This document shows positions 1 to 64,000 of a stretch of 64,000 bases of DNA, one piece after another. Location of the stretch: assembly GCA_035765535.1 (NCBI GenBank), contig DASTXE010000004.1, positions 1 to 64,000 of the forward strand. Direction: 5' to 3'. The stretch is from Rickettsiales bacterium (GTDB lineage: Bacteria; Pseudomonadota; Alphaproteobacteria; Rickettsiales; JABCZZ01). The position numbers were made by a program, and so were the translations under genes. The notes beneath the pieces are model-generated. The model worked only from the letters and a program-made list of their open reading frames with translations, made no database searches and had not been told where the DNA came from. Positions within the stretch are counted from its first letter, which is position 1; each line of letters opens with the position of its first letter.

Positions 1-80
1 TGAACGACACCAAACCGTTCAACAGCGGGCAGGACAAAAGCATGCTCACCACCGCAGTGGATGCTATCGTAGCGTTCTAA
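1..80 (+). CDS. C-terminal end of an unidentified protein (partial)
   Basis: A reading frame open from base 3 ends at the TAA at 78-80 and encodes about 25 residues ending in DAIVAF. It is followed by a strong terminator, which supports a real gene end. The fragment is too short to assign to a family; the start lies outside the window. Confidence 0.5.
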   Translation, partial: NDTKPFNSGQDKSMLTTAVDAIVAF

Positions 81-100
81 CGCTAAAACAGACCAATGAA

Positions 101-131
101 GCTGCCCGTAACAACACGGGCAGCTTTTTTT
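101..131 (+). terminator. Rho-independent terminator
   Basis: GCTGCCCGT pairs perfectly with ACGGGCAGC around a 5-base loop and is followed by a run of seven T. It terminates the partial plus-strand gene and faces the 3' end of leuA. Confidence 0.9.
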
Positions 132-149
132 GTTTAAGCGCCGCTATCG

Positions 150-1847
150 CTAGGAGGCGGCTGCGACCGGCACAGCAGAAGCCGCAACTTTGCATCTGCT
201 TACCGCACTAATGAGAGCCTTAATGGAAGCGGTAATAATATTGCTGTCAATGCCTGCACCATACACACCGCTTTTCCCGGACATCGGGAGAACCTCCACA
301 AACGCGCATGCCTGCGCATCGCCACCATGCTTACTCGCATTGATCGAGCGCTCTTCATAACTGCCTACACGAACAGCAATTCCCAAGTGCGACAGCGCAT
401 TTACAGCAGCATCGATCGGGCCGTTACCGGCACCCGCCAAGCGGTGATGATGACCATTATACGTCACGAACAATTCGATTCCCTGAACATCGTCTTTCTG
501 GAAAAGCGTATGCGCGTGATAACGTAATACCGACTGCGCCTCCAGATAGGTGCGATCAAAGAGCTCTCTGATAACTGCCGCACTCACCTCACCGCCTTGT
601 GTATCCGCGTGAGCCTGAACGACAGAAGCAAAATCAATCTGCATACGGCGCGGAAGCACAATGCCACTTTCCGCTTCAAGCAAATACGCTACACCGCCCT
701 TGCCTGACTGGCTGTTAACACGGATGATGGATTCATAGCTGCGCCCGAGATCGGAAGGATCGACAGGTAAGTAAGGTACATTCCATAAAGCGTCAGGCTT
801 CTGCACCGCAAATCCTTTTTTGATCGCATCCTGATGCGAACCGGAAAAAGCGGTGAATACAAGGTCACCCGCATAAGGATGGCGAGGATGAACCGGAAGC
901 TGCGTATAATGCTCCACCGTGCGACGGATATTATCGATATCGGAAAAATCGAGTTCAGGCGAAACTCCCTGCGTGTAGAGATTGAACGCCAGCGTCACGA
1001 GATCGACATTACCCGTGCGCTCACCATTGCCGAAAAGACATCCTTCCACGCGTTGCGCACCTGCCATCATTGCGAGCTCTGCCGCCGCAACCGCAGTGCC
1101 CCGGTCATTATGAGGGTGGACACTCAGAATGACACTATCGCGGTTCTGCAAATGCATATGCATCCATTCAATCTGGTCGGCATAGATATTCGGAGTCGCC
1201 ACTTCCACGGTAGCGGGAAGATTCAGGATGATCGGATTCTCAGGCGTTACCCCCCAGGCATTCGTCACTGCATTGCAGATGTCCAATGCGAAATCTAGCT
1301 CTGTCGCCGTGAACGTTTCCGGGCTATACTCAAGCACCCACTCTGTCTGCGGCATCGTAGCAGCAATCTCCTTCACCAGCTGCACACTGGCAACCGCCAT
1401 GCCGATCACTTCCTCCCTGTTCATACCGAGCACCATGTCACGGAACGGTTTAGAGGTAGCATTGTATACATGCACAATAGCGCGGCGCGCGCCCCGCAAC
1501 GATTCCATCGTGCGGCGGATCAGATGCTCGCGCGCCTGGGTCAGCACGGCAATCGTGACATCTTCCGGGATATGATTATTTTCAATCAAAGTGCGTACGA
1601 AATCGAAATCCGTCTGCGAGGCCGACGGGAAAGCGACTTCAATTTCCTTGAAACCGATCTCGCAGAGCATGGTGAACATGCGCAACTTCTGCTCCGGTGA
1701 AAGCGGCTCGAAAAGCGCCTGATTGCCGTCACGCAAATCCGTGGACTGCCAGATAGGGGGATGAGTGATGGTCTTGTCCGGCCAGGTGCGGTTGATCAAT
1801 GCCACTGGGGTAAAAGCGTGGTATTTGAATGAAGGCTGCGATAACAT
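150..1847 (-). CDS. leuA: 2-isopropylmalate synthase, long form
   Basis: LeuA condenses acetyl-CoA with 2-oxoisovalerate, the first committed step of leucine synthesis in the cytoplasm. The 565 residues match the long (LeuA type 2) form. The N-terminal HMGL-like TIM barrel has the DLRDGNQAL metal/substrate motif near residue 38 and the HPHNDRG metal-binding histidines near residue 245. The last ~130 residues form the LeuA allosteric dimer domain, which in the family binds leucine for feedback inhibition. The ATG at 1847 has an AGGAG Shine-Dalgarno 7-8 bases upstream. It is divergent from an Lrp-type regulator with two inverted repeats between them, so Lrp control is a reasonable inference. 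Confidence 0.96.
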
Positions 1848-1918
1848 AACGAATCTCCTGTATTTAACGATGAGAAGACTTTAGCTCATATCGCGCGCTA
1901 TTTCTGTGCGTATTCAGC

Positions 1919-1951
1919 GTATATTTTAATATACATGGCATTATATGCCAT
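1919..1951. promoter_or_regulatory. Stacked inverted repeats between leuA and the Lrp gene
   Basis: Two adjacent inverted repeats lie in a very AT-rich stretch. GTATATT-TT-AATATAC spans 1919-1934 and ATGGCAT-TAT-ATGCCAT spans 1935-1951. Lrp/AsnC proteins bind AT-rich palindromes, often in tandem, and the divergent gene encodes such a protein. The site is therefore a plausible operator for autoregulation and for leuA; binding is inferred only. Confidence 0.55.
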
Positions 1952-1993
1952 ATTATATATAAATAATGGAATAATATTTCTTATGGATACATA

Positions 1994-2464
1994 ATGAAAA
2001 TAGATCGCATTGACCGGAAAATTTTGAAAGTGCTGCAGGAAAATGGTCGCATCAGCAATCAGGAGCTGGCTGAAAAGGTTGGCCTCTCGCCATCGCCTTG
2101 CCTGAGAAGATTAAAGGCGCTGGAAGAATCCGGCATCATCACCGGCTATAAGGCGCTGCTGGATGCCAAAGCATTGGGCTTTACGCTCGCCGCCCTGATT
2201 CATATTTCTATGGATAAACACACACCCGAGCGCTTCGAGCATTTTGAATCCGAGATACGCAAAATCCCTGAGGTGGTGGAGTGCCTCCTGATCACCGGCC
2301 AGCAGGCGGATTTCTGCCTGAAAGTCTATGTCCGGGATATGGAGGATTACCAGGAACTGCTGCTCAAACGTATCACCCGCATCGAGGGCGTGAGCGGCGT
2401 GCATACCAGCTTCATACTGCGCCAGCCGAAACACACGAACATGGTTCCGGTGGAAGCATTATAG
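1994..2464 (+). CDS. Lrp/AsnC family transcriptional regulator
   Basis: The 156-residue length is typical of the family. The N-terminal winged helix-turn-helix covers residues ~4-60 (IDRKILKVLQENGRISNQEL, then VGLSPSPCLRRLKALE). It is followed by a C-terminal RAM ligand-binding domain of alternating beta and alpha elements. Such proteins respond to amino acids, commonly leucine. Placement divergent from leuA points to leucine/branched-chain control. The upstream region is AT-rich with no strong Shine-Dalgarno. The exact ligand cannot be told from sequence. Confidence 0.93.
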   Translation: MKIDRIDRKILKVLQENGRISNQELAEKVGLSPSPCLRRLKALEESGIITGYKALLDAKALGFTLAALIHISMDKHTPERFEHFESEIRKIPEVVECLLITGQQADFCLKVYVRDMEDYQELLLKRITRIEGVSGVHTSFILRQPKHTNMVPVEAL

Positions 2465-2484
2465 GGGATACTCTGCAGAATCTC

Positions 2485-3576
2485 TTACACATTAAAACGG
2501 AAATGTAATACATCACCGTCTTGTACCACATATTCCTTGCCTTCCAGGCGCAGTTTGCCAGCCTCTTTCGCACCCTGCTCGCCATTAAGCGAAATATAAT
2601 CGTTGCAGGCAATCGTTTCAGAGCGAATGAACCCCTTTTCAAAGTCCGTATGGATGACACCGGCTGCCTGCGGTGCGAAACTTCCGCGCGCAACTGTCCA
2701 GGCCCTCGCCTCTTTCGGCCCTATCGTGAAGAAGGTAATCATATTGAGCAGCGAATATCCTGCGCGGATGAGCTGCGCGAGTCCTGTTTCCTTGAGCCCC
2801 AGCGCTTCGAGAAATTCACGCTTATCTTCTTCGCTCGGCAGCTGCGCGACTTCGGATTCGATCTTGGCCGAAATCACTACCACCGGGGCATCCACCTTTT
2901 CCATCACGGCTTTGGAGTAATGATTGCCGGTCGCAGCGCTGGCCTCTTCAACGTTGCAGACATACAGCACCGGTTTCGCCGTCAGCAGCTGCATGTTGCG
3001 GATGATCCTGCGTTCCACATCATTCGCCGGAACCACCGTGCGTGCGGGCTTACCTTCGGAGACCGCTTTCAGCAGCTTTTCCATGATCTCCACCTGTTCT
3101 TTCGCGTCCTTATCGCCCTTGGCTTTCTTCTGCAGCGCAGGCAGGCGCTTCTCCAGGCTTTCCATATCGGCAAGCACGAGCTCGGTCTCGATGATTTCCG
3201 CATCGTCCAGCGGCGAAATACGGCCTTCTACGTGCGTAATATCGCCATCGTCAAAACAACGCAGCATATAGATGATCGCATCCACTTCGCGTATATGCGA
3301 AAGGAACTGGTTACCAAGCCCTTCGCCTTTGCTCGCACCGCGCACGATGCCTGCGATATCGACAAATTCAAGCTGAGTCGGAATGATCTGCGCGGAGCCT
3401 GCGATTTTCGCAAGCTTGTCCAAACGCTCATCCGGCACGGCAACTCGGCCTACATTCGGCTCGATAGTACAGAACGGATAATTTGCCGCTTCCGCCGCCT
3501 GCGTTGCCAGCAGTGCGTTGAACAAGGTTGATTTGCCGACGTTAGGCAGGCCGACAATGCCGCAATTGAAACCCAT
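2485..3576 (-). CDS. ychF: Redox-regulated ATPase YchF (Obg-like)
   Basis: This is a universally conserved P-loop ATPase of the Obg family that binds ribosomes and is linked to stress responses. The 363 residues match the family length. The G1 loop GLPNVGKST is at residues ~9-17, the Obg-type DIAGIVRGASKGEGLGNQF switch follows, and the usual G4 NKxD is replaced by NVEE, which explains the ATP rather than GTP preference of YchF. A C-terminal TGS domain (residues ~275-363) ends in GDVLHFRFNV. It converges with the Lrp gene across 20 bases. Confidence 0.97.
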   Translation of the reverse strand: MGFNCGIVGLPNVGKSTLFNALLATQAAEAANYPFCTIEPNVGRVAVPDERLDKLAKIAGSAQIIPTQLEFVDIAGIVRGASKGEGLGNQFLSHIREVDAIIYMLRCFDDGDITHVEGRISPLDDAEIIETELVLADMESLEKRLPALQKKAKGDKDAKEQVEIMEKLLKAVSEGKPARTVVPANDVERRIIRNMQLLTAKPVLYVCNVEEASAATGNHYSKAVMEKVDAPVVVISAKIESEVAQLPSEEDKREFLEALGLKETGLAQLIRAGYSLLNMITFFTIGPKEARAWTVARGSFAPQAAGVIHTDFEKGFIRSETIACNDYISLNGEQGAKEAGKLRLEGKEYVVQDGDVLHFRFNV

Positions 3577-3651
3577 GGGAAATCCGCTCGATAATTGATG
3601 TTATGCAAGGTGTAATAGTGAGAATTCGCTAAAAAGCAATAAAAACCGCCG

Positions 3652-4074
3652 TCAGGCCGCCTTATCCTGCTGCTCTTGCGCTTCATTCTTGGTGCAATGC
3701 GCCTTAAGCAGTTGCTCTATCTTTTCGAGCGGAACGCCGCGATATTCCAGTCCCCACGTGCAAAGCGCCGCAAGGATAGGCTCAAGCCGCTTGCCGATCG
3801 GCGTGATACTGTATTCCACGCGCGGCGGCACTTCCGGGTAAACCGTGCGCGTAATCAGGCCGTCACTTTCCAACTCGCGCAACTGCTGCGTCAGCATTTT
3901 CTGCGTCACGCCCGCAAGCGACTTGCGGATCTCGCTGAAACGCAAAGTCTTACTGCGCAACTGGAACAAAATCGGCAATTTCCACTTCCCACCGATGATC
4001 GCAATGGCGGAAACCATCGGACAGTTGGCCGGATTCTGCACAGGGTCAAATACGGGCATATCGTTTAAAGTCAT
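3652..4074 (-). CDS. HxlR-type winged-helix regulator
   Basis: The product is 140 residues with the HxlR signature NCPM...IGGKWKLPILFQL, then RFSEIRKSLAGVTQKMLTQQLRELE as the recognition region, and a YSITPIGKRLEP wing. The conserved cysteine near residue 18 is the position used for thiol or electrophile sensing in several family members. An upstream TTG at 4086 is in frame, but the ATG at 4074 has TTGAGGAATTCT before it, a good Shine-Dalgarno, so I chose 4074. It is divergent from a small Cys-rich gene, with an inverted repeat between them. Confidence 0.92.
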   Translation of the reverse strand: MTLNDMPVFDPVQNPANCPMVSAIAIIGGKWKLPILFQLRSKTLRFSEIRKSLAGVTQKMLTQQLRELESDGLITRTVYPEVPPRVEYSITPIGKRLEPILAALCTWGLEYRGVPLEKIEQLLKAHCTKNEAQEQQDKAA

Positions 4075-4085
4075 AGAATTCCTCA

Positions 4086-4107
4086 ATAGTATATTTTTGG
4101 GTACTAT
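4086..4107. promoter_or_regulatory. Candidate HxlR operator
   Basis: ATAGTA at 4086-4091 is inverted as TACTAT at 4102-4107 with a 10-base AT-rich spacer. Sites of this form (TAGTA...TACTA) are typical of HxlR-family operators. It sits just upstream of the hxlR-type gene, facing the divergent small gene. Confidence 0.55.
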
Positions 4108-4216
4108 ATAACTTAATAGTGCCTACTTGTCAAAAATATAGCAGGCATATAAATCACACCATGAGTGCGCACTCATATTTGTTCATTTTAACAGGCTACT
4201 TTAAGGAGACTAACTC

Positions 4217-4501
4217 ATGACGCAGTGTACGAACGAAAATACGTGCAGCACTGAAAACAACCCGAAATCCAATGAAAATTGTACGATCGCAGAAGACATT
4301 CTTTGCCTTGCCAAAAGCGCAAAGCATGAGTTGCTGAAAGAGAAGATGAAAAAAAGCTTCGAAGCAAAGATCGGCAAGAAATTGGATAAGGTTGCCGAAG
4401 TCGCCGTGGATGCGGTGCTTGCCTGCCTGCAGCAGAAAATGGCTGCGAAACAGGCATGCGAACAGTATCGTGAAGACCTGATGGCTGCTTTCAAAAGCTA
4501 A
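4217..4501 (+). CDS. Small Cys-containing helical protein, function unknown
   Basis: This 94-residue protein has an excellent Shine-Dalgarno (AAGGAG at 4203-4208) before its ATG. Six cysteines lie at residues 4, 10, 22, 30, 70 and 81. The N-terminal third is polar and Asn-rich, and the rest is Lys/Ala-rich and predicted helical. There is no signal peptide or membrane segment. I do not recognise the family. It is divergent from the HxlR regulator across the candidate operator and is a likely target. Given the sensing cysteine of HxlR proteins, a role in thiol or metal stress is a guess only. Confidence 0.75.
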   Translation: MTQCTNENTCSTENNPKSNENCTIAEDILCLAKSAKHELLKEKMKKSFEAKIGKKLDKVAEVAVDAVLACLQQKMAAKQACEQYREDLMAAFKS

Positions 4502-4512
4502 GCTGTAAGAAA

Positions 4513-4548
4513 AACGCCTGCTCAACCTCCCCCGGATGGGCAGGCGTT
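4513..4548 (-). terminator. Terminator downstream of hemH
   Basis: AACGCCTGC (4513-4521) pairs perfectly with GCAGGCGTT (4540-4548). Read on the minus strand it follows the hemH stop codon and runs into TTTTTCTT. It may also stop the convergent small gene. Confidence 0.85.
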
Positions 4549-4551
4549 AAC

Positions 4552-5577
4552 TTAAGATTTCCACTCCGTAAATCCGCATTTACCAAATTCTTTGGGGCAC
4601 TGACGGCCAAGTGAATTGGAGCAGTTTGGATAAAGCTTCGTCGCTTCCACGAGCCATGCGAGCGCCTGAATGAATTCAGGATGCGTACCGAGCGCCGGAA
4701 CGCGCGTATAGCTGACGACATTGCTCTTGCTCGCCACACGGCGATATTCGATATCGAGCTCCACGAGCGTCTCTGAATGCTCGGAGACAAACGCAATCGG
4801 CACCACGACCACCGGCACGCCGTCCAGCCCTGCCCGCTCAATTTCATCCGTAGTGGAAGGTCCAAGCCATTTCTGCGTGCCTACGCGGCTCTGATAGCAC
4901 AAGGCATAATCTATCGATTCAAGTTTGCGCATGATCGCAGCAACGGTTTTTTCCACCTGCCATTGATACGGATCCCCCTTGTCAATGACACGCTGAGGAA
5001 GCCCATGCGCGGAAAAAAGAATGCGCGGCTTGCCGAAACGCTCCGCCTCCTGGCAGGCTTGCCGGATAAGCTGGATATGTGCGCCTATAAACTGGTTATC
5101 GAAAGGATAGCAGCATATCGGGTGATGCTCCGCCAGCAGTCCCTGCTGTCTGGCCTGCACATACCATTCAGCAAACGCGCTGCCGGTCGTTGTCGAAGAG
5201 AATTGCGGATAGAGCGGCAGCAGCACGACTTTATCCGGATCATATTCTTTTACTTCCGCCACCACTTCCTTCACAAAAGGGTGCCAATAGCGCATCGCCA
5301 CAAAAACCTTATAATTACCGCGCAGCTCAAGCTCTTCCTGTAGGGCGTAGGCCTGGTCCTGCGTGTGGGCGAGCAGCGGCGACCTGCCGTCTATCTCTTC
5401 ATAGATTTCCTTGGCTGCGGGCGCGCGGCCGGAAGCAATAAACTGCGCCACAAGGTAACGCAGCGGCTGCGGCAGCGGGATAATGGCCTTATCATTAAAC
5501 AGGTTGAACAGGAACGGTTTCACCGACTCCAGTGAATCCGGGCCTCCCAGATTAAATAATACGACCGCCGTTTTCAT
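4552..5577 (-). CDS. hemH: Ferrochelatase
   Basis: HemH inserts Fe2+ into protoporphyrin IX, the last step of heme synthesis. The protein is 341 residues from the ATG at 5577 (MKTAVVLFNLGGPD), preceded by GAGAGAAAG; longer in-frame starts would run into the divergent transporter gene. The catalytic motif SAHGLPQRVIDKGDPY and the following SRVGTQKWLGPST segment are intact. The C-terminus carries three closely spaced cysteines (NCSN...QCP...KCG), the arrangement expected for the [2Fe-2S] cluster found in some ferrochelatases, including that of Caulobacter. The cluster is inferred. Confidence 0.96.
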   Translation of the reverse strand: MKTAVVLFNLGGPDSLESVKPFLFNLFNDKAIIPLPQPLRYLVAQFIASGRAPAAKEIYEEIDGRSPLLAHTQDQAYALQEELELRGNYKVFVAMRYWHPFVKEVVAEVKEYDPDKVVLLPLYPQFSSTTTGSAFAEWYVQARQQGLLAEHHPICCYPFDNQFIGAHIQLIRQACQEAERFGKPRILFSAHGLPQRVIDKGDPYQWQVEKTVAAIMRKLESIDYALCYQSRVGTQKWLGPSTTDEIERAGLDGVPVVVVPIAFVSEHSETLVELDIEYRRVASKSNVVSYTRVPALGTHPEFIQALAWLVEATKLYPNCSNSLGRQCPKEFGKCGFTEWKS

Positions 5578-5656
5578 TGCTTTCTCTCTGACAAATTCCT
5601 TGTATATATAAACATGATTGGCGTATAAAACCACCCAAATATTCAATGAGGTTGAT

Positions 5657-6919
5657 ATGAAAGTATGGCAGAAAGTATTAGTTGCGATGGTGCTCGCGGC
5701 CATTGTCGGCTACCTGACAAACAAGAGCGGCCCACTGCATTATGACGGCAAGGAAGTCATGACTTCCTATATCCTGCCATTCGGCAACGCATTCATGAAC
5801 CTCATCAAGCTCGTTGTGGTTCCGCTGATCTTTTTCGTCATCGTTACCGGCGTCACCAGCATCAATGACGGCGGCTCTTTCAAACGCATTGGCAGCAAGG
5901 CAGCCATCTTCTTTATCGCCACCGCATTGATCGCCGTCGTTATCGGCGTGGTATTCGGCGTGCTCTTCCAGCCGGGCCAGGGCGTAGATCTCAACCAGCT
6001 GATCTCGCGCGCAGCTCCCCAGCATCATACGGAAGGCGATACCGGGTTCGGCCTCTCCAAATTCATCTCCATCTTCATCGCCGACAATATCGTCGGTGCA
6101 ATGGCAACGAACGAACATCTCGTGCAGGTCGTCTTCTTTGCGATCTTCATGGGCATCACGATCAATTCGTTCGGCGCAAAAATGCAGCCGATTAAAGATT
6201 TCTGCAAACTGGCCTCACAGATATTCTTCAAGATGATCGGCTATATCATGGATCTCGCTCCCTACGGCGTATTCGCGCTGCTCGCGCCGATGGTCAGCAC
6301 GCAGGGGATCGACCTGCTGCGCGATCTGGCCTATCTCGTGCTGGTAGTGCTGAGCGCGTTCGTGCTGCAATACGCGCTGTTCGCCGTCATACTGATTGTG
6401 GTCGGCAAACTCTCCCCCTGGCCGTTCTTCCGCAAGATGGTGGAAGTGCAGCTCGTGGCATTCTCTACCAGCAGCAGCAAAGCGACTCTGCCGACCGCCA
6501 TGCGCGTGCTCAATGAACGTATGGGCGTGAGCGAAACCAGCACGGATTTTGTCCTGCCGCTGGCTGCTTCCGTCAACATGGTGGGCATCTCCATCTATCT
6601 CAGCATCTGCTCGCTGTTCGTGGCCCAGGCTTGTGGCATCCACCTCGCCCCGCACCAGTATATCATTCTGATGGTGACAGCCACGCTCGGCGCTATCGGC
6701 GGCGCAGGCATCCCGGGCGGCTCGATCGTGATGATGGGCATGGTGTTCAACTCCATCGGCCTGCCGCTCGGCGGCATTGCGGTAATCCTTGGAATCGACC
6801 GCATTCTGGACATGCTGCGCACCGTGCTGAACCTGACCTGCGACTGCTTGATGACCCTGGTCATCGACAAGTCGGAAGGTACGTTCGACATCGTGAAATA
6901 CAACGATCCGAATCTGTAA
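5657..6919 (+). CDS. Dicarboxylate/amino acid:cation symporter (DAACS/SDF family)
   Basis: This inner-membrane GltP/DctA-type carrier has 420 residues. The ATG at 5657 follows AATGAGGTTGAT; an upstream in-frame ATG at 5618 lacks a site. Eight membrane segments plus two hairpins are expected. Visible motifs are the HP1 loop SSSKATLPT, the HP2 loop GAGIPGGSIVMM, and IDRILDMLRTVLNLTCD in the last helix. The cation/substrate motif usually written NMDGT reads NMVGI here (near residue 305), losing the aspartate and threonine. The ion coupling or substrate may therefore differ from characterised members. Confidence 0.93.
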   Translation: MKVWQKVLVAMVLAAIVGYLTNKSGPLHYDGKEVMTSYILPFGNAFMNLIKLVVVPLIFFVIVTGVTSINDGGSFKRIGSKAAIFFIATALIAVVIGVVFGVLFQPGQGVDLNQLISRAAPQHHTEGDTGFGLSKFISIFIADNIVGAMATNEHLVQVVFFAIFMGITINSFGAKMQPIKDFCKLASQIFFKMIGYIMDLAPYGVFALLAPMVSTQGIDLLRDLAYLVLVVLSAFVLQYALFAVILIVVGKLSPWPFFRKMVEVQLVAFSTSSSKATLPTAMRVLNERMGVSETSTDFVLPLAASVNMVGISIYLSICSLFVAQACGIHLAPHQYIILMVTATLGAIGGAGIPGGSIVMMGMVFNSIGLPLGGIAVILGIDRILDMLRTVLNLTCDCLMTLVIDKSEGTFDIVKYNDPNL

Positions 6920-6937
6920 TCACGGACATCGGATAAC

Positions 6938-6968
6938 AAAAAGGGGATGCATTTGCATCCCCTTTTTT
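6938..6968. terminator. Bidirectional terminator between symporter and lysK
   Basis: AAAAAGGGGATGC and GCATCCCCTTTTTT flank a 4-base loop. A-run and T-run on opposite sides let it work for both convergent genes. Confidence 0.92.
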
Positions 6969-6988
6969 ATGCTCAAAACTTGGCAGCG

Positions 6989-8578
6989 TTACGCAGCAAG
7001 GCTTTCACCCTTCAGCACCTTGCTGATCAGATCGGCCGTCTGCTCACGTCCGTAAAGCGCAATGAACGAACCCATGCGCGGCCCCGTGCTCTGGCCGAGC
7101 AGGATTTCATACAGCGCACCGAACCAGAGTTTCAAGTCGGTGAACGGGTGGTTCTTGCCGATCTCATAGATCTTGTTCTGCACGTTAGCCGCAAATTCAT
7201 CCGTCACTTCCACGCAGAGCAGGTAGTCATGCAGTTCCTGAAGTGCAGCGCGTTCCGTGGCATCCGGCGCCCGGTAATGCTTCGTAGGCTTAATGAAGTC
7301 ATGATAATAAGTGACCGCATAAGCAGCCAGCCTGTCAAGGAACGGACAGGTTGCTGGCGTCGCCTGCGGTATATAACGCGAGATGAATCCCCACAGCACG
7401 GATTTATCATGCGGATTGCACACGCTCGCCAGGTTCAGCAGCAGGCTGAATTTCAGGCCGCTTTCCGGCTTAGGCGGATTGCCGTTATGAATGTGCCAGA
7501 CCGGATTATCAAGCTTCTTGGCTTCGTCCGTTTCCGCTGCAAACTTTTCAAGGAATGTCAGGTAATCGTCCACCTGCTGTGGAATCACGTCGAAATAAAG
7601 CCGCTTGGCCTTACGTGGCGACTGGAACATGTAATAAGCGAGGCTTTCCTGCGGCGCATAACGCAGCCACTCATCAATCGTGATGCCGTTGCCCTTGGAT
7701 TTGGATATCTTCTGTCCCTTCTCGTCGAGGAACAATTCATAGCAGAACTGATTGGGGGGATTGCCACCCGCAATACGGCAAATAGCGCTGTAAAGCTCGG
7801 CAGAAGCCAGATGGTCCTTGCCATACATTTCATAATCCACGCTGAGCGCGGCCCAGCGCATGCCCATATCCGGCTTCCATTGCAGCTTGCAATGCCCGCC
7901 AGTGACTGGCACCTCTTCCTTGCTGCCGTCTTCTTCCAGATAAACAATGGTGCCCTTTTTAGGGTTCGTCTCAACGACCTTGGCCAGCAGCACCTTGCCG
8001 GAACGCGGTGAGACTGGCAGGAACGGGCTGTAAGTCTGCTGGCGTTCTTCGCCGAGCGTCGGCAACATGAGGTCCATCACCTGCTGGTAACGCTCCAGCA
8101 GGATCAGCAATGTCGCATCGAATTCACCGCTCTTATACGTCTCCGTAGAGCTTTTGAATTCATACTCAAACCCGAAATGGTCGAGAAACTCGCACAGCCG
8201 GTTATTCATATGCGCGCCGAAACTCGCATGCGTGCCGAACGGATCGGGAACAGAGGTGAGCGGCTTGCCCAGATTAGCGGCAATCATTTCCGGGTTCGGA
8301 AGGTTTTCCGGCACCTTGCGCAATCCATCCATATCGTCTGAAAACGCGATCAGGCGGGTCGGAATATCCGAAATACGCTGGAATGCATGACGCACCATGC
8401 TTGTGCGCGCCACTTCCCCGAACGTGCCGATATGCGGCAAACCCGAGGGACCATAACCGGTCTCAAACAGCACATAGCCTTTGGCGGGCGGAGCTTTTTC
8501 ATAACGCTTCACCAGCGCTACTGCTTCCTGGAACGCCCATGATTTTGCCTGCTCTGCCAGTGCCTTATCTATCGTCAT
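6989..8578 (-). CDS. lysK: Lysyl-tRNA synthetase, class I
   Basis: This enzyme charges tRNA-Lys. The 529-residue protein belongs to the class I LysRS type found in archaea and many alphaproteobacteria, not the common class II enzyme. The HIGH-like motif appears as PSGLPHIGTFGE near residue 47 and the KMSKS-like loop as KISKSKGNG near residue 290. The C-terminal half is the helical anticodon-binding region. The ATG at 8578 follows a purine-rich AAGAAAGAAAAG stretch. No second LysRS is visible in the window. Confidence 0.96.
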   Translation of the reverse strand: MTIDKALAEQAKSWAFQEAVALVKRYEKAPPAKGYVLFETGYGPSGLPHIGTFGEVARTSMVRHAFQRISDIPTRLIAFSDDMDGLRKVPENLPNPEMIAANLGKPLTSVPDPFGTHASFGAHMNNRLCEFLDHFGFEYEFKSSTETYKSGEFDATLLILLERYQQVMDLMLPTLGEERQQTYSPFLPVSPRSGKVLLAKVVETNPKKGTIVYLEEDGSKEEVPVTGGHCKLQWKPDMGMRWAALSVDYEMYGKDHLASAELYSAICRIAGGNPPNQFCYELFLDEKGQKISKSKGNGITIDEWLRYAPQESLAYYMFQSPRKAKRLYFDVIPQQVDDYLTFLEKFAAETDEAKKLDNPVWHIHNGNPPKPESGLKFSLLLNLASVCNPHDKSVLWGFISRYIPQATPATCPFLDRLAAYAVTYYHDFIKPTKHYRAPDATERAALQELHDYLLCVEVTDEFAANVQNKIYEIGKNHPFTDLKLWFGALYEILLGQSTGPRMGSFIALYGREQTADLISKVLKGESLAA

Positions 8579-8717
8579 CGCTTTTCTTTCTTACGTAAAA
8601 CTATGTAACACGCCCGGAATATAGCTGATTCTCGCGGTTTTTACATATTTTTTTATCATACATCCAGAAACGGCTGTATGTGGTCAGCAGGCTAGTCGCC
8701 GGAGGCGTTAGACTCAT

Positions 8718-8741
8718 TGCAAAAGCCAGCTGGCTTTTGCA
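8718..8741. repeat. 24-base perfect palindrome
   Basis: TGCAAAAGCCAG at 8718-8729 is followed directly by its exact complement at 8730-8741 with no loop. It lies in the 237-base gap between lysK and the pilin-like genes. There is no T-run beside it. It could be a protein-binding site or part of a small repeat; no second copy was seen in the window. Confidence 0.6.
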
Positions 8742-8760
8742 GGAGTGATATAATAACTAA

Positions 8761-8786
8761 AAAAAATACCCCGCCGAAGCGGGGTA
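8761..8786 (-). terminator. Terminator of the pilin-like operon
   Basis: On the minus strand TACCCCGC pairs with GCGGGGTA around TTCG-type loop bases and is followed by a run of T. It lies 30 bases after the second pilin-like gene. Confidence 0.9.
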
Positions 8787-8815
8787 TCCAGGAATTTAGT
8801 TAATTACGCCAGATA

Positions 8816-9688
8816 TTAGTTAAAGCGCCAGCGCATCGTGCAAAGCGGGCTATTGCCACCACTGCCTGTATTGACATTATAAGTGTCAGACAATGTGGTA
8901 GAGTTAGTGCCCACTGTGCAAGCTGTTGATGACGAGGACGTGGAAGAAGCAGCTGCGTTACCAGAAACAAGTGCTGCAATGATGTCACCCGTGGAACCGC
9001 GAGCCTGATTGCTGCCCGTATTCGGCATGCCGTCATCCACCTTCTTGTCCATATTATACGCTTCAAGCGGAGTAATATTGGCTGCCCTGGTCGTATATGC
9101 CGCCGTACCTGCAGCACCACCTGTAACCGTCGTCAAACCGGTCATACCATAGTAGTTAATACCGCTATCCGAACCCACGGTAATGTAATTGCCACGCCCT
9201 AACTTTGCAGCGGGAAATTCATTAGCGATAGTGATAGTTGCAGCCTGACCGGTCGTAAGCGTAATGTCGCTACCGTAAGAACCATCCATCAGGCTTGCCT
9301 GCGAAAGCTGGTACCAGAAAAGCAATGGTTCACCTACAGGAGTATTAGCGCTGTTAGGATCCTGAACTAAACCGTTGCCATCCCCAAGACCGGTAGTACC
9401 CGCTGTACCTGCGGTACCGCCGACAAGACCGAAGCTAACGGCTGAAGCCGCGGTAAGGTCACCCGGAATGCCGCTGAACTTGTTACGGAAAGTATTGACC
9501 GCCGTATTATATTTTTCGATCTGGGCAATCGTAGCACGCTGTTCAGCCGCTTTGATAAGATCCTGCCCGGTCAGAATACCGCCAACAATAAGGCCAATAA
9601 TGACTAGCACGATCGAAAGTTCGATCAGCGTAAAACCGCTTTCCGCTTCACGCATCTCTGTGTTGTAATGTAATCCGGCTTTAGTCAT
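8816..9688 (-). CDS. Type IV pilin/pseudopilin-like protein (second copy)
   Basis: The 290-residue protein has a prepilin peptidase site, ESGFTLIELS near residue 17, followed by the hydrophobic helix IVLVIIGLIVGGILTG. The secreted part is long and rich in Gly, Thr and Ala with a cysteine pair at the end (SSTACTVG...SPLCTMRWRFN). The ATG at 9688 follows CAGGGAG. It should be processed by PilD and sit in the inner membrane or a pilus. About 55 residues after the cleavage site are nearly identical to the upstream neighbour, while the rest differs, so the pair arose by tandem duplication. No assembly genes lie nearby. Confidence 0.9.
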   Translation of the reverse strand: MTKAGLHYNTEMREAESGFTLIELSIVLVIIGLIVGGILTGQDLIKAAEQRATIAQIEKYNTAVNTFRNKFSGIPGDLTAASAVSFGLVGGTAGTAGTTGLGDGNGLVQDPNSANTPVGEPLLFWYQLSQASLMDGSYGSDITLTTGQAATITIANEFPAAKLGRGNYITVGSDSGINYYGMTGLTTVTGGAAGTAAYTTRAANITPLEAYNMDKKVDDGMPNTGSNQARGSTGDIIAALVSGNAAASSTSSSSTACTVGTNSTTLSDTYNVNTGSGGNSPLCTMRWRFN

Positions 9689-9714
9689 AAAATCTCCCTG
9701 GTTGAGACTGAAAA

Positions 9715-10569
9715 TTAATTAAAACGAACACGAAGCGAACATGCGGGATTGGTCGCCGTCAAATCATAAGCGGTCGGAGTCGTGGCACTGTTTACACAAC
9801 CCGCTGTCGAACTGGTATATACAAGCGATCCGGTTGTAAAGCCGCCTGCCGCGTTAAGAGCGGTAGTGGCTGCATCAAGAGCAAAGACAGAACCTGTTGT
9901 GGGAATACCGTCATCCGTCTTTTTATCAATATTGTAGGATTCCTGTGCGTTCATGTTGTTCGTTGCAGTATAAACACCCGCAGCAGTAATGCTGGTAATG
10001 CCCGCAATAGCGTAGTAATTGATCCCGTTCGCGGAACCAACCGTGATATAATTGCCCCTGCCGAGCTTAGCGAGCGGCAAATAAGTGCTGACCGGAACAG
10101 AACCGGAAGTGGCTGTAGTTACACCCGCATTCGTAATATTAGCTGCTGGGACAAATGAACCATCCACCAGACTGGCTTGGGACATTTCCAGCCAGAACAT
10201 TGCTGGTTCACCTATAAATTTCGTAGCACCGCTACCGCCTGAACCTTCAATTAAGCCATTGCCGTCGCCAATACCGGCAGCGCCTGTAAAGCCAACAGCC
10301 CCATCAATTCCGAAGCTGGTCGCACTAGCCGCGGTCAAATCCCCCGGAATGCCCCCGAACTTGTTACGGAAGGTATTGACCGCAGTATTATATTTTTCGA
10401 TCTGGGCGATTGTAGCGCGCTGTTCTGCCGCCTTAATAAGATCCTGCCCTGTCAGAATACCGCCAACGATAAGGCCGATGATAACCAGCACGATGGAAAG
10501 TTCGATAAGGGTAAAACCTTCCTCATTAGCCTGGTTAAAACTCTTTGTATTGTTATGGGATACTGGCAT
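9715..10569 (-). CDS. Type IV pilin/pseudopilin-like protein (first copy)
   Basis: From the ATG at 10569, preceded by AAGGAG, the protein is 284 residues; a GTG two codons earlier is less likely. The prepilin motif EEGFTLIELS is followed by the same helix and the segment DLIKAAEQRATIAQIEKY as in its neighbour. The rest is a Thr/Ala/Gly-rich beta domain ending with a Cys pair and SLRVRFN, matching MRWRFN in the paralog. Function is probably a surface fibre or secretion pseudopilus subunit. Only 26 bases separate the two genes, so they form one operon ending at the terminator near 8770. Confidence 0.9.
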   Translation of the reverse strand: MPVSHNNTKSFNQANEEGFTLIELSIVLVIIGLIVGGILTGQDLIKAAEQRATIAQIEKYNTAVNTFRNKFGGIPGDLTAASATSFGIDGAVGFTGAAGIGDGNGLIEGSGGSGATKFIGEPAMFWLEMSQASLVDGSFVPAANITNAGVTTATSGSVPVSTYLPLAKLGRGNYITVGSANGINYYAIAGITSITAAGVYTATNNMNAQESYNIDKKTDDGIPTTGSVFALDAATTALNAAGGFTTGSLVYTSSTAGCVNSATTPTAYDLTATNPACSLRVRFN

Positions 10570-10757
10570 GGGCACTCCTTCACATGAATTGTTCGTTTTC
10601 AGAGCATACTGCCGACAGGTAAAGAATTCGTTAATTCATCGCCAGGTTGCAATAATATACCCTCAGATTATAATTGTCTAACGTGCAACACATCTCAAAA
10701 TCAAATAAAAAACGTTATGAGAAGCCCTCCAATGGGCCGTTTTCGCCACAAGGCTGA

Positions 10758-11501
10758 TTAATAAGCAACAGTCGTCAAATACAACCCTTGCGGAGGCGCG
10801 GTCTCTCCACCGGCCCTGCGATCCTTTGCTGCCAGTGCATCCAGTAATTTAACGCTGTCCCATTTTGCGTTGCCTATAAGCCTGAGCGTGCCTACCAGGT
10901 TGCGCACCTGATTGTGCAAAAATGAGCGTGCCTGCACATAAATGTGAATTTCTTCACCTATTTTTACCACGTCCAGACGATCGAGTGTCTTAAGAGGGCT
11001 CTTAGCCTGGCATATACTGCTGCGAAATGTAGTGAAATCATGATGCCCGAGCAGCAATTGCGCTGCCTCATGCATCGCCCCCACATTGAGCGGCTCGGCA
11101 ATATGCCATGCACGCGTCAGATCGAGTGCAAGCCGGGACTGCCTATTGATAATCCTGTAAAAATAGCTGCGCGACTTCGCACTGAATCGGGCATGGAAAT
11201 CAGGATCCGCCTCTTCCGCCGCCACAACAGCCACTTGTGAGGTAAGAGGCTGTAAATGATAATTGATTCCATGCATAACATGGTAACCGGTGAGAGAACG
11301 CGTAATATCGACATGCGCCACCTGCCCGGTCGCATGCACCCCGGCATCCGTGCGCCCGGCGCCAGTTACTTCCTGGAATTCTCCGGATAATTTCGCGACC
11401 GCTTCTTCCAGATAGCCCTGAATGCTCGGACGGTCCTTCTGCTTCTGCCAGCCGGCAAGGCCCGTGCCGTCATATTCGATCGTCAGCTTAAAGCGCGGCA
11501 T
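10758..11501 (-). CDS. truA: tRNA pseudouridine(38-40) synthase
   Basis: TruA modifies uridines in the tRNA anticodon arm. The 247-residue length is standard. The catalytic aspartate lies in [11 protein letters not shown] near residue 52, and the N-terminal [14 protein letters not shown] is diagnostic. Its start overlaps the end of lipA by 14 bases, indicating translational coupling. Confidence 0.96.
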
Positions 11502-12423
11502 GTTTCGCGGCGTTTTCCGCTAACAATTTCACTTCACGGGCTTTTTTCATCTCTTCAAAATCTTCGCCGGCATGGTAGGAAGAACGCGTAAGCGGGCTGG
11601 AAGCCACCATCAGGAAGCCTTTGGCACGCGCCACACGCGCATAATATTCGAATTCTTCCAACGTCACATACGCTTTGACCGGCGCGTGCTCAGGAGTGGG
11701 ACGAAGATACTGACCAATCGTAATAAAATCGACATCAGCAGCACGCAAGTCATCCATCACCTGCAGCACCTCATCCTTCTCCTCGCCTAAGCCCACCATA
11801 AGACCCGATTTGGTGAAAATGGAAGGATCGATCTCCTTCACCGTCTTGAGCAGATGCAGAGAATTGAAGTAACGAGCACCGGGACGAATAGTCTTGTAAA
11901 GCCTTGGAACCGTCTCGATATTGTGATTATACACATCCGGCCGCGCCTTCGCGACCACCGCAATGGAGTCTGATTTGCGCAGGAAATCAGGTGTCAGCAC
12001 TTCAATCGTGGTTCCGGGCGATTTTGCACGGATTTTTCCGATACATTCCGCAAAATGGGTAGCGCCGCCATCGGCCAGGTCATCGCGGTCTACCGAGGTT
12101 ACCACCACATGGCTTAATCCCAGTTTTGCTATAGCTTCCGCAAGGTTATCCGGTTCATGCGGGTTCAATGCCCCCGGAACACCGGTCTTGATATTGCAGA
12201 ACGCACAGGCGCGCGTGCAGGTATCACCCATGATCATTACGGTCGCATGCTTCTTGCTCCAGCATTCGCCGATATTCGGGCACGCCGCTTCCTCGCATAC
12301 CGTATTGAGTTTGAGGTTATGGATCACCTCGCGCGTAGCATTATATTCATTGGATGTTGGCGCTTTTACCTTGATCCAATTGGGTCTTACGAGCTTTTCT
12401 TCGGTCTGTTGCATTTCAGTCAT
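11488..12423 (-). CDS. lipA: Lipoyl synthase
   Basis: This radical SAM enzyme inserts two sulfurs into octanoyl groups on 2-oxoacid dehydrogenase subunits and glycine cleavage H protein. The 311 residues hold both iron-sulfur motifs: [12 protein letters not shown] for the auxiliary cluster and [11 protein letters not shown] for the radical SAM cluster. The C-terminal RSSY motif ([10 protein letters not shown]) supplies the serine ligand. The lpd gene for the E3 subunit of lipoyl complexes lies elsewhere in the window. A second ATG three codons in is also possible. Confidence 0.97.
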
Positions 12424-12460
12424 AGGTGCATTCTAGCCACAATTAAGCAAATGTACAGTA

Positions 12461-13132
12461 TTATGGCCGAAACCCTGTGGCAACCACAAAGGTTTCCGCC
12501 GAATCCTGCCGCGAAGCCTTCGGCTTGGCGTGCTTCACCGAAACAAAGTGTTTCTTCATACGTTCCAGCAACTTATTTTCCGTACCGCCCTGCCATACCT
12601 TGGCAACGAATACCCCACCCGGTTTCAGCACTTCCATGGCAAATTCAAACGCCGCTTCGACCAGCAGCACGATCCGCAAATGATCCAGGCTCGGCTGACC
12701 GGACGCGTTCGGAGCCATATCGGACAACACAATATCCGCCTCCCCCATCAGATCTTTCAACGCCTGCGGGGCTGCATCGTCCATGAAATCCATCTGCAGC
12801 AGCGTCGCCCCAGGGACAGGCGAAATCTCCAGCAGGTCGATCCCCACCACATTACCTTCCCCGCATTTGGCAACCGCCACCTGCGACCATCCGCCCGGCG
12901 CGGCCCCCAGATCCACAACCTGCTTTCCGGCCTTCAGGAACTGGAATTTCTCATCAAGTTCAGTAAGTTTATAAGCCGCGCGTGAACGATACCCGTCCTT
13001 TTTAGCCTGCGCCACATACGGATCGTTCAGCTGGCGCTGCAGCCACCGCGAAGACGAAACACTCCGGCCGCGTGCCGTTTTAACGCGCACCGATAGGCCA
13101 CGGGAAGATTTATCGGATGGTTTCTTGGTCAT
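12461..13132 (-). CDS. rlmE: 23S rRNA (uridine-2'-O) methyltransferase
   Basis: RlmE (FtsJ) methylates U2552 of 23S rRNA. The 223-residue protein starts with a basic Ser/Arg tail, then has the SAM motif DLGAAPGGWSQVA and the K-D-K catalytic positions in AYKLTEL, LSDMAPNASG and AKVWQGG. It is on the minus strand between lipA and surA, separated from surA by an intergenic repeat and hairpin. Confidence 0.95.
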   Translation of the reverse strand: MTKKPSDKSSRGLSVRVKTARGRSVSSSRWLQRQLNDPYVAQAKKDGYRSRAAYKLTELDEKFQFLKAGKQVVDLGAAPGGWSQVAVAKCGEGNVVGIDLLEISPVPGATLLQMDFMDDAAPQALKDLMGEADIVLSDMAPNASGQPSLDHLRIVLLVEAAFEFAMEVLKPGGVFVAKVWQGGTENKLLERMKKHFVSVKHAKPKASRQDSAETFVVATGFRP

Positions 13133-13183
13133 AGGCTTTATTCATAACATTATTAATCCGGCTTCACAAACCTATCGTTAAGC

Positions 13184-13228
13184 CGGAGGAGCGAAGCGAC
13201 GACCCCGCTTTAGCGAGGGGGGCAGCGT
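13184..13228 (+). repeat. Intergenic repeat, copy 1
   Basis: This stretch shares GGAGGAG-CGAAGC-GACGACC-CGC and GGGGCAGCGT, in the same order, with the minus strand of 59247-59310; the middle is shorter here. Both copies lie between genes. They look like members of a dispersed intergenic repeat family. Confidence 0.6.
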
Positions 13229-13235
13229 AAGCGAA

Positions 13236-13253
13236 GGGGATGATTTCATCCCC
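13236..13253 (-). terminator. Hairpin downstream of surA
   Basis: GGGGATGA and TCATCCCC form an 8-base perfect stem with a 2-base spacer, 25 bases after the surA stop on the minus strand. The T-run is weak, so termination is likely but not certain. Confidence 0.55.
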
Positions 13254-13277
13254 CTTTAGCCAAAAAAAGTCTCACAC

Positions 13278-14720
13278 CTACATTCCTCTTATATCGACAA
13301 ACGCTTCCCTACGCAGGTTGCGCATATATTTCTGTGCTTCCAGTTCGAGCTTCTCACTAAATATCGCCTGTCGTATCGCCTCATCCGAAGCGGAAGGAAC
13401 TTCCTCATTATTTTCAGCCTGTTGCTTGGAAACAGGAGCTTCCGCACGTTCGCACAAAGCATAAATCCGCACACCGCTTTCGGTGGCAATAGGAGCGGAA
13501 ACACCGCCTACTTTAAGCCCCAGCAGAACGTCGCGCACATTCGCTGGCATATCGTTCGACATGCGGCGCATGAACGTAGTGCCCACTTCTATATTACGTG
13601 CATCCCCCGCATTAATATTCTTGGCTACGCAAAGATTCGGGGTCTGGGCTGCCGATTTACTGGCCTTCATCAACTGGGCCCGCCAGTTTCCTGCTTTCTG
13701 CCTGGCGCTGAGGATAATCTGCCGGAACGCCAACTCAACATTAGATAAAGGCTTGGCAGGAGCGCTCGCAACCGGCGCCGGTTTTGCCTCTTCCTGTTTT
13801 TTATCCACATCTACCAGCCGGATAATCTGGTAACCGCTTTCCGTCTTCACAGGTCCACTTACACCGCCTTTTTTAAGTTTAGCAAGTGCGGTGCCGATAG
13901 CCGGATCGAGCTGTGAAGCCTCCACCCAGAAAGGCTCCGTTGAACGCGCACCGCGCGCACCCGAGGAGAACTGAGACGCAATCGCATCGAAACTTGCGCC
14001 GGCATGAATTTCCTCTGCCAGCTTTTCCGCCGCACGGCGCACGGAAACTTCATTCTTGGGAGAATCGATCGGGAGCAGAATCGTCGCGATCATAACCTGC
14101 CCAACCTTGGGGCCTTCCCCATTACCGGCAAGCTCGCCGCTGTTATGGTCACTGCCACTATTCTCCGCCGAGGTTTTGCGCTGCGTATAATGGGCAACTT
14201 CCTGGTCACTGATACGGATACCCGGGCGGACTTTCTTCATCACGATCTCTGCCCACGCTGCCTGTGCCTTGATCTGTGCCACAAAAGAGGCCTTGGGAGC
14301 GTGCTTATCATCCAGGAACTGCTCCAGACTGCCTGGTGCTTTACCGTTCTGCTTTTCAATACGTGCAATCGTATCGTTCACCTTGGCGTCATCCACGGTG
14401 ACCCCTTCGGTAGCCGCATCCTGCAACTGCAGTTTCTCGTCCACCAGCTGACGCAGAATCTGCGGGGCAAGACGGGCACGGTTTTCATCCGTATCCGCGA
14501 TGCCGGTCATCGCCATGACAAGCCGGATACGGTCGTCAAGGTCGATGGAAGAGATAATCTGGTCGTTCACGATAGCAACAACTTTAACGCCGCCACTGGG
14601 CTCGCTCCAGGCTGCGGTAGCCGAAAGACCGGCAGCCAGCAAAACCGCCAGGGCTGCAAAGCGCCTCATCTTATGAACAGCGGCATCTTGGGAAAATCCG
14701 GACAGGGTAACAGCACGCAT
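13278..14720 (-). CDS. surA: SurA-type periplasmic peptidyl-prolyl isomerase/chaperone
   Basis: This periplasmic chaperone supports outer-membrane protein folding. The 480 residues have a signal peptide (hydrophobic RRFAALAVLLAAGLSATAAWS), a SurA N-terminal helical domain (VAIVNDQIISSIDLDDRI...), and parvulin-like PPIC regions at about 190-320 and 380-440. The start at 14720 has GAGG seven bases upstream; an inner ATG at 14669 begins the signal peptide more conventionally but lacks such a site. It lies 9 bases after lptD, the classical lptD-surA pair; LptD is itself a SurA client. Confidence 0.92.
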   Translation of the reverse strand: MRAVTLSGFSQDAAVHKMRRFAALAVLLAAGLSATAAWSEPSGGVKVVAIVNDQIISSIDLDDRIRLVMAMTGIADTDENRARLAPQILRQLVDEKLQLQDAATEGVTVDDAKVNDTIARIEKQNGKAPGSLEQFLDDKHAPKASFVAQIKAQAAWAEIVMKKVRPGIRISDQEVAHYTQRKTSAENSGSDHNSGELAGNGEGPKVGQVMIATILLPIDSPKNEVSVRRAAEKLAEEIHAGASFDAIASQFSSGARGARSTEPFWVEASQLDPAIGTALAKLKKGGVSGPVKTESGYQIIRLVDVDKKQEEAKPAPVASAPAKPLSNVELAFRQIILSARQKAGNWRAQLMKASKSAAQTPNLCVAKNINAGDARNIEVGTTFMRRMSNDMPANVRDVLLGLKVGGVSAPIATESGVRIYALCERAEAPVSKQQAENNEEVPSASDEAIRQAIFSEKLELEAQKYMRNLRREAFVDIRGM

Positions 14721-14729
14721 AGGATCGCC

Positions 14730-17084
14730 TCAATTGAGTTGGGGTGGAGTCGTATCGTTAAACAGGGTTTTATCATTAATATCGGAAACAGGCGCAGGTT
14801 CATTCACGGGAATGATGCTGCCCGCGCCGGGAGTATAGCTGGGTGTAGAGCCGCCGCCGAAGCTTTGCAGCACCACCATGACCGAGAAGGTTGTGGAAGG
14901 CTTGACATCCTGTACGGTGATATAGCTGCGGCCGATGGAAGTATTAACCGTCATGCATTCATTATGGAAAATCAGCCCCGTACCCAGACCGACCGTCCCC
15001 TGCGAAGGATTAAGCAGGTTGAAAGCGGAACTGTTCGCGGTGGTTGCGGTTGACGTTGTTGCGTTACTGCCAAGATCCTTACGGCCAGAAACACTCCATG
15101 TCCAGTGCTTTGTCAGATCGACGGAAGTATCGCCGAAAATCGATTTACGGTCACCGAACAACGGCTCGTTATGCAGAGAGATAAACGTTGCATTCACGGT
15201 AACGGGGGCAAGGGAAAGGCTGGAAACGATTTCGTTGCTGATGGGGCTCAGCGTTTCGCGGTCAAGCCGGAAACTGTATGCCGCGTCGAACCCGCCATAT
15301 TTCAGCGCAAGCCTTCCCACATAATCGGAATAATGCGCCCGCGTCGAGCTGGCGATCGGGAAAGGATTCTGCGGGTTATCCTCATAAGCCTGGCCGGCCA
15401 GCCATTGGATATATTCATCATCTGCAAATTGCAGCTGCCCGCGCGTGCCGTAGGTTCCGCGCATGCCGGATTCAAGCTGGTCCAGCCCGGTAAAACGGTT
15501 ATTGGAGAACAGATTGATATCGCTCAATTCAGATATCTGGCTATCCTCGTTGGGAATCGTGGTCGGCATATGCCGGTTAGGGCTTGCGGCCGCTTCCACG
15601 ATCGGAGCGATCATAAGGCTCTTGCCATCCCCGAGCCGGTTAATAAACGGATAGCGCCAGTCGAAATCCACTTCCGGAATCACGCGTGCCTGCGTACCGC
15701 TGAAAGTCTCACCTGTCGTGGGATTTACCGTCTGATTCACAATGTTATAGGCATCCCCGCGCACGGACGCTCCAAGATCCATTACTTGCCCATCACGTGT
15801 GACGTAAGGCAGTTTCCAGCTTGCCGTGCTGGAGACTCGCTGGTCGCTGTCGCCCACCTGGCGTTCCAGCACGAGCGCACTGCTATCCAGCATCAGCCTG
15901 GAATGATTGGAAAACGGCGCGCTTTCAACATGCATTTCGGCCTGAGGCAAGATATAGGGCGATTGGTTGGAGATATCCTGCGGCTGCAGTCCCTGGAACG
16001 CCAGACTCTCCACAAGAGCATAATCGCGGTCGTTAATCCGCTCCGCATACAGACGTGAAGTCAGCATGTCCTGCCAGCCGATACCGTATAACGCCAGGAA
16101 TGTATTATCGCTCGTGCGCTCCATGTCGATGCCGGAATTCCAGTGCTCGCTGAGCTTCATGGTACCGTGCGCGTCGATATAATCGCGTACTTCCGTCCCG
16201 GAAACGATATTGCCCGCGGAATCGCGGTTATAGGCGTTAATGATAGCACCGTGGATTTCATAATAGGCGTTCTCGGTCATATGACGGAACTCCGCCTGCA
16301 GCATGGGACCGTTTTCGCCGCCGATATACCAGGGCGTGAGCGTCATATCCATATTCGGCTCAAGGCTCAGGTAAACCGGCTGCTTGACGACGTTGCCGAT
16401 CGTGCTGTCATGGTAGTATTGCGGCATGAGCAGCCCTGACTGGCCGGGAGCGTCCGGTGTCGGGTGCGAGAAATACGGCGTATAAAGCACAGGAACGCCA
16501 TATACATCCATAAACGCATTATGATACTTCACGCGCTTGATATTCTCATCGATCGTGACATCCTGCGCGGACATCTGCCATAACGGTGACTGCGGCGGCT
16601 CTCCGGGCTTGACGGCGCAGACCTGGCAGGGGGAATAAACCGCGTCCTTGAGTTTGGTGACATTCTTGCTGATTTTCTGCGCCTCGCGCGCGGCAAACAG
16701 CGAATTATCTTTCAGGCGTGCGCGGAATTCCTTGACGACACCCTTCTCCAGCGATTGTTTGAGCGCCAGTTCCTTGGCAAACAGCACATCGCCGCCTGGC
16801 TCCAGCACACTGACATGCCCGGTCGCATAAACCGTGTCCGTGCGCTGATTGTAGGAAACCTTGTCCGCAAGGATAATCGTATCCCCCTGCACCACTTCCA
16901 CATGCCCGGCCGCCACCGCCGTGCCTGTATGCTCGTCATAGCCTATGGCCTGCGCCGTCAGCATTACCGGCTGTTTATTGGAAACTCCGTAACTCTCAAG
17001 TGCACGCGCAGAAACGCTGCCGAAAACGGCAAGGGCAAGAACACAAGCGGATACTACATATTTCTGGCCGACCGACACGCTCAA
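14730..17084 (-). CDS. lptD: LPS-assembly protein LptD
   Basis: LptD is the outer-membrane beta-barrel that places lipopolysaccharide on the cell surface. The 784 residues have a signal peptide (VVSACVLALAVFGSVSARA), an OstA/LptA-like jellyroll (AIGYDEHTGTAVAAGHVEV..., residues ~45-130) and a long barrel domain. CQVC near residue 153 is a candidate disulfide pair. No ATG is available: the frame opens at TTG 17084 or GTG 17078, with no clear Shine-Dalgarno, so the start is uncertain. The upstream side, where lptG is often found, instead holds the foreign cassettes. Confidence 0.94.
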   Translation of the reverse strand: MSVSVGQKYVVSACVLALAVFGSVSARALESYGVSNKQPVMLTAQAIGYDEHTGTAVAAGHVEVVQGDTIILADKVSYNQRTDTVYATGHVSVLEPGGDVLFAKELALKQSLEKGVVKEFRARLKDNSLFAAREAQKISKNVTKLKDAVYSPCQVCAVKPGEPPQSPLWQMSAQDVTIDENIKRVKYHNAFMDVYGVPVLYTPYFSHPTPDAPGQSGLLMPQYYHDSTIGNVVKQPVYLSLEPNMDMTLTPWYIGGENGPMLQAEFRHMTENAYYEIHGAIINAYNRDSAGNIVSGTEVRDYIDAHGTMKLSEHWNSGIDMERTSDNTFLALYGIGWQDMLTSRLYAERINDRDYALVESLAFQGLQPQDISNQSPYILPQAEMHVESAPFSNHSRLMLDSSALVLERQVGDSDQRVSSTASWKLPYVTRDGQVMDLGASVRGDAYNIVNQTVNPTTGETFSGTQARVIPEVDFDWRYPFINRLGDGKSLMIAPIVEAAASPNRHMPTTIPNEDSQISELSDINLFSNNRFTGLDQLESGMRGTYGTRGQLQFADDEYIQWLAGQAYEDNPQNPFPIASSTRAHYSDYVGRLALKYGGFDAAYSFRLDRETLSPISNEIVSSLSLAPVTVNATFISLHNEPLFGDRKSIFGDTSVDLTKHWTWSVSGRKDLGSNATTSTATTANSSAFNLLNPSQGTVGLGTGLIFHNECMTVNTSIGRSYITVQDVKPSTTFSVMVVLQSFGGGSTPSYTPGAGSIIPVNEPAPVSDINDKTLFNDTTPPQLN

Positions 17085-17231
17085 TTTACCGTAGAAACAC
17101 CCTCAATTTCAGTATGATGACCAGCCGCGTACAAAACGCCGCCACACCCAAGTAAACGTACCATATCGCATGCAGGCTAAATTGCAACAGTAACGCTAAA
17201 ATAATGGCTTAGCCTGTCAAAACGCTCAGCA

Positions 17232-17286
17232 GTCACAAAACCGTCACAATTCCCAAATTGTGAGCCATTGCGGGAACTGGTAAAAT
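17232..17286 (+). promoter_or_regulatory. Cassette A promoter with repeated operator
   Basis: GTCACAAAACCGTCACAA (17232-17249) holds two GTCACAA half-sites 11 bases apart. After 8 bases comes TTGTGA (17258-17263), which is both an inverted half-site and the -35 box. A 17-base spacer leads to the -10 TAAAAT (17281-17286). Cassette B has the same arrangement with the same spacings. A regulator binding TCACAA/TTGTGA over the -35 box is inferred. Confidence 0.8.
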
Positions 17287-17339
17287 GAAGCTGTCTTGCT
17301 TGCGTTTCTCTGTCCTGGAAACCTATCCGGAAGAAACAA

Positions 17340-17425
17340 TGGCTGAAGCCAGCATAACTGAGTCACTTGCTGGCCCGTATATGCTGGTCGAAAAAGACAC
17401 GACCTGTCCCACGCTTCGGTGTGGG
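17340..17425 (+). promoter_or_regulatory. Structured leader RNA of cassette A
   Basis: Three hairpins follow the promoter. GCCAGCA (17348-17354) pairs with TGCTGGC (17368-17374) around a loop containing AACTGA. GGTCG (17386-17390) pairs with CGACC (17400-17404). CCCACGC-TTCG-GTGTGGG (17408-17425) has a UUCG tetraloop just before the ribosome site. An alternative stem TGGC/GCCA (17340-17351) would compete with the first hairpin. The first two hairpins have counterparts in cassette B. Confidence 0.65.
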
Positions 17426-17441
17426 CGGAAAGCAGGTTACA

Positions 17442-18029
17442 GTGAAGTCCATCCCGCAGGAATGGAGGCGGCACCTCAGGACGGCGCGAGACGTCGGCCT
17501 CTGGCTCCTCCTCGCCGCCAGCGGAGCGGTCGGAATCTACCTCGTGCACCGCAACGACGCCAGGACGATGAGCGACTACGTCGTCATCGCGCTGCTCGTC
17601 GGTATGACGGCGCTCGTGGTAAACGTCCCCGGCCTGTTCACGCGGCCCACCAGCAAGCTCGAACCCATTCCCGTCACCTGGGTGTGGATCGGCATCCGCT
17701 CGAAGCGAGTGCTGTTCGTGTGCTGGCTGTTCCTGATGCTCATCGGCACGTTCGCCGCCATCCCCGTCGTCGCAGCCTTCATCGGTCTGTGGTGGTGGCT
17801 GCGGCGCAAGGAGATCGTCGCGACCATGCCCCCCCTGACCATCTGGCTCAAGGACGGGCAGCCGCACAACTACACCTACGGCGGCAGGGTCGACGGCATG
17901 CCGAAGGTCTGCCCCCGGGGCACGATCGTGATGGTTACGGGTGAGGGCGACTACGCCGTCTTCCACCCGGCCAGGCCCCTGGATCTGCCGAAGTCGCTGA
18001 CTCCGGCGGAACCGACGGCGCAGCAGTAA
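17442..18029 (+). CDS. Cassette A: small multi-pass membrane protein, unknown
   Basis: The likely start is the GTG at 17442 after GGAAAGCAGGTTACA, giving about 195 residues; the frame is open further upstream into the leader. It has hydrophobic segments near residues 18-36, 46-66, 82-95 and 98-120 (VGLWLLLAASGAVGIYLV, VVIALLVGMTALVVNVP, VLFVCWLFLMLIGTFAAIPVV), then a soluble tail with NYTYGG and LDLPKS. Codon use is strongly GC-rich, unlike lptD and nuoI. The tail pattern YT(Y/F)xG...LPK recurs in cassette B, so the two may be distant relatives. I do not recognise a family; it resembles actinobacterial or actinophage small membrane proteins. Confidence 0.7.
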   Translation: MKSIPQEWRRHLRTARDVGLWLLLAASGAVGIYLVHRNDARTMSDYVVIALLVGMTALVVNVPGLFTRPTSKLEPIPVTWVWIGIRSKRVLFVCWLFLMLIGTFAAIPVVAAFIGLWWWLRRKEIVATMPPLTIWLKDGQPHNYTYGGRVDGMPKVCPRGTIVMVTGEGDYAVFHPARPLDLPKSLTPAEPTAQQ

Positions 18030-18037
18030 CCGCGCCA

Positions 18038-18084
18038 GCGGCCCGGTCCTCGTCCCTCCCGCGTGGGGGACAGGGCTGGGCCGC
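18038..18084 (+). terminator. GC-rich hairpin terminator of cassette A
   Basis: GCGGCCC (18038-18044) pairs with GGGCCGC (18078-18084), with further pairing inside (GTCCC with GGGAC-type bases). There is no T-run, the style common in high-GC actinobacterial genomes. It starts 9 bases after the cassette A stop. Confidence 0.65.
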
Positions 18085-18146
18085 AAGCGATTGCCATTTA
18101 ATCACACAAATCCCCCCGAATAATTTACAGGAATATACGCTAACTC

Positions 18147-18201
18147 GTCACAAAACCGTCACAAACCCACGGTTGTGAGCTATTGCGGGAACTGGTAGAA
18201 T
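18147..18201 (+). promoter_or_regulatory. Cassette B promoter with repeated operator
   Basis: The same GTCACAAAACCGTCACAA 18-mer occurs at 18147-18164, then 8 bases, TTGTGA at 18173-18178, a 17-base spacer and TAGAAT at 18196-18201. The spacer differs from that of cassette A at a single base; the 8 bases between half-sites differ freely. Conservation is therefore restricted to the functional positions. Confidence 0.8.
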
Positions 18202-18251
18202 GAAACGGTCTGCCACATTCTACGCTTGGGAAAAATTCCTGAGGAGAATAC

Positions 18252-18316
18252 GGCTAAGGCCAACATACAACTGACTTCGTGTTGGCTTGTCACTGTTGTC
18301 GCCTGAAAAAGACAAC
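18252..18316 (+). promoter_or_regulatory. Structured leader RNA of cassette B
   Basis: GCCAACA (18259-18265) pairs with TGTTGGC (18280-18286) around a loop with AACTGA. The cassette A stem is GCCAGCA/TGCTGGC, so one base pair has changed from G-C to A-T on both sides: a compensatory change. A second stem, GTTGTC (18295-18300) with GACAAC (18311-18316), encloses GAAAAA, echoing GAAAAAGACA in cassette A. Confidence 0.65.
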
Positions 18317-18366
18317 TATGCCTCACCTAATCGAGATTCAGGTGCAGGCAGAGGAGGAGTTACATC

Positions 18367-19083
18367 GTGAGCACCACTGAGTCCACGAACGTGGACACGG
18401 GCACGGTCGCAACCGACGTGGCGAAGGCGAAGAGGCACCGGATCCTGGCGGCCATCTACTGGGTCGGCGCGATCATCGGCGGCAACCTCGCCATCTACTT
18501 CTGGTCCGTCGTGTCGAGCGCCTCGTCCGGCGTCAGCTACGACCCGAACACGGGTGCGCCCATGCTCACCGACGGCAACTCGGCCGGCCCGAACATCACG
18601 GCGAACTTCGTGTACAGCATCCTGGGCACCGTGTTCTTCGCCCTGGGCTTCATCGTCCGGTCCGGCTGGTTCCGCAACAAGCCGCGCAACGGCCGGTTCG
18701 GCGCCGTCCTCAACCTGGCGCAGACGCTCGGTGTCCGGCGGTTCTACCTCGTCGTCGCGCTGTGCCTGACCATCGTCACGAGCTACGGCTGGCGCGGTCT
18801 GACCATGTTCGTCCTGATCGTGGCCGTGTACCACCTGTACAACCGTCTCACGGCGGCCAAGGTGGAGGCGGCGAACACGATCAAGGCGAAGGAGCTGGAG
18901 ATCGCGGGCGCCAACCTCGTCGTCAAGGGGCTGGACGGCACGCCGACCGGCTACACCTTCCAGGGGAACTTCCCCATGGAGACGGTGCAGAAGTTCGGTC
19001 TGACCACCGGGCACGTGTTCGTCCCGCAGGTCAACGGCAGCGTCAACGTCTACGAGCTGCCGAAGACCGGCAAGGTCGGCTGA
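18367..19083 (+). CDS. Cassette B: membrane protein, unknown
   Basis: The GTG at 18367 follows GAGGAGGAGTTACATC and gives 238 residues. A polar Thr/Ser-rich N-terminus is followed by hydrophobic segments near 25-45 (ILAAIYWVGAIIGGNLAIYFW), 78-98 (VYSILGTVFFALGFIV) and 122-158 (FYLVVALCLTIVTSYGW, LTMFVLIVAVYHLY). A charged helix AAKVEAANTIKAKELE and a C-terminal soluble region with GYTFQG and YELPKTG complete it. GC-rich codon use matches cassette A. No family recognised. It sits between its own promoter and terminator as a self-contained unit. Confidence 0.75.
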   Translation: MSTTESTNVDTGTVATDVAKAKRHRILAAIYWVGAIIGGNLAIYFWSVVSSASSGVSYDPNTGAPMLTDGNSAGPNITANFVYSILGTVFFALGFIVRSGWFRNKPRNGRFGAVLNLAQTLGVRRFYLVVALCLTIVTSYGWRGLTMFVLIVAVYHLYNRLTAAKVEAANTIKAKELEIAGANLVVKGLDGTPTGYTFQGNFPMETVQKFGLTTGHVFVPQVNGSVNVYELPKTGKVG

Positions 19084-19114
19084 CCGACAGCACTGAGTAA
19101 CATCCGCTAGCGTG

Positions 19115-19158
19115 CCGGGCCCCCGTCCCCTCCCCCTCGGTGGAGAACGGGGGCCCGG
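19115..19158 (+). terminator. GC-rich hairpin terminator of cassette B
   Basis: CCGGGCCCCCGT (19115-19126) and ACGGGGGCCCGG (19147-19158) form a perfect 12-base stem around a 20-base loop, 31 bases after the stop. No T-run follows. Confidence 0.75.
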
Positions 19159-19218
19159 TCCGCGCACTGTCTATTAAGACTAAGCTCGCTTCACCGCGAG
19201 CAGGAAGGAGTACCTGTC

Positions 19219-19590
19219 ATGAGTGACGAGGACCCTCGCAAAGAGCTTTACGGCGACAACATACAGGGAATCGCACCTTGGCAAAACATCTCGGGCGGTT
19301 CCGACAGTTATGCCGCAGCGCACGACTTCCGTCCGGCAGAGCCTTACGTCGGAGACCCAAGAATGGGCGGAAACGCTCCCTACGCAAGCGCCCCTTACCG
19401 CGCACCGCGGCCGAGGCGCTCGTGGAAGCAGAGGGGACAGTCGTTCCTCGAATGGCTGCTCACTCTCGTGTTTCTGGGAGTCGTGGCTATCATCGGCTCC
19501 ATTAACATCTGGGCCGGTGTGGTAGCTTTCGTCGCATGGATCGTTATCGCTGCCATCATCAGGCAGCGTGTGAGGAAGGGACGCAAGTGA
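19219..19590 (+). CDS. Cassette C: small membrane protein with two C-terminal helices
   Basis: The 123-residue protein starts at ATG 19219 with AGGAAGGAG upstream. The first ~70 residues are polar, rich in Pro, Ala, Tyr and Arg, and likely disordered and cytoplasmic. Two membrane segments follow (FLEWLLTLVFLGVVAIIGSI and WAGVVAFVAWIVIAAII), ending in a basic RQRVRKGRK tail. A hairpin GCTCGC/GCGAGC lies just before the ribosome site, but the A/B promoter repeat is absent, so it may be read from upstream or use another promoter. Function unknown. Confidence 0.75.
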   Translation: MSDEDPRKELYGDNIQGIAPWQNISGGSDSYAAAHDFRPAEPYVGDPRMGGNAPYASAPYRAPRPRRSWKQRGQSFLEWLLTLVFLGVVAIIGSINIWAGVVAFVAWIVIAAIIRQRVRKGRK

Positions 19591-19625
19591 ACACAATCAC
19601 TTTCACCCAACTTCCTCGCGGCACG

Positions 19626-19662
19626 CCGGAATCCTCTCGTCCTTCGGGGCGGAGGGTTCCGG
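19626..19662 (+). terminator. Hairpin terminator of cassette C
   Basis: CCGGAATCCTC pairs with GAGGGTTCCGG (11 base pairs, one G-T) 35 bases after the stop. Like the other two cassette terminators it lacks a T-run. The foreign island probably ends between here and about 19700. Confidence 0.65.
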
Positions 19663-19728
19663 TCTGTGTCGCAAATCTGCATTCTGGAACCTCTTAGAGG
19701 TCCAGCCAAAATTTAGGATTTTCGGATT

Positions 19729-20217
19729 CTACCTGTACGGCGCGTCTGCTTCGATATTGGCACGGATCGCCGGTTCCCAGCGCTCACCATTGCCAATCAG
19801 CTTATCCTTATCATAGAACAATTCTTCGCGCGTCTCGGTGGCGAATTCGAAGTTCGGGCCTTCCACAATCGCATCCACCGGGCAAGCTTCCTGGCAGAAA
19901 CCGCAATAGATGCACTTGGTCATGTCGATATCGTAACGCGTCGTGCGGCGCGAACCGTCATCACGCACTTCCGCTTCAATCGTGATGGCCTGCGCCGGGC
20001 AGATCGCTTCGCACAATTTGCAGGCGATGCAGCGTTCTTCACCGTTTTCATACCGGCGCAGCGCATGCTCGCCGCGAAAGCGCGGGCTAAGCGGGCCTTT
20101 TTCATACGGGTAGTTGATCGTGACCGGGCGGCGGAAGAAATAACGCAGCGTCATCGCTAAGCCGGAGATCATCTCAAACAGGAAAAAACTGCGTATCCTT
20201 CTATATGCTGTTAGCAT
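19729..20217 (-). CDS. nuoI: NADH-quinone oxidoreductase subunit I
   Basis: NuoI is the 23-kDa ferredoxin-like subunit that carries two [4Fe-4S] clusters (N6a, N6b) in the complex I arm facing the membrane. Both motifs are intact: [12 protein letters not shown] and [12 protein letters not shown]. The 162-residue length is standard for alphaproteobacteria. The ATG at 20217 follows GAGGGGAAGCC and overlaps the DedA gene by 17 bases. nuoJ, the expected next gene, is missing here; the foreign island follows. Confidence 0.97.
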
Positions 20218-20830
20218 TGGCTTCCCCTCCGGTTTCTTTACGGGCCTTATGGCGTCTTATATACAATATAATCATTACCGCAACCACTATCAACACCGTC
20301 GCCGTGGCGTAAGGCGTGTAATGCTTGACCAGCGCTTTATTGCCGCCGATCAGATAGCCGATCATGATCAGTATTGCCATCCACACGCCCGCTCCCACGG
20401 CGGTGTAAAGGCTGAATTTCTTAACATTCATCCTGCCAAGCCCTGCCGGGAATGAAATAAAATGACGCAAGCCCGGCACCAGACGGCCTGTCAGCGTGGA
20501 GATTTCGCCGTGGCGGGCGAAGAAGCCGTCGAGCTTCTCCATTCTTTCATGGCTGAAGAACATGTATTTGCCATAAGCATACAGGAATCTTCTGCCGTAA
20601 TGGTAGGCAATATAATAATTGGCAAGCGAACCGGCAAGCGAGCCCAGAATCGCCGTGAGCAGCACAACAATGCCGTTCATTTCTCCCTGGCTTGCCAGAT
20701 ACCCTGCCGGGATCATCGTGACTTCAGCCGGAAGAGGCACGAACGTGCTCTCCAGAAACGTCATGATAAAAACGCCGGTGTACCCAAGGCTTCCGACAAA
20801 ATCAACCAGCCATGATGCAATCGCTTCCAC
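20201..20830 (-). CDS. DedA family membrane protein
   Basis: From the GTG at 20830, preceded by AAAGG, the protein is about 209 residues; longer readings overlap nuoH. DedA/SNARE-associated proteins are inner-membrane proteins tied to lipid carrier recycling and envelope homeostasis. Visible signs are [22 protein letters not shown] near the N-terminus, [20 protein letters not shown] with the family arginines and glycine, and five to six hydrophobic stretches. It is sandwiched between nuoH and nuoI with 25 bases to one side and an overlap on the other, so it is co-transcribed with complex I genes, which is unusual. Confidence 0.93.
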
Positions 20831-20855
20831 TGTCAGCCTTTCTGTTTGCGCCGGC

Positions 20856-21872
20856 TTAAACGTGATGGCCGTAGACGATGCAACCCGAAACGATCGCAAC
20901 CCAGACAAGCGAGAACGGCAGGAACACTTTCCACCCCAGACGCATCAGCTGGTCGTAGCGGTAACGCGGCAGCGTGGCGCGCACCCAGATAAATACGAAC
21001 AGCAGGATCAGTATCTTCAGCACGAACCAGAGTACGCCCGGAATCGCGTTGCAGATCGCATTATCCACCGGCGACCACCAGCCGCCGAGGAAAAAGATGC
21101 TCGTCATGCCGCTCATCAGGATCATGTTGATATATTCACCCAGGAAGAACAGACCGAACGTCATCGAGGAATATTCAACGTTATACCCGGCAACGAGTTC
21201 GCCTTCGGCTTCCGGCAGGTCGAACGGGTGGCGGTTGGTTTCCGCAAGCGCCGAAATGAAGAAGATAATGCACATCGGGAAGAGGATGGAAGCGACATGC
21301 CAGTGGCTGATACCGCCTTTTTGTGCGTTAACGATATCCGTCAGGTTCAGCGAACCCACCTGCAGCAACACCGTCACGATCACGAAACCGATGGAAACTT
21401 CATAGGAAACCATCTGCGCCGCGCTACGGATCGCGCCCAGGAACGCATATTTAGAATTGCTCGCCCAACCGGCCATGATGATGCCGTAAATACCGAGCGA
21501 AGAAATGGCGAACAGATATAGCACGCCGACATTGATATTCGCAATGACGAAGGAAGGCGAAAGCGGAATCACGGCCCAGCCAAGCAGCGCCAGCATGAAT
21601 GTGAGCATCGGCGCAATGACGAAAACCAGCTTGTTGGCTTTGGTCGGCAGGATCGTTTCCTTGAACATCAGCTTGAAACCGTCCGCAAACGGCTGCAGAA
21701 TCCCTAAAAGCCCCACCACGTTCGGCCCCTTGCGCAGCTGCATCGCACCGATGACTTTACGCTCAAGCAGGGTCAGCAGCGACATCGCAATGATAAGCGG
21801 CACCACGACCAGAAGAATCTTGCCGATAATCCACAACGCCGGGACGATATAAAGACTAAGTATTTCCTGCAT
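20856..21872 (-). CDS. nuoH: NADH-quinone oxidoreductase subunit H
   Basis: NuoH is the membrane subunit beside the quinone site of complex I. From the ATG at 21872 ([14 protein letters not shown]) it has 338 residues, with AGGAAACGACTG upstream; a GTG at 21899 is in frame but less likely. The conserved loop [21 protein letters not shown] is intact, as are about eight membrane helices. The upstream neighbour is an RND pump rather than nuoG, so only nuoH and nuoI of the complex I operon are present here. Confidence 0.96.
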
Positions 21873-21932
21873 CAGTCGTTTCCTGAAATTGACACTCACC
21901 CGATAACTAATGCAAGAGAGCGCCTACGTCAA

Positions 21933-24900
21933 TCAACTAGTGGAAATAGTGCCGGATTCGCCCTGTATAGGCTTCCTACGCATGAACTTCTCTGCTAACC
22001 GGCTGAATTCAAGATAGATAACCGGTGTCGTAAAGAGCGTAATCAGCTGCGACAGCAATAGTCCACCCACCATAGTGATTCCGAGCGGATGGCGCAGTTC
22101 CGCCCCTACCCCGGTGCCAATCATCAGCGGCAGCGCACCGAGTAATGCCGACATCGTCGTCATCAGGATCGGACGGAAGCGCAGCAGGCAGGCCTGATAA
22201 ATTGCATCACGCGGCGCCATACCATGCTCACGCTCCGCATCGAGCGCGAAATCGATAATCATGATGGCGTTTTTCTTTACGATACCGATCAGCAGGATAA
22301 TACCGATAATACCGATGATGCCCAGATCCGTTCCCGAAATCGCAAGTGCGAGCAGCGCCCCAACGCCTGCAGAAGGTAAGGTGGAAAGAATCGTCACCGG
22401 ATGGATATAGCTTTCATAGAGTACACCCAGCACGATATACATCGTCACAATCGCCGCCAGAATCAGCAGCAGCGTGTTATTCAGCGAAGCCTGGAACGCG
22501 AGCGCCGCCCCCTGGAAGCTGGTTTCCATGCCCGGCGGCAGGTGCATTTTTCTTTCTACTTTGTTGATTGCCTTCACCGCATCCCCGAGCGAAGCCCCAT
22601 GCGCAAGGTTGAACGAGACCGTCGCAGACGGAAACTGCCCCAGATGATTGATGGAAAGCGGTGCCTGTCCCTCTTTAAATGTAGCAATCACAGAGAGCGG
22701 CACAGGAACACCGGTATTGCTTGGCACATAAATATCCTTGAGCGATTCCGGTCCCATCTGGAATTTCGGCTGCACCTCCAGCACAACGCGATACTGGTTG
22801 GCTTGCGTAAAAATGGTGGAAATCAGCCGCTGCCCGAACGCATCGTAAAGCGCATTATCCACTGCTGCCGCCGTAATCCCCATACGCATGGCCGTAGCGC
22901 GATCAATTGTTACATACACTTGCAGCCCATGCATCTGCAGATCACTTGTCACATCGGTCAGCTGCGGCAGCTGCGCAAGCTTATCGACAAGCTGGGGCAC
23001 GTATTTCTCCAGATCGCTCAGGCTCGGTGTCTGCACGCTGAACTGATATTGCGTTCTGCTAATCTGGCTTTCAATGGTAATGTCCTGCACCGGCTGCATA
23101 TAAAGTTTAATGCCGCCAAGCTGTTCAAGCTTGTCCTGCAGACGCCGCATGACCACCTGCACACCATCGCGCTGGCTGTGTTCTTTCAGGTTGATAAGCA
23201 TGCGCCCGCTATTGAGCGTGGCATTCGTACCATCCACGCCGATGAAGGAGGAAAGACTGTCTACATCCTTATCATCCATAATAATATCGGCCAGTGCCTG
23301 CTGGCGCTTCGCCATTTCCGCAAACGAGACCGACTCCGGTGCCTGCGTAATCGCCTGAATCGCACCTGTATCCTGTACGGGAAAGAATCCTTTGGGAACG
23401 AACGCATAAAGCAGCACCGTCAGCACGAGCGTGGCAATGGCCACCAGCAGCGTAAGTTTCTGCCGGTCGAGCACCCAGTTGAGCATGACGCCGTAACGCG
23501 CGATCAGTCGGTCAAAAAACGCTCCCATATCATGGTAAAACTTTGTCTGCTCGGCTTCCGGAATATGGCGCAGCAGGCGCGCGCACATCATCGGCGTGAG
23601 CGTGAGGGATACAAAAGCCGAAATAAGAATGGAGACCGCGAGCGTAATTGCAAACTCATGAAACATGCGCCCAACCACATCCCCCATGAACAGCAGCGGA
23701 ATCAGCACCGCAATGAGCGAGAACGTAAGCGAAATAATCGTAAAACCGATCTGCCTTGAACCCTCAAGCGCCGCCTCAAGCGGGCTCTCTCCTTCTTCAA
23801 TGTAACGAGCGATATTCTCGATCATCACAATGGCGTCGTCCACGACAAACCCCGTTGCAATCGTGAGCGCCATAAGCGTGAGATTGTTGATGCTGAAACC
23901 TGCCAGATACATGATGCCGAACGTTCCCACAAGCGACAGCGGCACCACGATAGCCGGAATGATCGTCGCAGGCAGGTTGCGCAGGAACAGGTAAATCACC
24001 ATCACCACAAGCGCCACCGAAAGGAACAGCTCAAACTGCACGTCATCCACCGAAGCGCGGATTGTTGTCGTCCGGTCGGTAAGCAGCGTCACATCCATCG
24101 CTCCCGGCAGGGTTTGCTGCAGTTTTGGCAACAGCTGTTTAATGCGGTCCACCACCGTAATCACATTCGCGCCCGGCTGGCGCTGGATGTTCAGAATAAT
24201 TGCGGGCGTCTTGTTGGCCCAGGCCTGGAGCTTGGTATTCTCCGCTCCTTGAATCACATCGGCGATATCGCTTAACCGGATCGGTGCGTTGTTTTTATAC
24301 CCGACGATCAGTTTCGCATACTCCTCTGCGGAAGCAATCTGGTCGTTGGCATCCACAGTCGAAGCGCGTGTCTGGCCGTCAAAACTGCCCTTGGGAGTGT
24401 TGACATTGGCATTGGCAATGGAAGTACGCAGCGTCTCAAGATCAAGTCCATACCCGGCCAGCGCCGTGGGATTAACGCGGATACGCACGGCCGGGCGCTG
24501 TCCGCCACTGATGCTGACAAGCCCCACGCCGGAAAGCTGGGATATTTTCTGGGCGAGCCTCGTATCCACCAGATCTTCGATATCCGGTAGCGTCAGGGTC
24601 TTGGAAGTAACCGCCAGCGTTACGATCGGCGCATCGGCCGGATTCACTTTATTGTAAATCGGCGGCGAAGGCAGATCCGTTGGCAGGAAAGAAGTCGCCG
24701 CATTAATAGCCGCCTGCACTTCCTGCTCGGCCACATCAAGACTGAGATTCAGCGAAAACTGAAGCGTAATGACGGATGCGCCGCCAGAGCTGGAAGAGGT
24801 CATCTGGCTCAAACCCGGCATCTGGCCGAACTGCGCTTCCAGCGGCGCCGTCACGGAAGAGGTCATCACATCCGGGCTCGCACCGGGATAAAGCGTCACA

Positions 24901-25040
24901 ACCTGTATCGTCGGGTAATCCACTTCCGGCAGGGCCGCAATCGGTAGCAATTTATAAGCAAACGCACCGGACAGCAAAATGGCCAGCATCAGAAGCGATG
25001 TCGCGATAGGCCGAAGAATAAATATCCGGGACGGATTCAT
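21933..25040 (-). CDS. RND multidrug efflux transporter, MdtB/MdtC type
   Basis: This 1035-residue inner-membrane proton antiporter exports drugs or bile-like compounds through a tripartite pump. It has 12 membrane helices and two large periplasmic loops. The proton-relay region reads [21 protein letters not shown] (adjacent aspartates in helix 4), and the second half has [20 protein letters not shown], typical of the AcrB/MdtBC group. No membrane fusion protein or TolC gene lies next to it: upstream is a 155-base gap and pgk. The partner genes must be elsewhere. It starts at ATG 25040. Confidence 0.95.
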
Positions 25041-25195
25041 GGAAAGAATGGCTTATTAATCATTGCGGTAAAACAGCGATAGCTCGTATTGATACGCAAT
25101 ATAGAAGGGTTTTCCTTCGCCATACAGCAAAAAAGAAAATCCTTCAGCGTACAACCTCACGCAAAAATCAACAATTAACCAGAAAGAGGAGGATA

Positions 25196-26407
25196 TTAAC
25201 GCTTCTCAAGCGCGGCCACACCCGGCAGCACTTTGCCTTCCAGCCATTCCAGGAATGCGCCACCCGCAGTGGAAAGATAGCTGAAACGTTCAGCAAGACC
25301 GGAATAGGTCATGGCCGCGACTGTATCGCCACCGCCTGCAACGCTCTTAAGCGCTCCTTTGCGCGTAAGCGCTGCTGCCACACGCGCGAGGCTAACGGTA
25401 GAAACATCGAACGGGCTTGTCTCAAATGCCCCGAGCGGACCGTTCCAGAGCAAAGTCTTGGCACCTTTAAGCACTTCGGCAAACTGGTTGACCGACTCCG
25501 GACCAACATCGAGAATCATACTGTCGGAAGGAATTTCTTCCATTCCGGTGACATCGCTTGCAGCATGGGCAGCAAACTTATCTGCAACAATCGCATCCTG
25601 CGGCAGATGGATTGTGCAGCCGCGCTGTTTCGCCTGCTCCAAAATGCGCAACGCCGTCTCTTTCAGATCCTGTTCGCACAGGGATTTACCGACAGGAAGT
25701 CCTTGCGCAAATGCGAACGTATTGGCCATCGCACCGCCGATGATCAGATGGTCTACCTTTTCAATCAGGCTCTCCAGAAGCTGCAGCTTCGTGGAGACTT
25801 TCGCCCCGCCGACCACAGCCGCGAACGGGCGTTCCACCTGGCCGAAATATCTCTCGATATTGTTAAGCTCGTCTTCCATGAGCCTGCCCGCCGCTGCCGG
25901 AAGATATTCCGTGATACCGACCACAGAAGCATGCGCGCGGTGCGAGCTGGAAAACGCATCGTTGATATAAATATCGCCGTGTGCAGCAAGCGCTTTGGCA
26001 AATACGGGGTCGTTCTTTTCTTCACCGGCATGGAAGCGCAGATTTTCCAGTAGCAAAATTTCACCCGGCTGCAGCGAAGCAACCGAGGCATCCGCCTCCG
26101 GTCCGACGCAATCCACACCGAATTTGATCACCGCTTCCGGCAGCACTTTTGCCAGCGCATCCACAAGCGGTGCAAGCGACATGTCCGTGATGAACTTACC
26201 CTTGGGCCTTCCAAAATGCGACATCACTATGATGCGCGCTTTCTTCGCAATCAGCTCTTTCAGCGTCGGCAGCAAACGCACGATGCGCGTATTATCCGTC
26301 ACTCTGCCCGCCGCCATCGGCACGTTCAAATCCATGCGCACCACGACGCGCTTACCGCCTACGTCGATATCGTCCAGCGTCAGGAATTTTTTGGTGCCGT
26401 CAGCCAC
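25196..26407 (-). CDS. pgk: Phosphoglycerate kinase
   Basis: Pgk makes ATP from 1,3-bisphosphoglycerate. The GTG at 26407 shares one base with the gap stop codon (TAGTG) and follows AGCAGG, giving 403 residues; the longer ATG reading would overlap gap. Motifs seen are VRMDLNVP, SHFGRPKG, the hinge region near VVGGAKVSTK and the nucleotide loop SVAGGGDTVAA. It is the last gene of the tkt-gap-pgk operon. Confidence 0.96.
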   Translation of the reverse strand: MADGTKKFLTLDDIDVGGKRVVVRMDLNVPMAAGRVTDNTRIVRLLPTLKELIAKKARIIVMSHFGRPKGKFITDMSLAPLVDALAKVLPEAVIKFGVDCVGPEADASVASLQPGEILLLENLRFHAGEEKNDPVFAKALAAHGDIYINDAFSSSHRAHASVVGITEYLPAAAGRLMEDELNNIERYFGQVERPFAAVVGGAKVSTKLQLLESLIEKVDHLIIGGAMANTFAFAQGLPVGKSLCEQDLKETALRILEQAKQRGCTIHLPQDAIVADKFAAHAASDVTGMEEIPSDSMILDVGPESVNQFAEVLKGAKTLLWNGPLGAFETSPFDVSTVSLARVAAALTRKGALKSVAGGGDTVAAMTYSGLAERFSYLSTAGGAFLEWLEGKVLPGVAALEKR

Positions 26408-27405
26408 TAGCAACCTGCTACTAATTTCGCCATATCGAGCATACGGCAGGAGAAGCCCCACTCATTGTCATACCAGCTGACAACGCGGCAGAAGCGCTTA
26501 CCCGTGACAGAGGTTCCCGTCGTATCGAAGATAGAGCTTGCCGGATGGTGATTGAAATCGATCGAAACCAGCGGCTCGGAAGAAATCGCTAGCACACCTT
26601 TGAGCGCGCCCTGTGCAGCTTCAGCAATTGCAGCGTTGAGCTCGTCCTTGTTCGTGTCACGGCCCGCCTGAAAGGTGAGATCCACGAGCGAAACATTCGG
26701 CGTCGGCACGCGCACGGCCGTACCGCCCAGCTTGCCATCCAGTTCCGGCAGTACAAGACCAATCGCCTTCGCCGCACCGGTGGAAGTCGGGATGATGGAC
26801 TGAGCCGCAGCGCGCGCACGGCGCAGATCCTTATGGCTGCCATCCACGATGTTCTGGTCGCCCGTATAGGAATGGATCGTCGTCATGAAACCATGCTCGA
26901 TGCCGACCGTATCGTTCAGCACCTTAGCCACCGGCGCAAGGCAGTTCGTCGTGCAGGAACCGATGGAAACCACCTGATGTTCCGGCTTCAGCACGGCATT
27001 ATTGACACCGTACACAATCGTCGCATCCGCATCGGGAGACGGAGCGGAAACCAGTACCTTCTTCGCGCCACGCGCAAGATGCTGCGCGGCATCGGCGCGT
27101 TTGGTGAATTTGCCGGAGCATTCCATCACAATATCAATGCCCGACCAGTCGAGCTTGGAAAGATCGCGCTCATGCGTGAGCTTCATTACGCCGCGGCCCA
27201 CATCGATGCCGCCGTCTACCGCTTTCACATCGCCGCGGAAATGGCCATGGATGGAATCATATTTCAGCAGGTGCACATGGGTTTCTACCGGAGCCGGACC
27301 ATTAACTGCCACGATTTCAATATCGTTGCGTCCACTTTCCACCAGCGCCCGGATCACACAACGTCCGATACGCCCTAACCCATTAATTGCAACCTTTACT
27401 GTCAT
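26407..27405 (-). CDS. gap: Glyceraldehyde-3-phosphate dehydrogenase
   Basis: The enzyme oxidises glyceraldehyde-3-phosphate with NAD(P). The 332 residues carry the Rossmann start [14 protein letters not shown], the active-site [12 protein letters not shown] with catalytic cysteine, and the C-terminal [15 protein letters not shown]. It overlaps tkt by four bases (ATGA) and pgk by one, so the three are translationally coupled. The tkt-gap-pgk order is typical of alphaproteobacterial Calvin/glycolysis-type clusters. Confidence 0.97.
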
Positions 27406-29423
27406 AAGCGTTCCACTACTTTTTTAACAATATCTTCCGCCGTAATACCAAAATGCCGGTACAGATCCGGTGCCGGGCCGGAAGCGCCGAAGCCTTCCAT
27501 GCCGACGAACATGCCGTATTTGCCCGTATATTTTTCCCATCCGAATCCGGATGCAGCTTCCACGGCAATCACGATTGTACCGTCCTGGATAACTTTCTTG
27601 CGGTAAGCTTCCGGCTGCGCGTCGAACATCTCACGGCACGGCATGGAGACCACCGTGGCCGAGATGTTGCGCGCCGCGAGCAGCTTCTGCGCTTCCACCG
27701 CGATGCTCACTTCCGAGCCCGTGGCAAGCAGCGTCACCTGCACCGTACCGCGTATATGGCTGGATTCGTCACGAATGAGATACCCGCCGCGAGCCGAGCA
27801 ATTCTCCTGCGAATATTCAAGACGCAGCAGCGGCAGGTTCTGGCGCGTAAGGCACAGCAAGGACGGTTTGTCTTTAGTAGCCAGCGCCAGCGCCCAGCAT
27901 TCCGCCGTTTCCACCGCATCGCACGGGCGGAATACATTGAGATTCGGAATTGCGCGTAAGGATGCGATATGCTCGACCGGCTGATGCGTAGGACCGTCTT
28001 CCCCGACGCCAATGGAGTCGTGCGTCATGACGAAGATAACATGTAATCCCATCAGGGCTGCAAGACGAATAGCGGGACGGCAGTAATCGCTGAATACGAG
28101 GAACGTGCCGCCATACGGAATGAACCCGCCATGCAGCGCCATGCCGTTCATGATCGCACCCATCGCATGCTCGCGCACGCCGTAATGGATATAACGGCCG
28201 CTGAAATCATTCGCGTTGATTGCAGCAAGCGCTTTGGTTTTGGTGTTATTGGAACCGGATAAATCCGCTGAGCCGCCGATCAGTTCGGGAATCAGGGGAT
28301 TAAGCACTTCCAGCACTTCCTGGGAGGATTTACGCGTTGCTTCATTCGGCGTTTTTACGAAAAGCTGCTTCTTGAATTCCTGGAATTTTTCCTGCCAGCC
28401 GTCCGGCAGTTCGCCCACCAGCATGCGCTCGAATTCAGCTGTACCGCTCTGTGCTTCACGCGCCGACCAGTCTTTATAAGCAGCCGCACCGCGCTCACCG
28501 GCAGCACGCCAGCGGCCAAGCACCGCTTCCGGAATTTCGAACGGCGCATGTTTCCAGCCGAGCTTTGCGCGCGTGCCTTCAATTTCATCTTTACCCAGCG
28601 GCGAACCATGGCTGGAAGCTTTACCCGCCTTAGAAGGCGCACCGTAACCGATTGTCGTCTTGCAGGCGATCAGCACGGGTTTGTCGGAGTTCTGAGCTTT
28701 CGCAATCGCCTGATGGATCTGCGCTTCATCATGCCCGTCGACAGCATCCGTGTTCCAGCCGCAGGCCTTGAAACGCATCAGCGTATCTTCAGAAACCGAA
28801 AGGCTTGTCGGTCCGTCAATCGAGATGCTGTTATCGTCGAACAGTACGATCAGCTTGTTCAGTTTCAAATGCCCCGCAAGCGAGATCGCTTCCTGTGAGA
28901 TGCCTTCCATGAGGCAACCGTCACCGGCAATGACATAAACTTTATGATCAACGATTTTATCGCCGAAACGCGCGGCCATCATACGTTCTGCAAGCGCCAT
29001 ACCCACGGCATTCGCAAGCCCCTGGCCGAGCGGGCCGGTTGTGGTTTCAATGCCGCTCGCATGGCCGTATTCAGGGTGGCCTGCCGTCTTGGAACCAAGC
29101 TGGCGGAAGTTCTTGAGATCTTCCAGCGTCATGTCTTCATAACCGGTCAGATACAGAAGCGCATATTGCAGCATGGAACCATGGCCAGCCGACAGCACGA
29201 AGCGGTCGCGGTCGGGCCACTGCGGATGCTTCGGATCGAACTTCAGGAAATCGCGGAACAGGACCGTTGCTACGTCCGCCATGCCCATCGGCATACCGGG
29301 ATGGCCGGAATTGGCCCTTTCTACCGCATCCATCGCCAACGCGCGAATCGCGTTCGCCATGTCCTGATGGGTTGCAGCGCCGCTGCCTGCGGGCCGTTCA
29401 ATCGTGGAGTGTTCGTTCTGCAT
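27402..29423 (-). CDS. tkt: Transketolase
   Basis: This thiamine-diphosphate enzyme links the pentose phosphate pathway and glycolysis. The 673 residues are the standard length. Seen are the N-terminal [15 protein letters not shown], the cofactor motif [13 protein letters not shown], and in the second domain [18 protein letters not shown] with the catalytic glutamate. The Cys-rich end of the C-terminal domain is ordinary. First gene of the tkt-gap-pgk unit, 16 bases after gatB on the same strand. Confidence 0.97.
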
Positions 29424-29439
29424 GTTGTGTTCCGTATTT

Positions 29440-30894
29440 TTACGCCAGCTTCTTTTTCAGCAACTCATTCACCATCTGCGGATTCGCCTTGCCGGCCGAG
29501 AGCTTCATTACCTGCCCTACGAAAAACGCAAACAGTTTATCCTTACCAGAGCGGTATTCGCTCACTTTATCCGGGTTGGCTGTCATCACATCGTCGATGA
29601 TCTTTTCTATCGCCCCCGTATCGGTTACCTGCCGTAACCCTTCTTCCTCGACTATCTGCGCGGCGTTTTTGCCTGTTTCGAACATTTTGTCAAATACTAC
29701 TTTGGCAATTTTACCGGATATTGTGTTATCTTCAATCAATGCGAGCAGTCCGCTCAACTTATCCGTGTCAATCGGGGACGCATCAATCTCGAGTCCGGCC
29801 TTGTTAAGCTTGCCGAACAATTCTGCCGTAATCCAGTTAGAAGCAAGCTTTGCGCTGTGTTTGGCCGCCACCGTTTCAAAGTAACTGGTTACTGCCTGAT
29901 CGGCCACGAGCACGCTCGCATCGTAAGTGGAAAGACCCATATCATTGATATAGCGTGCTTTCTTGTCATCCGGCAGTTCCGGAAGGCTTGCTTTGATCTT
30001 ATCCACGAATGCCTGGCTGAATTCCAGCGGCAGCAAATCAGGATCGGGGAAATAACGGTAATCATGCGCGTCTTCCTTGCTGCGCATCGTGCGAGTTTCG
30101 CCCGTGGAAGCATCGAAAAGACGAGTTTCCTGATCCACCACGCCACCATTTTCCAGGATTTCCACCTGACGCGAGGCTTCAAATTCAATCGCCTTCATCA
30201 TGAAACGTACGGAATTGACGTTCTTGATTTCGCAGCGCGTGCCGAGCTGAGCGCCGGGCTTGCGCACGGAAACATTTACGTCGCAACGCATGCTGCCTTT
30301 TTCCATATCGCCATCGCACGTGCCGAGGTAGCGCAGGATAGAACGCAGCTTCTTCAAATAAAGCCCCGCCTCTTCCGGAGAACGCAGATCCGGCTCGGAA
30401 ACGATTTCCATCAGCGCAATGCCTGCGCGGTTCAGATCGATGAGGCTGTATTTATTGCTATTCTCATGCAGCGACTTGCCCGCATCCTGCTCAAGGTGAA
30501 GACGCGTAATGCCGATCTCGCGCGTGCTGCCATCCGGCAGGTCGATGATCATTACCCCCTTGCCGACAATCGGCTCCAGGAATTGCGAGATCTGGTACCC
30601 CTGTGGAAGATCGGGGTAAAAATAATTCTTGCGATCGAACACGGAACGCAGGTTAATCTGCGCCTTGAGGCCAAGCCCTGTGCGCACCGCCTGCTCAACG
30701 CAATATTCATTGATCACCGGCAGCATGCCCGGCATTCCGGCATCGACCAGCGAAACATTTTCATTCGGCTCTGCACCGAAATCGTTCGGCGCGCCGGAAA
30801 ACAGCTTGGATTTGGATTTCACCTGCGCATGCACTTCCAACCCCAGGATCACTTCCCATTCACCCGTATTGCCCTTGATACGATAATCGCTCAT
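29440..30894 (-). CDS. gatB: Asp/Glu-tRNA amidotransferase subunit B
   Basis: GatB phosphorylates mischarged Glu-tRNA(Gln) or Asp-tRNA(Asn) and amidates it using ammonia from GatA. The 484 residues include [22 protein letters not shown], the cradle-domain motif [15 protein letters not shown], and [11 protein letters not shown]. The C-terminal helical and YqeY-like tail domain binds tRNA. It overlaps gatA by four bases. Presence of GatCAB implies the organism makes Gln-tRNA and/or Asn-tRNA indirectly. Confidence 0.97.
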
Positions 30895-32375
30895 GCTGCC
30901 ACTCCTTCAGGAACCGCCGTAAACTGCGCCGCTTCCTCCATCACGCCCGCTACGCGGAACACTGTTTCTTCATCAAACGCTTTACCGATGATCTGCAGAC
31001 CAAGCGGCAAGCCGTTACCGGAAAGCCCCGCCGGAAGCGCAATCGCCGGAAGGCCCGCAAGGCTCGTAGGCACGGTAAACACGTCGTTCAGATACATCGC
31101 AATCGGATCGTCGCTATTCTCGCCGATAGCAAATGCCGCGCTCGGTGCGGTCGGCGTGAGAATCGCATCAACTTTCGTAAACGCATCCTTGAAATCCTGC
31201 GCGATCAGGTAGCGCACGCGCTGGGCTTTCTTATAATACGCATCATAGTAACCTGCTGAAAGCACATAGGTCCCGATCATAATGCGGCGCTTGACTTCCG
31301 CACCAAACCCGGCCGCACGCGTCTTGCAGTAAAGATCGTTGAGCGCTCCGCTCTCCGGCTGCACACGCAGGCCGTAACGAATGCCGTCATAACGCGCGAG
31401 ATTCGAGGAAGCTTCCGCCGGGGCGATGATATAATAGGTCGCGAGCGCATATTTTGTATGCGGCAGGCTGATATCCACTACTTCCGCGCCCGCTGCCTTA
31501 AGCCATGCGATGCCTTTGTCCCACAGCGCCGCGATTTCCGCGTTCATGCCGTCGGGACGATATTCTTTCGGAATACCGATCTTCAGGCCTTTCACATTAC
31601 CGGTCAGTGCTTTCTCAAAATCCGGCACGGCCTGCTGCGAAGAGGTGGAATCTTTCGGATCATGCCCGGAAATCACGGTCTGCGCAATGGCAGCGTCACG
31701 CACATTGCGCGCAAACATACCTGCCTGGTCGAGCGAGCTGGCAAACGCCACCGTTCCCCAGCGTGAGCAGCGCCCATAGGTTGGCTTAATCCCCACAATA
31801 CCGCAGAACGCCGCAGGCTGGCGGATGGAACCGCCCGTATCCGTACCCGTAGCAGCAAGGCAAAGACGCGCGGAAACCGCCGCCGCCGAGCCACCGGAAG
31901 AACCGCCCGGCACAAGCTGTTTATCAGTGCCCTTGGCTTTCCAGGGATTGATCACATTGCCGAAATAGCTGGTCGTGTTGGAAGACCCCATCGCGAATTC
32001 GTCAAGATTCGTCTTACCGAGCATCACCGCCCCGGCATCCCATAATTTCTGGGTTACGGTAGATTCGTAAGGCGGTGTAAACCCGTCGAGAATTTTTGAA
32101 GCCGCCGTCGTGTTTACATCTTTCACACAGAAAAGATCCTTGATCGCCAGCGGAATGCCTTCCAACGCTCCCGCCTTGCCTTCAGCGATACGCGCATCCG
32201 CTGCTTTCGCAGCATCCACAGCCTTTTCAAAAGTAAGCGTAATAAACGCGTTCAGTGTCGGATTATGCTTTTCCACCTGACGGATATAAGCAGTCGTCAG
32301 TTCTTTTGCGGAGATTTTCTTCGCCTTCAGCGCATCACGCGCTTCAGCAAGAGTAAGGTTCGTTAATTCACTCAT
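30891..32375 (-). CDS. gatA: Asp/Glu-tRNA amidotransferase subunit A
   Basis: GatA releases ammonia from glutamine or asparagine. The 494 residues carry the amidase-signature triad: lysine in [13 protein letters not shown] near residue 78, the cis-serine in [14 protein letters not shown], and the nucleophilic serine in [12 protein letters not shown]. It overlaps gatC by eight bases and gatB by four, so the gatCAB trimer is made from a coupled operon. Confidence 0.97.
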
Positions 32376-32661
32376 CGTTGATTACCTTCGGAACGAGGAA
32401 ACAGCCATATTCGCTCGCAGGCGCATTGGCAATAATATCGGCGCGTTTATGGCCATCGGTGATTTCGTCCTTGCGCCAGGGCAATTTGGTATCGGATACA
32501 CTGGCGAGCGGCGGCACATTGTCGGTGTTGACTTCGTTAAGCTGCTCGATCCAGTTCATGATGCCGGAGAGCTCCTTGGCAAAATGCGCCTTTTCCGCGT
32601 CGCTCACCTCGATATGCGCAAGCTTCGCGATCTTCGCGACCGTTTTGGTATCAATGGACAT
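32368..32661 (-). CDS. gatC: Asp/Glu-tRNA amidotransferase subunit C
   Basis: This 97-residue helical subunit wraps around GatA and stabilises the GatAB complex. The N-terminal [17 protein letters not shown] and the middle [20 protein letters not shown] are diagnostic. It is the first gene of gatCAB. No good Shine-Dalgarno precedes the ATG. The divergent ruvX gene begins 120 bases away, so both promoters share the 32662-32781 gap. Confidence 0.95.
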
Positions 32662-32781
32662 ATTTTATAATTAATATTTGGGTTTGAGGGGTTGGAAGCC
32701 CATCTTTATAAAAACTATACAAAATAGTAAACCACTTTATATTACGGGCATTCGCCCCCTGAAACCGGACAACCACCTGCT

Positions 32782-33237
32782 ATGCTGCTTTCCGCCCCCG
32801 CCGAACTGAACCAGACCAAAGGCCGCCTGCTCGGCCTCGATGTCGGCGAAAAGACCATCGGCATTGCGCTTAGCGATATCAGCCGCATGATCGCCACGCC
32901 TTATAAAACCATCTCACGCGGCAAATTCAGCAAGGACGCAGCAGAAATCACTACCATCGTGAAAGAACAGGGCGTAAGCGCGTTTGTCATTGGCTACCCT
33001 ATTAATATGGACGGCTCTGAAGGCCCGCGCTGTCAGTCTATCCGCCAGTTTGCCCGCAATCTGGCCGAGAAAACCTCGCTGCCCATGCTGCTTTCCGACG
33101 AACGCATGAGCACGATGGCCGTCACGCGCACCATGCTGGATGCGGATCTTTCCCGCGCCCGTCGTGCGGAACTGGTTGACAAAATGGCCGCAAGCTACAT
33201 TCTACAAAATGTTTTGGATATTTTAAGCAATCTATAG
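32782..33237 (+). CDS. ruvX: YqgF/RuvX family putative pre-16S rRNA nuclease
   Basis: YqgF proteins have an RNase H-like fold and process 16S rRNA precursors; they are also annotated as Holliday-junction resolvase-like. The 151 residues carry [16 protein letters not shown] with the first catalytic aspartate, [17 protein letters not shown], and DERMSTMAV with the acidic residue. It leads a tight plus-strand set with plsY, dprA and tsaB, 9 bases before plsY. Confidence 0.93.
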
Positions 33238-33246
33238 CATCACCTT

Positions 33247-33861
33247 ATGACGATCTTACTCGCAATCAGCTTCTCCCTCCTTCCTTACCTGATCGGTTCA
33301 ATCCCCTTCGGCCTCCTCCTGACCCGCATGGCCGGTCATGGAGATATCCGCAAGATTGGCTCCGGCAATATCGGCGCGACGAACGTCATGCGCACAGGCA
33401 ACAAGAAACTCGCCGCAGCCACTTTACTGCTGGACGGGCTGAAAGGTTTTTTCGCTGTCGCTATCGCACTGCATGCCGTTACGCATTTTGCGCAAGGTGA
33501 ACGCGCCTCAGCGCTTATTTTCTTGGCCAGCATCTGCGCCCTGATGGGCCATATTTTCCCGGTCTGGCTGCAGTTCAAGGGCGGCAAGGGCGTTGCTACC
33601 GCCATCGGCATCGCTTTCGCGCTCTCTCCGAAACTCGCGCTCGCCATTATGGCGCTCTGGCTTGGCATCTTTCTGCAATGGCGCATATCATCGCTCTCAG
33701 CGTTGTCGGCTTTCCTGATCGCGACACTCTGCTCCTTCCTTCTGGCGCCAGGCATTGCCCAGCTGATGGCCGTCATCACGCTGATCATCTTCATCACACA
33801 CCGGCAGAATATCGGTCGTTTGATGCGCGGTGAAGAATATGTGTGGAGCAAAAAGAAATGA
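33247..33861 (+). CDS. plsY: Glycerol-3-phosphate acyltransferase PlsY
   Basis: This inner-membrane enzyme transfers acyl groups from acyl-phosphate to glycerol-3-phosphate, starting phospholipid synthesis. The 204 residues have five hydrophobic helices and the three PlsY motifs: SIPFGLLL, GSGNIGATNVMRTG and FKGGKGVATAIG. It overlaps dprA by four bases (ATGA). Confidence 0.96.
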   Translation: MTILLAISFSLLPYLIGSIPFGLLLTRMAGHGDIRKIGSGNIGATNVMRTGNKKLAAATLLLDGLKGFFAVAIALHAVTHFAQGERASALIFLASICALMGHIFPVWLQFKGGKGVATAIGIAFALSPKLALAIMALWLGIFLQWRISSLSALSAFLIATLCSFLLAPGIAQLMAVITLIIFITHRQNIGRLMRGEEYVWSKKK

Positions 33862-35036
33862 CTTCCGCGCAATCCTGGAAAAACATGCGTAAATTCCTGC
33901 AGAAGGAATCGCTTGTGGATGTGCTGCGCCTGATCCGCAGCGAAAATGTCGGCCCTGTCACCTTTTTCAATCTCGTGAACCAGTTCGGCTCGGCAAAAGC
34001 CGCTCTTGAAGCCATTCCCGATCTTGCCTCGCGCGGCGGCAAGCGCACACCAGCCTTGTACTACACAAAGCAAGATGCAGAGCGCGAAATTGATCAGGTG
34101 GAAAAGCTCGGCGGCAGAATGCTGTGCTTCGGCGATGAAGATTATCCCGAACTTCTTCTCACTACTTACGATCCGCCGCCCGTGCTCACCATGCTCGGCT
34201 CACCACACTTATGGAAAAGCAAACGCACTCTGGCCATCGTCGGCTCACGCAACGCCTCCGCCACGGGGTATCAGTTCGCAAAGAAACTGGGAAGCGACGC
34301 AGGCAGCCGCAGTCTCACCGTGGTTTCCGGCTTAGCCCGCGGCATCGACACCGCCGCACACACAGGCTCGCTCGCAAGCGGTACGGTCGCCGTGATGGCC
34401 AGTGGCATCAACCATATCTACCCGCCGGAAAACAAACCGCTTTACGAACAGATGGCAAAGCAAGGCGCTATCATTACCGAACAGCCTTTCGGCATGGCGC
34501 CACATGCGCGCAGTTTCCCGGGTCGCAACCGCATTATTTCGGGCATGTCGCTCGGCACCGTCATCGTGGAAGCGTCGCTGAAATCCGGCTCGCTCATCAC
34601 AGCCCGCTTTGCGCTCGAACAGGGGCGTGATGTCTTCGCCGTTCCCGGTTCTCCGCTCGACCCGCGCTGCAAAGGCACAAACGGCCTGATCAAACAAGGC
34701 GCAATGGTCTGCGAATCGATTGACGATGTCATGCAGGGCCTTTCCGCCATGCCGGACATGCTGCGTGAGCAAGGGGCGCCGGACTTCGCAAGCGAACAGC
34801 AAGGCAACCGCCCGGACGATGCCGAACTCGCCGAAGCCCGCAAACTCGTCAGTGCGAAACTCGGCTACGCACCTGTCTGCGTCGATGAAATCCTCATACA
34901 GTGCCAGATTAAACCGAACATGCTGTCACTCATCCTGCTGGAACTGGAACTCGCTGGTAAGCTGCAGCGCCACTCCGGCCACAAAGTTTCGTTAGTACCG
35001 GACATCGCCGCGCAAGCCGCACTGGAAATCGCATGA
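33858..35036 (+). CDS. dprA: DNA-processing protein DprA
   Basis: DprA binds incoming single-stranded DNA during transformation and loads RecA. Start at ATG 33858, with GGAG 10 bases upstream and overlapping the plsY stop, gives 392 residues. The Rossmann-like core shows TLAIVGSRNASATGYQFA, VVSGLARGIDTAAH and FPGRNRIISGMSLGTVIVEA. An N-terminal helical region and a C-terminal winged-helix (VDEILIQCQIKPNMLSLILLELELAGKL) flank it. It overlaps tsaB by four bases. Confidence 0.96.
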   Translation: MTSAQSWKNMRKFLQKESLVDVLRLIRSENVGPVTFFNLVNQFGSAKAALEAIPDLASRGGKRTPALYYTKQDAEREIDQVEKLGGRMLCFGDEDYPELLLTTYDPPPVLTMLGSPHLWKSKRTLAIVGSRNASATGYQFAKKLGSDAGSRSLTVVSGLARGIDTAAHTGSLASGTVAVMASGINHIYPPENKPLYEQMAKQGAIITEQPFGMAPHARSFPGRNRIISGMSLGTVIVEASLKSGSLITARFALEQGRDVFAVPGSPLDPRCKGTNGLIKQGAMVCESIDDVMQGLSAMPDMLREQGAPDFASEQQGNRPDDAELAEARKLVSAKLGYAPVCVDEILIQCQIKPNMLSLILLELELAGKLQRHSGHKVSLVPDIAAQAALEIA

Positions 35037-35638
35037 CCGCACCGCTTCAGATTCTCGCTATCGATACCTCGCTCGGAACCTGCTCCGTAGCATTATGGCA
35101 AGGCGATAAAGTCACACATAGCCAGCAGGAGGAAAAAACCGGAACGCAGTCACGTCGCTTGATTCCGATGATTGAAGAACTGCTGAAAGCAGGAAACACA
35201 TTCTATCAGGAACTCGACGCCCTCGCCTGCACCATCGGCCCGGGCGGCTTCACCGGCATCCGCGTAGGCCTCACTACCGCACGCGCATTGCGCCTCGCCA
35301 CCGGAAAACCGCTCATCGGTCTTACCACGCTGGAAGTCATGGCCCATGCTAGCGACATGCAGGGCGACATGCTTTCCATTATCGACGCCTATCGCGGCCA
35401 GTTCTACGTCCAGCGTTTCCGCCGCACGGACAGCCTGCGCCCACTCTCGGACGCTCTGCTGGTAGAGGAAAAAATGATCTCCGCCCTCGCACACGGCGCC
35501 AAGAAAATAACCACTCCGCCGGATGCCGCTGGTCTTGCCTCCCTCGCCACGGCTAAATGGCTCGCGGGCGAACGCACCTTCCCCGACGCCCCGCTCTACA
35601 TCCGCGAACCGGATGCAAAACTGCCTGCGGCTAAATAA
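35033..35638 (+). CDS. tsaB: tRNA threonylcarbamoyladenosine protein TsaB
   Basis: TsaB is the dimerisation partner of TsaD in making t6A at position 37 of ANN-decoding tRNAs. The 201-residue protein has the ASKHA start ILAIDTSLGTCSVALW and the conserved GPGGFTGIRVGLTTARAL. The neighbouring gene often is rimI or tsaE; here a foreign-looking toxin-like fragment follows within 50 bases. Confidence 0.95.
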   Translation: MTAPLQILAIDTSLGTCSVALWQGDKVTHSQQEEKTGTQSRRLIPMIEELLKAGNTFYQELDALACTIGPGGFTGIRVGLTTARALRLATGKPLIGLTTLEVMAHASDMQGDMLSIIDAYRGQFYVQRFRRTDSLRPLSDALLVEEKMISALAHGAKKITTPPDAAGLASLATAKWLAGERTFPDAPLYIREPDAKLPAAK

Positions 35639-35966
35639 ATACGGGAATATCCCCTTAGCAAATATTCCAAATGCTGTTAAGATGTTCCAGGGCGGCACGC
35701 AAGACTACCAACGTCCGGATGGTTATATCGCAGCACAATTTGGTGATCGCGCCATGCAATATCGCGCCACTACAAACTATAATTACGGCGTTATTGCAGC
35801 TGTCATGGGATATAATAAGGAAGAAACCTTGAGAACAGCCGGACTCCACAATCGCATTGTCGGAAACACGAACCAGACTAATATGACTACCTACGGTATC
35901 CAGCAAGAATCCGTTGACAATATCACGCATGGATATGATGACTATATGAATGGCAAGTGGAAATAG
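35639..35966 (+). pseudogene. C-terminal toxin-domain-like fragment
   Basis: An open frame continues from inside tsaB, but convincing protein begins only after the tsaB stop (GNIPLANIPNAVKMF...). The first in-frame ATG is at 35682, without a ribosome site, giving 95 residues ending in YDDYMNGKWK. The pattern GGTQDY...NYNYGVIAAVMGYNKEE...AG...NITHGYDDY recalls the Bacterial toxin 44 domain of polymorphic toxins (gG.wDyK, fhYGa.g.a.Gfs, then D..I..G.dyy). This match is from memory and moderate. The missing N-terminal part and the following membrane-anchored gene fit a displaced toxin tip with its immunity gene. Confidence 0.45.
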
Positions 35967-35975
35967 GCTTTTGAT

Positions 35976-36671
35976 ATGAACATTCGCAAAGTCATATACC
36001 GTACTGGGATATGCCTGCTTCTTTCCACTATTCCTGCTTATTTCATTCTTCCCCAATACATCCCGCAAGTGCAGGTACTGAGCCATAGTGCTTCACCGAA
36101 TGGAGAATGGGAGGCCGTTGTACAAAACGAAGATTACGGCATTACTATTTTTGATCCGCAGTATAATGCCGTCATATTGAAACCATTGCATGGTATAATG
36201 CGTTTTCTCCAAACGCAGAAAGTACTGATGATACCAGTTGCTGGCGACACCACCACACCGCACGTGCAATGGAATGGCAACAACGAACTCAACATCACTC
36301 TAGATAAATTTGACATCACCTATGTAGACACCGCAACCGCAAGCACATATGCTAAAAAACCGCTCGGTATATGCTTGCAAACCATAAGCCGCTCTCCGTC
36401 GCCCGACAAACGCCACATGGCCGTTCTCGAAGACTGGAACCACAAGGATTCAGCATATTACAATCTCAGGCTTATATCGCAGGATGTGGCACATCAAAAA
36501 CAGGAGATTACCCTCCATGAGGGCACACACAGCCCGAATGCCACGCATCCGCAAATAGCGTGGCAGGACAATAATAATCTTGTACTCAAGCGGGAACAGA
36601 AAGACTATCTCAACAAGCTGGTGGATAATTATAAGGGAATTAAAATATCCCTGCACTGGAATGAGAACTAA
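35976..36671 (+). CDS. Membrane-anchored protein, possible immunity partner
   Basis: The 231-residue protein starts 9 bases after the toxin-like fragment. An N-terminal hydrophobic helix (GICLLLSTIPAYFILP) is followed by a beta-rich periplasmic region. Two similar blocks, SHSASPNGEWEAVVQNEDYG near residue 36 and SRSPSPDKRHMAVLEDWN near 131, suggest an internal repeat like propeller blades. No family recognised. Codon use is more AT-rich than its neighbours. Immunity function is inferred only from position. Confidence 0.7.
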   Translation: MNIRKVIYRTGICLLLSTIPAYFILPQYIPQVQVLSHSASPNGEWEAVVQNEDYGITIFDPQYNAVILKPLHGIMRFLQTQKVLMIPVAGDTTTPHVQWNGNNELNITLDKFDITYVDTATASTYAKKPLGICLQTISRSPSPDKRHMAVLEDWNHKDSAYYNLRLISQDVAHQKQEITLHEGTHSPNATHPQIAWQDNNNLVLKREQKDYLNKLVDNYKGIKISLHWNEN

Positions 36672-36676
36672 ATTCT

Positions 36677-37405
36677 CTACATCCCACCCGCGAGCGAAAT
36701 TACCTGCCCTGTAAACGAAGGCGCACCCAGAATATACCGCACCGTATCGCATACTTCCTGCGGGCTGCTGGTGCGGGCGAGCGGGATGATCTTGCGCAGT
36801 TTCGCATAGGTATCGGGTTTGTCCTGCTTGCCCTCCAGCGTCGGCCCGAGCGCAATCGCGTTGATGCGGATGCGCGGCGCAAGTTCACGCGAGAGCATAC
36901 GCGTTGCTTCGGCAAGTCCCGATTTGCTGAGCGCATAGGAAAGAAACCCGGAAGAAACGCTCCAGCCCACGAGTCCGTCCGTGAGGTTGATCACATTGCC
37001 GCTGCTGCCGGAATACTGGGCTGCAAAGTCGCGTGTCAACTGGAGCGGCGCGAACAGATTCACATCCATATGGAGCTTCCAGCTTTCGGGGGTTAGCCCA
37101 GTGAGGTTATCCTTCTCGAACACGGAAGCGTTATTGATCAGGCAATCAACAGAAGCACCTTGCTTTGCAAGCGCCGGAAATATATTGGCTACCTGCTCGG
37201 GGTTACATAAATCCGCCTGCACGGTGAAAGCCGTACGCCCCTTATCGCGTATAAGCTTTGCCAGTTCCTCGGCCTGCGTCTTCGATTTGTGATAATGGAT
37301 CGCCACGTTCCAACCATCCGAAGCGAGCGCCAGCGCTATTTCCCGGCCCACGCGCACTGCCGCGCCCGTAATCAGCACTGTCTGCTGAGCCCTTTCCTCC
37401 TTCAC
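36677..37405 (-). CDS. Short-chain dehydrogenase, pteridine-reductase-like
   Basis: From the GTG at 37405, preceded by GTGAGG, the protein is 243 residues; longer frames overlap the divergent antiporter. The NADPH motif TGAAVRVGREIA, with Arg in the glycine-rich loop, is typical of FolM/PTR1-type pteridine reductases. NNASVFEKDN and the catalytic YALSKSGL follow. The likely role is dihydropterin or folate reduction, although a FabG-like oxidoreductase is possible. It converges with the immunity-like gene with only 5 bases between them. Confidence 0.88.
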   Translation of the reverse strand: MKEERAQQTVLITGAAVRVGREIALALASDGWNVAIHYHKSKTQAEELAKLIRDKGRTAFTVQADLCNPEQVANIFPALAKQGASVDCLINNASVFEKDNLTGLTPESWKLHMDVNLFAPLQLTRDFAAQYSGSSGNVINLTDGLVGWSVSSGFLSYALSKSGLAEATRMLSRELAPRIRINAIALGPTLEGKQDKPDTYAKLRKIIPLARTSSPQEVCDTVRYILGAPSFTGQVISLAGGM

Positions 37406-37481
37406 CTGAAACCTCACTCCATATTGAATTTCACATTTCCCTCTATATCTGATAACCTCACGCAAAACAAATTCATTCGCC

Positions 37482-39269
37482 ATGCCGCCGGAAACCGAAC
37501 ATTTGCCCATAGTCATCATACTGCTGGCCGCTGCCGTGCTGGCGGTCTCGCTGTTTCGCAAGCTGCGCATCAGCCCGGTGCTGGGCTATCTGGCGGCAGG
37601 CTGCATCATCGGCCCCGGTGGCATCCGCATCATTCCCGACATCGAAGGCACGAGTGCGATTGCGGAACTCGGCGTCGTGTTCCTGCTGTTCATGATCGGG
37701 TTGGAACTCTCATGGGAACGCCTCAAAACTATCAGCAAGCAGGCCTTCCTGCTCGGGGCATTGCAGATCGTTGTCACGACTTCCGTAATCGCCCTGGCGC
37801 TGAACCTCTGGGGATTGAAAACAGAAACCGCGATCATCATCGGCAGCGGGCTTGCCATGTCTTCCACTGCTATGGTCATGCAGCTGCTGACCGAATATAA
37901 CCGCAAGGCCTCACAGCTTGGGCGCGTCGCGCTGGCCGTGCTGCTGGTGCAGGATCTGGCCGTCGTTCCCCTGCTCGTACTCGTGCCGGCACTCGCACAG
38001 GGCCATAGTTCGGTTACACTGGAACTGCTGATCGTTGCTGCAAAAGCCGCCGTGGCGCTTGCAGCGATTTTTGTGCTTGGCCGCATTCTGCTGCGCCCGC
38101 TTTACCGTCTCATCGCTTCGCTGGACCATGGTGAAATCTTCACCGCACTCACCTTGCTGGTCGTACTGGGCACAGGCTGGCTGACCTACCGCGCCGGGCT
38201 TTCGCTTGCGCTCGGCGCATTCATCGCCGGGCTGCTGATGGCCGAAACCGAATACCGTCATCAGGTAGAAGCCGACGTAATGCCCTATAAAGGATTATTA
38301 CTCGGGTTGTTCTTCATGTCGGTCGGTATGTCGGCCGATCTGGAAATTATCTGGAAGCATCTGCCTTTCATCCTGGGAGCTGCAATTGCGCTCATCGCTG
38401 TTAAAGCCTTGTTGATTATGGGCGCAAGCCGTCTGCTCGGCTTCGGCACAGCCACCTCCATTCAGGCAGGCTGCCTGCTTGCACAGGGCGGCGAATTCAG
38501 CTTCATCCTGTTCAGGATCGCCGCAGAAACCAAATTCATGACAAGCGCCACGGCTGAAATCCTCACGCTGATTGTCATCACTTCAATGGCGCTAACGCCG
38601 CTCTCAGCATGGATCGGCAAACTCCTTTCCAGCAAGGCGGAACGCCAGCGCAAACGCAAGGCGGAAGATGCCACATCCGAAATGGCTGATATACGCGACC
38701 ACGTTGTCATTCTCGGGTTCGGGCGTGTCGGTCAGACAATTGCGAAACTGCTCTCAGCCGAAAACATCAACTACATCGCGATCGACATGCAGATCAGTAC
38801 CGTCGCCAAAGCCAAGAAGATCGGCCTGCCCGTTTATTACGGCGACGGCTCACGCCGCGAAGTGCTGCAGGCCATCGGCGCAGAACGCGCAAGCGCCGCC
38901 ATTGTAACTTATAAATCTGCTGCCTTCGCGGAGAAAGCTGTGCATGGCATCCGCAGCGTCAATGCAAGACTTCCGATCATCGCACGCGCAGTCGATGTTA
39001 ATGCGATCGTCTCTCTGGAAGCCGCGGGCGCAAACGTGGCAATTTCCGAAATGTTTGAAACCAGCCTGCAGTTGGGCGGCGCACTGCTCAAATCCATCGG
39101 TATTTCCGAACAGGAAATTTCGCGCATCGTAACCATCTTCCGTGACCGCGACTATGCGCTGGCACAGGGAGCGATCGACGTGAACGTTGCAAATACCCAG
39201 ACACCGTATAATAAGATGCTGGCGTTTCAGAACGCGGTCATCAGCGGCGCGCCGGTAAAAGAAGAATGA
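37482..39269 (+). CDS. Kef-type monovalent cation:proton antiporter (CPA2)
   Basis: The 595-residue protein has a 12-13 helix Na+/H+ exchanger domain (residues ~1-385) and a cytoplasmic TrkA-N/RCK domain starting at DHVVILGFGRVGQTIAKLL (about 406-530). Family members (KefB/C, YbaL) export K+ under glutathione or nucleotide control. Visible markers include GCIIGPGGIRII and the exchange-site region AMSSTAMVMQLL. Weak ribosome site before the ATG. It is divergent from the reductase gene and 21 bases before the aminotransferase. Confidence 0.94.
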   Translation: MPPETEHLPIVIILLAAAVLAVSLFRKLRISPVLGYLAAGCIIGPGGIRIIPDIEGTSAIAELGVVFLLFMIGLELSWERLKTISKQAFLLGALQIVVTTSVIALALNLWGLKTETAIIIGSGLAMSSTAMVMQLLTEYNRKASQLGRVALAVLLVQDLAVVPLLVLVPALAQGHSSVTLELLIVAAKAAVALAAIFVLGRILLRPLYRLIASLDHGEIFTALTLLVVLGTGWLTYRAGLSLALGAFIAGLLMAETEYRHQVEADVMPYKGLLLGLFFMSVGMSADLEIIWKHLPFILGAAIALIAVKALLIMGASRLLGFGTATSIQAGCLLAQGGEFSFILFRIAAETKFMTSATAEILTLIVITSMALTPLSAWIGKLLSSKAERQRKRKAEDATSEMADIRDHVVILGFGRVGQTIAKLLSAENINYIAIDMQISTVAKAKKIGLPVYYGDGSRREVLQAIGAERASAAIVTYKSAAFAEKAVHGIRSVNARLPIIARAVDVNAIVSLEAAGANVAISEMFETSLQLGGALLKSIGISEQEISRIVTIFRDRDYALAQGAIDVNVANTQTPYNKMLAFQNAVISGAPVKEE

Positions 39270-39290
39270 GGAAAGGATAACAAACAAACT

Positions 39291-40160
39291 ATGACGAATA
39301 TAGCTTACGTGAATGGCCGCTACGTGCCGCTGCAGGAAGCGCAAGTCTCCATAGAAGATCGCGGATACCAGTTCGCCGACGGCGTTTACGAAGTAATCGC
39401 ATTTTACAATCGCCGCCTGCTGGATGAGAAACTCCATATGCAGCGCCTCACCCGCTCGCTGAAAGAATTGCGCATTGCCGCCCCCATGAGCGATGCCGCG
39501 TTCCGCCTCGTCATACGCGAATTGATTGAACGCAATAACCGCGAACACGGTACGCTGTATGTGCAGATTACGCGCGGTACAGCACGGCGCGATCACACAT
39601 TCCCGAAGCATGCCCGCCCGAATCTCGTCATGGCAGTAACCGGTCCCAAAATGCCGAAAGCCAAAGATGTGGATAAAGGCATCAGCGTCATTACGCTGCC
39701 GGATATACGCTGGGAACGGCGCGACATTAAATCCATCTCGCTGCTGCCCAATATCCTGGCCAAGCAAAGCGCCATGGAAGCAGGCGCAAAAGAAGCGTGG
39801 CTTTATGACGGCAAAGGTGTCATCAACGAAGGCTCTTCTTCCAACAATGCCATCGTGACCGCTAAAGGCGAGATCATGACCAGCCCGACGAGCAATCTGA
39901 TCCTCGGTGGCATCACGCGCGCAGTGCTGCTCGACATTGCTCGCAAGAACGGTTTCAAGGTTGTGGAAAAATCCTTCAGCGTCAAACAGGCGAAGGAAGC
40001 CAAAGAAGCTTTCATGCTGAGCACCACTTCCAACGTTCTGCCTGTCACCAGCATTGACGGAGTCAAAGTCGGCAACGGCAAGCCGGGCGCAACGACGCTT
40101 AAATTGCTGGCGCTCTATCACGAACATATTTACCGCGAAACAGGATACCAATGGCAATAA
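39291..40160 (+). CDS. dat: D-amino acid aminotransferase (class IV PLP)
   Basis: The 289-residue fold-type IV aminotransferase interconverts D-alanine and D-glutamate or related D-amino acids for peptidoglycan. The catalytic lysine lies in LLPNILAKQSAMEAGAKEAW. The N-terminal YVNGRYVPLQEAQVSIEDRGYQFADGVYE and the cofactor-binding EGSSSNNAIVT and TSNVLPVTSI support the family. A branched-chain aminotransferase role is less likely given the YE motif. It overlaps the HAD phosphatase by ten bases. Confidence 0.92.
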   Translation: MTNIAYVNGRYVPLQEAQVSIEDRGYQFADGVYEVIAFYNRRLLDEKLHMQRLTRSLKELRIAAPMSDAAFRLVIRELIERNNREHGTLYVQITRGTARRDHTFPKHARPNLVMAVTGPKMPKAKDVDKGISVITLPDIRWERRDIKSISLLPNILAKQSAMEAGAKEAWLYDGKGVINEGSSSNNAIVTAKGEIMTSPTSNLILGGITRAVLLDIARKNGFKVVEKSFSVKQAKEAKEAFMLSTTSNVLPVTSIDGVKVGNGKPGATTLKLLALYHEHIYRETGYQWQ

Positions 40161-40819
40161 CGACGATGAACAACCTCCCCATTCCCCGCGCTATCATCTT
40201 CGATTGGGACAACACACTTGTCGATACCTGGCCGACCATACAGGAAGCGCTGAACAAGACTTTCGCGCATATGGGCTATGAGCCCTGGGATATGGAAACC
40301 GTAAAACAGCGCGTGGCGCGTTCCATGCGCGATTCGTTCCCGGATATTTTCGGCGAAAACTGGCAGGACGCAGCGACTTATTACCAGAACAGCTTCCGCG
40401 CCATCCATCTGGAACGGCTGACGGCACTACCCGGCGCTGCCGATATACTGGCGTATTTAAGCGGCAAACCGGTCTACCTCGCGATCGCCAGCAACAAGAA
40501 AGGACCGAACCTGCGGATCGAAACGGCACATATCGGCTGGGACAAGTATTTCGGCAATATTGTCGGCGCGGATGACACACCGAAAGACAAACCCGCACCG
40601 GAACCTGTGCATGCGGCGCTCAAAGACAGCGGCATCGTCCCGGGACGGGACGTGTGGTTCATAGGCGACAGCCCTATTGACATGGAGTGCGCCCACAGGA
40701 GCGGCTGTACGCCAGTATTTTATGGCGAACTGCCCCAAAAACCGCTAGCCTATCCATTCAGCAAACATGTCGAAAACCATGCCCAGTTGCAGGAGTTACT
40801 GGACAGTCTATTGAAATAA
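40151..40819 (+). CDS. HAD-family phosphatase, phosphoglycolate-phosphatase-like
   Basis: The 222-residue hydrolase carries the HAD motifs IFDWDNTLVDTW (nucleophile and acid), SNKKGPN, and GDSPIDMECAHRSG. The cap domain between residues ~25 and 90 is the helical C1 type of Gph-like enzymes. The substrate is not predictable. It is translated from a start inside the dat gene, suggesting coupled expression. An internal ATG five codons on is an alternative start. Confidence 0.9.
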   Translation: MAITTMNNLPIPRAIIFDWDNTLVDTWPTIQEALNKTFAHMGYEPWDMETVKQRVARSMRDSFPDIFGENWQDAATYYQNSFRAIHLERLTALPGAADILAYLSGKPVYLAIASNKKGPNLRIETAHIGWDKYFGNIVGADDTPKDKPAPEPVHAALKDSGIVPGRDVWFIGDSPIDMECAHRSGCTPVFYGELPQKPLAYPFSKHVENHAQLQELLDSLLK

Positions 40820-40892
40820 GATAAAATATTAAGATATTTTTAACAGTTTTATGGTCTAATAACCGGAATAACCAACTGATAAGAGGGTTCAC

Positions 40893-41354
40893 GTGAAGGA
40901 AGTATATCTGGAAACCATCTTGCTCATCGAGCGTCTTCACCGTCGTTTTCTCGACGTGATCAAGACCGAGCTTGATCGGCTGAAGATTGAGGAAATCAAC
41001 AACGTTCAGACGCTGATCCTCTACAACATCAATAACGAGCAGATCACCATCGGTGAATTGACCAACCGCGGCTATTACCTGGGTTCAAACGTCTCCTATA
41101 ACGTGAAGGATCTCGTGGAAAAAGGTTTCCTGATCAAGGAACGTTCTCCGCATGACAAACGCTCCACCCGCGTGAAGCTGTCTGAGAAGGGTCTTGCGCT
41201 GTGCGAAAAGATCGACGAGCTTTATAAACGCCACCTCGAAGCGCTCAAAACCGGAACGCCGAATCTCGCTTCCCTGCCGGAAATCAACACCGGCCTGCAT
41301 CAGCTGGAGCAATTCTGGACCAGCTACATCAATAATGTCTTCCGGGGAATGTAA
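40893..41354 (+). CDS. MarR-family regulator
   Basis: The 153-residue winged-helix protein starts at GTG 40893 after GAGGG. The recognition region ITIGELTNRGYYLGSNVSYNVKDLVEKGFL and the wing ERSPHDKRSTRVKLSEKG are intact, flanked by dimer helices. Similar MarR proteins (LdtR-like) are common in alphaproteobacteria and control envelope or stress genes. The next gene is a PEP carboxylase-like protein 34 bases away, which it may regulate. Confidence 0.92.
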   Translation: MKEVYLETILLIERLHRRFLDVIKTELDRLKIEEINNVQTLILYNINNEQITIGELTNRGYYLGSNVSYNVKDLVEKGFLIKERSPHDKRSTRVKLSEKGLALCEKIDELYKRHLEALKTGTPNLASLPEINTGLHQLEQFWTSYINNVFRGM

Positions 41355-41388
41355 TTCAGGAAAGTAAAAGCCACACGGAGGGCGGGCC

Positions 41389-44361
41389 ATGCCGATTGCC
41401 TTAAGGGATAACGATGCAGACCATGAAATCCGCTCCATTATTACTGAACTCAATGACTACACCAGAACCAGCGCTACTGCCCATGGCTTACTAAAGCCAA
41501 ATGACGACTGGTTCTTTAATCTGCAGCCGGCGGATACGGCTTCAGGCTTCATGCAAACAGCAACAGAAATGGCGCAGCATACAAACGATCCCGACTCATG
41601 CCTGAGGGTAGCGGAGTATATGGGCGCAAACAGAATCGTGCTGAATGCGCTGGGTTATTTCTACCGCGCAAGCGTAACACCGTCTCCCCAAGAGCGCTTT
41701 GAAACATTTATCCGGGAAGGATTAAGAAATCCGGACACGCGCGACAGCTTTCTCGATACGCTCGAAGCTGCAAGAGATAAGATGATTATCAGCATCGTAC
41801 AGACGATGCACCCTACCATTTATCATACCAAATTCGCACGCGAGCGGGAAACCGCGCTGACAGCGACGCTTGAGCAGATATCGGAAACGATTTCCAGCGG
41901 GGGCGATACGCTTCCTCTTATAGCGCAGGCGAAATCCCATATTGACGCCCTGACAACAGGCATGGTGGCTGGCGAACAGATCACGCCGGATAAACCGGTT
42001 ACGGTAGCGGAAGAAAATACGCTGGACCGTGAGAATCACGAAAAAATGAGAACGACATTTGAGAACGTGATTCAGGATTTCAACACCGCCGTACAAACAG
42101 TTGCTGCAACATCGGAAAGGCGACTGACAGAAGACCAGGCAGAACGGCTTCGAAATGTAAAGATCGATCCGAAACAGTTAGAGTACCGTACCTGGGCTTA
42201 TGCAGCGGACGCCGATGGCCGTGACAAAGCCACTTCCATCGAGCTCTACCGCGGCATTTACCGCCAGGTAAAAGAAGGTGATACAGAGTATAAAAGCCGC
42301 AAGCGCGATCCGCGCGAAAACGCAAAAGATCATATGAATGCCGTTAGCTGCTTGTTGCAGGTGGCTGGGCAGGATAATCCGGCAATGGAGGGTTACCTTG
42401 GGGAGTTCGGCCTTTCCGATACGCGTATATTGCAGGAGCTGGATAAGCAAAAGCAGCAGGAACTGCTTAGAGAGTTAGTGGCCACTGACAACCACTTCAG
42501 CTCCGACTTCCATGACGACATGGAAACGATTAAGGCAGGCACCATCGCTTTCAATCGTATGTTTGCAGAAAAATACCCGCAATTTTTGGAGGAAAATGGA
42601 TTATCTCCTTATACGGATCTCGAAGCACTGAAGACAATGAAGATCAAAAATCCTTCTCCGTCCGAACCGCGCTTCATGCTGCAGAAGCTCTGCAATTTTA
42701 TCGCTGATCAGGAAGTCACCGTAACCGAAGGGGAAGAACCGGCCAGATTCAGAATATCGCCCCACTCGCTTACCTATGAACGGGATCGTTATCATCGTCA
42801 TAGCCAGTTCTTCAGCAATAAGCTCATCAAAGACGGTAGTAATATACGGGATCTCACGGACTCGGAGCGGCGCAAATTGCTCGACGTTATCAAGCGCCTG
42901 CAGGTACTGGACCATGCGATTGATCAGTTCGGCAACAAAGTAGCCGATCGTTATCAGATAGCTAATTTCGCTGGAGCAGAAGACTTTTACTCCACGCTCC
43001 TGCTGTTCAAACAGACGGGCATCATTGCCGTGGAAAACGGACAGGTTACCTCTCCCAAGCTTTCCATCCAGCCGCTGCTTGAAACGGCAGAAGATCAGGC
43101 AATGGCTCCCGCCATGTTCGAGAAACTGCTCGAAGATCCGCTGGTCGTCAGTTACTACCGGGCTCTGGGTAACAAAGCCGATATCATGTTCGGTTACAGT
43201 GACGGCGCAAAGAGTGCGGGCAATTTTGCTTCCGAATGGAGCATCCGTCAGAATGCCCGCAAGCTCTACGACATTTTTGCTGCGCATGGTATAGAGCTGC
43301 AGGTATTTCATGGACGCGGGCGCGGAGATAGCCGCGGCGGTCAGTTCGATCTGGGGCAGGATCAGCGCATGATGGACCCGGCGCTGGCCAGAGGCATGCG
43401 GTATGACGAAACCCAGCAAAGCGATCTGCCCCTGGCTGGTGCAACATCACAAAGATTTGAACAGGATATGTGCGCAAGTACCCTGACCGGCATTACCACA
43501 GCCGGGTGGGAAGCGCGCAGGTCAGGTGACAATCCCCCCTATCGCCAAGACGATCGGATTATAGACGAACTCGCAGCCACCTCCGAACAGACATACAAGA
43601 CATTGATATATAACTCGGAGGAAACACGTAAACTCCTTGGCGTCATTCATGATAATCCCTACAAATCCTCACGCGCCGCTGCACGGAACACTCAACCGGA
43701 CAGCCTCGATAAGATCCGTGCCATTACGGTGGAATACGGCTTTAATATGGTGGATGCACCATTGCATTATATAGGTACAAAGGCAGCGCTGGAAAAATAT
43801 ATCAATGACCACCCGGATGGCATCGAAACGCTCAAGGAACTGTACCATACACACCCGTTTTTCCAAGGAATGATGGACAAGACAGCCCAAGGGCTTATTG
43901 ACTACAACCCACAGGTATTTCATGCTTATGCGGAAGCGATCGGCATTACCCAATGGGCAGATAAATGTATTGCGGAGCTTGACGGAATGCGCGACCTGGT
44001 TCAGCAGGTACGGGAGCAAACGCAGGTACAAAAGCTCGCACAGGGACCAAGAGCGAATCCGCGGCAGAACTCTTCCGATACGATAACTTCGCAGGCAGCC
44101 CTTCTGGAACAGACTCCGCTACGGGAAGAAGAAAAGAAGTTCGACAAAATGGTGCACGCACTTCCCATTGCCTATACAATAAAAAACGGCCATATACAGC
44201 CTATTACAGAAGAGCATAATCCATTTAGATCGAACGACCCCAAAACGGCTAAGACCATGCTTCTTGCCACCTTCGGGGCCGCATGCCGCCTGCCGGCAAA
44301 GATGCTCCAGACACCGGCACAGACAAGGGCAAGAGTTGACGGCATGTCTGTGGTGGGGTAA
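41389..44361 (+). CDS. ppc: Divergent phosphoenolpyruvate carboxylase
   Basis: PEP carboxylase makes oxaloacetate from PEP and bicarbonate. The 990-residue protein keeps several landmarks: TMHPTIYHT with the catalytic His (usually AHPTE), QPLLETAEDQ with a metal-binding Glu, FGYSDGAKSAG with Asp and Lys, and FHGRGRGDSRGG. Others are altered: the SWMGGDRDGNP motif reads AYAADADGRDK and the TEQGE stretch is absent. GGAGGG precedes the ATG at 41389. It is longer than most PEPCs and highly diverged; reduced or changed activity is possible. The assignment to the superfamily is solid, the activity is not. Confidence 0.8.
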   Translation: MPIALRDNDADHEIRSIITELNDYTRTSATAHGLLKPNDDWFFNLQPADTASGFMQTATEMAQHTNDPDSCLRVAEYMGANRIVLNALGYFYRASVTPSPQERFETFIREGLRNPDTRDSFLDTLEAARDKMIISIVQTMHPTIYHTKFARERETALTATLEQISETISSGGDTLPLIAQAKSHIDALTTGMVAGEQITPDKPVTVAEENTLDRENHEKMRTTFENVIQDFNTAVQTVAATSERRLTEDQAERLRNVKIDPKQLEYRTWAYAADADGRDKATSIELYRGIYRQVKEGDTEYKSRKRDPRENAKDHMNAVSCLLQVAGQDNPAMEGYLGEFGLSDTRILQELDKQKQQELLRELVATDNHFSSDFHDDMETIKAGTIAFNRMFAEKYPQFLEENGLSPYTDLEALKTMKIKNPSPSEPRFMLQKLCNFIADQEVTVTEGEEPARFRISPHSLTYERDRYHRHSQFFSNKLIKDGSNIRDLTDSERRKLLDVIKRLQVLDHAIDQFGNKVADRYQIANFAGAEDFYSTLLLFKQTGIIAVENGQVTSPKLSIQPLLETAEDQAMAPAMFEKLLEDPLVVSYYRALGNKADIMFGYSDGAKSAGNFASEWSIRQNARKLYDIFAAHGIELQVFHGRGRGDSRGGQFDLGQDQRMMDPALARGMRYDETQQSDLPLAGATSQRFEQDMCASTLTGITTAGWEARRSGDNPPYRQDDRIIDELAATSEQTYKTLIYNSEETRKLLGVIHDNPYKSSRAAARNTQPDSLDKIRAITVEYGFNMVDAPLHYIGTKAALEKYINDHPDGIETLKELYHTHPFFQGMMDKTAQGLIDYNPQVFHAYAEAIGITQWADKCIAELDGMRDLVQQVREQTQVQKLAQGPRANPRQNSSDTITSQAALLEQTPLREEEKKFDKMVHALPIAYTIKNGHIQPITEEHNPFRSNDPKTAKTMLLATFGAACRLPAKMLQTPAQTRARVDGMSVVG

Positions 44362-44395
44362 TGGTACGCAAACCGTTACCTGTGATACATAGCTC

Positions 44396-45574
44396 ATGAA
44401 CAAATCCGCTATAGCGTTAATTGTCGCCGCCGGGGAAAGCAGACGCGCCGGGGGCACCCTTCCCAAACAATACCAGATGCTGGAAGGCAAAAGCCTGCTG
44501 CGCAGAAGCGCGGAAGCATTCCTGCGCCACCCGGGCATCTCCGGCGTGCGGGTTGTCATCAATCCTGCCCATCTGGCCTATTATCAGGCCCATACGGCAG
44601 GCCTCGATCTGCTGCCTCCGATTAATGGCGGGGCCACGCGTCAGCAATCGGTTGCGCTGGGACTAGCAAGCCTTGCGGATAATCCGCCCGAATATGTGTT
44701 GGTGCACGACGCCGCGCGACCGAACGTCTCCGGTGCAGTCATTACGCGAATACTGAGCGCCCTGGCGGAAACGCCTGCGGCCATCCCTGCCCTGCCGGTC
44801 TTCGATACGCTTAAACATGTCGAGGAAAACCGTATTATCGGCACGGTTGAACGCCAGAAACTGTTCCGCGCGCAAACACCGCAGGGTTTTCACTACAAAG
44901 AGATATACGCCGCGCACCGCGAATGCGAAGGCTACGAATGCACGGATGACGCTGCCGTGGCGGAACATGCGGGAGTGGAAGTGAAGATCGTGCCCGGTTC
45001 GGAGCATAACTATAAGGTGACGACGAAGGAAGATCTGGAAGACGCGCGCATCCTGCTCGCAGCAGCGTCGGAAACCCGTATTGGCACTGGGTTTGACGCA
45101 CATCGTCTCACCGCAGACGAGAGCAAGAAATACGTCACGTTGTGCGGCATTCAGATTGCATCCGAACTGGCGCTGGCAGGTCACTCCGATGCAGATGTCG
45201 GCTTGCATGCGCTGGTGGACGCCATTCTGGGCAGCATTGGCGCAGGCGATATCGGTCAGCATTTTCCGCCCTCCGACCCGAAATGGAAAGGTGCGGATTC
45301 ATCGCAATTCGTCACCCATGCTTGCAGCCTGCTAAAACAGAAACACGGCCGCATCATCAACGCAGATATCACCCTGATCTGCGAACGCCCGCATATTTCG
45401 CCTCATCGCGCTGCTATGGTTACGCATGTCGCAAAACTGCTGGAAGTAGAAGAATCTAGAATCAGCATCAAAGCAACGACTACAGAGAAAATGGGATTCA
45501 CCGGACGCGGCGAAGGCATTGCGGCACAGGCTGCAGTGAGTGTTAAACTGCCCACCGCACAGGACCGCGAATGA
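44396..45574 (+). CDS. ispDF: Bifunctional IspD/IspF isoprenoid enzyme
   Basis: This fusion performs two steps of the MEP pathway: CTP-dependent activation of methylerythritol phosphate and cyclisation to MEcPP. The 392 residues hold IspD (residues ~1-225: VAAGESRRAGGTLPKQYQ, DAARPNVS) and IspF (~228-390: RIGTGFDAHRL, HSDADVGLHALVDAILG, TTTEKMGFTGRGEGIAA). Such fusions are characteristic of alpha- and epsilonproteobacteria. It overlaps pgpA by four bases. Confidence 0.97.
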   Translation: MNKSAIALIVAAGESRRAGGTLPKQYQMLEGKSLLRRSAEAFLRHPGISGVRVVINPAHLAYYQAHTAGLDLLPPINGGATRQQSVALGLASLADNPPEYVLVHDAARPNVSGAVITRILSALAETPAAIPALPVFDTLKHVEENRIIGTVERQKLFRAQTPQGFHYKEIYAAHRECEGYECTDDAAVAEHAGVEVKIVPGSEHNYKVTTKEDLEDARILLAAASETRIGTGFDAHRLTADESKKYVTLCGIQIASELALAGHSDADVGLHALVDAILGSIGAGDIGQHFPPSDPKWKGADSSQFVTHACSLLKQKHGRIINADITLICERPHISPHRAAMVTHVAKLLEVEESRISIKATTTEKMGFTGRGEGIAAQAAVSVKLPTAQDRE

Positions 45575-46074
45575 GCGGGCCGCTCCCTTTATCGCATCCC
45601 GCCAAGCTGCTTGGCACCTGGTTCGGTGCTGGACTTTCGCCCAAAGCTCCCGGCACATGTGGCTCTATCGCTGCTCTGCCCTTTGCCTGGCTCATTCAGG
45701 TTTATTTCGGTAATACTGGCTTGTTCGCAGCGGCCAGCAGCGCTTTCATGGTCGGCTGGTGGGTCTGTCATGTTTACCTGAAACATACGGACACGAAAGA
45801 TCCGCAGGAAATGGTAATTGACGAAGTATCCGGCCAATGGCTACTGCTGTCTTTCATGCCGCATACCGTTATCGCATATGCGGTGGGACTGGCACTGTTT
45901 CGCTTTTTCGATGCACTAAAGCCATGGCCTATACGCGTAGCAGACCGCAAAATCGGCGGCGGCTTCGGCGTGATGTTCGATGACATACTCGCCGCTCTTT
46001 ATCCACTAGCCATCTTTTTCATCATTCAACAAGCAGGCTACGGAGACCGCATCTTGCAGCTAATTGAAAGATAA
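45571..46074 (+). CDS. pgpA: Phosphatidylglycerophosphatase A
   Basis: PgpA dephosphorylates phosphatidylglycerophosphate to phosphatidylglycerol in the inner membrane. The 167 residues include GLSPKAPGTCGS near the N-terminus, the motif DPQEMVIDEVSGQW with metal-binding acids, and GGGFGVMFDDILAALY. Three to four hydrophobic helices are present. It is coupled to ispDF by the ATGA overlap. Confidence 0.95.
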   Translation: MSGPLPLSHPAKLLGTWFGAGLSPKAPGTCGSIAALPFAWLIQVYFGNTGLFAAASSAFMVGWWVCHVYLKHTDTKDPQEMVIDEVSGQWLLLSFMPHTVIAYAVGLALFRFFDALKPWPIRVADRKIGGGFGVMFDDILAALYPLAIFFIIQQAGYGDRILQLIER

Positions 46075-46160
46075 AGATTTATTAATAAAGATATATTAAT
46101 ATTTTATTAATGCTCTCTTGTTATACTTTAGCCGAACGGTAAAGTTATGATGGAAACAGC

Positions 46161-47702
46161 ATGGCTAACATTTCCGATACTCCTGATATTGCTCGCACAG
46201 TAGAAGCAGCCTATGATGCTTATATAAACCAATATTACGCTACTCAAAAAGGTATTCCCAGCATCCCGGGTTATCGTCAAACATTTGGGGATACACGCTA
46301 CAGCATTGAATCTCCTTATCCACGACGCGAAGAAGGAAACTCTGCACCGGTCGCCAACTTAAGCATGCTTAGAAATGCTGTTATCGGAAGTATTTCCGGA
46401 GGCCAGCCAGTACCGGAAGGAGCTTTTTGGGATATGCTGAAGTCAAGCGAAGAAGCTGGTGAATTAAGCAGCACGCAGGCTTCCACTCTTGCTACAGCCT
46501 TTATGCAATGGAGCTATGACCATACCTCGGATACCCATGCTGCGCTGGTGAATCTGCTTACCGAAACGTTTCCCGACAGTCGGTATAACGCATCTGAGCG
46601 CTTACGAATAGAGATAGAAAGACTCCTGATACCCGGCGTACCGCAGGAAACTGCCCCATATAATAATACGATAGCAGTAAATATCGATGGCTCCTCACCA
46701 ACTATCCAAGCCGTTGCATTAGAACATATCACTCCCAACACGAATGTAATTCTCCCCGTACCGTTTTATTTCGGTTATCCACTGGTCGCAGACTATCTCA
46801 ATGCCCCCTTATTAACAATTGATACGCAAGACAGTCATTACAAACTCACCCCACAAGCATTGGAGGAAACGATTAAGGCTGGCAATGTAAAGCCGGGAGA
46901 TTGGCTGATCTTTACCAATCCGGACAATCTCACCATGTCTCCCTATTCACAGGAAGAACTACAGGCACTTGCCGTCATCATGGCAAAATACGAGCTGAAT
47001 ATTCTGTCGGATGAGTTATATGCTAATGTAGGCACCGGCGAACATTGCTCACTGACAAGCATTCAGGCACACGACCCTAACGGCTACAAATTGGCCGACC
47101 ATATCATTACAGTAAGCGGTAATTCAAAACAGATAGATAGCAATCATAAATTCGGGGTTGCCTGTGGCCCCCCTCATATGATGGGAAATATTCAGCGGCA
47201 TTTAGACCAGTCACAGTTTATGATAGACGAACGCTCTGCCGATATACACGCCAATACCCTCGCTTTAATTACTCCCGAAGTACGCCGCAAAGAGCAGGAA
47301 GCCATTGCAGCATCCTATCGCGTTACAGCTCAAACCATTGAAGAAATCAATGCAGCTTTAGGGCAAGATGCACTCGTATTAAACGGCTCCTCTAACGGAC
47401 ACCTGGCCACCCTTTCACTCTCACCTAAACTCCTTGCCAGAAGCGGAATTACCAATAGCGCGGATCTACAGCAGTATATACTTGCAACAACAGGAATTTC
47501 CACGCACCCTTTAGATATGATGGGCATCGAAGCACCGATCGTACGCATCAACACAACTCAATTTGCTAGAAATCCTGAAGCTATAAAACAAAGGCTATCC
47601 AATATGGCAAGAGAGATAGAAAATGATGAAGGGCCGCCAATAGGAACGGTGCGAGCAGCATTTGCAAATCTTGTCCGCCAGCAAGGAAGGACATATTCAT
47701 GA
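46161..47702 (+). CDS. Fold-type I PLP enzyme, aminotransferase-like, atypical
   Basis: The 513-residue protein resembles class I/II aminotransferases but with changed motifs. FTNPDNLTMSPYSQEEL replaces the usual NPxNPTG; ILSDELYANV keeps the DExY pattern; VSGNSKQIDSNHKFGVACGP keeps the likely PLP lysine (NSK) but has KFG in place of the arginine-glycine pair. The N-terminal ~90 residues are extra. GGAAA precedes the ATG. It is translationally coupled (ATGA) to a small helical protein. The substrate is unknown; a secondary-metabolism or effector-like enzyme is possible. Confidence 0.75.
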   Translation: MANISDTPDIARTVEAAYDAYINQYYATQKGIPSIPGYRQTFGDTRYSIESPYPRREEGNSAPVANLSMLRNAVIGSISGGQPVPEGAFWDMLKSSEEAGELSSTQASTLATAFMQWSYDHTSDTHAALVNLLTETFPDSRYNASERLRIEIERLLIPGVPQETAPYNNTIAVNIDGSSPTIQAVALEHITPNTNVILPVPFYFGYPLVADYLNAPLLTIDTQDSHYKLTPQALEETIKAGNVKPGDWLIFTNPDNLTMSPYSQEELQALAVIMAKYELNILSDELYANVGTGEHCSLTSIQAHDPNGYKLADHIITVSGNSKQIDSNHKFGVACGPPHMMGNIQRHLDQSQFMIDERSADIHANTLALITPEVRRKEQEAIAASYRVTAQTIEEINAALGQDALVLNGSSNGHLATLSLSPKLLARSGITNSADLQQYILATTGISTHPLDMMGIEAPIVRINTTQFARNPEAIKQRLSNMAREIENDEGPPIGTVRAAFANLVRQQGRTYS

Positions 47703-48136
47703 CCGTTATTCACGCCTTATATAAAACAAAAACACTTGAAGCGTTTCTGCGCTTCAAGCACAAGGCATATATATCTGAGCATCCAGCATCTGCACAGGAA
47801 CTGCTCAAAATCGCTGATCTGCTGCAAAGCGCACGTACGATCATTGAAGAAGATATTCGAAAAGCGCTTCTCGAACAGCAGAACTCATATGGAAAATCCG
47901 GCACATCCCCGGCAGGCACTGCCTACCTATCGCCTCTGGAAAAAGCAGAATCACTTGCAAATAGCTCCAGTTTACGTGCACTGGATATTCAGCTGGCCAA
48001 TATACATGAGGAAATCCGGGAACTGCGAGAACAAATACAGCCATATAAACTGCGAAAACCCATCGAATTGCAAACCTTACTGAAAGACCGCATTGCCGTT
48101 GCCGCGTTTCTTGCAGCCCCCTTGGACGAGCGCTAG
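47699..48136 (+). CDS. Small helical protein, unknown
   Basis: The 145-residue soluble protein overlaps the PLP enzyme by four bases. It is predicted almost wholly helical with coiled-coil character (ALDIQLANIHEEIRELREQI) and a hydrophobic end (VAAFLAAPLDER). No family recognised. Coupling suggests it works with the PLP enzyme, perhaps as a chaperone or partner; this is inference only. Confidence 0.7.
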   Translation: MTVIHALYKTKTLEAFLRFKHKAYISEHPASAQELLKIADLLQSARTIIEEDIRKALLEQQNSYGKSGTSPAGTAYLSPLEKAESLANSSSLRALDIQLANIHEEIRELREQIQPYKLRKPIELQTLLKDRIAVAAFLAAPLDER

Positions 48137-48149
48137 TCCATCGAATAAA

Positions 48150-48887
48150 TTATTCATTCAGTGCTGTCTGTTTTTCTTCTGCAACGGGTTCTTTCTTAAC
48201 TGCAGAAACCGGCGGTTGTTGTGTTTGCTTCGCAAGCTCTTCCTCGCAATGCAGATTCACGGCTACACCGCGTAAAAAAGCCCGGTGCAGCTTGCCCGCT
48301 TCATAAGCCTCCGCCACACGCTTGGCATGGGCATCCGCGCCGCTGACCCAGCGCAGCCAACTGCGGTAAGGAATAAGATCCACATGCGTGCGCACCTCGT
48401 CGGCCACTTTTTCCTGGATGAAAGAGGAACCGCTATCGATATATTTATCCTTATCCTTCCAGCTGATATTATGCGCATGGTCCCAGGCCTTCACCAGCGA
48501 GTCGTTAGCACCCTTGTCATTAAATACCCTCTCCGGCCCGAGCACACCGTTAAGCTGCACAATTCCATCCACTACAGTACTGCAGTTCAAAGGTGTGGGA
48601 AGGGCATAAGGATTGTTAGTCATCTGCTTGAGATGATCGGGAATGGACTGGCGCTTGAGATTGGCGTCTTCGAGCGGTGCCTGAACGGCCTGTACGGCTC
48701 CGCGCAAACTGCCTACGAATGTGTCTCCAATGACCCGGAAGAACGAACGCGACGGTTTCTGGGCAGTTTTTTCCGCAGGCGGGCTGCTACCTGAACAACA
48801 GGAAAGAAAAATCGCCGCTAACGGCACCATCAGGCATCTGAAATAAAGCCTGTTCCGGTTTTTCGCAGGCGAAAAACAAACAGACAT
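48150..48887 (-). CDS. Putative lipoprotein, unknown
   Basis: The 245-residue protein begins with a basic stretch, a hydrophobic core (LMVPLAAIFLSCCSG) and a lipobox-like FLSC around residue 30, so it is probably lipid-anchored in the envelope. The rest is mixed helix with conserved-looking cysteines (NCSTVVDG, LHCEEEL) and a Lys/Glu-rich tail. Function unknown. It converges with the small helical gene across 13 bases. Confidence 0.7.
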   Translation of the reverse strand: MSVCFSPAKNRNRLYFRCLMVPLAAIFLSCCSGSSPPAEKTAQKPSRSFFRVIGDTFVGSLRGAVQAVQAPLEDANLKRQSIPDHLKQMTNNPYALPTPLNCSTVVDGIVQLNGVLGPERVFNDKGANDSLVKAWDHAHNISWKDKDKYIDSGSSFIQEKVADEVRTHVDLIPYRSWLRWVSGADAHAKRVAEAYEAGKLHRAFLRGVAVNLHCEEELAKQTQQPPVSAVKKEPVAEEKQTALNE

Positions 48888-49151
48888 GTATCATTAACTC
48901 ATTTCTATATCGCATAGAATTATTACTACTTTCTATCAGGCAGTGACCCGATCCATGACCTATGCGATTCTGACTCATAATAGCACAAATCCAAGCTTCG
49001 CGCCAGCGTTATGTTGCACCGCAACATGAGCGACATCCTCTCATTATGAGACAACGAAAGATTATTAAAATAATTATTTTACAGCGCAAAAATTGTGCTG
49101 CATAATGTCGGTTCGCAGTCGCACGCAATCATTTGCCATAGGACAATACTT

Positions 49152-50831
49152 ATGAAAAATCTGCGGATAAGCAAAAAAATAGCCCTTTTAATGGGAGTGC
49201 TCATCCTCATGAATGTGGGGCTGGTCATCAAACTCATTTACGCCATGGATGCCGTGAACGCCCAAAGCACGGACATTGTGACGAACTGGCTTCCCAGCAT
49301 CCGTATTTTAGGACAGATTAACGCCGATACGCGCGAAGTTCGCATATTGCAACTGCGCCACGCAGGCACAACGGACAACGCAGCCATGCAGGCAACTGAA
49401 AATGAAATGGCGCAGAATACCTCAAAGCTGAGCCAGCATCTGGCCGACTACGAGAAAACCATAAACAGCAAGGAAGAACAGGAGCTTTATAACAGTTTCA
49501 AAGCGAAGTGGGCTGCCTATATGCAACAGCAGGATGCCTTCCTTGCTCTTTCCAGAAGCAACAAGAATGAAGAGGCGCACGCATTACTTATGGGCACAAT
49601 GCGAAAAGATTTCCGGGATGCCTTAGATTCATTGGAGAAGGATATCGAACTGAATAATAAGGGAGCAAGCGAAGCAAGCGCACAAGGGGATCGCATATTC
49701 GATAAGGAAAAACTGGACTCCGAAATTATCTCTGTTATTGCCCTGGCCATTGCAGCTCTCATTACCTATGCCTTAACCAGCAACATCGCGACCCCCATCG
49801 TGAGTCTGCAAAAATACATGCAATTGCTGCAGCAGGGTGACTATGACAAGGAAGTCCCCTTAAGTGACCGCAGGGATGAAGTCGGCGCTATGGCCACTTC
49901 CATAGAAGATTTCCGCAAAAGCCTGATTGCGAACCGTGAAATGACGCGGCAGCAGCAGGAGGAAGCAAAACGCAAACTTGAGCGCCAGGCGCGCGTGGAA
50001 ACTCTAGTCAAAGAATTCGACACGAATGCCTCCAATGCCGTAGCCACCGTAGCTTCGGCTGCTACGGAATTATCGCAGGTGGCAACGGACATGGCCGCTA
50101 TGGCTTCGCAGACCAACACTCAGGCCAAAAACGTCGCTACCGCTTCCAATCAGACTTCGGGTACAGTCCAGTCTGTGGCAACAGCCACGGAAGAGCTCTC
50201 CGCCTCTGTGAAGGATATTTCCAAACAGGTAGCCTTTTCGGCCACCATGATACGTGATGCCACTTCAGAAGCGCAGAATGCAAATATCATCTCGAAAGAG
50301 CTGGTGGATGCCGCACACTCCATCAGCGCCGTAACGGAGATGATCGAAAATATCGCCGGACAGATCAATCTGCTTGCATTGAATGCCACCATTGAGTCCG
50401 CACGCGCCGGCGAAGCCGGAAAGGGATTCGCTGTCGTCGCAAGCGAAGTAAAGAACCTCGCCACACAGACAGGCAAGGCAACGGAAGATATTCACAGCAA
50501 GCTTGGCAATATGCGGCAGATGACCGAAAATGTCGCGAGCGCACTGCTCAAGCTGACCGGCTCCATTGAGAAAGTGAACGATGTCTCCGGCAATATCGCG
50601 GCGGCGGTAGAAGAACAAACTGCCGTAACCCATGAGATAGCCACTAATATGAATACCACTGCAGCGGCCGTGGAACAGATCAATAACAATATCGGTGGCA
50701 TCCGGCAATCCGCGGAAACCAATTCCGCTACTACACAGCAAATCCTCTCTGCTTCCGGATTGCTTTCCAAACAGGCGGAGAATCTTAGCACACAGGTCCG
50801 CCTGTTCCTCGATGGCATCAAAGCGGCCTGA
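49152..50831 (+). CDS. Methyl-accepting chemotaxis protein
   Basis: The ATG at 49152 with AGGA upstream gives 559 residues. The first membrane helix (IALLMGVLILMNVGLVIKLIYAM) leads to a four-helix-bundle periplasmic sensor (residues ~35-190), a second helix (VIALAIAALITYALTSNIA), HAMP (~205-260) and the MCP signalling domain with NLLALNATIESARAGEAGKGFAVVASEVKNLA. There is no C-terminal CheR pentapeptide. The ligand is unknown. It lies beside a receiver/kinase cluster but no che genes are in the window. Confidence 0.95.
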   Translation: MKNLRISKKIALLMGVLILMNVGLVIKLIYAMDAVNAQSTDIVTNWLPSIRILGQINADTREVRILQLRHAGTTDNAAMQATENEMAQNTSKLSQHLADYEKTINSKEEQELYNSFKAKWAAYMQQQDAFLALSRSNKNEEAHALLMGTMRKDFRDALDSLEKDIELNNKGASEASAQGDRIFDKEKLDSEIISVIALAIAALITYALTSNIATPIVSLQKYMQLLQQGDYDKEVPLSDRRDEVGAMATSIEDFRKSLIANREMTRQQQEEAKRKLERQARVETLVKEFDTNASNAVATVASAATELSQVATDMAAMASQTNTQAKNVATASNQTSGTVQSVATATEELSASVKDISKQVAFSATMIRDATSEAQNANIISKELVDAAHSISAVTEMIENIAGQINLLALNATIESARAGEAGKGFAVVASEVKNLATQTGKATEDIHSKLGNMRQMTENVASALLKLTGSIEKVNDVSGNIAAAVEEQTAVTHEIATNMNTTAAAVEQINNNIGGIRQSAETNSATTQQILSASGLLSKQAENLSTQVRLFLDGIKAA

Positions 50832-50848
50832 AGACCGCCAGCTAAACG

Positions 50849-51349
50849 TCAATACGTTGCATAGCTGCCATATTTCAACCGGCATACTTTCTGCAGTATC
50901 TCCCGCATTTGCGCCCTATCGCACGGTTTCTTGATGTAAGACATCACATATAGCGGGTAACAGCTTCGGATATATTCAAACTGACGGTGTGCCGTGAGAA
51001 TGACGATTGGAATGGAGCGCAAGGAAGCCGCGCTTTTCGCAAGCTCTTCCAATATCTCAAATCCATCCATTCCCGGCAGCTCCAGGTCAAGCAATATGAG
51101 ATCCGGAAGTTCTGCCGGGCGGCAGACACGATTGACGCAAAGCCGTGACAGAGCTTCATCGCCGCGCGTCACTTTGGTCAGCAGAAACGGAATATCGGTG
51201 GAATCGAGCGCTATGCGAGTCAGCAATGCATCCGAACGTACATCTTCGACCAGAAAAATATTCAGGATATCTTCCTGCGGCAGAGTATGGAAATGGGTAT
51301 AAGCGGTCGTATTGGTTTCAGGCGTGGCGGTATGAGATTCCTGTAGCAT
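50849..51349 (-). CDS. Single-domain response regulator
   Basis: The ATG at 51349 follows AGGGAGGCTTT, giving 166 residues; a longer frame exists but lacks a site. One receiver domain follows a short N-terminal tail: IFLVEDVRSDA holds the acidic pair, LILLDLELPGMDGFE the phosphoacceptor Asp, VILTAH the switch Thr and YIKKPCD the Lys. No output domain is present, so it probably acts through protein contacts or a phosphorelay. It ends 18 bases from the chemoreceptor gene, convergent. Confidence 0.93.
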   Translation of the reverse strand: MLQESHTATPETNTTAYTHFHTLPQEDILNIFLVEDVRSDALLTRIALDSTDIPFLLTKVTRGDEALSRLCVNRVCRPAELPDLILLDLELPGMDGFEILEELAKSAASLRSIPIVILTAHRQFEYIRSCYPLYVMSYIKKPCDRAQMREILQKVCRLKYGSYATY

Positions 51350-51360
51350 AAAGCCTCCCT

Positions 51361-51753
51361 CTAAGCGTTTTCCAACGCCTGTTGAATACGTAACCTGAAC
51401 GATAACGGACTTTCCTTGTCTTTGATAAGGAACTGGCGCGCACCGCACATAATTGCCTCTTCCTTCGCTTTCATGCTCTGCGTCCCCGTATGGACAATGA
51501 CAGGCACAGACCGGGCATATGCGCTGAGCGCGGCCACGCTTGCACTGCCTTCGATATCAGGCAGGCTCAGGTCCAGTATGATAAGATCGAAAGCTTTTTC
51601 CTTGATTTGCTCGAGTGCATCGGCCATACGCGGCACATCGATAACCTCAATCGGTTCGCCAAATAAAGCATTACGGAGATTTCTCTTAATGAGCAGAACA
51701 TCGCTCTTACTGTCTTCAACGAGCAGTATACGCTTAAGCGGAATGCCTGTCAT
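51361..51753 (-). CDS. Single-domain response regulator
   Basis: The 130-residue CheY-like receiver has LLVEDSKSDV, IILDLSLPDIEG with the phosphoacceptor Asp, VIVHTGT and LIKDKES with the conserved Lys. It lies 11 bases before the next receiver gene on the minus strand, so the two are co-transcribed. It resembles the receiver of the REC-GGDEF protein just upstream (both read VEDSK/IEDSK), suggesting duplication. Confidence 0.93.
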   Translation of the reverse strand: MTGIPLKRILLVEDSKSDVLLIKRNLRNALFGEPIEVIDVPRMADALEQIKEKAFDLIILDLSLPDIEGSASVAALSAYARSVPVIVHTGTQSMKAKEEAIMCGARQFLIKDKESPLSFRLRIQQALENA

Positions 51754-51865
51754 ACAATCTCCTTTCAGCCGGATAGGCTCTGATTAGGACATTCTAAAGG
51801 CAATCTTGCTTAACATTCGTTAACGAGGATACGTTTGATTGTTATTTAAGTAGTTTTGACGCCTA

Positions 51866-52816
51866 TCATGTCGCTTTCTTAATACGTGCTCTGGCTTCTC
51901 CCGAATAAACCCGCCATGCGCTTCCGGCCTCTGCCTTGGCTTCATACATGGCGCTGTCTGCCTGGGCTATAAGCGAGCGGCCTTTCTGAAGATGCGTTTT
52001 ATCGCATACCGCAATGCCGATGCTGATTCCGATATCGACTGCGCTTCCTGAAAGGGAAAAAGGTTTGTCGATCTGCGCGATAATTTTCTGCGCCACTGTT
52101 TCGCTATGCTCGGGATGCGGCAGGTTTTCCAGCAATACGGCAAATTCATCCCCGCCGAAACGCGCAGCCGTGTCATATTCGCGTAAACCCGAGGCAATGC
52201 GCCTTCCAACTTCCCGCAGCAGCAGGTCACCCACAGCATGACCCAGCCTGTCATTGACCTGCTTGAACCCATCCAAATCCAGGAACATGACTGCAACATA
52301 TCCGCCGTGACGTTTCATCCTCGCCAGCGCCATGTCCAACCTGCTTTCAAACAGCGTCCGGTTGGCAAGCCCCGTCAGCGCATCGAAATTGGCGCGCGTA
52401 ATCAGGACGCTCTCGAATTTCTTACGCATAAGCGCATATTGAATCGCCCGCTTGATGGAGTGCCCATCCATGGAGTCCTTGAACAGGTAATCCTGTGCTC
52501 CGTTTTCGATGGCTTCCAGCGCGCTCTTTTCATCCTTGTAGGCAGTTAGGAAAATGATCGGCAGCTGCGGTGCCATATTCTGCAGGCTTTTTAAGCCATC
52601 AAACTCTTCTGTATCCGGCAGGGAACGATCCAACAGGGCCACGTCGAAATCCTGCGCAGCAAGGATATCCAGCGCCTCTCCCAGATAGGAAGCCTTCGCT
52701 ATTTTCGCAATCTCCGGCAAGGCGCGTTTCAGGCTACGCTCAATCAATACAGCATCGCCCTTGGAATCTTCAATCAGCAATACTTTCAATTTATCCGTCA
52801 GTTTGTCGACATGCAT
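51866..52816 (-). CDS. Receiver-GGDEF diguanylate cyclase
   Basis: The 316-residue protein has a receiver (residues ~10-130: LLIEDSKGDAVLIE, ALLDRSLPDTEEFDG, LFKDSMDG) and a GGDEF domain (~150-310) with the intact active site RFGGDEFAVLLE. REYD five residues before GGDEF is a product-inhibition I-site. It should make cyclic di-GMP when phosphorylated. The kinase gene upstream is separated by three bases, so its partner is probably that kinase. A spacing of 112 bases separates it from the downstream receivers. Confidence 0.95.
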   Translation of the reverse strand: MHVDKLTDKLKVLLIEDSKGDAVLIERSLKRALPEIAKIAKASYLGEALDILAAQDFDVALLDRSLPDTEEFDGLKSLQNMAPQLPIIFLTAYKDEKSALEAIENGAQDYLFKDSMDGHSIKRAIQYALMRKKFESVLITRANFDALTGLANRTLFESRLDMALARMKRHGGYVAVMFLDLDGFKQVNDRLGHAVGDLLLREVGRRIASGLREYDTAARFGGDEFAVLLENLPHPEHSETVAQKIIAQIDKPFSLSGSAVDIGISIGIAVCDKTHLQKGRSLIAQADSAMYEAKAEAGSAWRVYSGEARARIKKAT

Positions 52817-52819
52817 AAT

Positions 52820-53551
52820 CTACCCTTGGCCAGTGTTAGCAATAGCAGGAAACAAAACATAAAAAGCAGCGCCCGGCGAATAATCCGGTACGCAGGCGAT
52901 ATCGCCGCAATGCCGCTGCATAATCTTATGCGCCAGCGCAAGCCCCATGCCGACTCCAGGATATTCTTCATCCGTATGCAGCCGCTGGAAGAAGCGAAAA
53001 ATCCTTTGCTGATGCCTGGCTGCAATCCCGATGCCGTTATCGGCTACGGTTATTTTCCATTGTTCCCCCACCCGCTCCGCCGAAACGGAAATCTGCAGGG
53101 CACTATCTCTGCGCCGGTAAGTCAAAGCATTATCCAGCAATACCGTGAACAGTTGAACGAGCTGTGTTTCATCGCCGGAGAAAGAAGGAAGATGTGCAAT
53201 ATTTATTTCCGCACCTGCCGCTTTTATCTTACTCGCTAAAGCACTGACGCTCTCTGCCAGAACGTAATTGCAATCCACCATGGCAAACGGCCGGGCGGCC
53301 GTATTAAGCCGCGAGTAGGCAAGCAAACCATCCATCATAGCCTGCAGCTTTTTTCCATTATCGATAATGATCGAAAGATACTCCTTCGCATTTGCGCTTA
53401 ATCCTGCAGTATGTTCCGTAGACAGGATATGGGAAAATTCAACCATGGCTCGAACCGGCGCGCTCAGATCATGCGAGACGCTATAGGCATAATCCTTGAA
53501 TTCGGCGGCAACGGCTTCCGCATCACGCGGCGAAGTCATCAGACGTTCCAT
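52820..53551 (-). CDS. Sensor-less histidine kinase
   Basis: The 243-residue kinase begins directly with a dimerisation domain (FKDYAYSVSHDLSAPVRAMVEF, phosphoacceptor His near residue 27) followed by the ATPase domain (LLDNALTYRRR, ADNGIGIA, GVGMGLALAHKIM). No PAS, GAF or membrane segment is present, so input must come from a partner such as the receiver encoded next to it. It sits between a receiver gene (5 bases) and the REC-GGDEF gene (3 bases). Confidence 0.94.
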   Translation of the reverse strand: MERLMTSPRDAEAVAAEFKDYAYSVSHDLSAPVRAMVEFSHILSTEHTAGLSANAKEYLSIIIDNGKKLQAMMDGLLAYSRLNTAARPFAMVDCNYVLAESVSALASKIKAAGAEINIAHLPSFSGDETQLVQLFTVLLDNALTYRRRDSALQISVSAERVGEQWKITVADNGIGIAARHQQRIFRFFQRLHTDEEYPGVGMGLALAHKIMQRHCGDIACVPDYSPGAAFYVLFPAIANTGQG

Positions 53552-53556
53552 AGCAT

Positions 53557-54003
53557 CTACCCGGCTTTCTCAATATTATTCTGGCCGGCTGAAAACCTGT
53601 GCCAGAACTGTTCCAGCTGCTTTGCCGCTTTATCAAAACCATCCTGGTTGGCAGGTTTCGCCAGATAGCCGCTAACATGCTTGCGCAATGTTTTTTTGCT
53701 TTCTGTTATCTCGCTGGTAAAAATGAGCACAGGGATATCCCGCCATCTTCTATGATTCATGACCTCGTCGAGAAACTCTTCTCCCGTCATTTGCGGCAGG
53801 CTGAGATCCAGCATAATAAAGTCCGGTCTGGCTTCCGTCTGCAGCATGGAAAGCGCCGCTTCTGCTGTATTCGCAATAGCAATATCATCGGCAAGATGAG
53901 TTTTACGGCACATGCGGCGCACAAGCACCGCGTCTCCTGCATTATCCTCCACCAGAAGAATCCGTGCGGGATGTGTTTCGTGATCGCTCACATTACCACT
54001 CAT
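53557..54003 (-). CDS. Single-domain response regulator, Rcp1-like
   Basis: The 148-residue receiver has ILLVEDNAGDAVLVRRM, FIMLDLSLPQMTGEEFLDEV, VLIFTSE and YLAKPANQDGF. The NxGD acid pocket and length match receivers that pair with phytochrome-like kinases. It overlaps the upstream PAS kinase by four bases, so that kinase is its likely phosphodonor. Confidence 0.94.
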   Translation of the reverse strand: MSGNVSDHETHPARILLVEDNAGDAVLVRRMCRKTHLADDIAIANTAEAALSMLQTEARPDFIMLDLSLPQMTGEEFLDEVMNHRRWRDIPVLIFTSEITESKKTLRKHVSGYLAKPANQDGFDKAAKQLEQFWHRFSAGQNNIEKAG

Positions 54004-55514
54004 GCATTCTCCTTTCCCGGAAGGGCGCGCGGCAATGTAAAGCTGAAAACACTACCTTCCCCCGGCACCGAACTGGCCTGAATCTGGCCGCCATGCCTTT
54101 CCACGATTCTTTTGCAGATGGCAAGCCCCAGCCCGCTGCCCTGATATTCTTCCCAGGTATGCAGGCGACGGAAAGGCTCGAAAATCTGATCCAGGAACTG
54201 CTCGCGAATGCCGATACCGTTATCGCTGATCGCGATGCGCCAATATTCTTCCTCTGCCACGCAGCTGATATCAATTTCAGGCACTTTGCCCGGAGCCTGG
54301 TATTTGATGCCGTTGCCGACAAGATTCTGCAACAGGCGCATGATCTGCACAGGATTGCCATACAGAATCGGCAGTGGATCGCAAATCACATGCGCCTTGG
54401 TTGCGGAAATTAACCCGCGCAGATTCTCAAGCGCACCTTCCAGCATATCCGTCCCGTTAAAAACGCTCTTTCGGTCTTCGCCGTCGATACGGGAGTAGAT
54501 CAGCAGATCCTCCACCATGTCATGCATGCGCCTGCCCGAATCCGTAATGAGCCGCAGGAATTCTTTGCCTTCTGCGCTCAACAGCTGCTGATGCTCCTTA
54601 GTGATGATCTCACTGAAATTGGTAACGATACGTATCGGCTCCTGCATATCGTGCGAGGCGACATAGGCAAAACGTTCAAGCTCGGCATTGGAGGCAAGAA
54701 TTTTCGCGATCATCTCGTCGCGCTCCTGATCGCTGGCTTTGCGCCAGCTGATATCTTCAACAGCGCCTACCATACGGATCGCAGTTCCGTCTTCATCCCA
54801 TTGCGCCTGCCCCAGCATGCGCAGCCAGATATAGCTGTCATCCTCATGCCGCACTCTGCATTCCGCGCTGAATGCCGTGTGGGATTGAAGATGATCCCGC
54901 AGCGCATTCAACATTTCCGTTTTATCCTCCGGATGCAGACGGGCCTCAAACTCCGCGTAGCTTAACTCGCTCTCCTGCTCGACACCCAGCATCGCTTTGA
55001 ATTGCCGGGAAGCATAAAACCTATCGCCCGCCACATCCCAATCCCAGATGCCAAGGCCGAATCCTCGTGCCGCCAGCCTGTAACGCTCGTTATTTTCCTC
55101 AAGACGTTTGCGCGCCGTAATATCCCGCACGGTGCTTACAAACATCTTCTCGCCCTGGAAATGCATACTGTTCATGCCAAGTTCCAGCGCAACCAGCTCT
55201 CCGCTCTTGCGCCTGCCATAGACTTCACGAACAGCAGCTGTTTCTTCCGCGCCCATGGAATAATGACGTTGATACTCACCCTGCATGCCAAGATAGAATT
55301 CTGGCAGTAGCATGCTGACATTGCAGCCAAGCGCTTCCTCGTAAGAATAACCGAAGATATTTTCCGCTGCCGGATTGTAGGAGCGGATGATACCGCTCTC
55401 ATCCGTAATGATAAGCCCGTCCGGCAATGCATGCATGACAGCCTGCCAGTCCACGCCGGAATCCATATGCAGTCTGTTGGCAGACAGGGAACCCGAATAC
55501 GTGGAAATATTCAT
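54000..55514 (-). CDS. PAS-PAS histidine kinase, cytoplasmic
   Basis: The 504-residue protein has two PAS domains (residues ~22-135: ALPDGLIITDESGIIRSYNPAAENIFGYS; ~148-265: WDWDVAGDRFYASRQFKAMLG), a phytochrome-type HisKA (FAYVASHDMQEPIRIVTNFSE) and a HATPase (LVGNGIKYQAPG, ISDNGIGI, GSGLGLAICKRIVERHGG). No membrane segment is seen. The input could be redox or a small ligand; none is shown by sequence. It is coupled to its receiver and lies 15 bases after the HTH-receiver gene. Confidence 0.95.
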   Translation of the reverse strand: MNISTYSGSLSANRLHMDSGVDWQAVMHALPDGLIITDESGIIRSYNPAAENIFGYSYEEALGCNVSMLLPEFYLGMQGEYQRHYSMGAEETAAVREVYGRRKSGELVALELGMNSMHFQGEKMFVSTVRDITARKRLEENNERYRLAARGFGLGIWDWDVAGDRFYASRQFKAMLGVEQESELSYAEFEARLHPEDKTEMLNALRDHLQSHTAFSAECRVRHEDDSYIWLRMLGQAQWDEDGTAIRMVGAVEDISWRKASDQERDEMIAKILASNAELERFAYVASHDMQEPIRIVTNFSEIITKEHQQLLSAEGKEFLRLITDSGRRMHDMVEDLLIYSRIDGEDRKSVFNGTDMLEGALENLRGLISATKAHVICDPLPILYGNPVQIMRLLQNLVGNGIKYQAPGKVPEIDISCVAEEEYWRIAISDNGIGIREQFLDQIFEPFRRLHTWEEYQGSGLGLAICKRIVERHGGQIQASSVPGEGSVFSFTLPRALPGKENA

Positions 55515-55529
55515 GCAATCTTCTCCCGG

Positions 55530-56168
55530 TTATGATGCGATACGCCTGACTGCGTCATCCACAGCCCCGCAAAGTAATTCCCGGCTAAGCGCCTGTTTGG
55601 GAAGATAGGCGCTGACCCCCTGCGATTTAGCATTTTCCTGCAAAATATCGTTATGCATAGCGGTGACGAACACCACCGGCGGCAGCTTGGCGTGCTCGCG
55701 CTTGAGCGACGCCAGCAGCTGGAACCCGTCCGCACCGTACATCATGAAATCCAGAATGAGGCATTGCGGCCGCCATTCGACAAACGCATCGAATCCGGCG
55801 CGCGCATTATCGGCTTCCACAACACGGTATTTACGGCTGAGATTCCGCCCCAGCCATGTCTTGTAAAGCGTACGGTCAGCCTTATTGTCGTCGACAATCA
55901 GCACCGTCACGCTGTCGCTACCCTTGCGTTGCGGCTTGAGACTCACGCCAACGCCACCTAACGCATCCGCAGTAAATTCTATTCCCTCGCGCTCCAGCGC
56001 CTGCTGGATGGATTTCATCGTGCTGATTTTTGGGTCGGTCTGCACTCCACGCTCAATGTTATTGAGCGTCGCCAGCGATATACCCGCTTTCTTTGCCAAA
56101 TCCACCTGCTTGAGGTTCAGCATCATCCGCGCGGCCTTGATCTGTTCTATCGATATCACGGCATGCAT
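55530..56168 (-). CDS. XRE-type HTH plus receiver regulator
   Basis: The 212-residue protein has an N-terminal Cro/C1 helix-turn-helix (residues ~7-62: IKAARMMLNLKQVDLAKKAGISLATLNNIERG) and a C-terminal receiver (~85-205: VLIVDDNKADRT, CLILDFMMYGADGF, VFVTAM, YLPKQAL). The order is the reverse of most response regulators. It leads the kinase operon and is the natural transcriptional output, possibly also autoregulating. The upstream gap contains AT-rich GTATATAC-like bases suited to a promoter. Confidence 0.93.
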   Translation of the reverse strand: MHAVISIEQIKAARMMLNLKQVDLAKKAGISLATLNNIERGVQTDPKISTMKSIQQALEREGIEFTADALGGVGVSLKPQRKGSDSVTVLIVDDNKADRTLYKTWLGRNLSRKYRVVEADNARAGFDAFVEWRPQCLILDFMMYGADGFQLLASLKREHAKLPPVVFVTAMHNDILQENAKSQGVSAYLPKQALSRELLCGAVDDAVRRIAS

Positions 56169-56484
56169 AACAATAACCCGGATATAAATTGTATATACTT
56201 ATGGTAGTAAGAATATTTTTTATGTCAATTGAAGATTGTTTCATCTGTTCTGGAAAAGGATACCCTTTTCAGAATCCCGCAAAGTAAATAAAAATACCAT
56301 ACGTCATCTGAGGAACGTTCTTCTCCAGCAAGGTAAGGAAGGTTCAAGAGCGAGGAAAAAGGCCGTTGCCCTATAGAAACTGGGAATGATCACTATTTTC
56401 ATTTCCAGTATCTTTTTTGTCCCACAGCTTCAATGAAGATGTACCATGCTGACTCCATGGCAATACAGTGCAGCCTATAAAAGA
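56169..56484. other. Gene-free stretch with two hairpins, possible small RNA
   Basis: This 316-base gap holds the upstream region of the HTH-receiver operon and, on the plus strand, a hairpin CTGGAAAAGG/CCTTTTCAG (56250-56272, one bulge) followed by a terminator at 56380-56416. No plus-strand open frame of note ends there. An unannotated small RNA would explain the terminator; the candidate promoter around 56236 (TTGTTT, 17 bases, GATACC) is weak. Confidence 0.35.
56380..56416 (+). terminator. Orphan plus-strand terminator
   Basis: CTGGGAATGA (56380-56389) pairs with TCATTTCCAG (56398-56407; one G-T) and is followed by TATCTTTTTT. No plus-strand gene lies upstream for more than 5 kb, since the flanking genes are minus-strand. 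Confidence 0.6.
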
Positions 56485-57447
56485 TTAATTGCCGAAAAAA
56501 GCCTGGATAAAACGAAGGAGCCATGGGCGTGCCTTCTTACGTTCCTCAGAATAAACCTTCATTCCATCAACCATTTGATACTGCCAGTTCTGCTCTGGAT
56601 TTTTAATAAGTCCACCATTCATACTGCAATAAATGAGCTGTGCATTAGTTCGGTGACCACCACCAGTAACAGATTGGTTTATAAAATCGATGGTATAGGT
56701 TTCAGAGGCGCACATCTGCTCGTTCACAAATACGAGTGCGTCCTGTGTCCAGCTTTTAATATCAAAAATGTCCGTATCAACAGACATTAAGTTATTGAAG
56801 ACATAGGCTCTCGATTCGATACAATGACCGGTTTCACGCCTGCAGGTAATTTTTGAACGTTGGAGAGGAAATGCTATAGCAGAATCATCATCCCTGCCAG
56901 ACCGAGTCCATGTTCCTTCTATAACAGCATAATTATTAGCGGTATCTCTATAGATGTTTACCCCACCCCCAATCGTCACGGGAACGCGCGTATCAGTAAT
57001 AAGATTCAAATAATCGCTTATCCAGAAAAGCAGGACAATACCTGTAAAAATCCATGTAAAGACAACAAAAGATTTTTTGCCTCTGCCGTAGTTAGACCAA
57101 TTAACGACACTGCGGTATCCAGCTCTTTGTATGCGGTAGATGTATAATAAAACAACGCCAGCCATCCATAAGAATGGCAGAGGGATAATACCTGCCATTA
57201 TAGAACTAAGGGTTTCTTGTTTAGTATATAATTCAAGGCTTTCTTGACGCTTCAGTATACAACTCGAAATATCCGTATTATGATGCACCATTTTGGTGTC
57301 TTTACATACACCTTCGGCAAAATCAGCAGCGCTATTCGCCCTTTTCATTAAATCATTATGGGTTTGCATTGCCATTCCGATGGCAAATAAAACAGATATG
57401 ACAATCGCAATTTGCGTGATTTTGCCAAGTCGCATAAATCGTTTCAT
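56485..57447 (-). CDS. Membrane protein, unknown
   Basis: The 320-residue protein has three membrane segments (residues ~10-30 ITQIAIVISVLFAIGMAM; ~83-104 GIIPLPFLWMAGVVLLYIY; ~130-150 FVVFTWIFTGIVLLFWI), then a ~170-residue beta-rich domain with cysteines (ITCRRETGHC, EQMCASE, IYCSMNGG). The N-terminal loop is also Cys-bearing. It could be an envelope sensor or an immunity-like protein. No family recognised; AT-richer than its neighbours. Confidence 0.7.
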   Translation of the reverse strand: MKRFMRLGKITQIAIVISVLFAIGMAMQTHNDLMKRANSAADFAEGVCKDTKMVHHNTDISSCILKRQESLELYTKQETLSSIMAGIIPLPFLWMAGVVLLYIYRIQRAGYRSVVNWSNYGRGKKSFVVFTWIFTGIVLLFWISDYLNLITDTRVPVTIGGGVNIYRDTANNYAVIEGTWTRSGRDDDSAIAFPLQRSKITCRRETGHCIESRAYVFNNLMSVDTDIFDIKSWTQDALVFVNEQMCASETYTIDFINQSVTGGGHRTNAQLIYCSMNGGLIKNPEQNWQYQMVDGMKVYSEERKKARPWLLRFIQAFFGN

Positions 57448-57564
57448 ACAGTTTTCACATTAAACGCCTCTATATAGGCTATTAACTCATTGTCGGTAAA
57501 GTTAAAAGTTTTTACCACCAATAGCGCACAGGCATGTGCTCACGCGAGAACCATAGCAGAAACA

Positions 57565-57639
57565 TGGTGACCCCTACGGGACTTGAACCCGTGTTACCAC
57601 CTTGAGAGGGTGATGTCCTAACCGCTAGACGAAGGGGTC
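57565..57639 (-). tRNA. tRNA-Glu(CTC)
   Basis: On the minus strand the acceptor GACCCCT pairs with AGGGGTC, and the encoded CCA occupies 57565-57567. The anticodon loop CTCTCAA gives anticodon CTC, reading GAG. The D-loop GCGGTTAGGAC and T-arm CGGGTTCAAGTCCCG are canonical. Confidence 0.96.
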
Positions 57640-57701
57640 ATGGGGAAATATATACAGCACAGCGCAGTGCCCTGTGAATCAGATTCTACAATCCTAAACC
57701 T

Positions 57702-57738
57702 CCGCTGCGGCAGAGTGTAAAAACTCATGCCGCAGCGG
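57702..57738 (-). terminator. Hairpin downstream of lpd
   Basis: CCGCTGCGGCA (57702-57712) and TGCCGCAGCGG (57728-57738) form a perfect 11-base stem 9 bases after the lpd stop on the minus strand. The T-run is weak. Confidence 0.7.
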
Positions 57739-57747
57739 GGACCGTAA

Positions 57748-59151
57748 TTAGATATGGATCGCGCGCCCAAGCACGGCAAGCGCCGCTTCTTTCACGGCTT
57801 CGTTCAAATCCGGATGCGAATGGCAGGTGCGGGCGATATCTTCGGAGGAAGCACGGAATTCCATCGCAATCGCCGCTTCGGCAATGATGGTGCCAGCCTG
57901 CGGGCCGATGATATGCACGCCGTACACTTCATCCGTCTTGGCATCGGCCAGGATCTTCACAAACCCATCCGTATTGCCCACAGCGCGTGCGCGTGAGTTA
58001 GCGAGGAACGGGAACTTGCCGACCTTGTAATTCACGCCCGAGGCCTTGAGCTGTTCTTCGGTCTTGCCGACGCTCGCCACTTCCGGCATCGTGTAGATAA
58101 CCGCCGGAACGAGATCGTAATTCACATGACCCTTCTGCCCCGCCATGCTTTCCACAGCCGCAACACCGTCTTCTTCCGCCTTATGCGCAAGCATCGGTCC
58201 GGCAATCGCATCGCCGATTGCGTAGATACCAGCAACGTTGGTCTGGAAATGACCGTCCACTTTCACGCGGCCGCGTTCATCCATCGCCACGCCGAGTTCA
58301 GTGAGGCCCAGCCCTTGCGTGTAAGCTCTGCGGCCGATGGAGACCAACACATAATCCGCGCTGATTTCTTCCGCCTTGCCACCTGCAACCGGCTCCGCCG
58401 TCACAACGGCTTTCTTCGCATCCGATTTCACGCCCGTAACCTTTGTGGCGAGTTTGAATGCAATGCCCTGCTTCTCGAGAATCTTCTGGAACTGCTTGCC
58501 CACTTCTGCATCAAGCCCCGGCGTAATACGGTCGAGGAATTCGACCACCGTAACTTCCGCACCGAGCCTGCGCCAGACCGAGCCCAACTCAAGCCCAATC
58601 ACGCCCGCACCGATCACCACAAGCTTCTTCGGCACTTCCGGGAACGACAGCGCACCCGTGGAAGAAACCACGCGCTTTTCGTCAATCGTCACGCCCGGCA
58701 GCGGGGTGGTTTCAGAACCCGTCGCAATCAGGATGCGCTTGGTGTTCAGCAGCAGGGATTTCGCGTCCGGCGTGGTCACGCCGACCTTGCCTACGCCCGC
58801 GATCATGCCGGAACCGATAATGTAATCGACCTTATTTTTCTTGAACAACCCTTCAATGCCCTTGGTCAGGTTCTCGACCACGTCGTCCTTGCGGGCGAGC
58901 ATCGCTTTCAGGTCGAGGCTGATCTTGCCGACGATACCGTGCTTAGCGCCATGAACGGCTTCTTCGAACAATTCGGAGGAATGCAGCAGCGCCTTGGAGG
59001 GAATACAGCCGACATTGAGGCAGGTGCCGCCGAGCTTGCCACGCTTTTCGACGCACGCCACTTTCATGCCGAGTTGCGCCGCACGAATGGCAGCCACATA
59101 GCCGCCCGGTCCACCGCCGATAACTACGAGATCGTATGTCGTTTCCGTCAT
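57748..59151 (-). CDS. lpd: Dihydrolipoyl dehydrogenase (E3)
   Basis: Lpd reoxidises dihydrolipoyl groups in pyruvate and 2-oxoglutarate dehydrogenase complexes with NAD. The 467 residues show the FAD motif [19 protein letters not shown], the redox disulfide [16 protein letters not shown], the NAD motif [15 protein letters not shown], and a C-terminal [14 protein letters not shown] with the His-Glu pair (usually HAHPTLSE). No E1 or E2 genes lie nearby, so this is a stand-alone E3. Confidence 0.97.
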
Positions 59152-59246
59152 GATAATATTCCTTAAGCGTTAAAGATTTGGGCCATTTATTATCGAAAAT
59201 CGGCGCACGGCGCAATTATTAATTTTAAGGGTATAATATGGGGGGC

Positions 59247-59310
59247 ACGCTGCCCCCATCCGAACTCTGTTCGGACTCCCCCGCGAGGTCGTCGGCTTCG
59301 CCTCCTCCGC
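59247..59310 (-). repeat. Intergenic repeat, copy 2
   Basis: The minus strand shares ordered blocks GGAGGAG-CGAAGC-GACGACC-CGC and GGGGCAGCGT with 13184-13228, with an extra hairpin GAAC/GTTC in the middle. GGGGGCA/TGCCCCC (59241-59257) adds a further hairpin at its edge. It occupies the 199-base gap between lpd and the GGCT-like gene. Confidence 0.6.
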
Positions 59311-59350
59311 GTCCCTTGCAACTACGGCGAAAAAGCCGCTCAAATACTGC

Positions 59351-59782
59351 TTAGGACACGGGTTTAGAAGTTTTCTTCTTTACCAGCACGATATCGTGGC
59401 TCTTGCCGTAAAAGCCCTTATAGGCATTCTTGGCCACGTCGAACTCGTATTTGCCTTTTTCCGTGACAGGAATCTTTTCGCAAGTGTGCTTAACATCAAA
59501 CGCCGGATAATAAGTCATAAACTGCGATTTCAGCAGCTTTTTCAGCACATAACCCTCTTCGTACTTATCCAGCTTGCCCTTCAGCTTCTTATTGATTTTC
59601 CACAACTCGCCGACCACGACATCCTTCTTCTTGCCCGTAAAATACAGCAGCGGATAGGTCTCGTCCGGCGCAAGATACAGCACATAGCCCGTAATCGACT
59701 TTTTCTTGATGAACTTGGCGCCTTCCATGTGCTTATGCAGGATGCCGCCTTTTTTGAGCGTGCCGTAGACGAATATCTTCAT
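59351..59782 (-). CDS. Gamma-glutamylcyclotransferase-like (AIG2/GGCT) protein
   Basis: From the ATG at 59782, with AGAGG seven bases upstream, the protein is 143 residues. IFVYGTLKKGGILHKHM is the N-terminal family motif, and YEEGYVLKKL near residue 70 carries the probable catalytic glutamate. GGCT-like enzymes act on gamma-glutamyl amines or peptides such as glutathione fragments. The protein is unusually Lys-rich. The specific substrate is unknown. Confidence 0.87.
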   Translation of the reverse strand: MKIFVYGTLKKGGILHKHMEGAKFIKKKSITGYVLYLAPDETYPLLYFTGKKKDVVVGELWKINKKLKGKLDKYEEGYVLKKLLKSQFMTYYPAFDVKHTCEKIPVTEKGKYEFDVAKNAYKGFYGKSHDIVLVKKKTSKPVS

Positions 59783-59870
59783 GATCAACCTCTTGAAAGC
59801 CTTATATTGAGCCACTTACAGGCCGCAACCATAGCACGGAAGCCTTAAAAAGGGAATTGCTAAGTTGAAA

Positions 59871-61139
59871 TTAATGGCCAAGAGCCGGACCGCTTCCGGT
59901 CTGGGCAGCAAAATCCTGCGGCGTTCTTGCTGTCTCAGGAATATGGCTCTGGGGTTGCTGCACACGATCCGTAAAGCGCATGGGAGCCTGTTCAGGCTGT
60001 GGCTGCTGTTCCATCGTCACAGTGCGTGCATTGCCCTGCGCATCCAGCACTACGCCATGTTCTGCAAAGGTGGCAATGGGGTCAGCCCCTTTCGCAATCG
60101 CAGCCGCGACCTGCTTGACTTCTTCCACCCCTTTCCCCTTACCGGCCAATTCTACGTAGGCCATGTTTTCAGGGAATTTATCCATCAACCCGTTGCCCAG
60201 GAGGAACAATACCTTACCCACAGTGAGATCCACATTTTCTTCCCGGGGTGTGTTACCGTAAGTCTGGTTCATCCGGTCCGCAATGAATGCCGCCACCCGT
60301 TGATTGTCATGCGCTGCCTGTGTCGCAGGAGCAGGCGGCTGGTAGGATTTATCCTGCCCGCGTCGGTAAATCAGCAACATGCTGCTGATATCCGAGGTCT
60401 GGATAATGTCGTACGGATTATTCGTATTATGCTGGATCTTGTCATCCACCAGATTCTGCAGCAGCTCGAACAGCGATTCCTTACGCGTGAAAGCATCCAT
60501 AAACAGGTAAGACGCGATAACGCCAGTCCCCATGCGCGAGTTAGCCTGATAAGCATCCGCATCGCGTATTTTAGTGCCCGGTTCAGTAGGATGGCTCAGA
60601 ACATGCCAGGGCAGGAACAAAGTGGCGTCCGCCGCAAACCGCATTGCCGTGCGGCGCGTAAGCGCTTTCATGGTTGTCTTCAGCAACGGATTCGTGCTTT
60701 GACGCATATCGTTAAAGGTAATTTCATTAGGCGCTTTATTAAGCTCGTAACCGGCCGCCTCGGCGAAGACGGTCTTAATATCCTGGTAGGTTTTCCGAGT
60801 GTAATAGCCGGTCACTGCCGTAGCGAGCGCACCCCATCCGAGCGCGAAGAAATTCTTCTGCCAGTACGCCTGCTGAGCCGGCTGGCCCTTTTTCAGCATG
60901 TTAAGTGGATTCAGTCTCTCCACACCTTCCACGAGGTAACGCGCAGTCAGCAGAGGCAATATCAGGCGTAAATAAGGTGCAATATAATTGGAGAACCGCC
61001 CCTGAATCGGCAGCGCCTGCTTCCCGGCATTAGCCGCATTCGTGGCGTCAGCATCCCCTGCCGTCTGTGGCGACGGTGTTTGCTGCCCCGTTTGCGCGGC
61101 AGGGGGAGCCATCGGTCGGTTCTGCGTTTCTACTGCCAT
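59871..61139 (-). CDS. Unknown protein with disordered ends
   Basis: The 422-residue protein has Pro/Gln/Ala-rich tails at both ends (residues ~1-45 and ~365-422) around a helical core. Two hydrophobic stretches occur (YIAPYLRLILPLLTARYL near 52-70; FFALGWGALATAVTGYY near 95-111), so it may associate with membranes. No signal peptide or known domain is visible. It is flanked by the GGCT-like gene (88 bases away) and the divergent tolB. The long open frame and tail composition suggest a real, lineage-specific gene. Confidence 0.7.
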   Translation of the reverse strand: MAVETQNRPMAPPAAQTGQQTPSPQTAGDADATNAANAGKQALPIQGRFSNYIAPYLRLILPLLTARYLVEGVERLNPLNMLKKGQPAQQAYWQKNFFALGWGALATAVTGYYTRKTYQDIKTVFAEAAGYELNKAPNEITFNDMRQSTNPLLKTTMKALTRRTAMRFAADATLFLPWHVLSHPTEPGTKIRDADAYQANSRMGTGVIASYLFMDAFTRKESLFELLQNLVDDKIQHNTNNPYDIIQTSDISSMLLIYRRGQDKSYQPPAPATQAAHDNQRVAAFIADRMNQTYGNTPREENVDLTVGKVLFLLGNGLMDKFPENMAYVELAGKGKGVEEVKQVAAAIAKGADPIATFAEHGVVLDAQGNARTVTMEQQPQPEQAPMRFTDRVQQPQSHIPETARTPQDFAAQTGSGPALGH

Positions 61140-61472
61140 AGGTTACTGTCGGATATACCTTTCCTTATGATATATTGCCCTTTTCAGCCAGTATATTACA
61201 GGAAAACTTTATGAAGTTTTTGTTACATATTGCGAAAAAAAGGCGGATTTCCGCCAACCGGCTGAGAAACTGGCGTTTTATAACCGGCTCATTCCTGCCT
61301 CTGCCTATGCGTTAACCAGCGTTGTTGCGTTAAAAATCATTAGTCCCGGAGCCGCCCCACTCTGAAACATGTTTTTATACATTGTTTATAGAATAAGGCT
61401 TTATTCCATGCTTGACCTGTTTAGCCGATGTACTAATACTGGCGCATGCAACAGACTTTTTCAGGGGTAATT
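61140..61472. other. 333-base gap upstream of tolB
   Basis: It holds the divergent upstream regions of the unknown gene and tolB. GGCGGA-TT-TCCGCC (61242-61255) with a T-run on the minus strand looks like a minus-strand terminator although no minus-strand gene lies immediately upstream of it. The tolB promoter is near 61412. No gene is seen. Confidence 0.5.
61412..61439 (+). promoter_or_regulatory. Candidate tolB promoter
   Basis: TTGACC (61412-61417), a 16-base spacer and TAATAC (61434-61439) fit a sigma70-type promoter 33 bases before the tolB start codon. Confidence 0.55.
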
Positions 61473-62789
61473 ATGAAAGCAAGACTTGCAGGTTTCCTGC
61501 TCACTATTTCCGCAATGCTGCTGGGTGCCGCACCGGTACAGGCCGCATTGCATATCGATATTACCAGCGGCAATATTCAGCCTGTTCCGATTGCCATTAA
61601 CGATCTGATCGCCGCTGATCCGAGCGCAGCGCAGGTTGGCCGTGAGATTTCGGATGTGGTCGCCGCAGATCTTGAACGTTCCGGCTTGTTCCGCCCTATC
61701 GACAAGGGTGCCTTCATTGAACGCATCTCCTCCGGCAACGCGATTCCGCACTTCCCGGACTGGCGCCAGATCAACGCGCAGGGTCTCGTAACCGGCACGA
61801 TCACCATGACATCGGACGGCAGGATGCGCGTCGGATTCCGCCTGTGGGACGTACTGGGCGAAACCCAGATCGCAGGCAAGGAATTCAACAGCGTTTCCAC
61901 CAACTGGCGTCGCATCGCCCATCTGGTGGCAGACGAAATCTATAAGCGCATCACCGGCGAACAGGGTTATTTCGATTCCCGCATCGTTTATGTTGCGGAA
62001 AGCGGCTCGTTCCGTCGTCGCGTCAAACGCCTGGCGATCATGGATCAGGATAGCGCAAACCATAAATTCCTGACCGACGGCAGCCAGCTCGTGCTGACGC
62101 CGCGCTTCTCGCCCAATACGCAGGAAATCCTGTATATGTCCTATGCAGGAAGGCAGCCGCGCGTTTACCTGCGTGACCTGCAGACCGGGCAGGAAGAATC
62201 GCTCGGCCATTTCGAAGGTATGTCCTTCGCACCGCAGTTCGCCAATGACGGCCACCACGTGATCATGTCGATTGCACATGGCGGCAGCACGCAGATCTAC
62301 ACCATGGACCTGCGCAACCGTCATCTGCACAAGCTGACGGATACGGGTAACGCGATCAACACCTCGCCGTCCTATTCACCCGACGGCAGCAAGATCGTCT
62401 TCAACTCCGACCGCGGCGGCTCTCAACAGCTGTATACGATGAATGCTGACGGCAGCAACGTCACCCGCATCAGCTTCGGCGACGGTCGCTACGGCACACC
62501 GGTCTGGTCTCCGCGCGGTGACAAGATCGCCTTCACCAAGATGGCGGGCGGCGAGTTTTACATCGGCGTGATGAACGTGGATGGCAGCGGCGAAAGAGAG
62601 CTTGATCACAGCTACTTCGAGGAAGGCCCCACCTGGTCGCCCAACGGCCGCGTGATCATGTTCTACCGCCAGAGCCGCGGACATCACACGAGACTCTATT
62701 CGGTCGACCTGACCGGCCGCAACGTACGCGAAGTGCCCACACCGCTGGACGCTTCCGACCCGGCATGGTCGCCCAGACTCAGCAAGTAA
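61473..62789 (+). CDS. tolB: Tol-Pal system protein TolB
   Basis: TolB is the periplasmic beta-propeller of the Tol-Pal envelope-constriction system. The ATG at 61473 follows CAGGGG and gives 438 residues with a signal peptide (LAGFLLTISAMLLGAAPVQA). The TolB N-terminal domain runs to about residue 165, and six WD40-like PD40 repeats follow (SPDGSKIVFNSDRGGSQQLYTM and similar). In most proteobacteria pal comes next; here the sequence runs into the second foreign island, so pal is missing from its usual place within the window. Confidence 0.97.
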   Translation: MKARLAGFLLTISAMLLGAAPVQAALHIDITSGNIQPVPIAINDLIAADPSAAQVGREISDVVAADLERSGLFRPIDKGAFIERISSGNAIPHFPDWRQINAQGLVTGTITMTSDGRMRVGFRLWDVLGETQIAGKEFNSVSTNWRRIAHLVADEIYKRITGEQGYFDSRIVYVAESGSFRRRVKRLAIMDQDSANHKFLTDGSQLVLTPRFSPNTQEILYMSYAGRQPRVYLRDLQTGQEESLGHFEGMSFAPQFANDGHHVIMSIAHGGSTQIYTMDLRNRHLHKLTDTGNAINTSPSYSPDGSKIVFNSDRGGSQQLYTMNADGSNVTRISFGDGRYGTPVWSPRGDKIAFTKMAGGEFYIGVMNVDGSGERELDHSYFEEGPTWSPNGRVIMFYRQSRGHHTRLYSVDLTGRNVREVPTPLDASDPAWSPRLSK

Positions 62790-62812
62790 TTGCTGGAGTG
62801 CTGAACAAAGAA

Positions 62813-62839
62813 GGGGGCGAGCTTCTCGCTCCCTTTTTT
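62813..62839 (+). terminator. Terminator downstream of tolB
   Basis: GGGGGCGAG pairs with CTCGCTCCC (one G-T) around CTT and is followed by six T. It ends the tolB transcript, consistent with pal not being co-transcribed here. Confidence 0.9.
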
Positions 62840-62918
62840 ATTGCCAGCTTTCACGCAATAGCAATCCCCCCACCGCAATAACTTACAGTGGCTTTGCTTG
62901 GAATAATATATACTGAAG

Positions 62919-63003
62919 AATCAAAAAGAGGGCGGCGGTCGCTCGTGGCACTCCGAAGAGCACAAAAGAAGGGATTTTATTTCCTCCTTCACGAACGACC
63001 ACC
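62919..63003 (-). terminator. Terminator of the second foreign island
   Basis: On the minus strand a 14-base stem (62990-63003 with 62934-62947, two G-T pairs) follows the last island gene and ends in CTCTTTTTG. It probably marks the island's edge, close to 62890-62920. Confidence 0.7.
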
Positions 63004-63007
63004 CACG

Positions 63008-63451
63008 TCAAACGCTGATGGCAACGAGAACAAGCCATGCGCCGGAGCTCAGGCAGAGCGCCATCCAGCAGCCCCTTTCGAAGCGGTCACTTTGCAGATA
63101 ACGCTTCCGCAAGTATGCCGCATAGGGCGTATGGATGACGGGAATGCCCAGCATCGCCAGAACGATGTAGACATTGCCCAAGGCCAACGCCGAGTTGATG
63201 CCACAAAAGAGCACCTTCACCCTGAACATAACGGCAAGGATATCTACCGCTATGACTCCCTCAACGATGCTCACCAAGACAATCTGGGTCTTGAGTGACA
63301 CATACCGCACAAGGGAGGTGCTGGGCTTTCTGATGCCCTTTATACGCCGCCATACAAACGGAGCGGCGATGCTGGCACCTTGAAGAACGGTAAGGCACCA
63401 TAGTCTCCAGGACAGCCGAACCACTTTACCCTTCTGTTTCCGGGTAGCCAT
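63008..63451 (-). CDS. Island 2: four-helix membrane protein E, unknown
   Basis: From the ATG at 63451 (MATRKQKGK) the protein is 147 residues; the frame opens further upstream but would cross the preceding hairpin terminator. Four membrane segments are predicted (LWCLTVLQGASIAAPFVW, IVLVSIVEGVIAVDILAVMF, ALALGNVYIVLAMLGIPV, CWMALCLSSGAWLVLVAI). LRKRYLQSDRFERGC precedes the last one and recurs in its neighbour as LRQRYLQNDRFGRFC, so the two are paralogs. No family recognised. Confidence 0.7.
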   Translation of the reverse strand: MATRKQKGKVVRLSWRLWCLTVLQGASIAAPFVWRRIKGIRKPSTSLVRYVSLKTQIVLVSIVEGVIAVDILAVMFRVKVLFCGINSALALGNVYIVLAMLGIPVIHTPYAAYLRKRYLQSDRFERGCWMALCLSSGAWLVLVAISV

Positions 63452-63469
63452 AGCTACAGGGACAGGGGC

Positions 63470-63521
63470 GTGGCGGCCACCCGTGCTGCTCCGAACGAGC
63501 AAGAACACGGACGGCCGCCAC
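63470..63521 (-). terminator. Hairpin terminator between island 2 genes
   Basis: GTGGCGGCC (63470-63478) and GGCCGCCAC (63513-63521) form a perfect 9-base stem with additional inner pairing, 8 bases after the upstream gene's stop. No T-run, as in island 1. Confidence 0.7.
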
Positions 63522-63529
63522 CGGAATCC

Positions 63530-63943
63530 TCAGAACCAGCCGAGGAACCAAGCCAGAACGTAGCAGACCAGCGAGCTCACATAGGCACTGATCTCGCAGA
63601 AGCGACCGAACCGGTCATTCTGCAAGTAGCGCTGACGGAGCGCGCGCGTTGCCAGTCCCTTCCTGACGATCTCGAAATCTGCAAGCAGGCCGTAGATCAC
63701 CAAACCTGCCATGACTGTGATAACGAAATCACGACTCCCCTGAGAAGCCAAAGTGGCCGCCACAGCAAACATGACAAAGCCCACCATGAGCTGGACGAGG
63801 GTCGTCTGCTGCTCTCGCGTCAACACCGAAGCGGCCACCTTCTGGGGGACCTTCTTCAGACGTCGACGTACGTCGGGAGCAAGGGCACAAGACCACCCAA
63901 AAACTCCGACGAACCAGAACGCATACAGCAATGCGTTCTCCAC
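63530..63943 (-). CDS. Island 2: four-helix membrane protein D, unknown
   Basis: The likely start is the GTG at 63943, eight bases after AGAGG; another GTG at 63952 is too close to that site. The 137-residue protein has four membrane segments (ALLYAFWFVGVFGWSCALA, LVQLMVGFVMFAVAATLA, FVITVMAGLVIYGLLADF, AYVSSLVCYVLAWFLGWF) and the motif LRQRYLQNDRFGRFCE before the last. A basic loop DVRRRLKKVPQK follows helix 1, suggesting an even-helix inside-out topology. Its promoter would lie at or beyond the window end. Function unknown. Confidence 0.7.
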   Translation of the reverse strand: MENALLYAFWFVGVFGWSCALAPDVRRRLKKVPQKVAASVLTREQQTTLVQLMVGFVMFAVAATLASQGSRDFVITVMAGLVIYGLLADFEIVRKGLATRALRQRYLQNDRFGRFCEISAYVSSLVCYVLAWFLGWF

Positions 63944-64000
63944 GTATACCACCTCTATGCCAAGCTAGGCCGAACTAGTATGAAGGGATCAGGTAAAACC

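Follow-up and report, generated by a model that had tools for sequence, protein, structure and literature searches.

The block of three genes between lptD and nuoI in the analyzed window (i.e. the whole 64,000-nucleotide stretch of DNA) is one of a set of similar loci dispersed over the genome, and we consider it reasonably probable that this set consists of acquired, high-GC orphan genes that were recruited into a PhoB-type regulon. The block spans positions 17,222-19,676 and comprises three plus-strand genes encoding small membrane proteins (P1, P2 and P3), each closed by a GC hairpin without a T-run. The flanking genes, lptD (14730-17084; Pfam LptD, 2e-43) and nuoI (19729-20217), are both located on the minus strand. 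This arrangement of three plus-strand genes, each with its own GC-rich hairpin, had been proposed in the first-pass annotation and was confirmed by the open reading frames and by folding. The features distinguished within the block are as follows.

17231-17247, plus strand: Pho-box-like 11-bp direct repeat of unit 1 (AGTCACAAAACCGTCAC), matching the E. coli Pho-box consensus at 15/18 positions
17258-17286, plus strand: putative promoter of unit 1, TTGTGA-17-TAAAAT, with the -10 at 17281-17286, 33 nt past the box
17293-17441, plus strand: structured leader of unit 1, with a cUUCGg hairpin immediately 5′ of the start codon
17442-18029, plus strand: P1, 195 aa, orphan, GTG start, three hydrophobic segments followed by a soluble C-terminal domain
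18040-18084, plus strand: terminator-like hairpin of unit 1, T-less and GC-rich, fold z -3.1, -45 kcal/mol
18146-18162, plus strand: Pho-box-like repeat of unit 2 (CGTCACAAAACCGTCAC), matching the external consensus at 14/18 positions
18173-18201, plus strand: putative promoter of unit 2, TTGTGA-17-TAGAAT, with the -10 at 18196-18201
18208-18366, plus strand: leader of unit 2, paralogous to the leader of unit 1
18367-19083, plus strand: P2, 238 aa, orphan, GTG start, at least three hydrophobic segments and a soluble C-terminal domain
19108-19167, plus strand: terminator-like hairpin of unit 2, T-less, fold z -5.2
19219-19590, plus strand: P3, 123 aa, ATG start, one or two hydrophobic segments and a C-terminal hydrophobic region
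19618-19676, plus strand: terminator-like hairpin 3′ of P3, T-less, fold z -8.4

The organization into self-contained promoter-leader-gene-terminator units, previously ascribed to all three genes, was found for P1 and P2, whereas P3 has a terminator only, with neither a promoter box nor a leader of the P1/P2 type. All three downstream hairpins are far more stable than shuffled sequences (z-scores as listed above) and T-runs are absent from them. Two promoters of the form TTGTGA-17-TARAAT were observed, at 17258 and 18173, against 0.5 expected. The promoter and leader units of P1 and P2 (A1 and A2, respectively) are paralogous, with 81% identity over 75 nt and 85% when promoters and leaders are compared. 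A 7-bp leader hairpin of unit 1 (17348-17374; fold z -2.1) is common to unit 2 via one compensatory pair, a covariation which, coming from two sequences and a single pair, proves little. A search of Rfam gave no credible match. The P1 and P2 proteins share a weak similarity in their C-terminal domains (11 of 2000 shuffles were equally good), and their AlphaFold2 single-sequence models are of low confidence (pLDDT 53 and 57, respectively).

P1 and P2 are clear composition outliers. Their GC3 values (0.91 and 0.97, respectively) lie far above the genome background (mean 0.586, 99th percentile 0.72; computed on 1,652 genes encoding 200 aa or more), and their codon usage is closer to actinobacterial reference DNA than to the host, by 0.25-0.36 nats per codon. 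P3 is no outlier: its GC3 is 0.68 and its codon usage, neutral between the actinobacterial reference and the host, is host-like. The foreign GC content and codon usage attributed to the block by the first-pass annotation therefore apply to the first two genes, but not to the third.

The idea of a single island was not borne out, since loci of identical design are found elsewhere in the genome. Including the window block, at least 14 loci (approximately 20 genes) were recognized, i.e. at least 13 further intergenic loci with the same anatomy. The census combined codon scoring and GC3 with folds computed for intergenic windows, which replaced a perfect-stem hairpin scan that missed known cases, and it covered one genome apart from C5:136001-208000 (72,000 bases), which adjoins the C5 locus. 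The cassettes occupy five of the six contigs, at the following positions (in thousands of bases).

Contig C4: 17.2-19.7 k (window), 252.4 k, 255.6 k and 290.2 k
Contig C3: 168.5 k, 174.4 k, 209.2 k, 325.6 k and 452.7 k
Contig C5: 208.1-210.5 k
Contig C6: 186.4 k, 240.7 k and 697.1 k
Contig C1: 7.6 k

At all of these loci a mostly AT-rich promoter/leader is followed by an orphan gene of high GC content and then by a strong hairpin that is mostly poor in T. The GC content is mostly 0.34-0.54 upstream of the leading genes and 0.59-0.70 within the ORFs, while the terminators range from -28 to -45 kcal/mol, with a longest T-run mostly not exceeding 4. GC3 reaches 0.98 and is moderate in P3 and in cassette genes B (0.75), N (0.69) and M (0.58). 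The C5 locus encodes two secreted-type paralogs (I1 and I2) that are 43% identical as proteins and have leaders 90% identical to one another.

Several other features were noted at or close to these loci. In the C5 cluster (208.1-210.5 k) a third promoter and leader points into C5:136001-208000. The cassette pair at C6:240931-242848 encodes proteins of 303 and 287 aa that appear by eye to be von Willebrand-like and PP2C-like, respectively, with no Pfam match (E 0.05). Two small ORFs at C4:256187-256820 are almost the same at their 5′ start (MIxxTMFxNRGLMPEED) and in the T-less terminators that follow them, and they form a tandem duplication whose 3′ parts have diverged. A dispersed intergenic repeat of approximately 80 nt, REP-like and 74-95% identical between copies, occurs at C4:257014-257100 and in some 35 other places, on contigs C1, C2, C3, C4 and C6.

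The PHO box consists of two 11-nt repeat units and is present in many phyla (PMC4415409); its E. coli form is CTGTCAT-A(AT)A(TA)-CTGT(CA)A(CT) (PMC3465305). Most of the cassette promoters contain a pair of 11-bp repeats of the type TGTCAYAWAANCTTCAY, placed 22-24 or 32-34 nt before the -10; the distances admitted for the strict architecture (21-24 and 32-34 nt), one helical turn apart, were preset, so the phasing is a search setting. The strict box and -10 architecture was identified in 9 of the 16 leading cassette promoters, including both promoters of the window, and cassettes D, F and K have no good box in the sense direction. With the E. coli consensus as an external reference, the 16 cassette upstream regions score higher than 648 native ones (p=2.4e-8), a comparison with a small circularity, since locus B was first found by its box. 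The box lies 33 nt from the -10 in the window and 21-24 nt from it at many other sites of the genome; a second box might be formed by the TTGTGA sites that lie in between.

This architecture extends well beyond the cassettes. The box followed by TANNNT was found at 40 sites in 2.6 Mb, 40/40 of them intergenic, compared with one site in the reversed and one in the complement-only sequence, both of which preserve composition. The genes behind most of the 40 sites are of normal composition and encode Gly- and Ala-rich proteins, and the promoter type is therefore considered resident. No Pfam family reached its cutoff for ten host-composition genes of the regulon. A PhoB equivalog is encoded at C3:165516-166274 (TIGR02154, 339.7 bits; cutoff 296.2) and PstB at C6:780538; no Pho box was demonstrated at the resident pstB region.

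Two other observations were made within the window. A box at 61227 (minus strand; TGTAACAAAAACTTCAT), with 15/17 matches to the regulon consensus and no -10 at the standard distance, precedes a host-composition ORF (59871-61139). A 320-aa ORF at 56485-57447 (minus strand; GC3 0.38, no Pfam match) adjoins a tRNA-Glu gene (57565-57639) and a strong hairpin near 57699.

From the promoter architecture we infer binding by PhoB and induction of the cassettes. Under phosphate limitation, or in response to another signal sensed by the resident regulator, the pair of 11-bp repeats in front of the -10 would be bound by PhoB in its phosphorylated form, or by a closely related OmpR-family paralog. Transcription would start approximately 7 nt past the -10, cross a structured leader some 150 nt long into a gene whose product is predicted to be a membrane or secreted protein, and end at the GC hairpin, which would thereby insulate adjacent genes of the host. 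High-GC donors are the probable source of the coding parts; these may have arrived with their own terminators and been placed behind promoters of a resident type, which also serves many orphan membrane genes native to this genome, and some units may have been duplicated later. The products may act in the envelope or in host contact, the latter being possible because a type IV secretion ATPase, VirB4, is encoded in the genome (NF010473, 1260.8 bits; cutoff 1050).

Alternatively, complete units of promoter, leader, gene and terminator might have been supplied by a mobile element, or by a related donor of high GC content, in which PhoB-type promoters were already in use, and the host would read them via widely conserved PhoB recognition. 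We give this explanation a minor, though appreciable, chance. It is in agreement with the presence of PHO boxes in many phyla (PMC4415409), with the paralogous promoter and leader units that travel together (A1/A2 and I1/I2), and with the high GC content common to gene and terminator. However, an identical box at identical distances precedes many genes of host composition, no donor was found, and the window block carries no mobile-element gene. Moreover, the promoter and leader are low in GC while the gene is high, and for this reason recruitment of the genes behind resident promoters is favored over the arrival of whole units.

No donor of the high-GC genes was found in any of the collections searched. 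P1, P2 and P3 matched no family at a meaningful score in Pfam, PHROGs, NCBIfam or PADLOC, and among 50,697 phage and 72,556 plasmid records no relative of these proteins was revealed by tblastn. Pattern searches of IMG/VR and, for P2 only, of GTDB species genomes gave nothing. Nothing usable came from searches with the promoter either. Only noise-level matches were obtained for P1 and P2 in 395 sampled Actinomycetes genomes, so the actinobacterial source suggested by the first-pass annotation is not supported, and the same was true for P2 in 385 genomes of its own class. The promoter core has a single match in Actinomycetes, with 3 mismatches and in a context that does not correspond. The operator 17-mer, searched across genome contigs, gave scattered matches in many phyla, which we read as PHO-box-like sequence. 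The other cassette genes had no match in PHROGs, nor did the two largest of them in phages.

The layout of the units had also been likened to that of phage accessory genes. Morons, i.e. accessory genes, from an actinobacteriophage or an actinobacterial plasmid would indeed show the Actinobacteria-like codon usage, the T-less hairpins, and the separate promoters and terminators. This candidate is not supported, as the window genes have no homolog in phages, plasmids, IMG/VR or PHROGs and no prophage context. Furthermore, the cassettes are spread over 14 loci, there are no phage genes beside the window block, and the promoter type is common to resident genes. In our opinion a moron origin is improbable.

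The surroundings of the block differ from the gene order of related genomes. In a genome of the same genus nuoI is followed by rnd, and in one of the same family the order is lptF-lptG-lptD, while in the source genome lptF, lptG, rnd and nuoJ are sited elsewhere, in ordinary surroundings. The lptD-nuoI adjacency is therefore a derived product of rearrangement and, judging from gene order, the genome is broadly rearranged, not only at this point. A gene encoding a DedA/VTT-domain protein is located between nuoH and nuoI (window 20201-20908), and the same insertion is present in the same-genus relative. As stated in the first-pass annotation, there is no integrase or transposase gene among the ORFs of 17.1-19.7 kb and no flanking direct repeat of at least 7 nt in the same orientation around the block; no tRNA gene was found nearby.

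Since lptD and nuoI are not adjacent in relatives, the block lies at a rearrangement breakpoint, as it would if unrelated DNA had been joined between them in a chimeric assembly. Such a chimera is very unlikely, because 14 loci, distributed over five of the six contigs, show the same anatomy and have promoters in common. In addition, the ordinary contexts of lptF, lptG and rnd indicate that rearrangement is general in this genome, and the assembly is listed as 100% complete and 0% contaminated. Equally far-fetched is the view that these are native genes with extreme codon bias, e.g. long-resident orphans selected for GC-ending codons, which would suit the host-type promoters, the failure to find a donor and the moderate GC3 of P3, B, N and M, but not GC3 values of up to 0.98, when the 99th percentile of the 1,652 resident genes is 0.72, or terminators that are likewise high in GC.

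With recruitment into a PhoB-type regulon, an apparent lone foreign island becomes a genome-wide pattern of insulated, relative-less genes tied to what seems to be one resident response regulator. This pattern opens two questions to direct testing: how genes of foreign origin come to be domesticated within a regulon that already exists, and which of the lineage's orphan proteins act together. The box and -10 at a fixed distance provide a sequence handle by which the regulon could be catalogued in related genomes. A broader and much more speculative scheme, to which we assign a low probability, would be a general mode of capture: resident PhoB-box promoter/leader units would repeatedly acquire foreign high-GC genes with T-less terminators, giving rise to a class of self-insulated cassettes that are dispersed over the genome, answer to a single stress regulator and have no recombinase of their own.

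When compared with known systems, the window block differs from an integrated genomic island or ICE in having no integrase, transposase, flanking repeats or nearby tRNA gene. P1 and P2 resemble phage moron genes in possessing their own promoter and terminator, in encoding small membrane proteins and in their foreign composition, but the cassettes have no prophage or phage homologs and occupy 14 sites under a resident promoter type. The similarity to the Pho regulon lies in the two 11-bp direct repeats (up to 15/18 matches to CTGTCATAWAWCTGTCAY) upstream of a sigma-70-like -10, and in the PhoB equivalog encoded by the genome. In classical E. coli Pho promoters the box is nearer to the -10 than the 22-24 or 32-34 nt seen here, and the targets in this genome are orphan membrane or secreted proteins instead of phosphate-uptake genes. 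The effector genes of Legionella and Coxiella (e.g. those controlled by PmrA) are scattered single genes, many of odd composition, with a common box of the OmpR/PhoB family. The cassettes differ from these regulons in their box, in their T-less hairpins and high-GC genes, and in a secretion ATPase of the VirB and not the Dot/Icm type; like them, they are scattered genes of odd composition placed behind a common box, in a genome that encodes VirB4.
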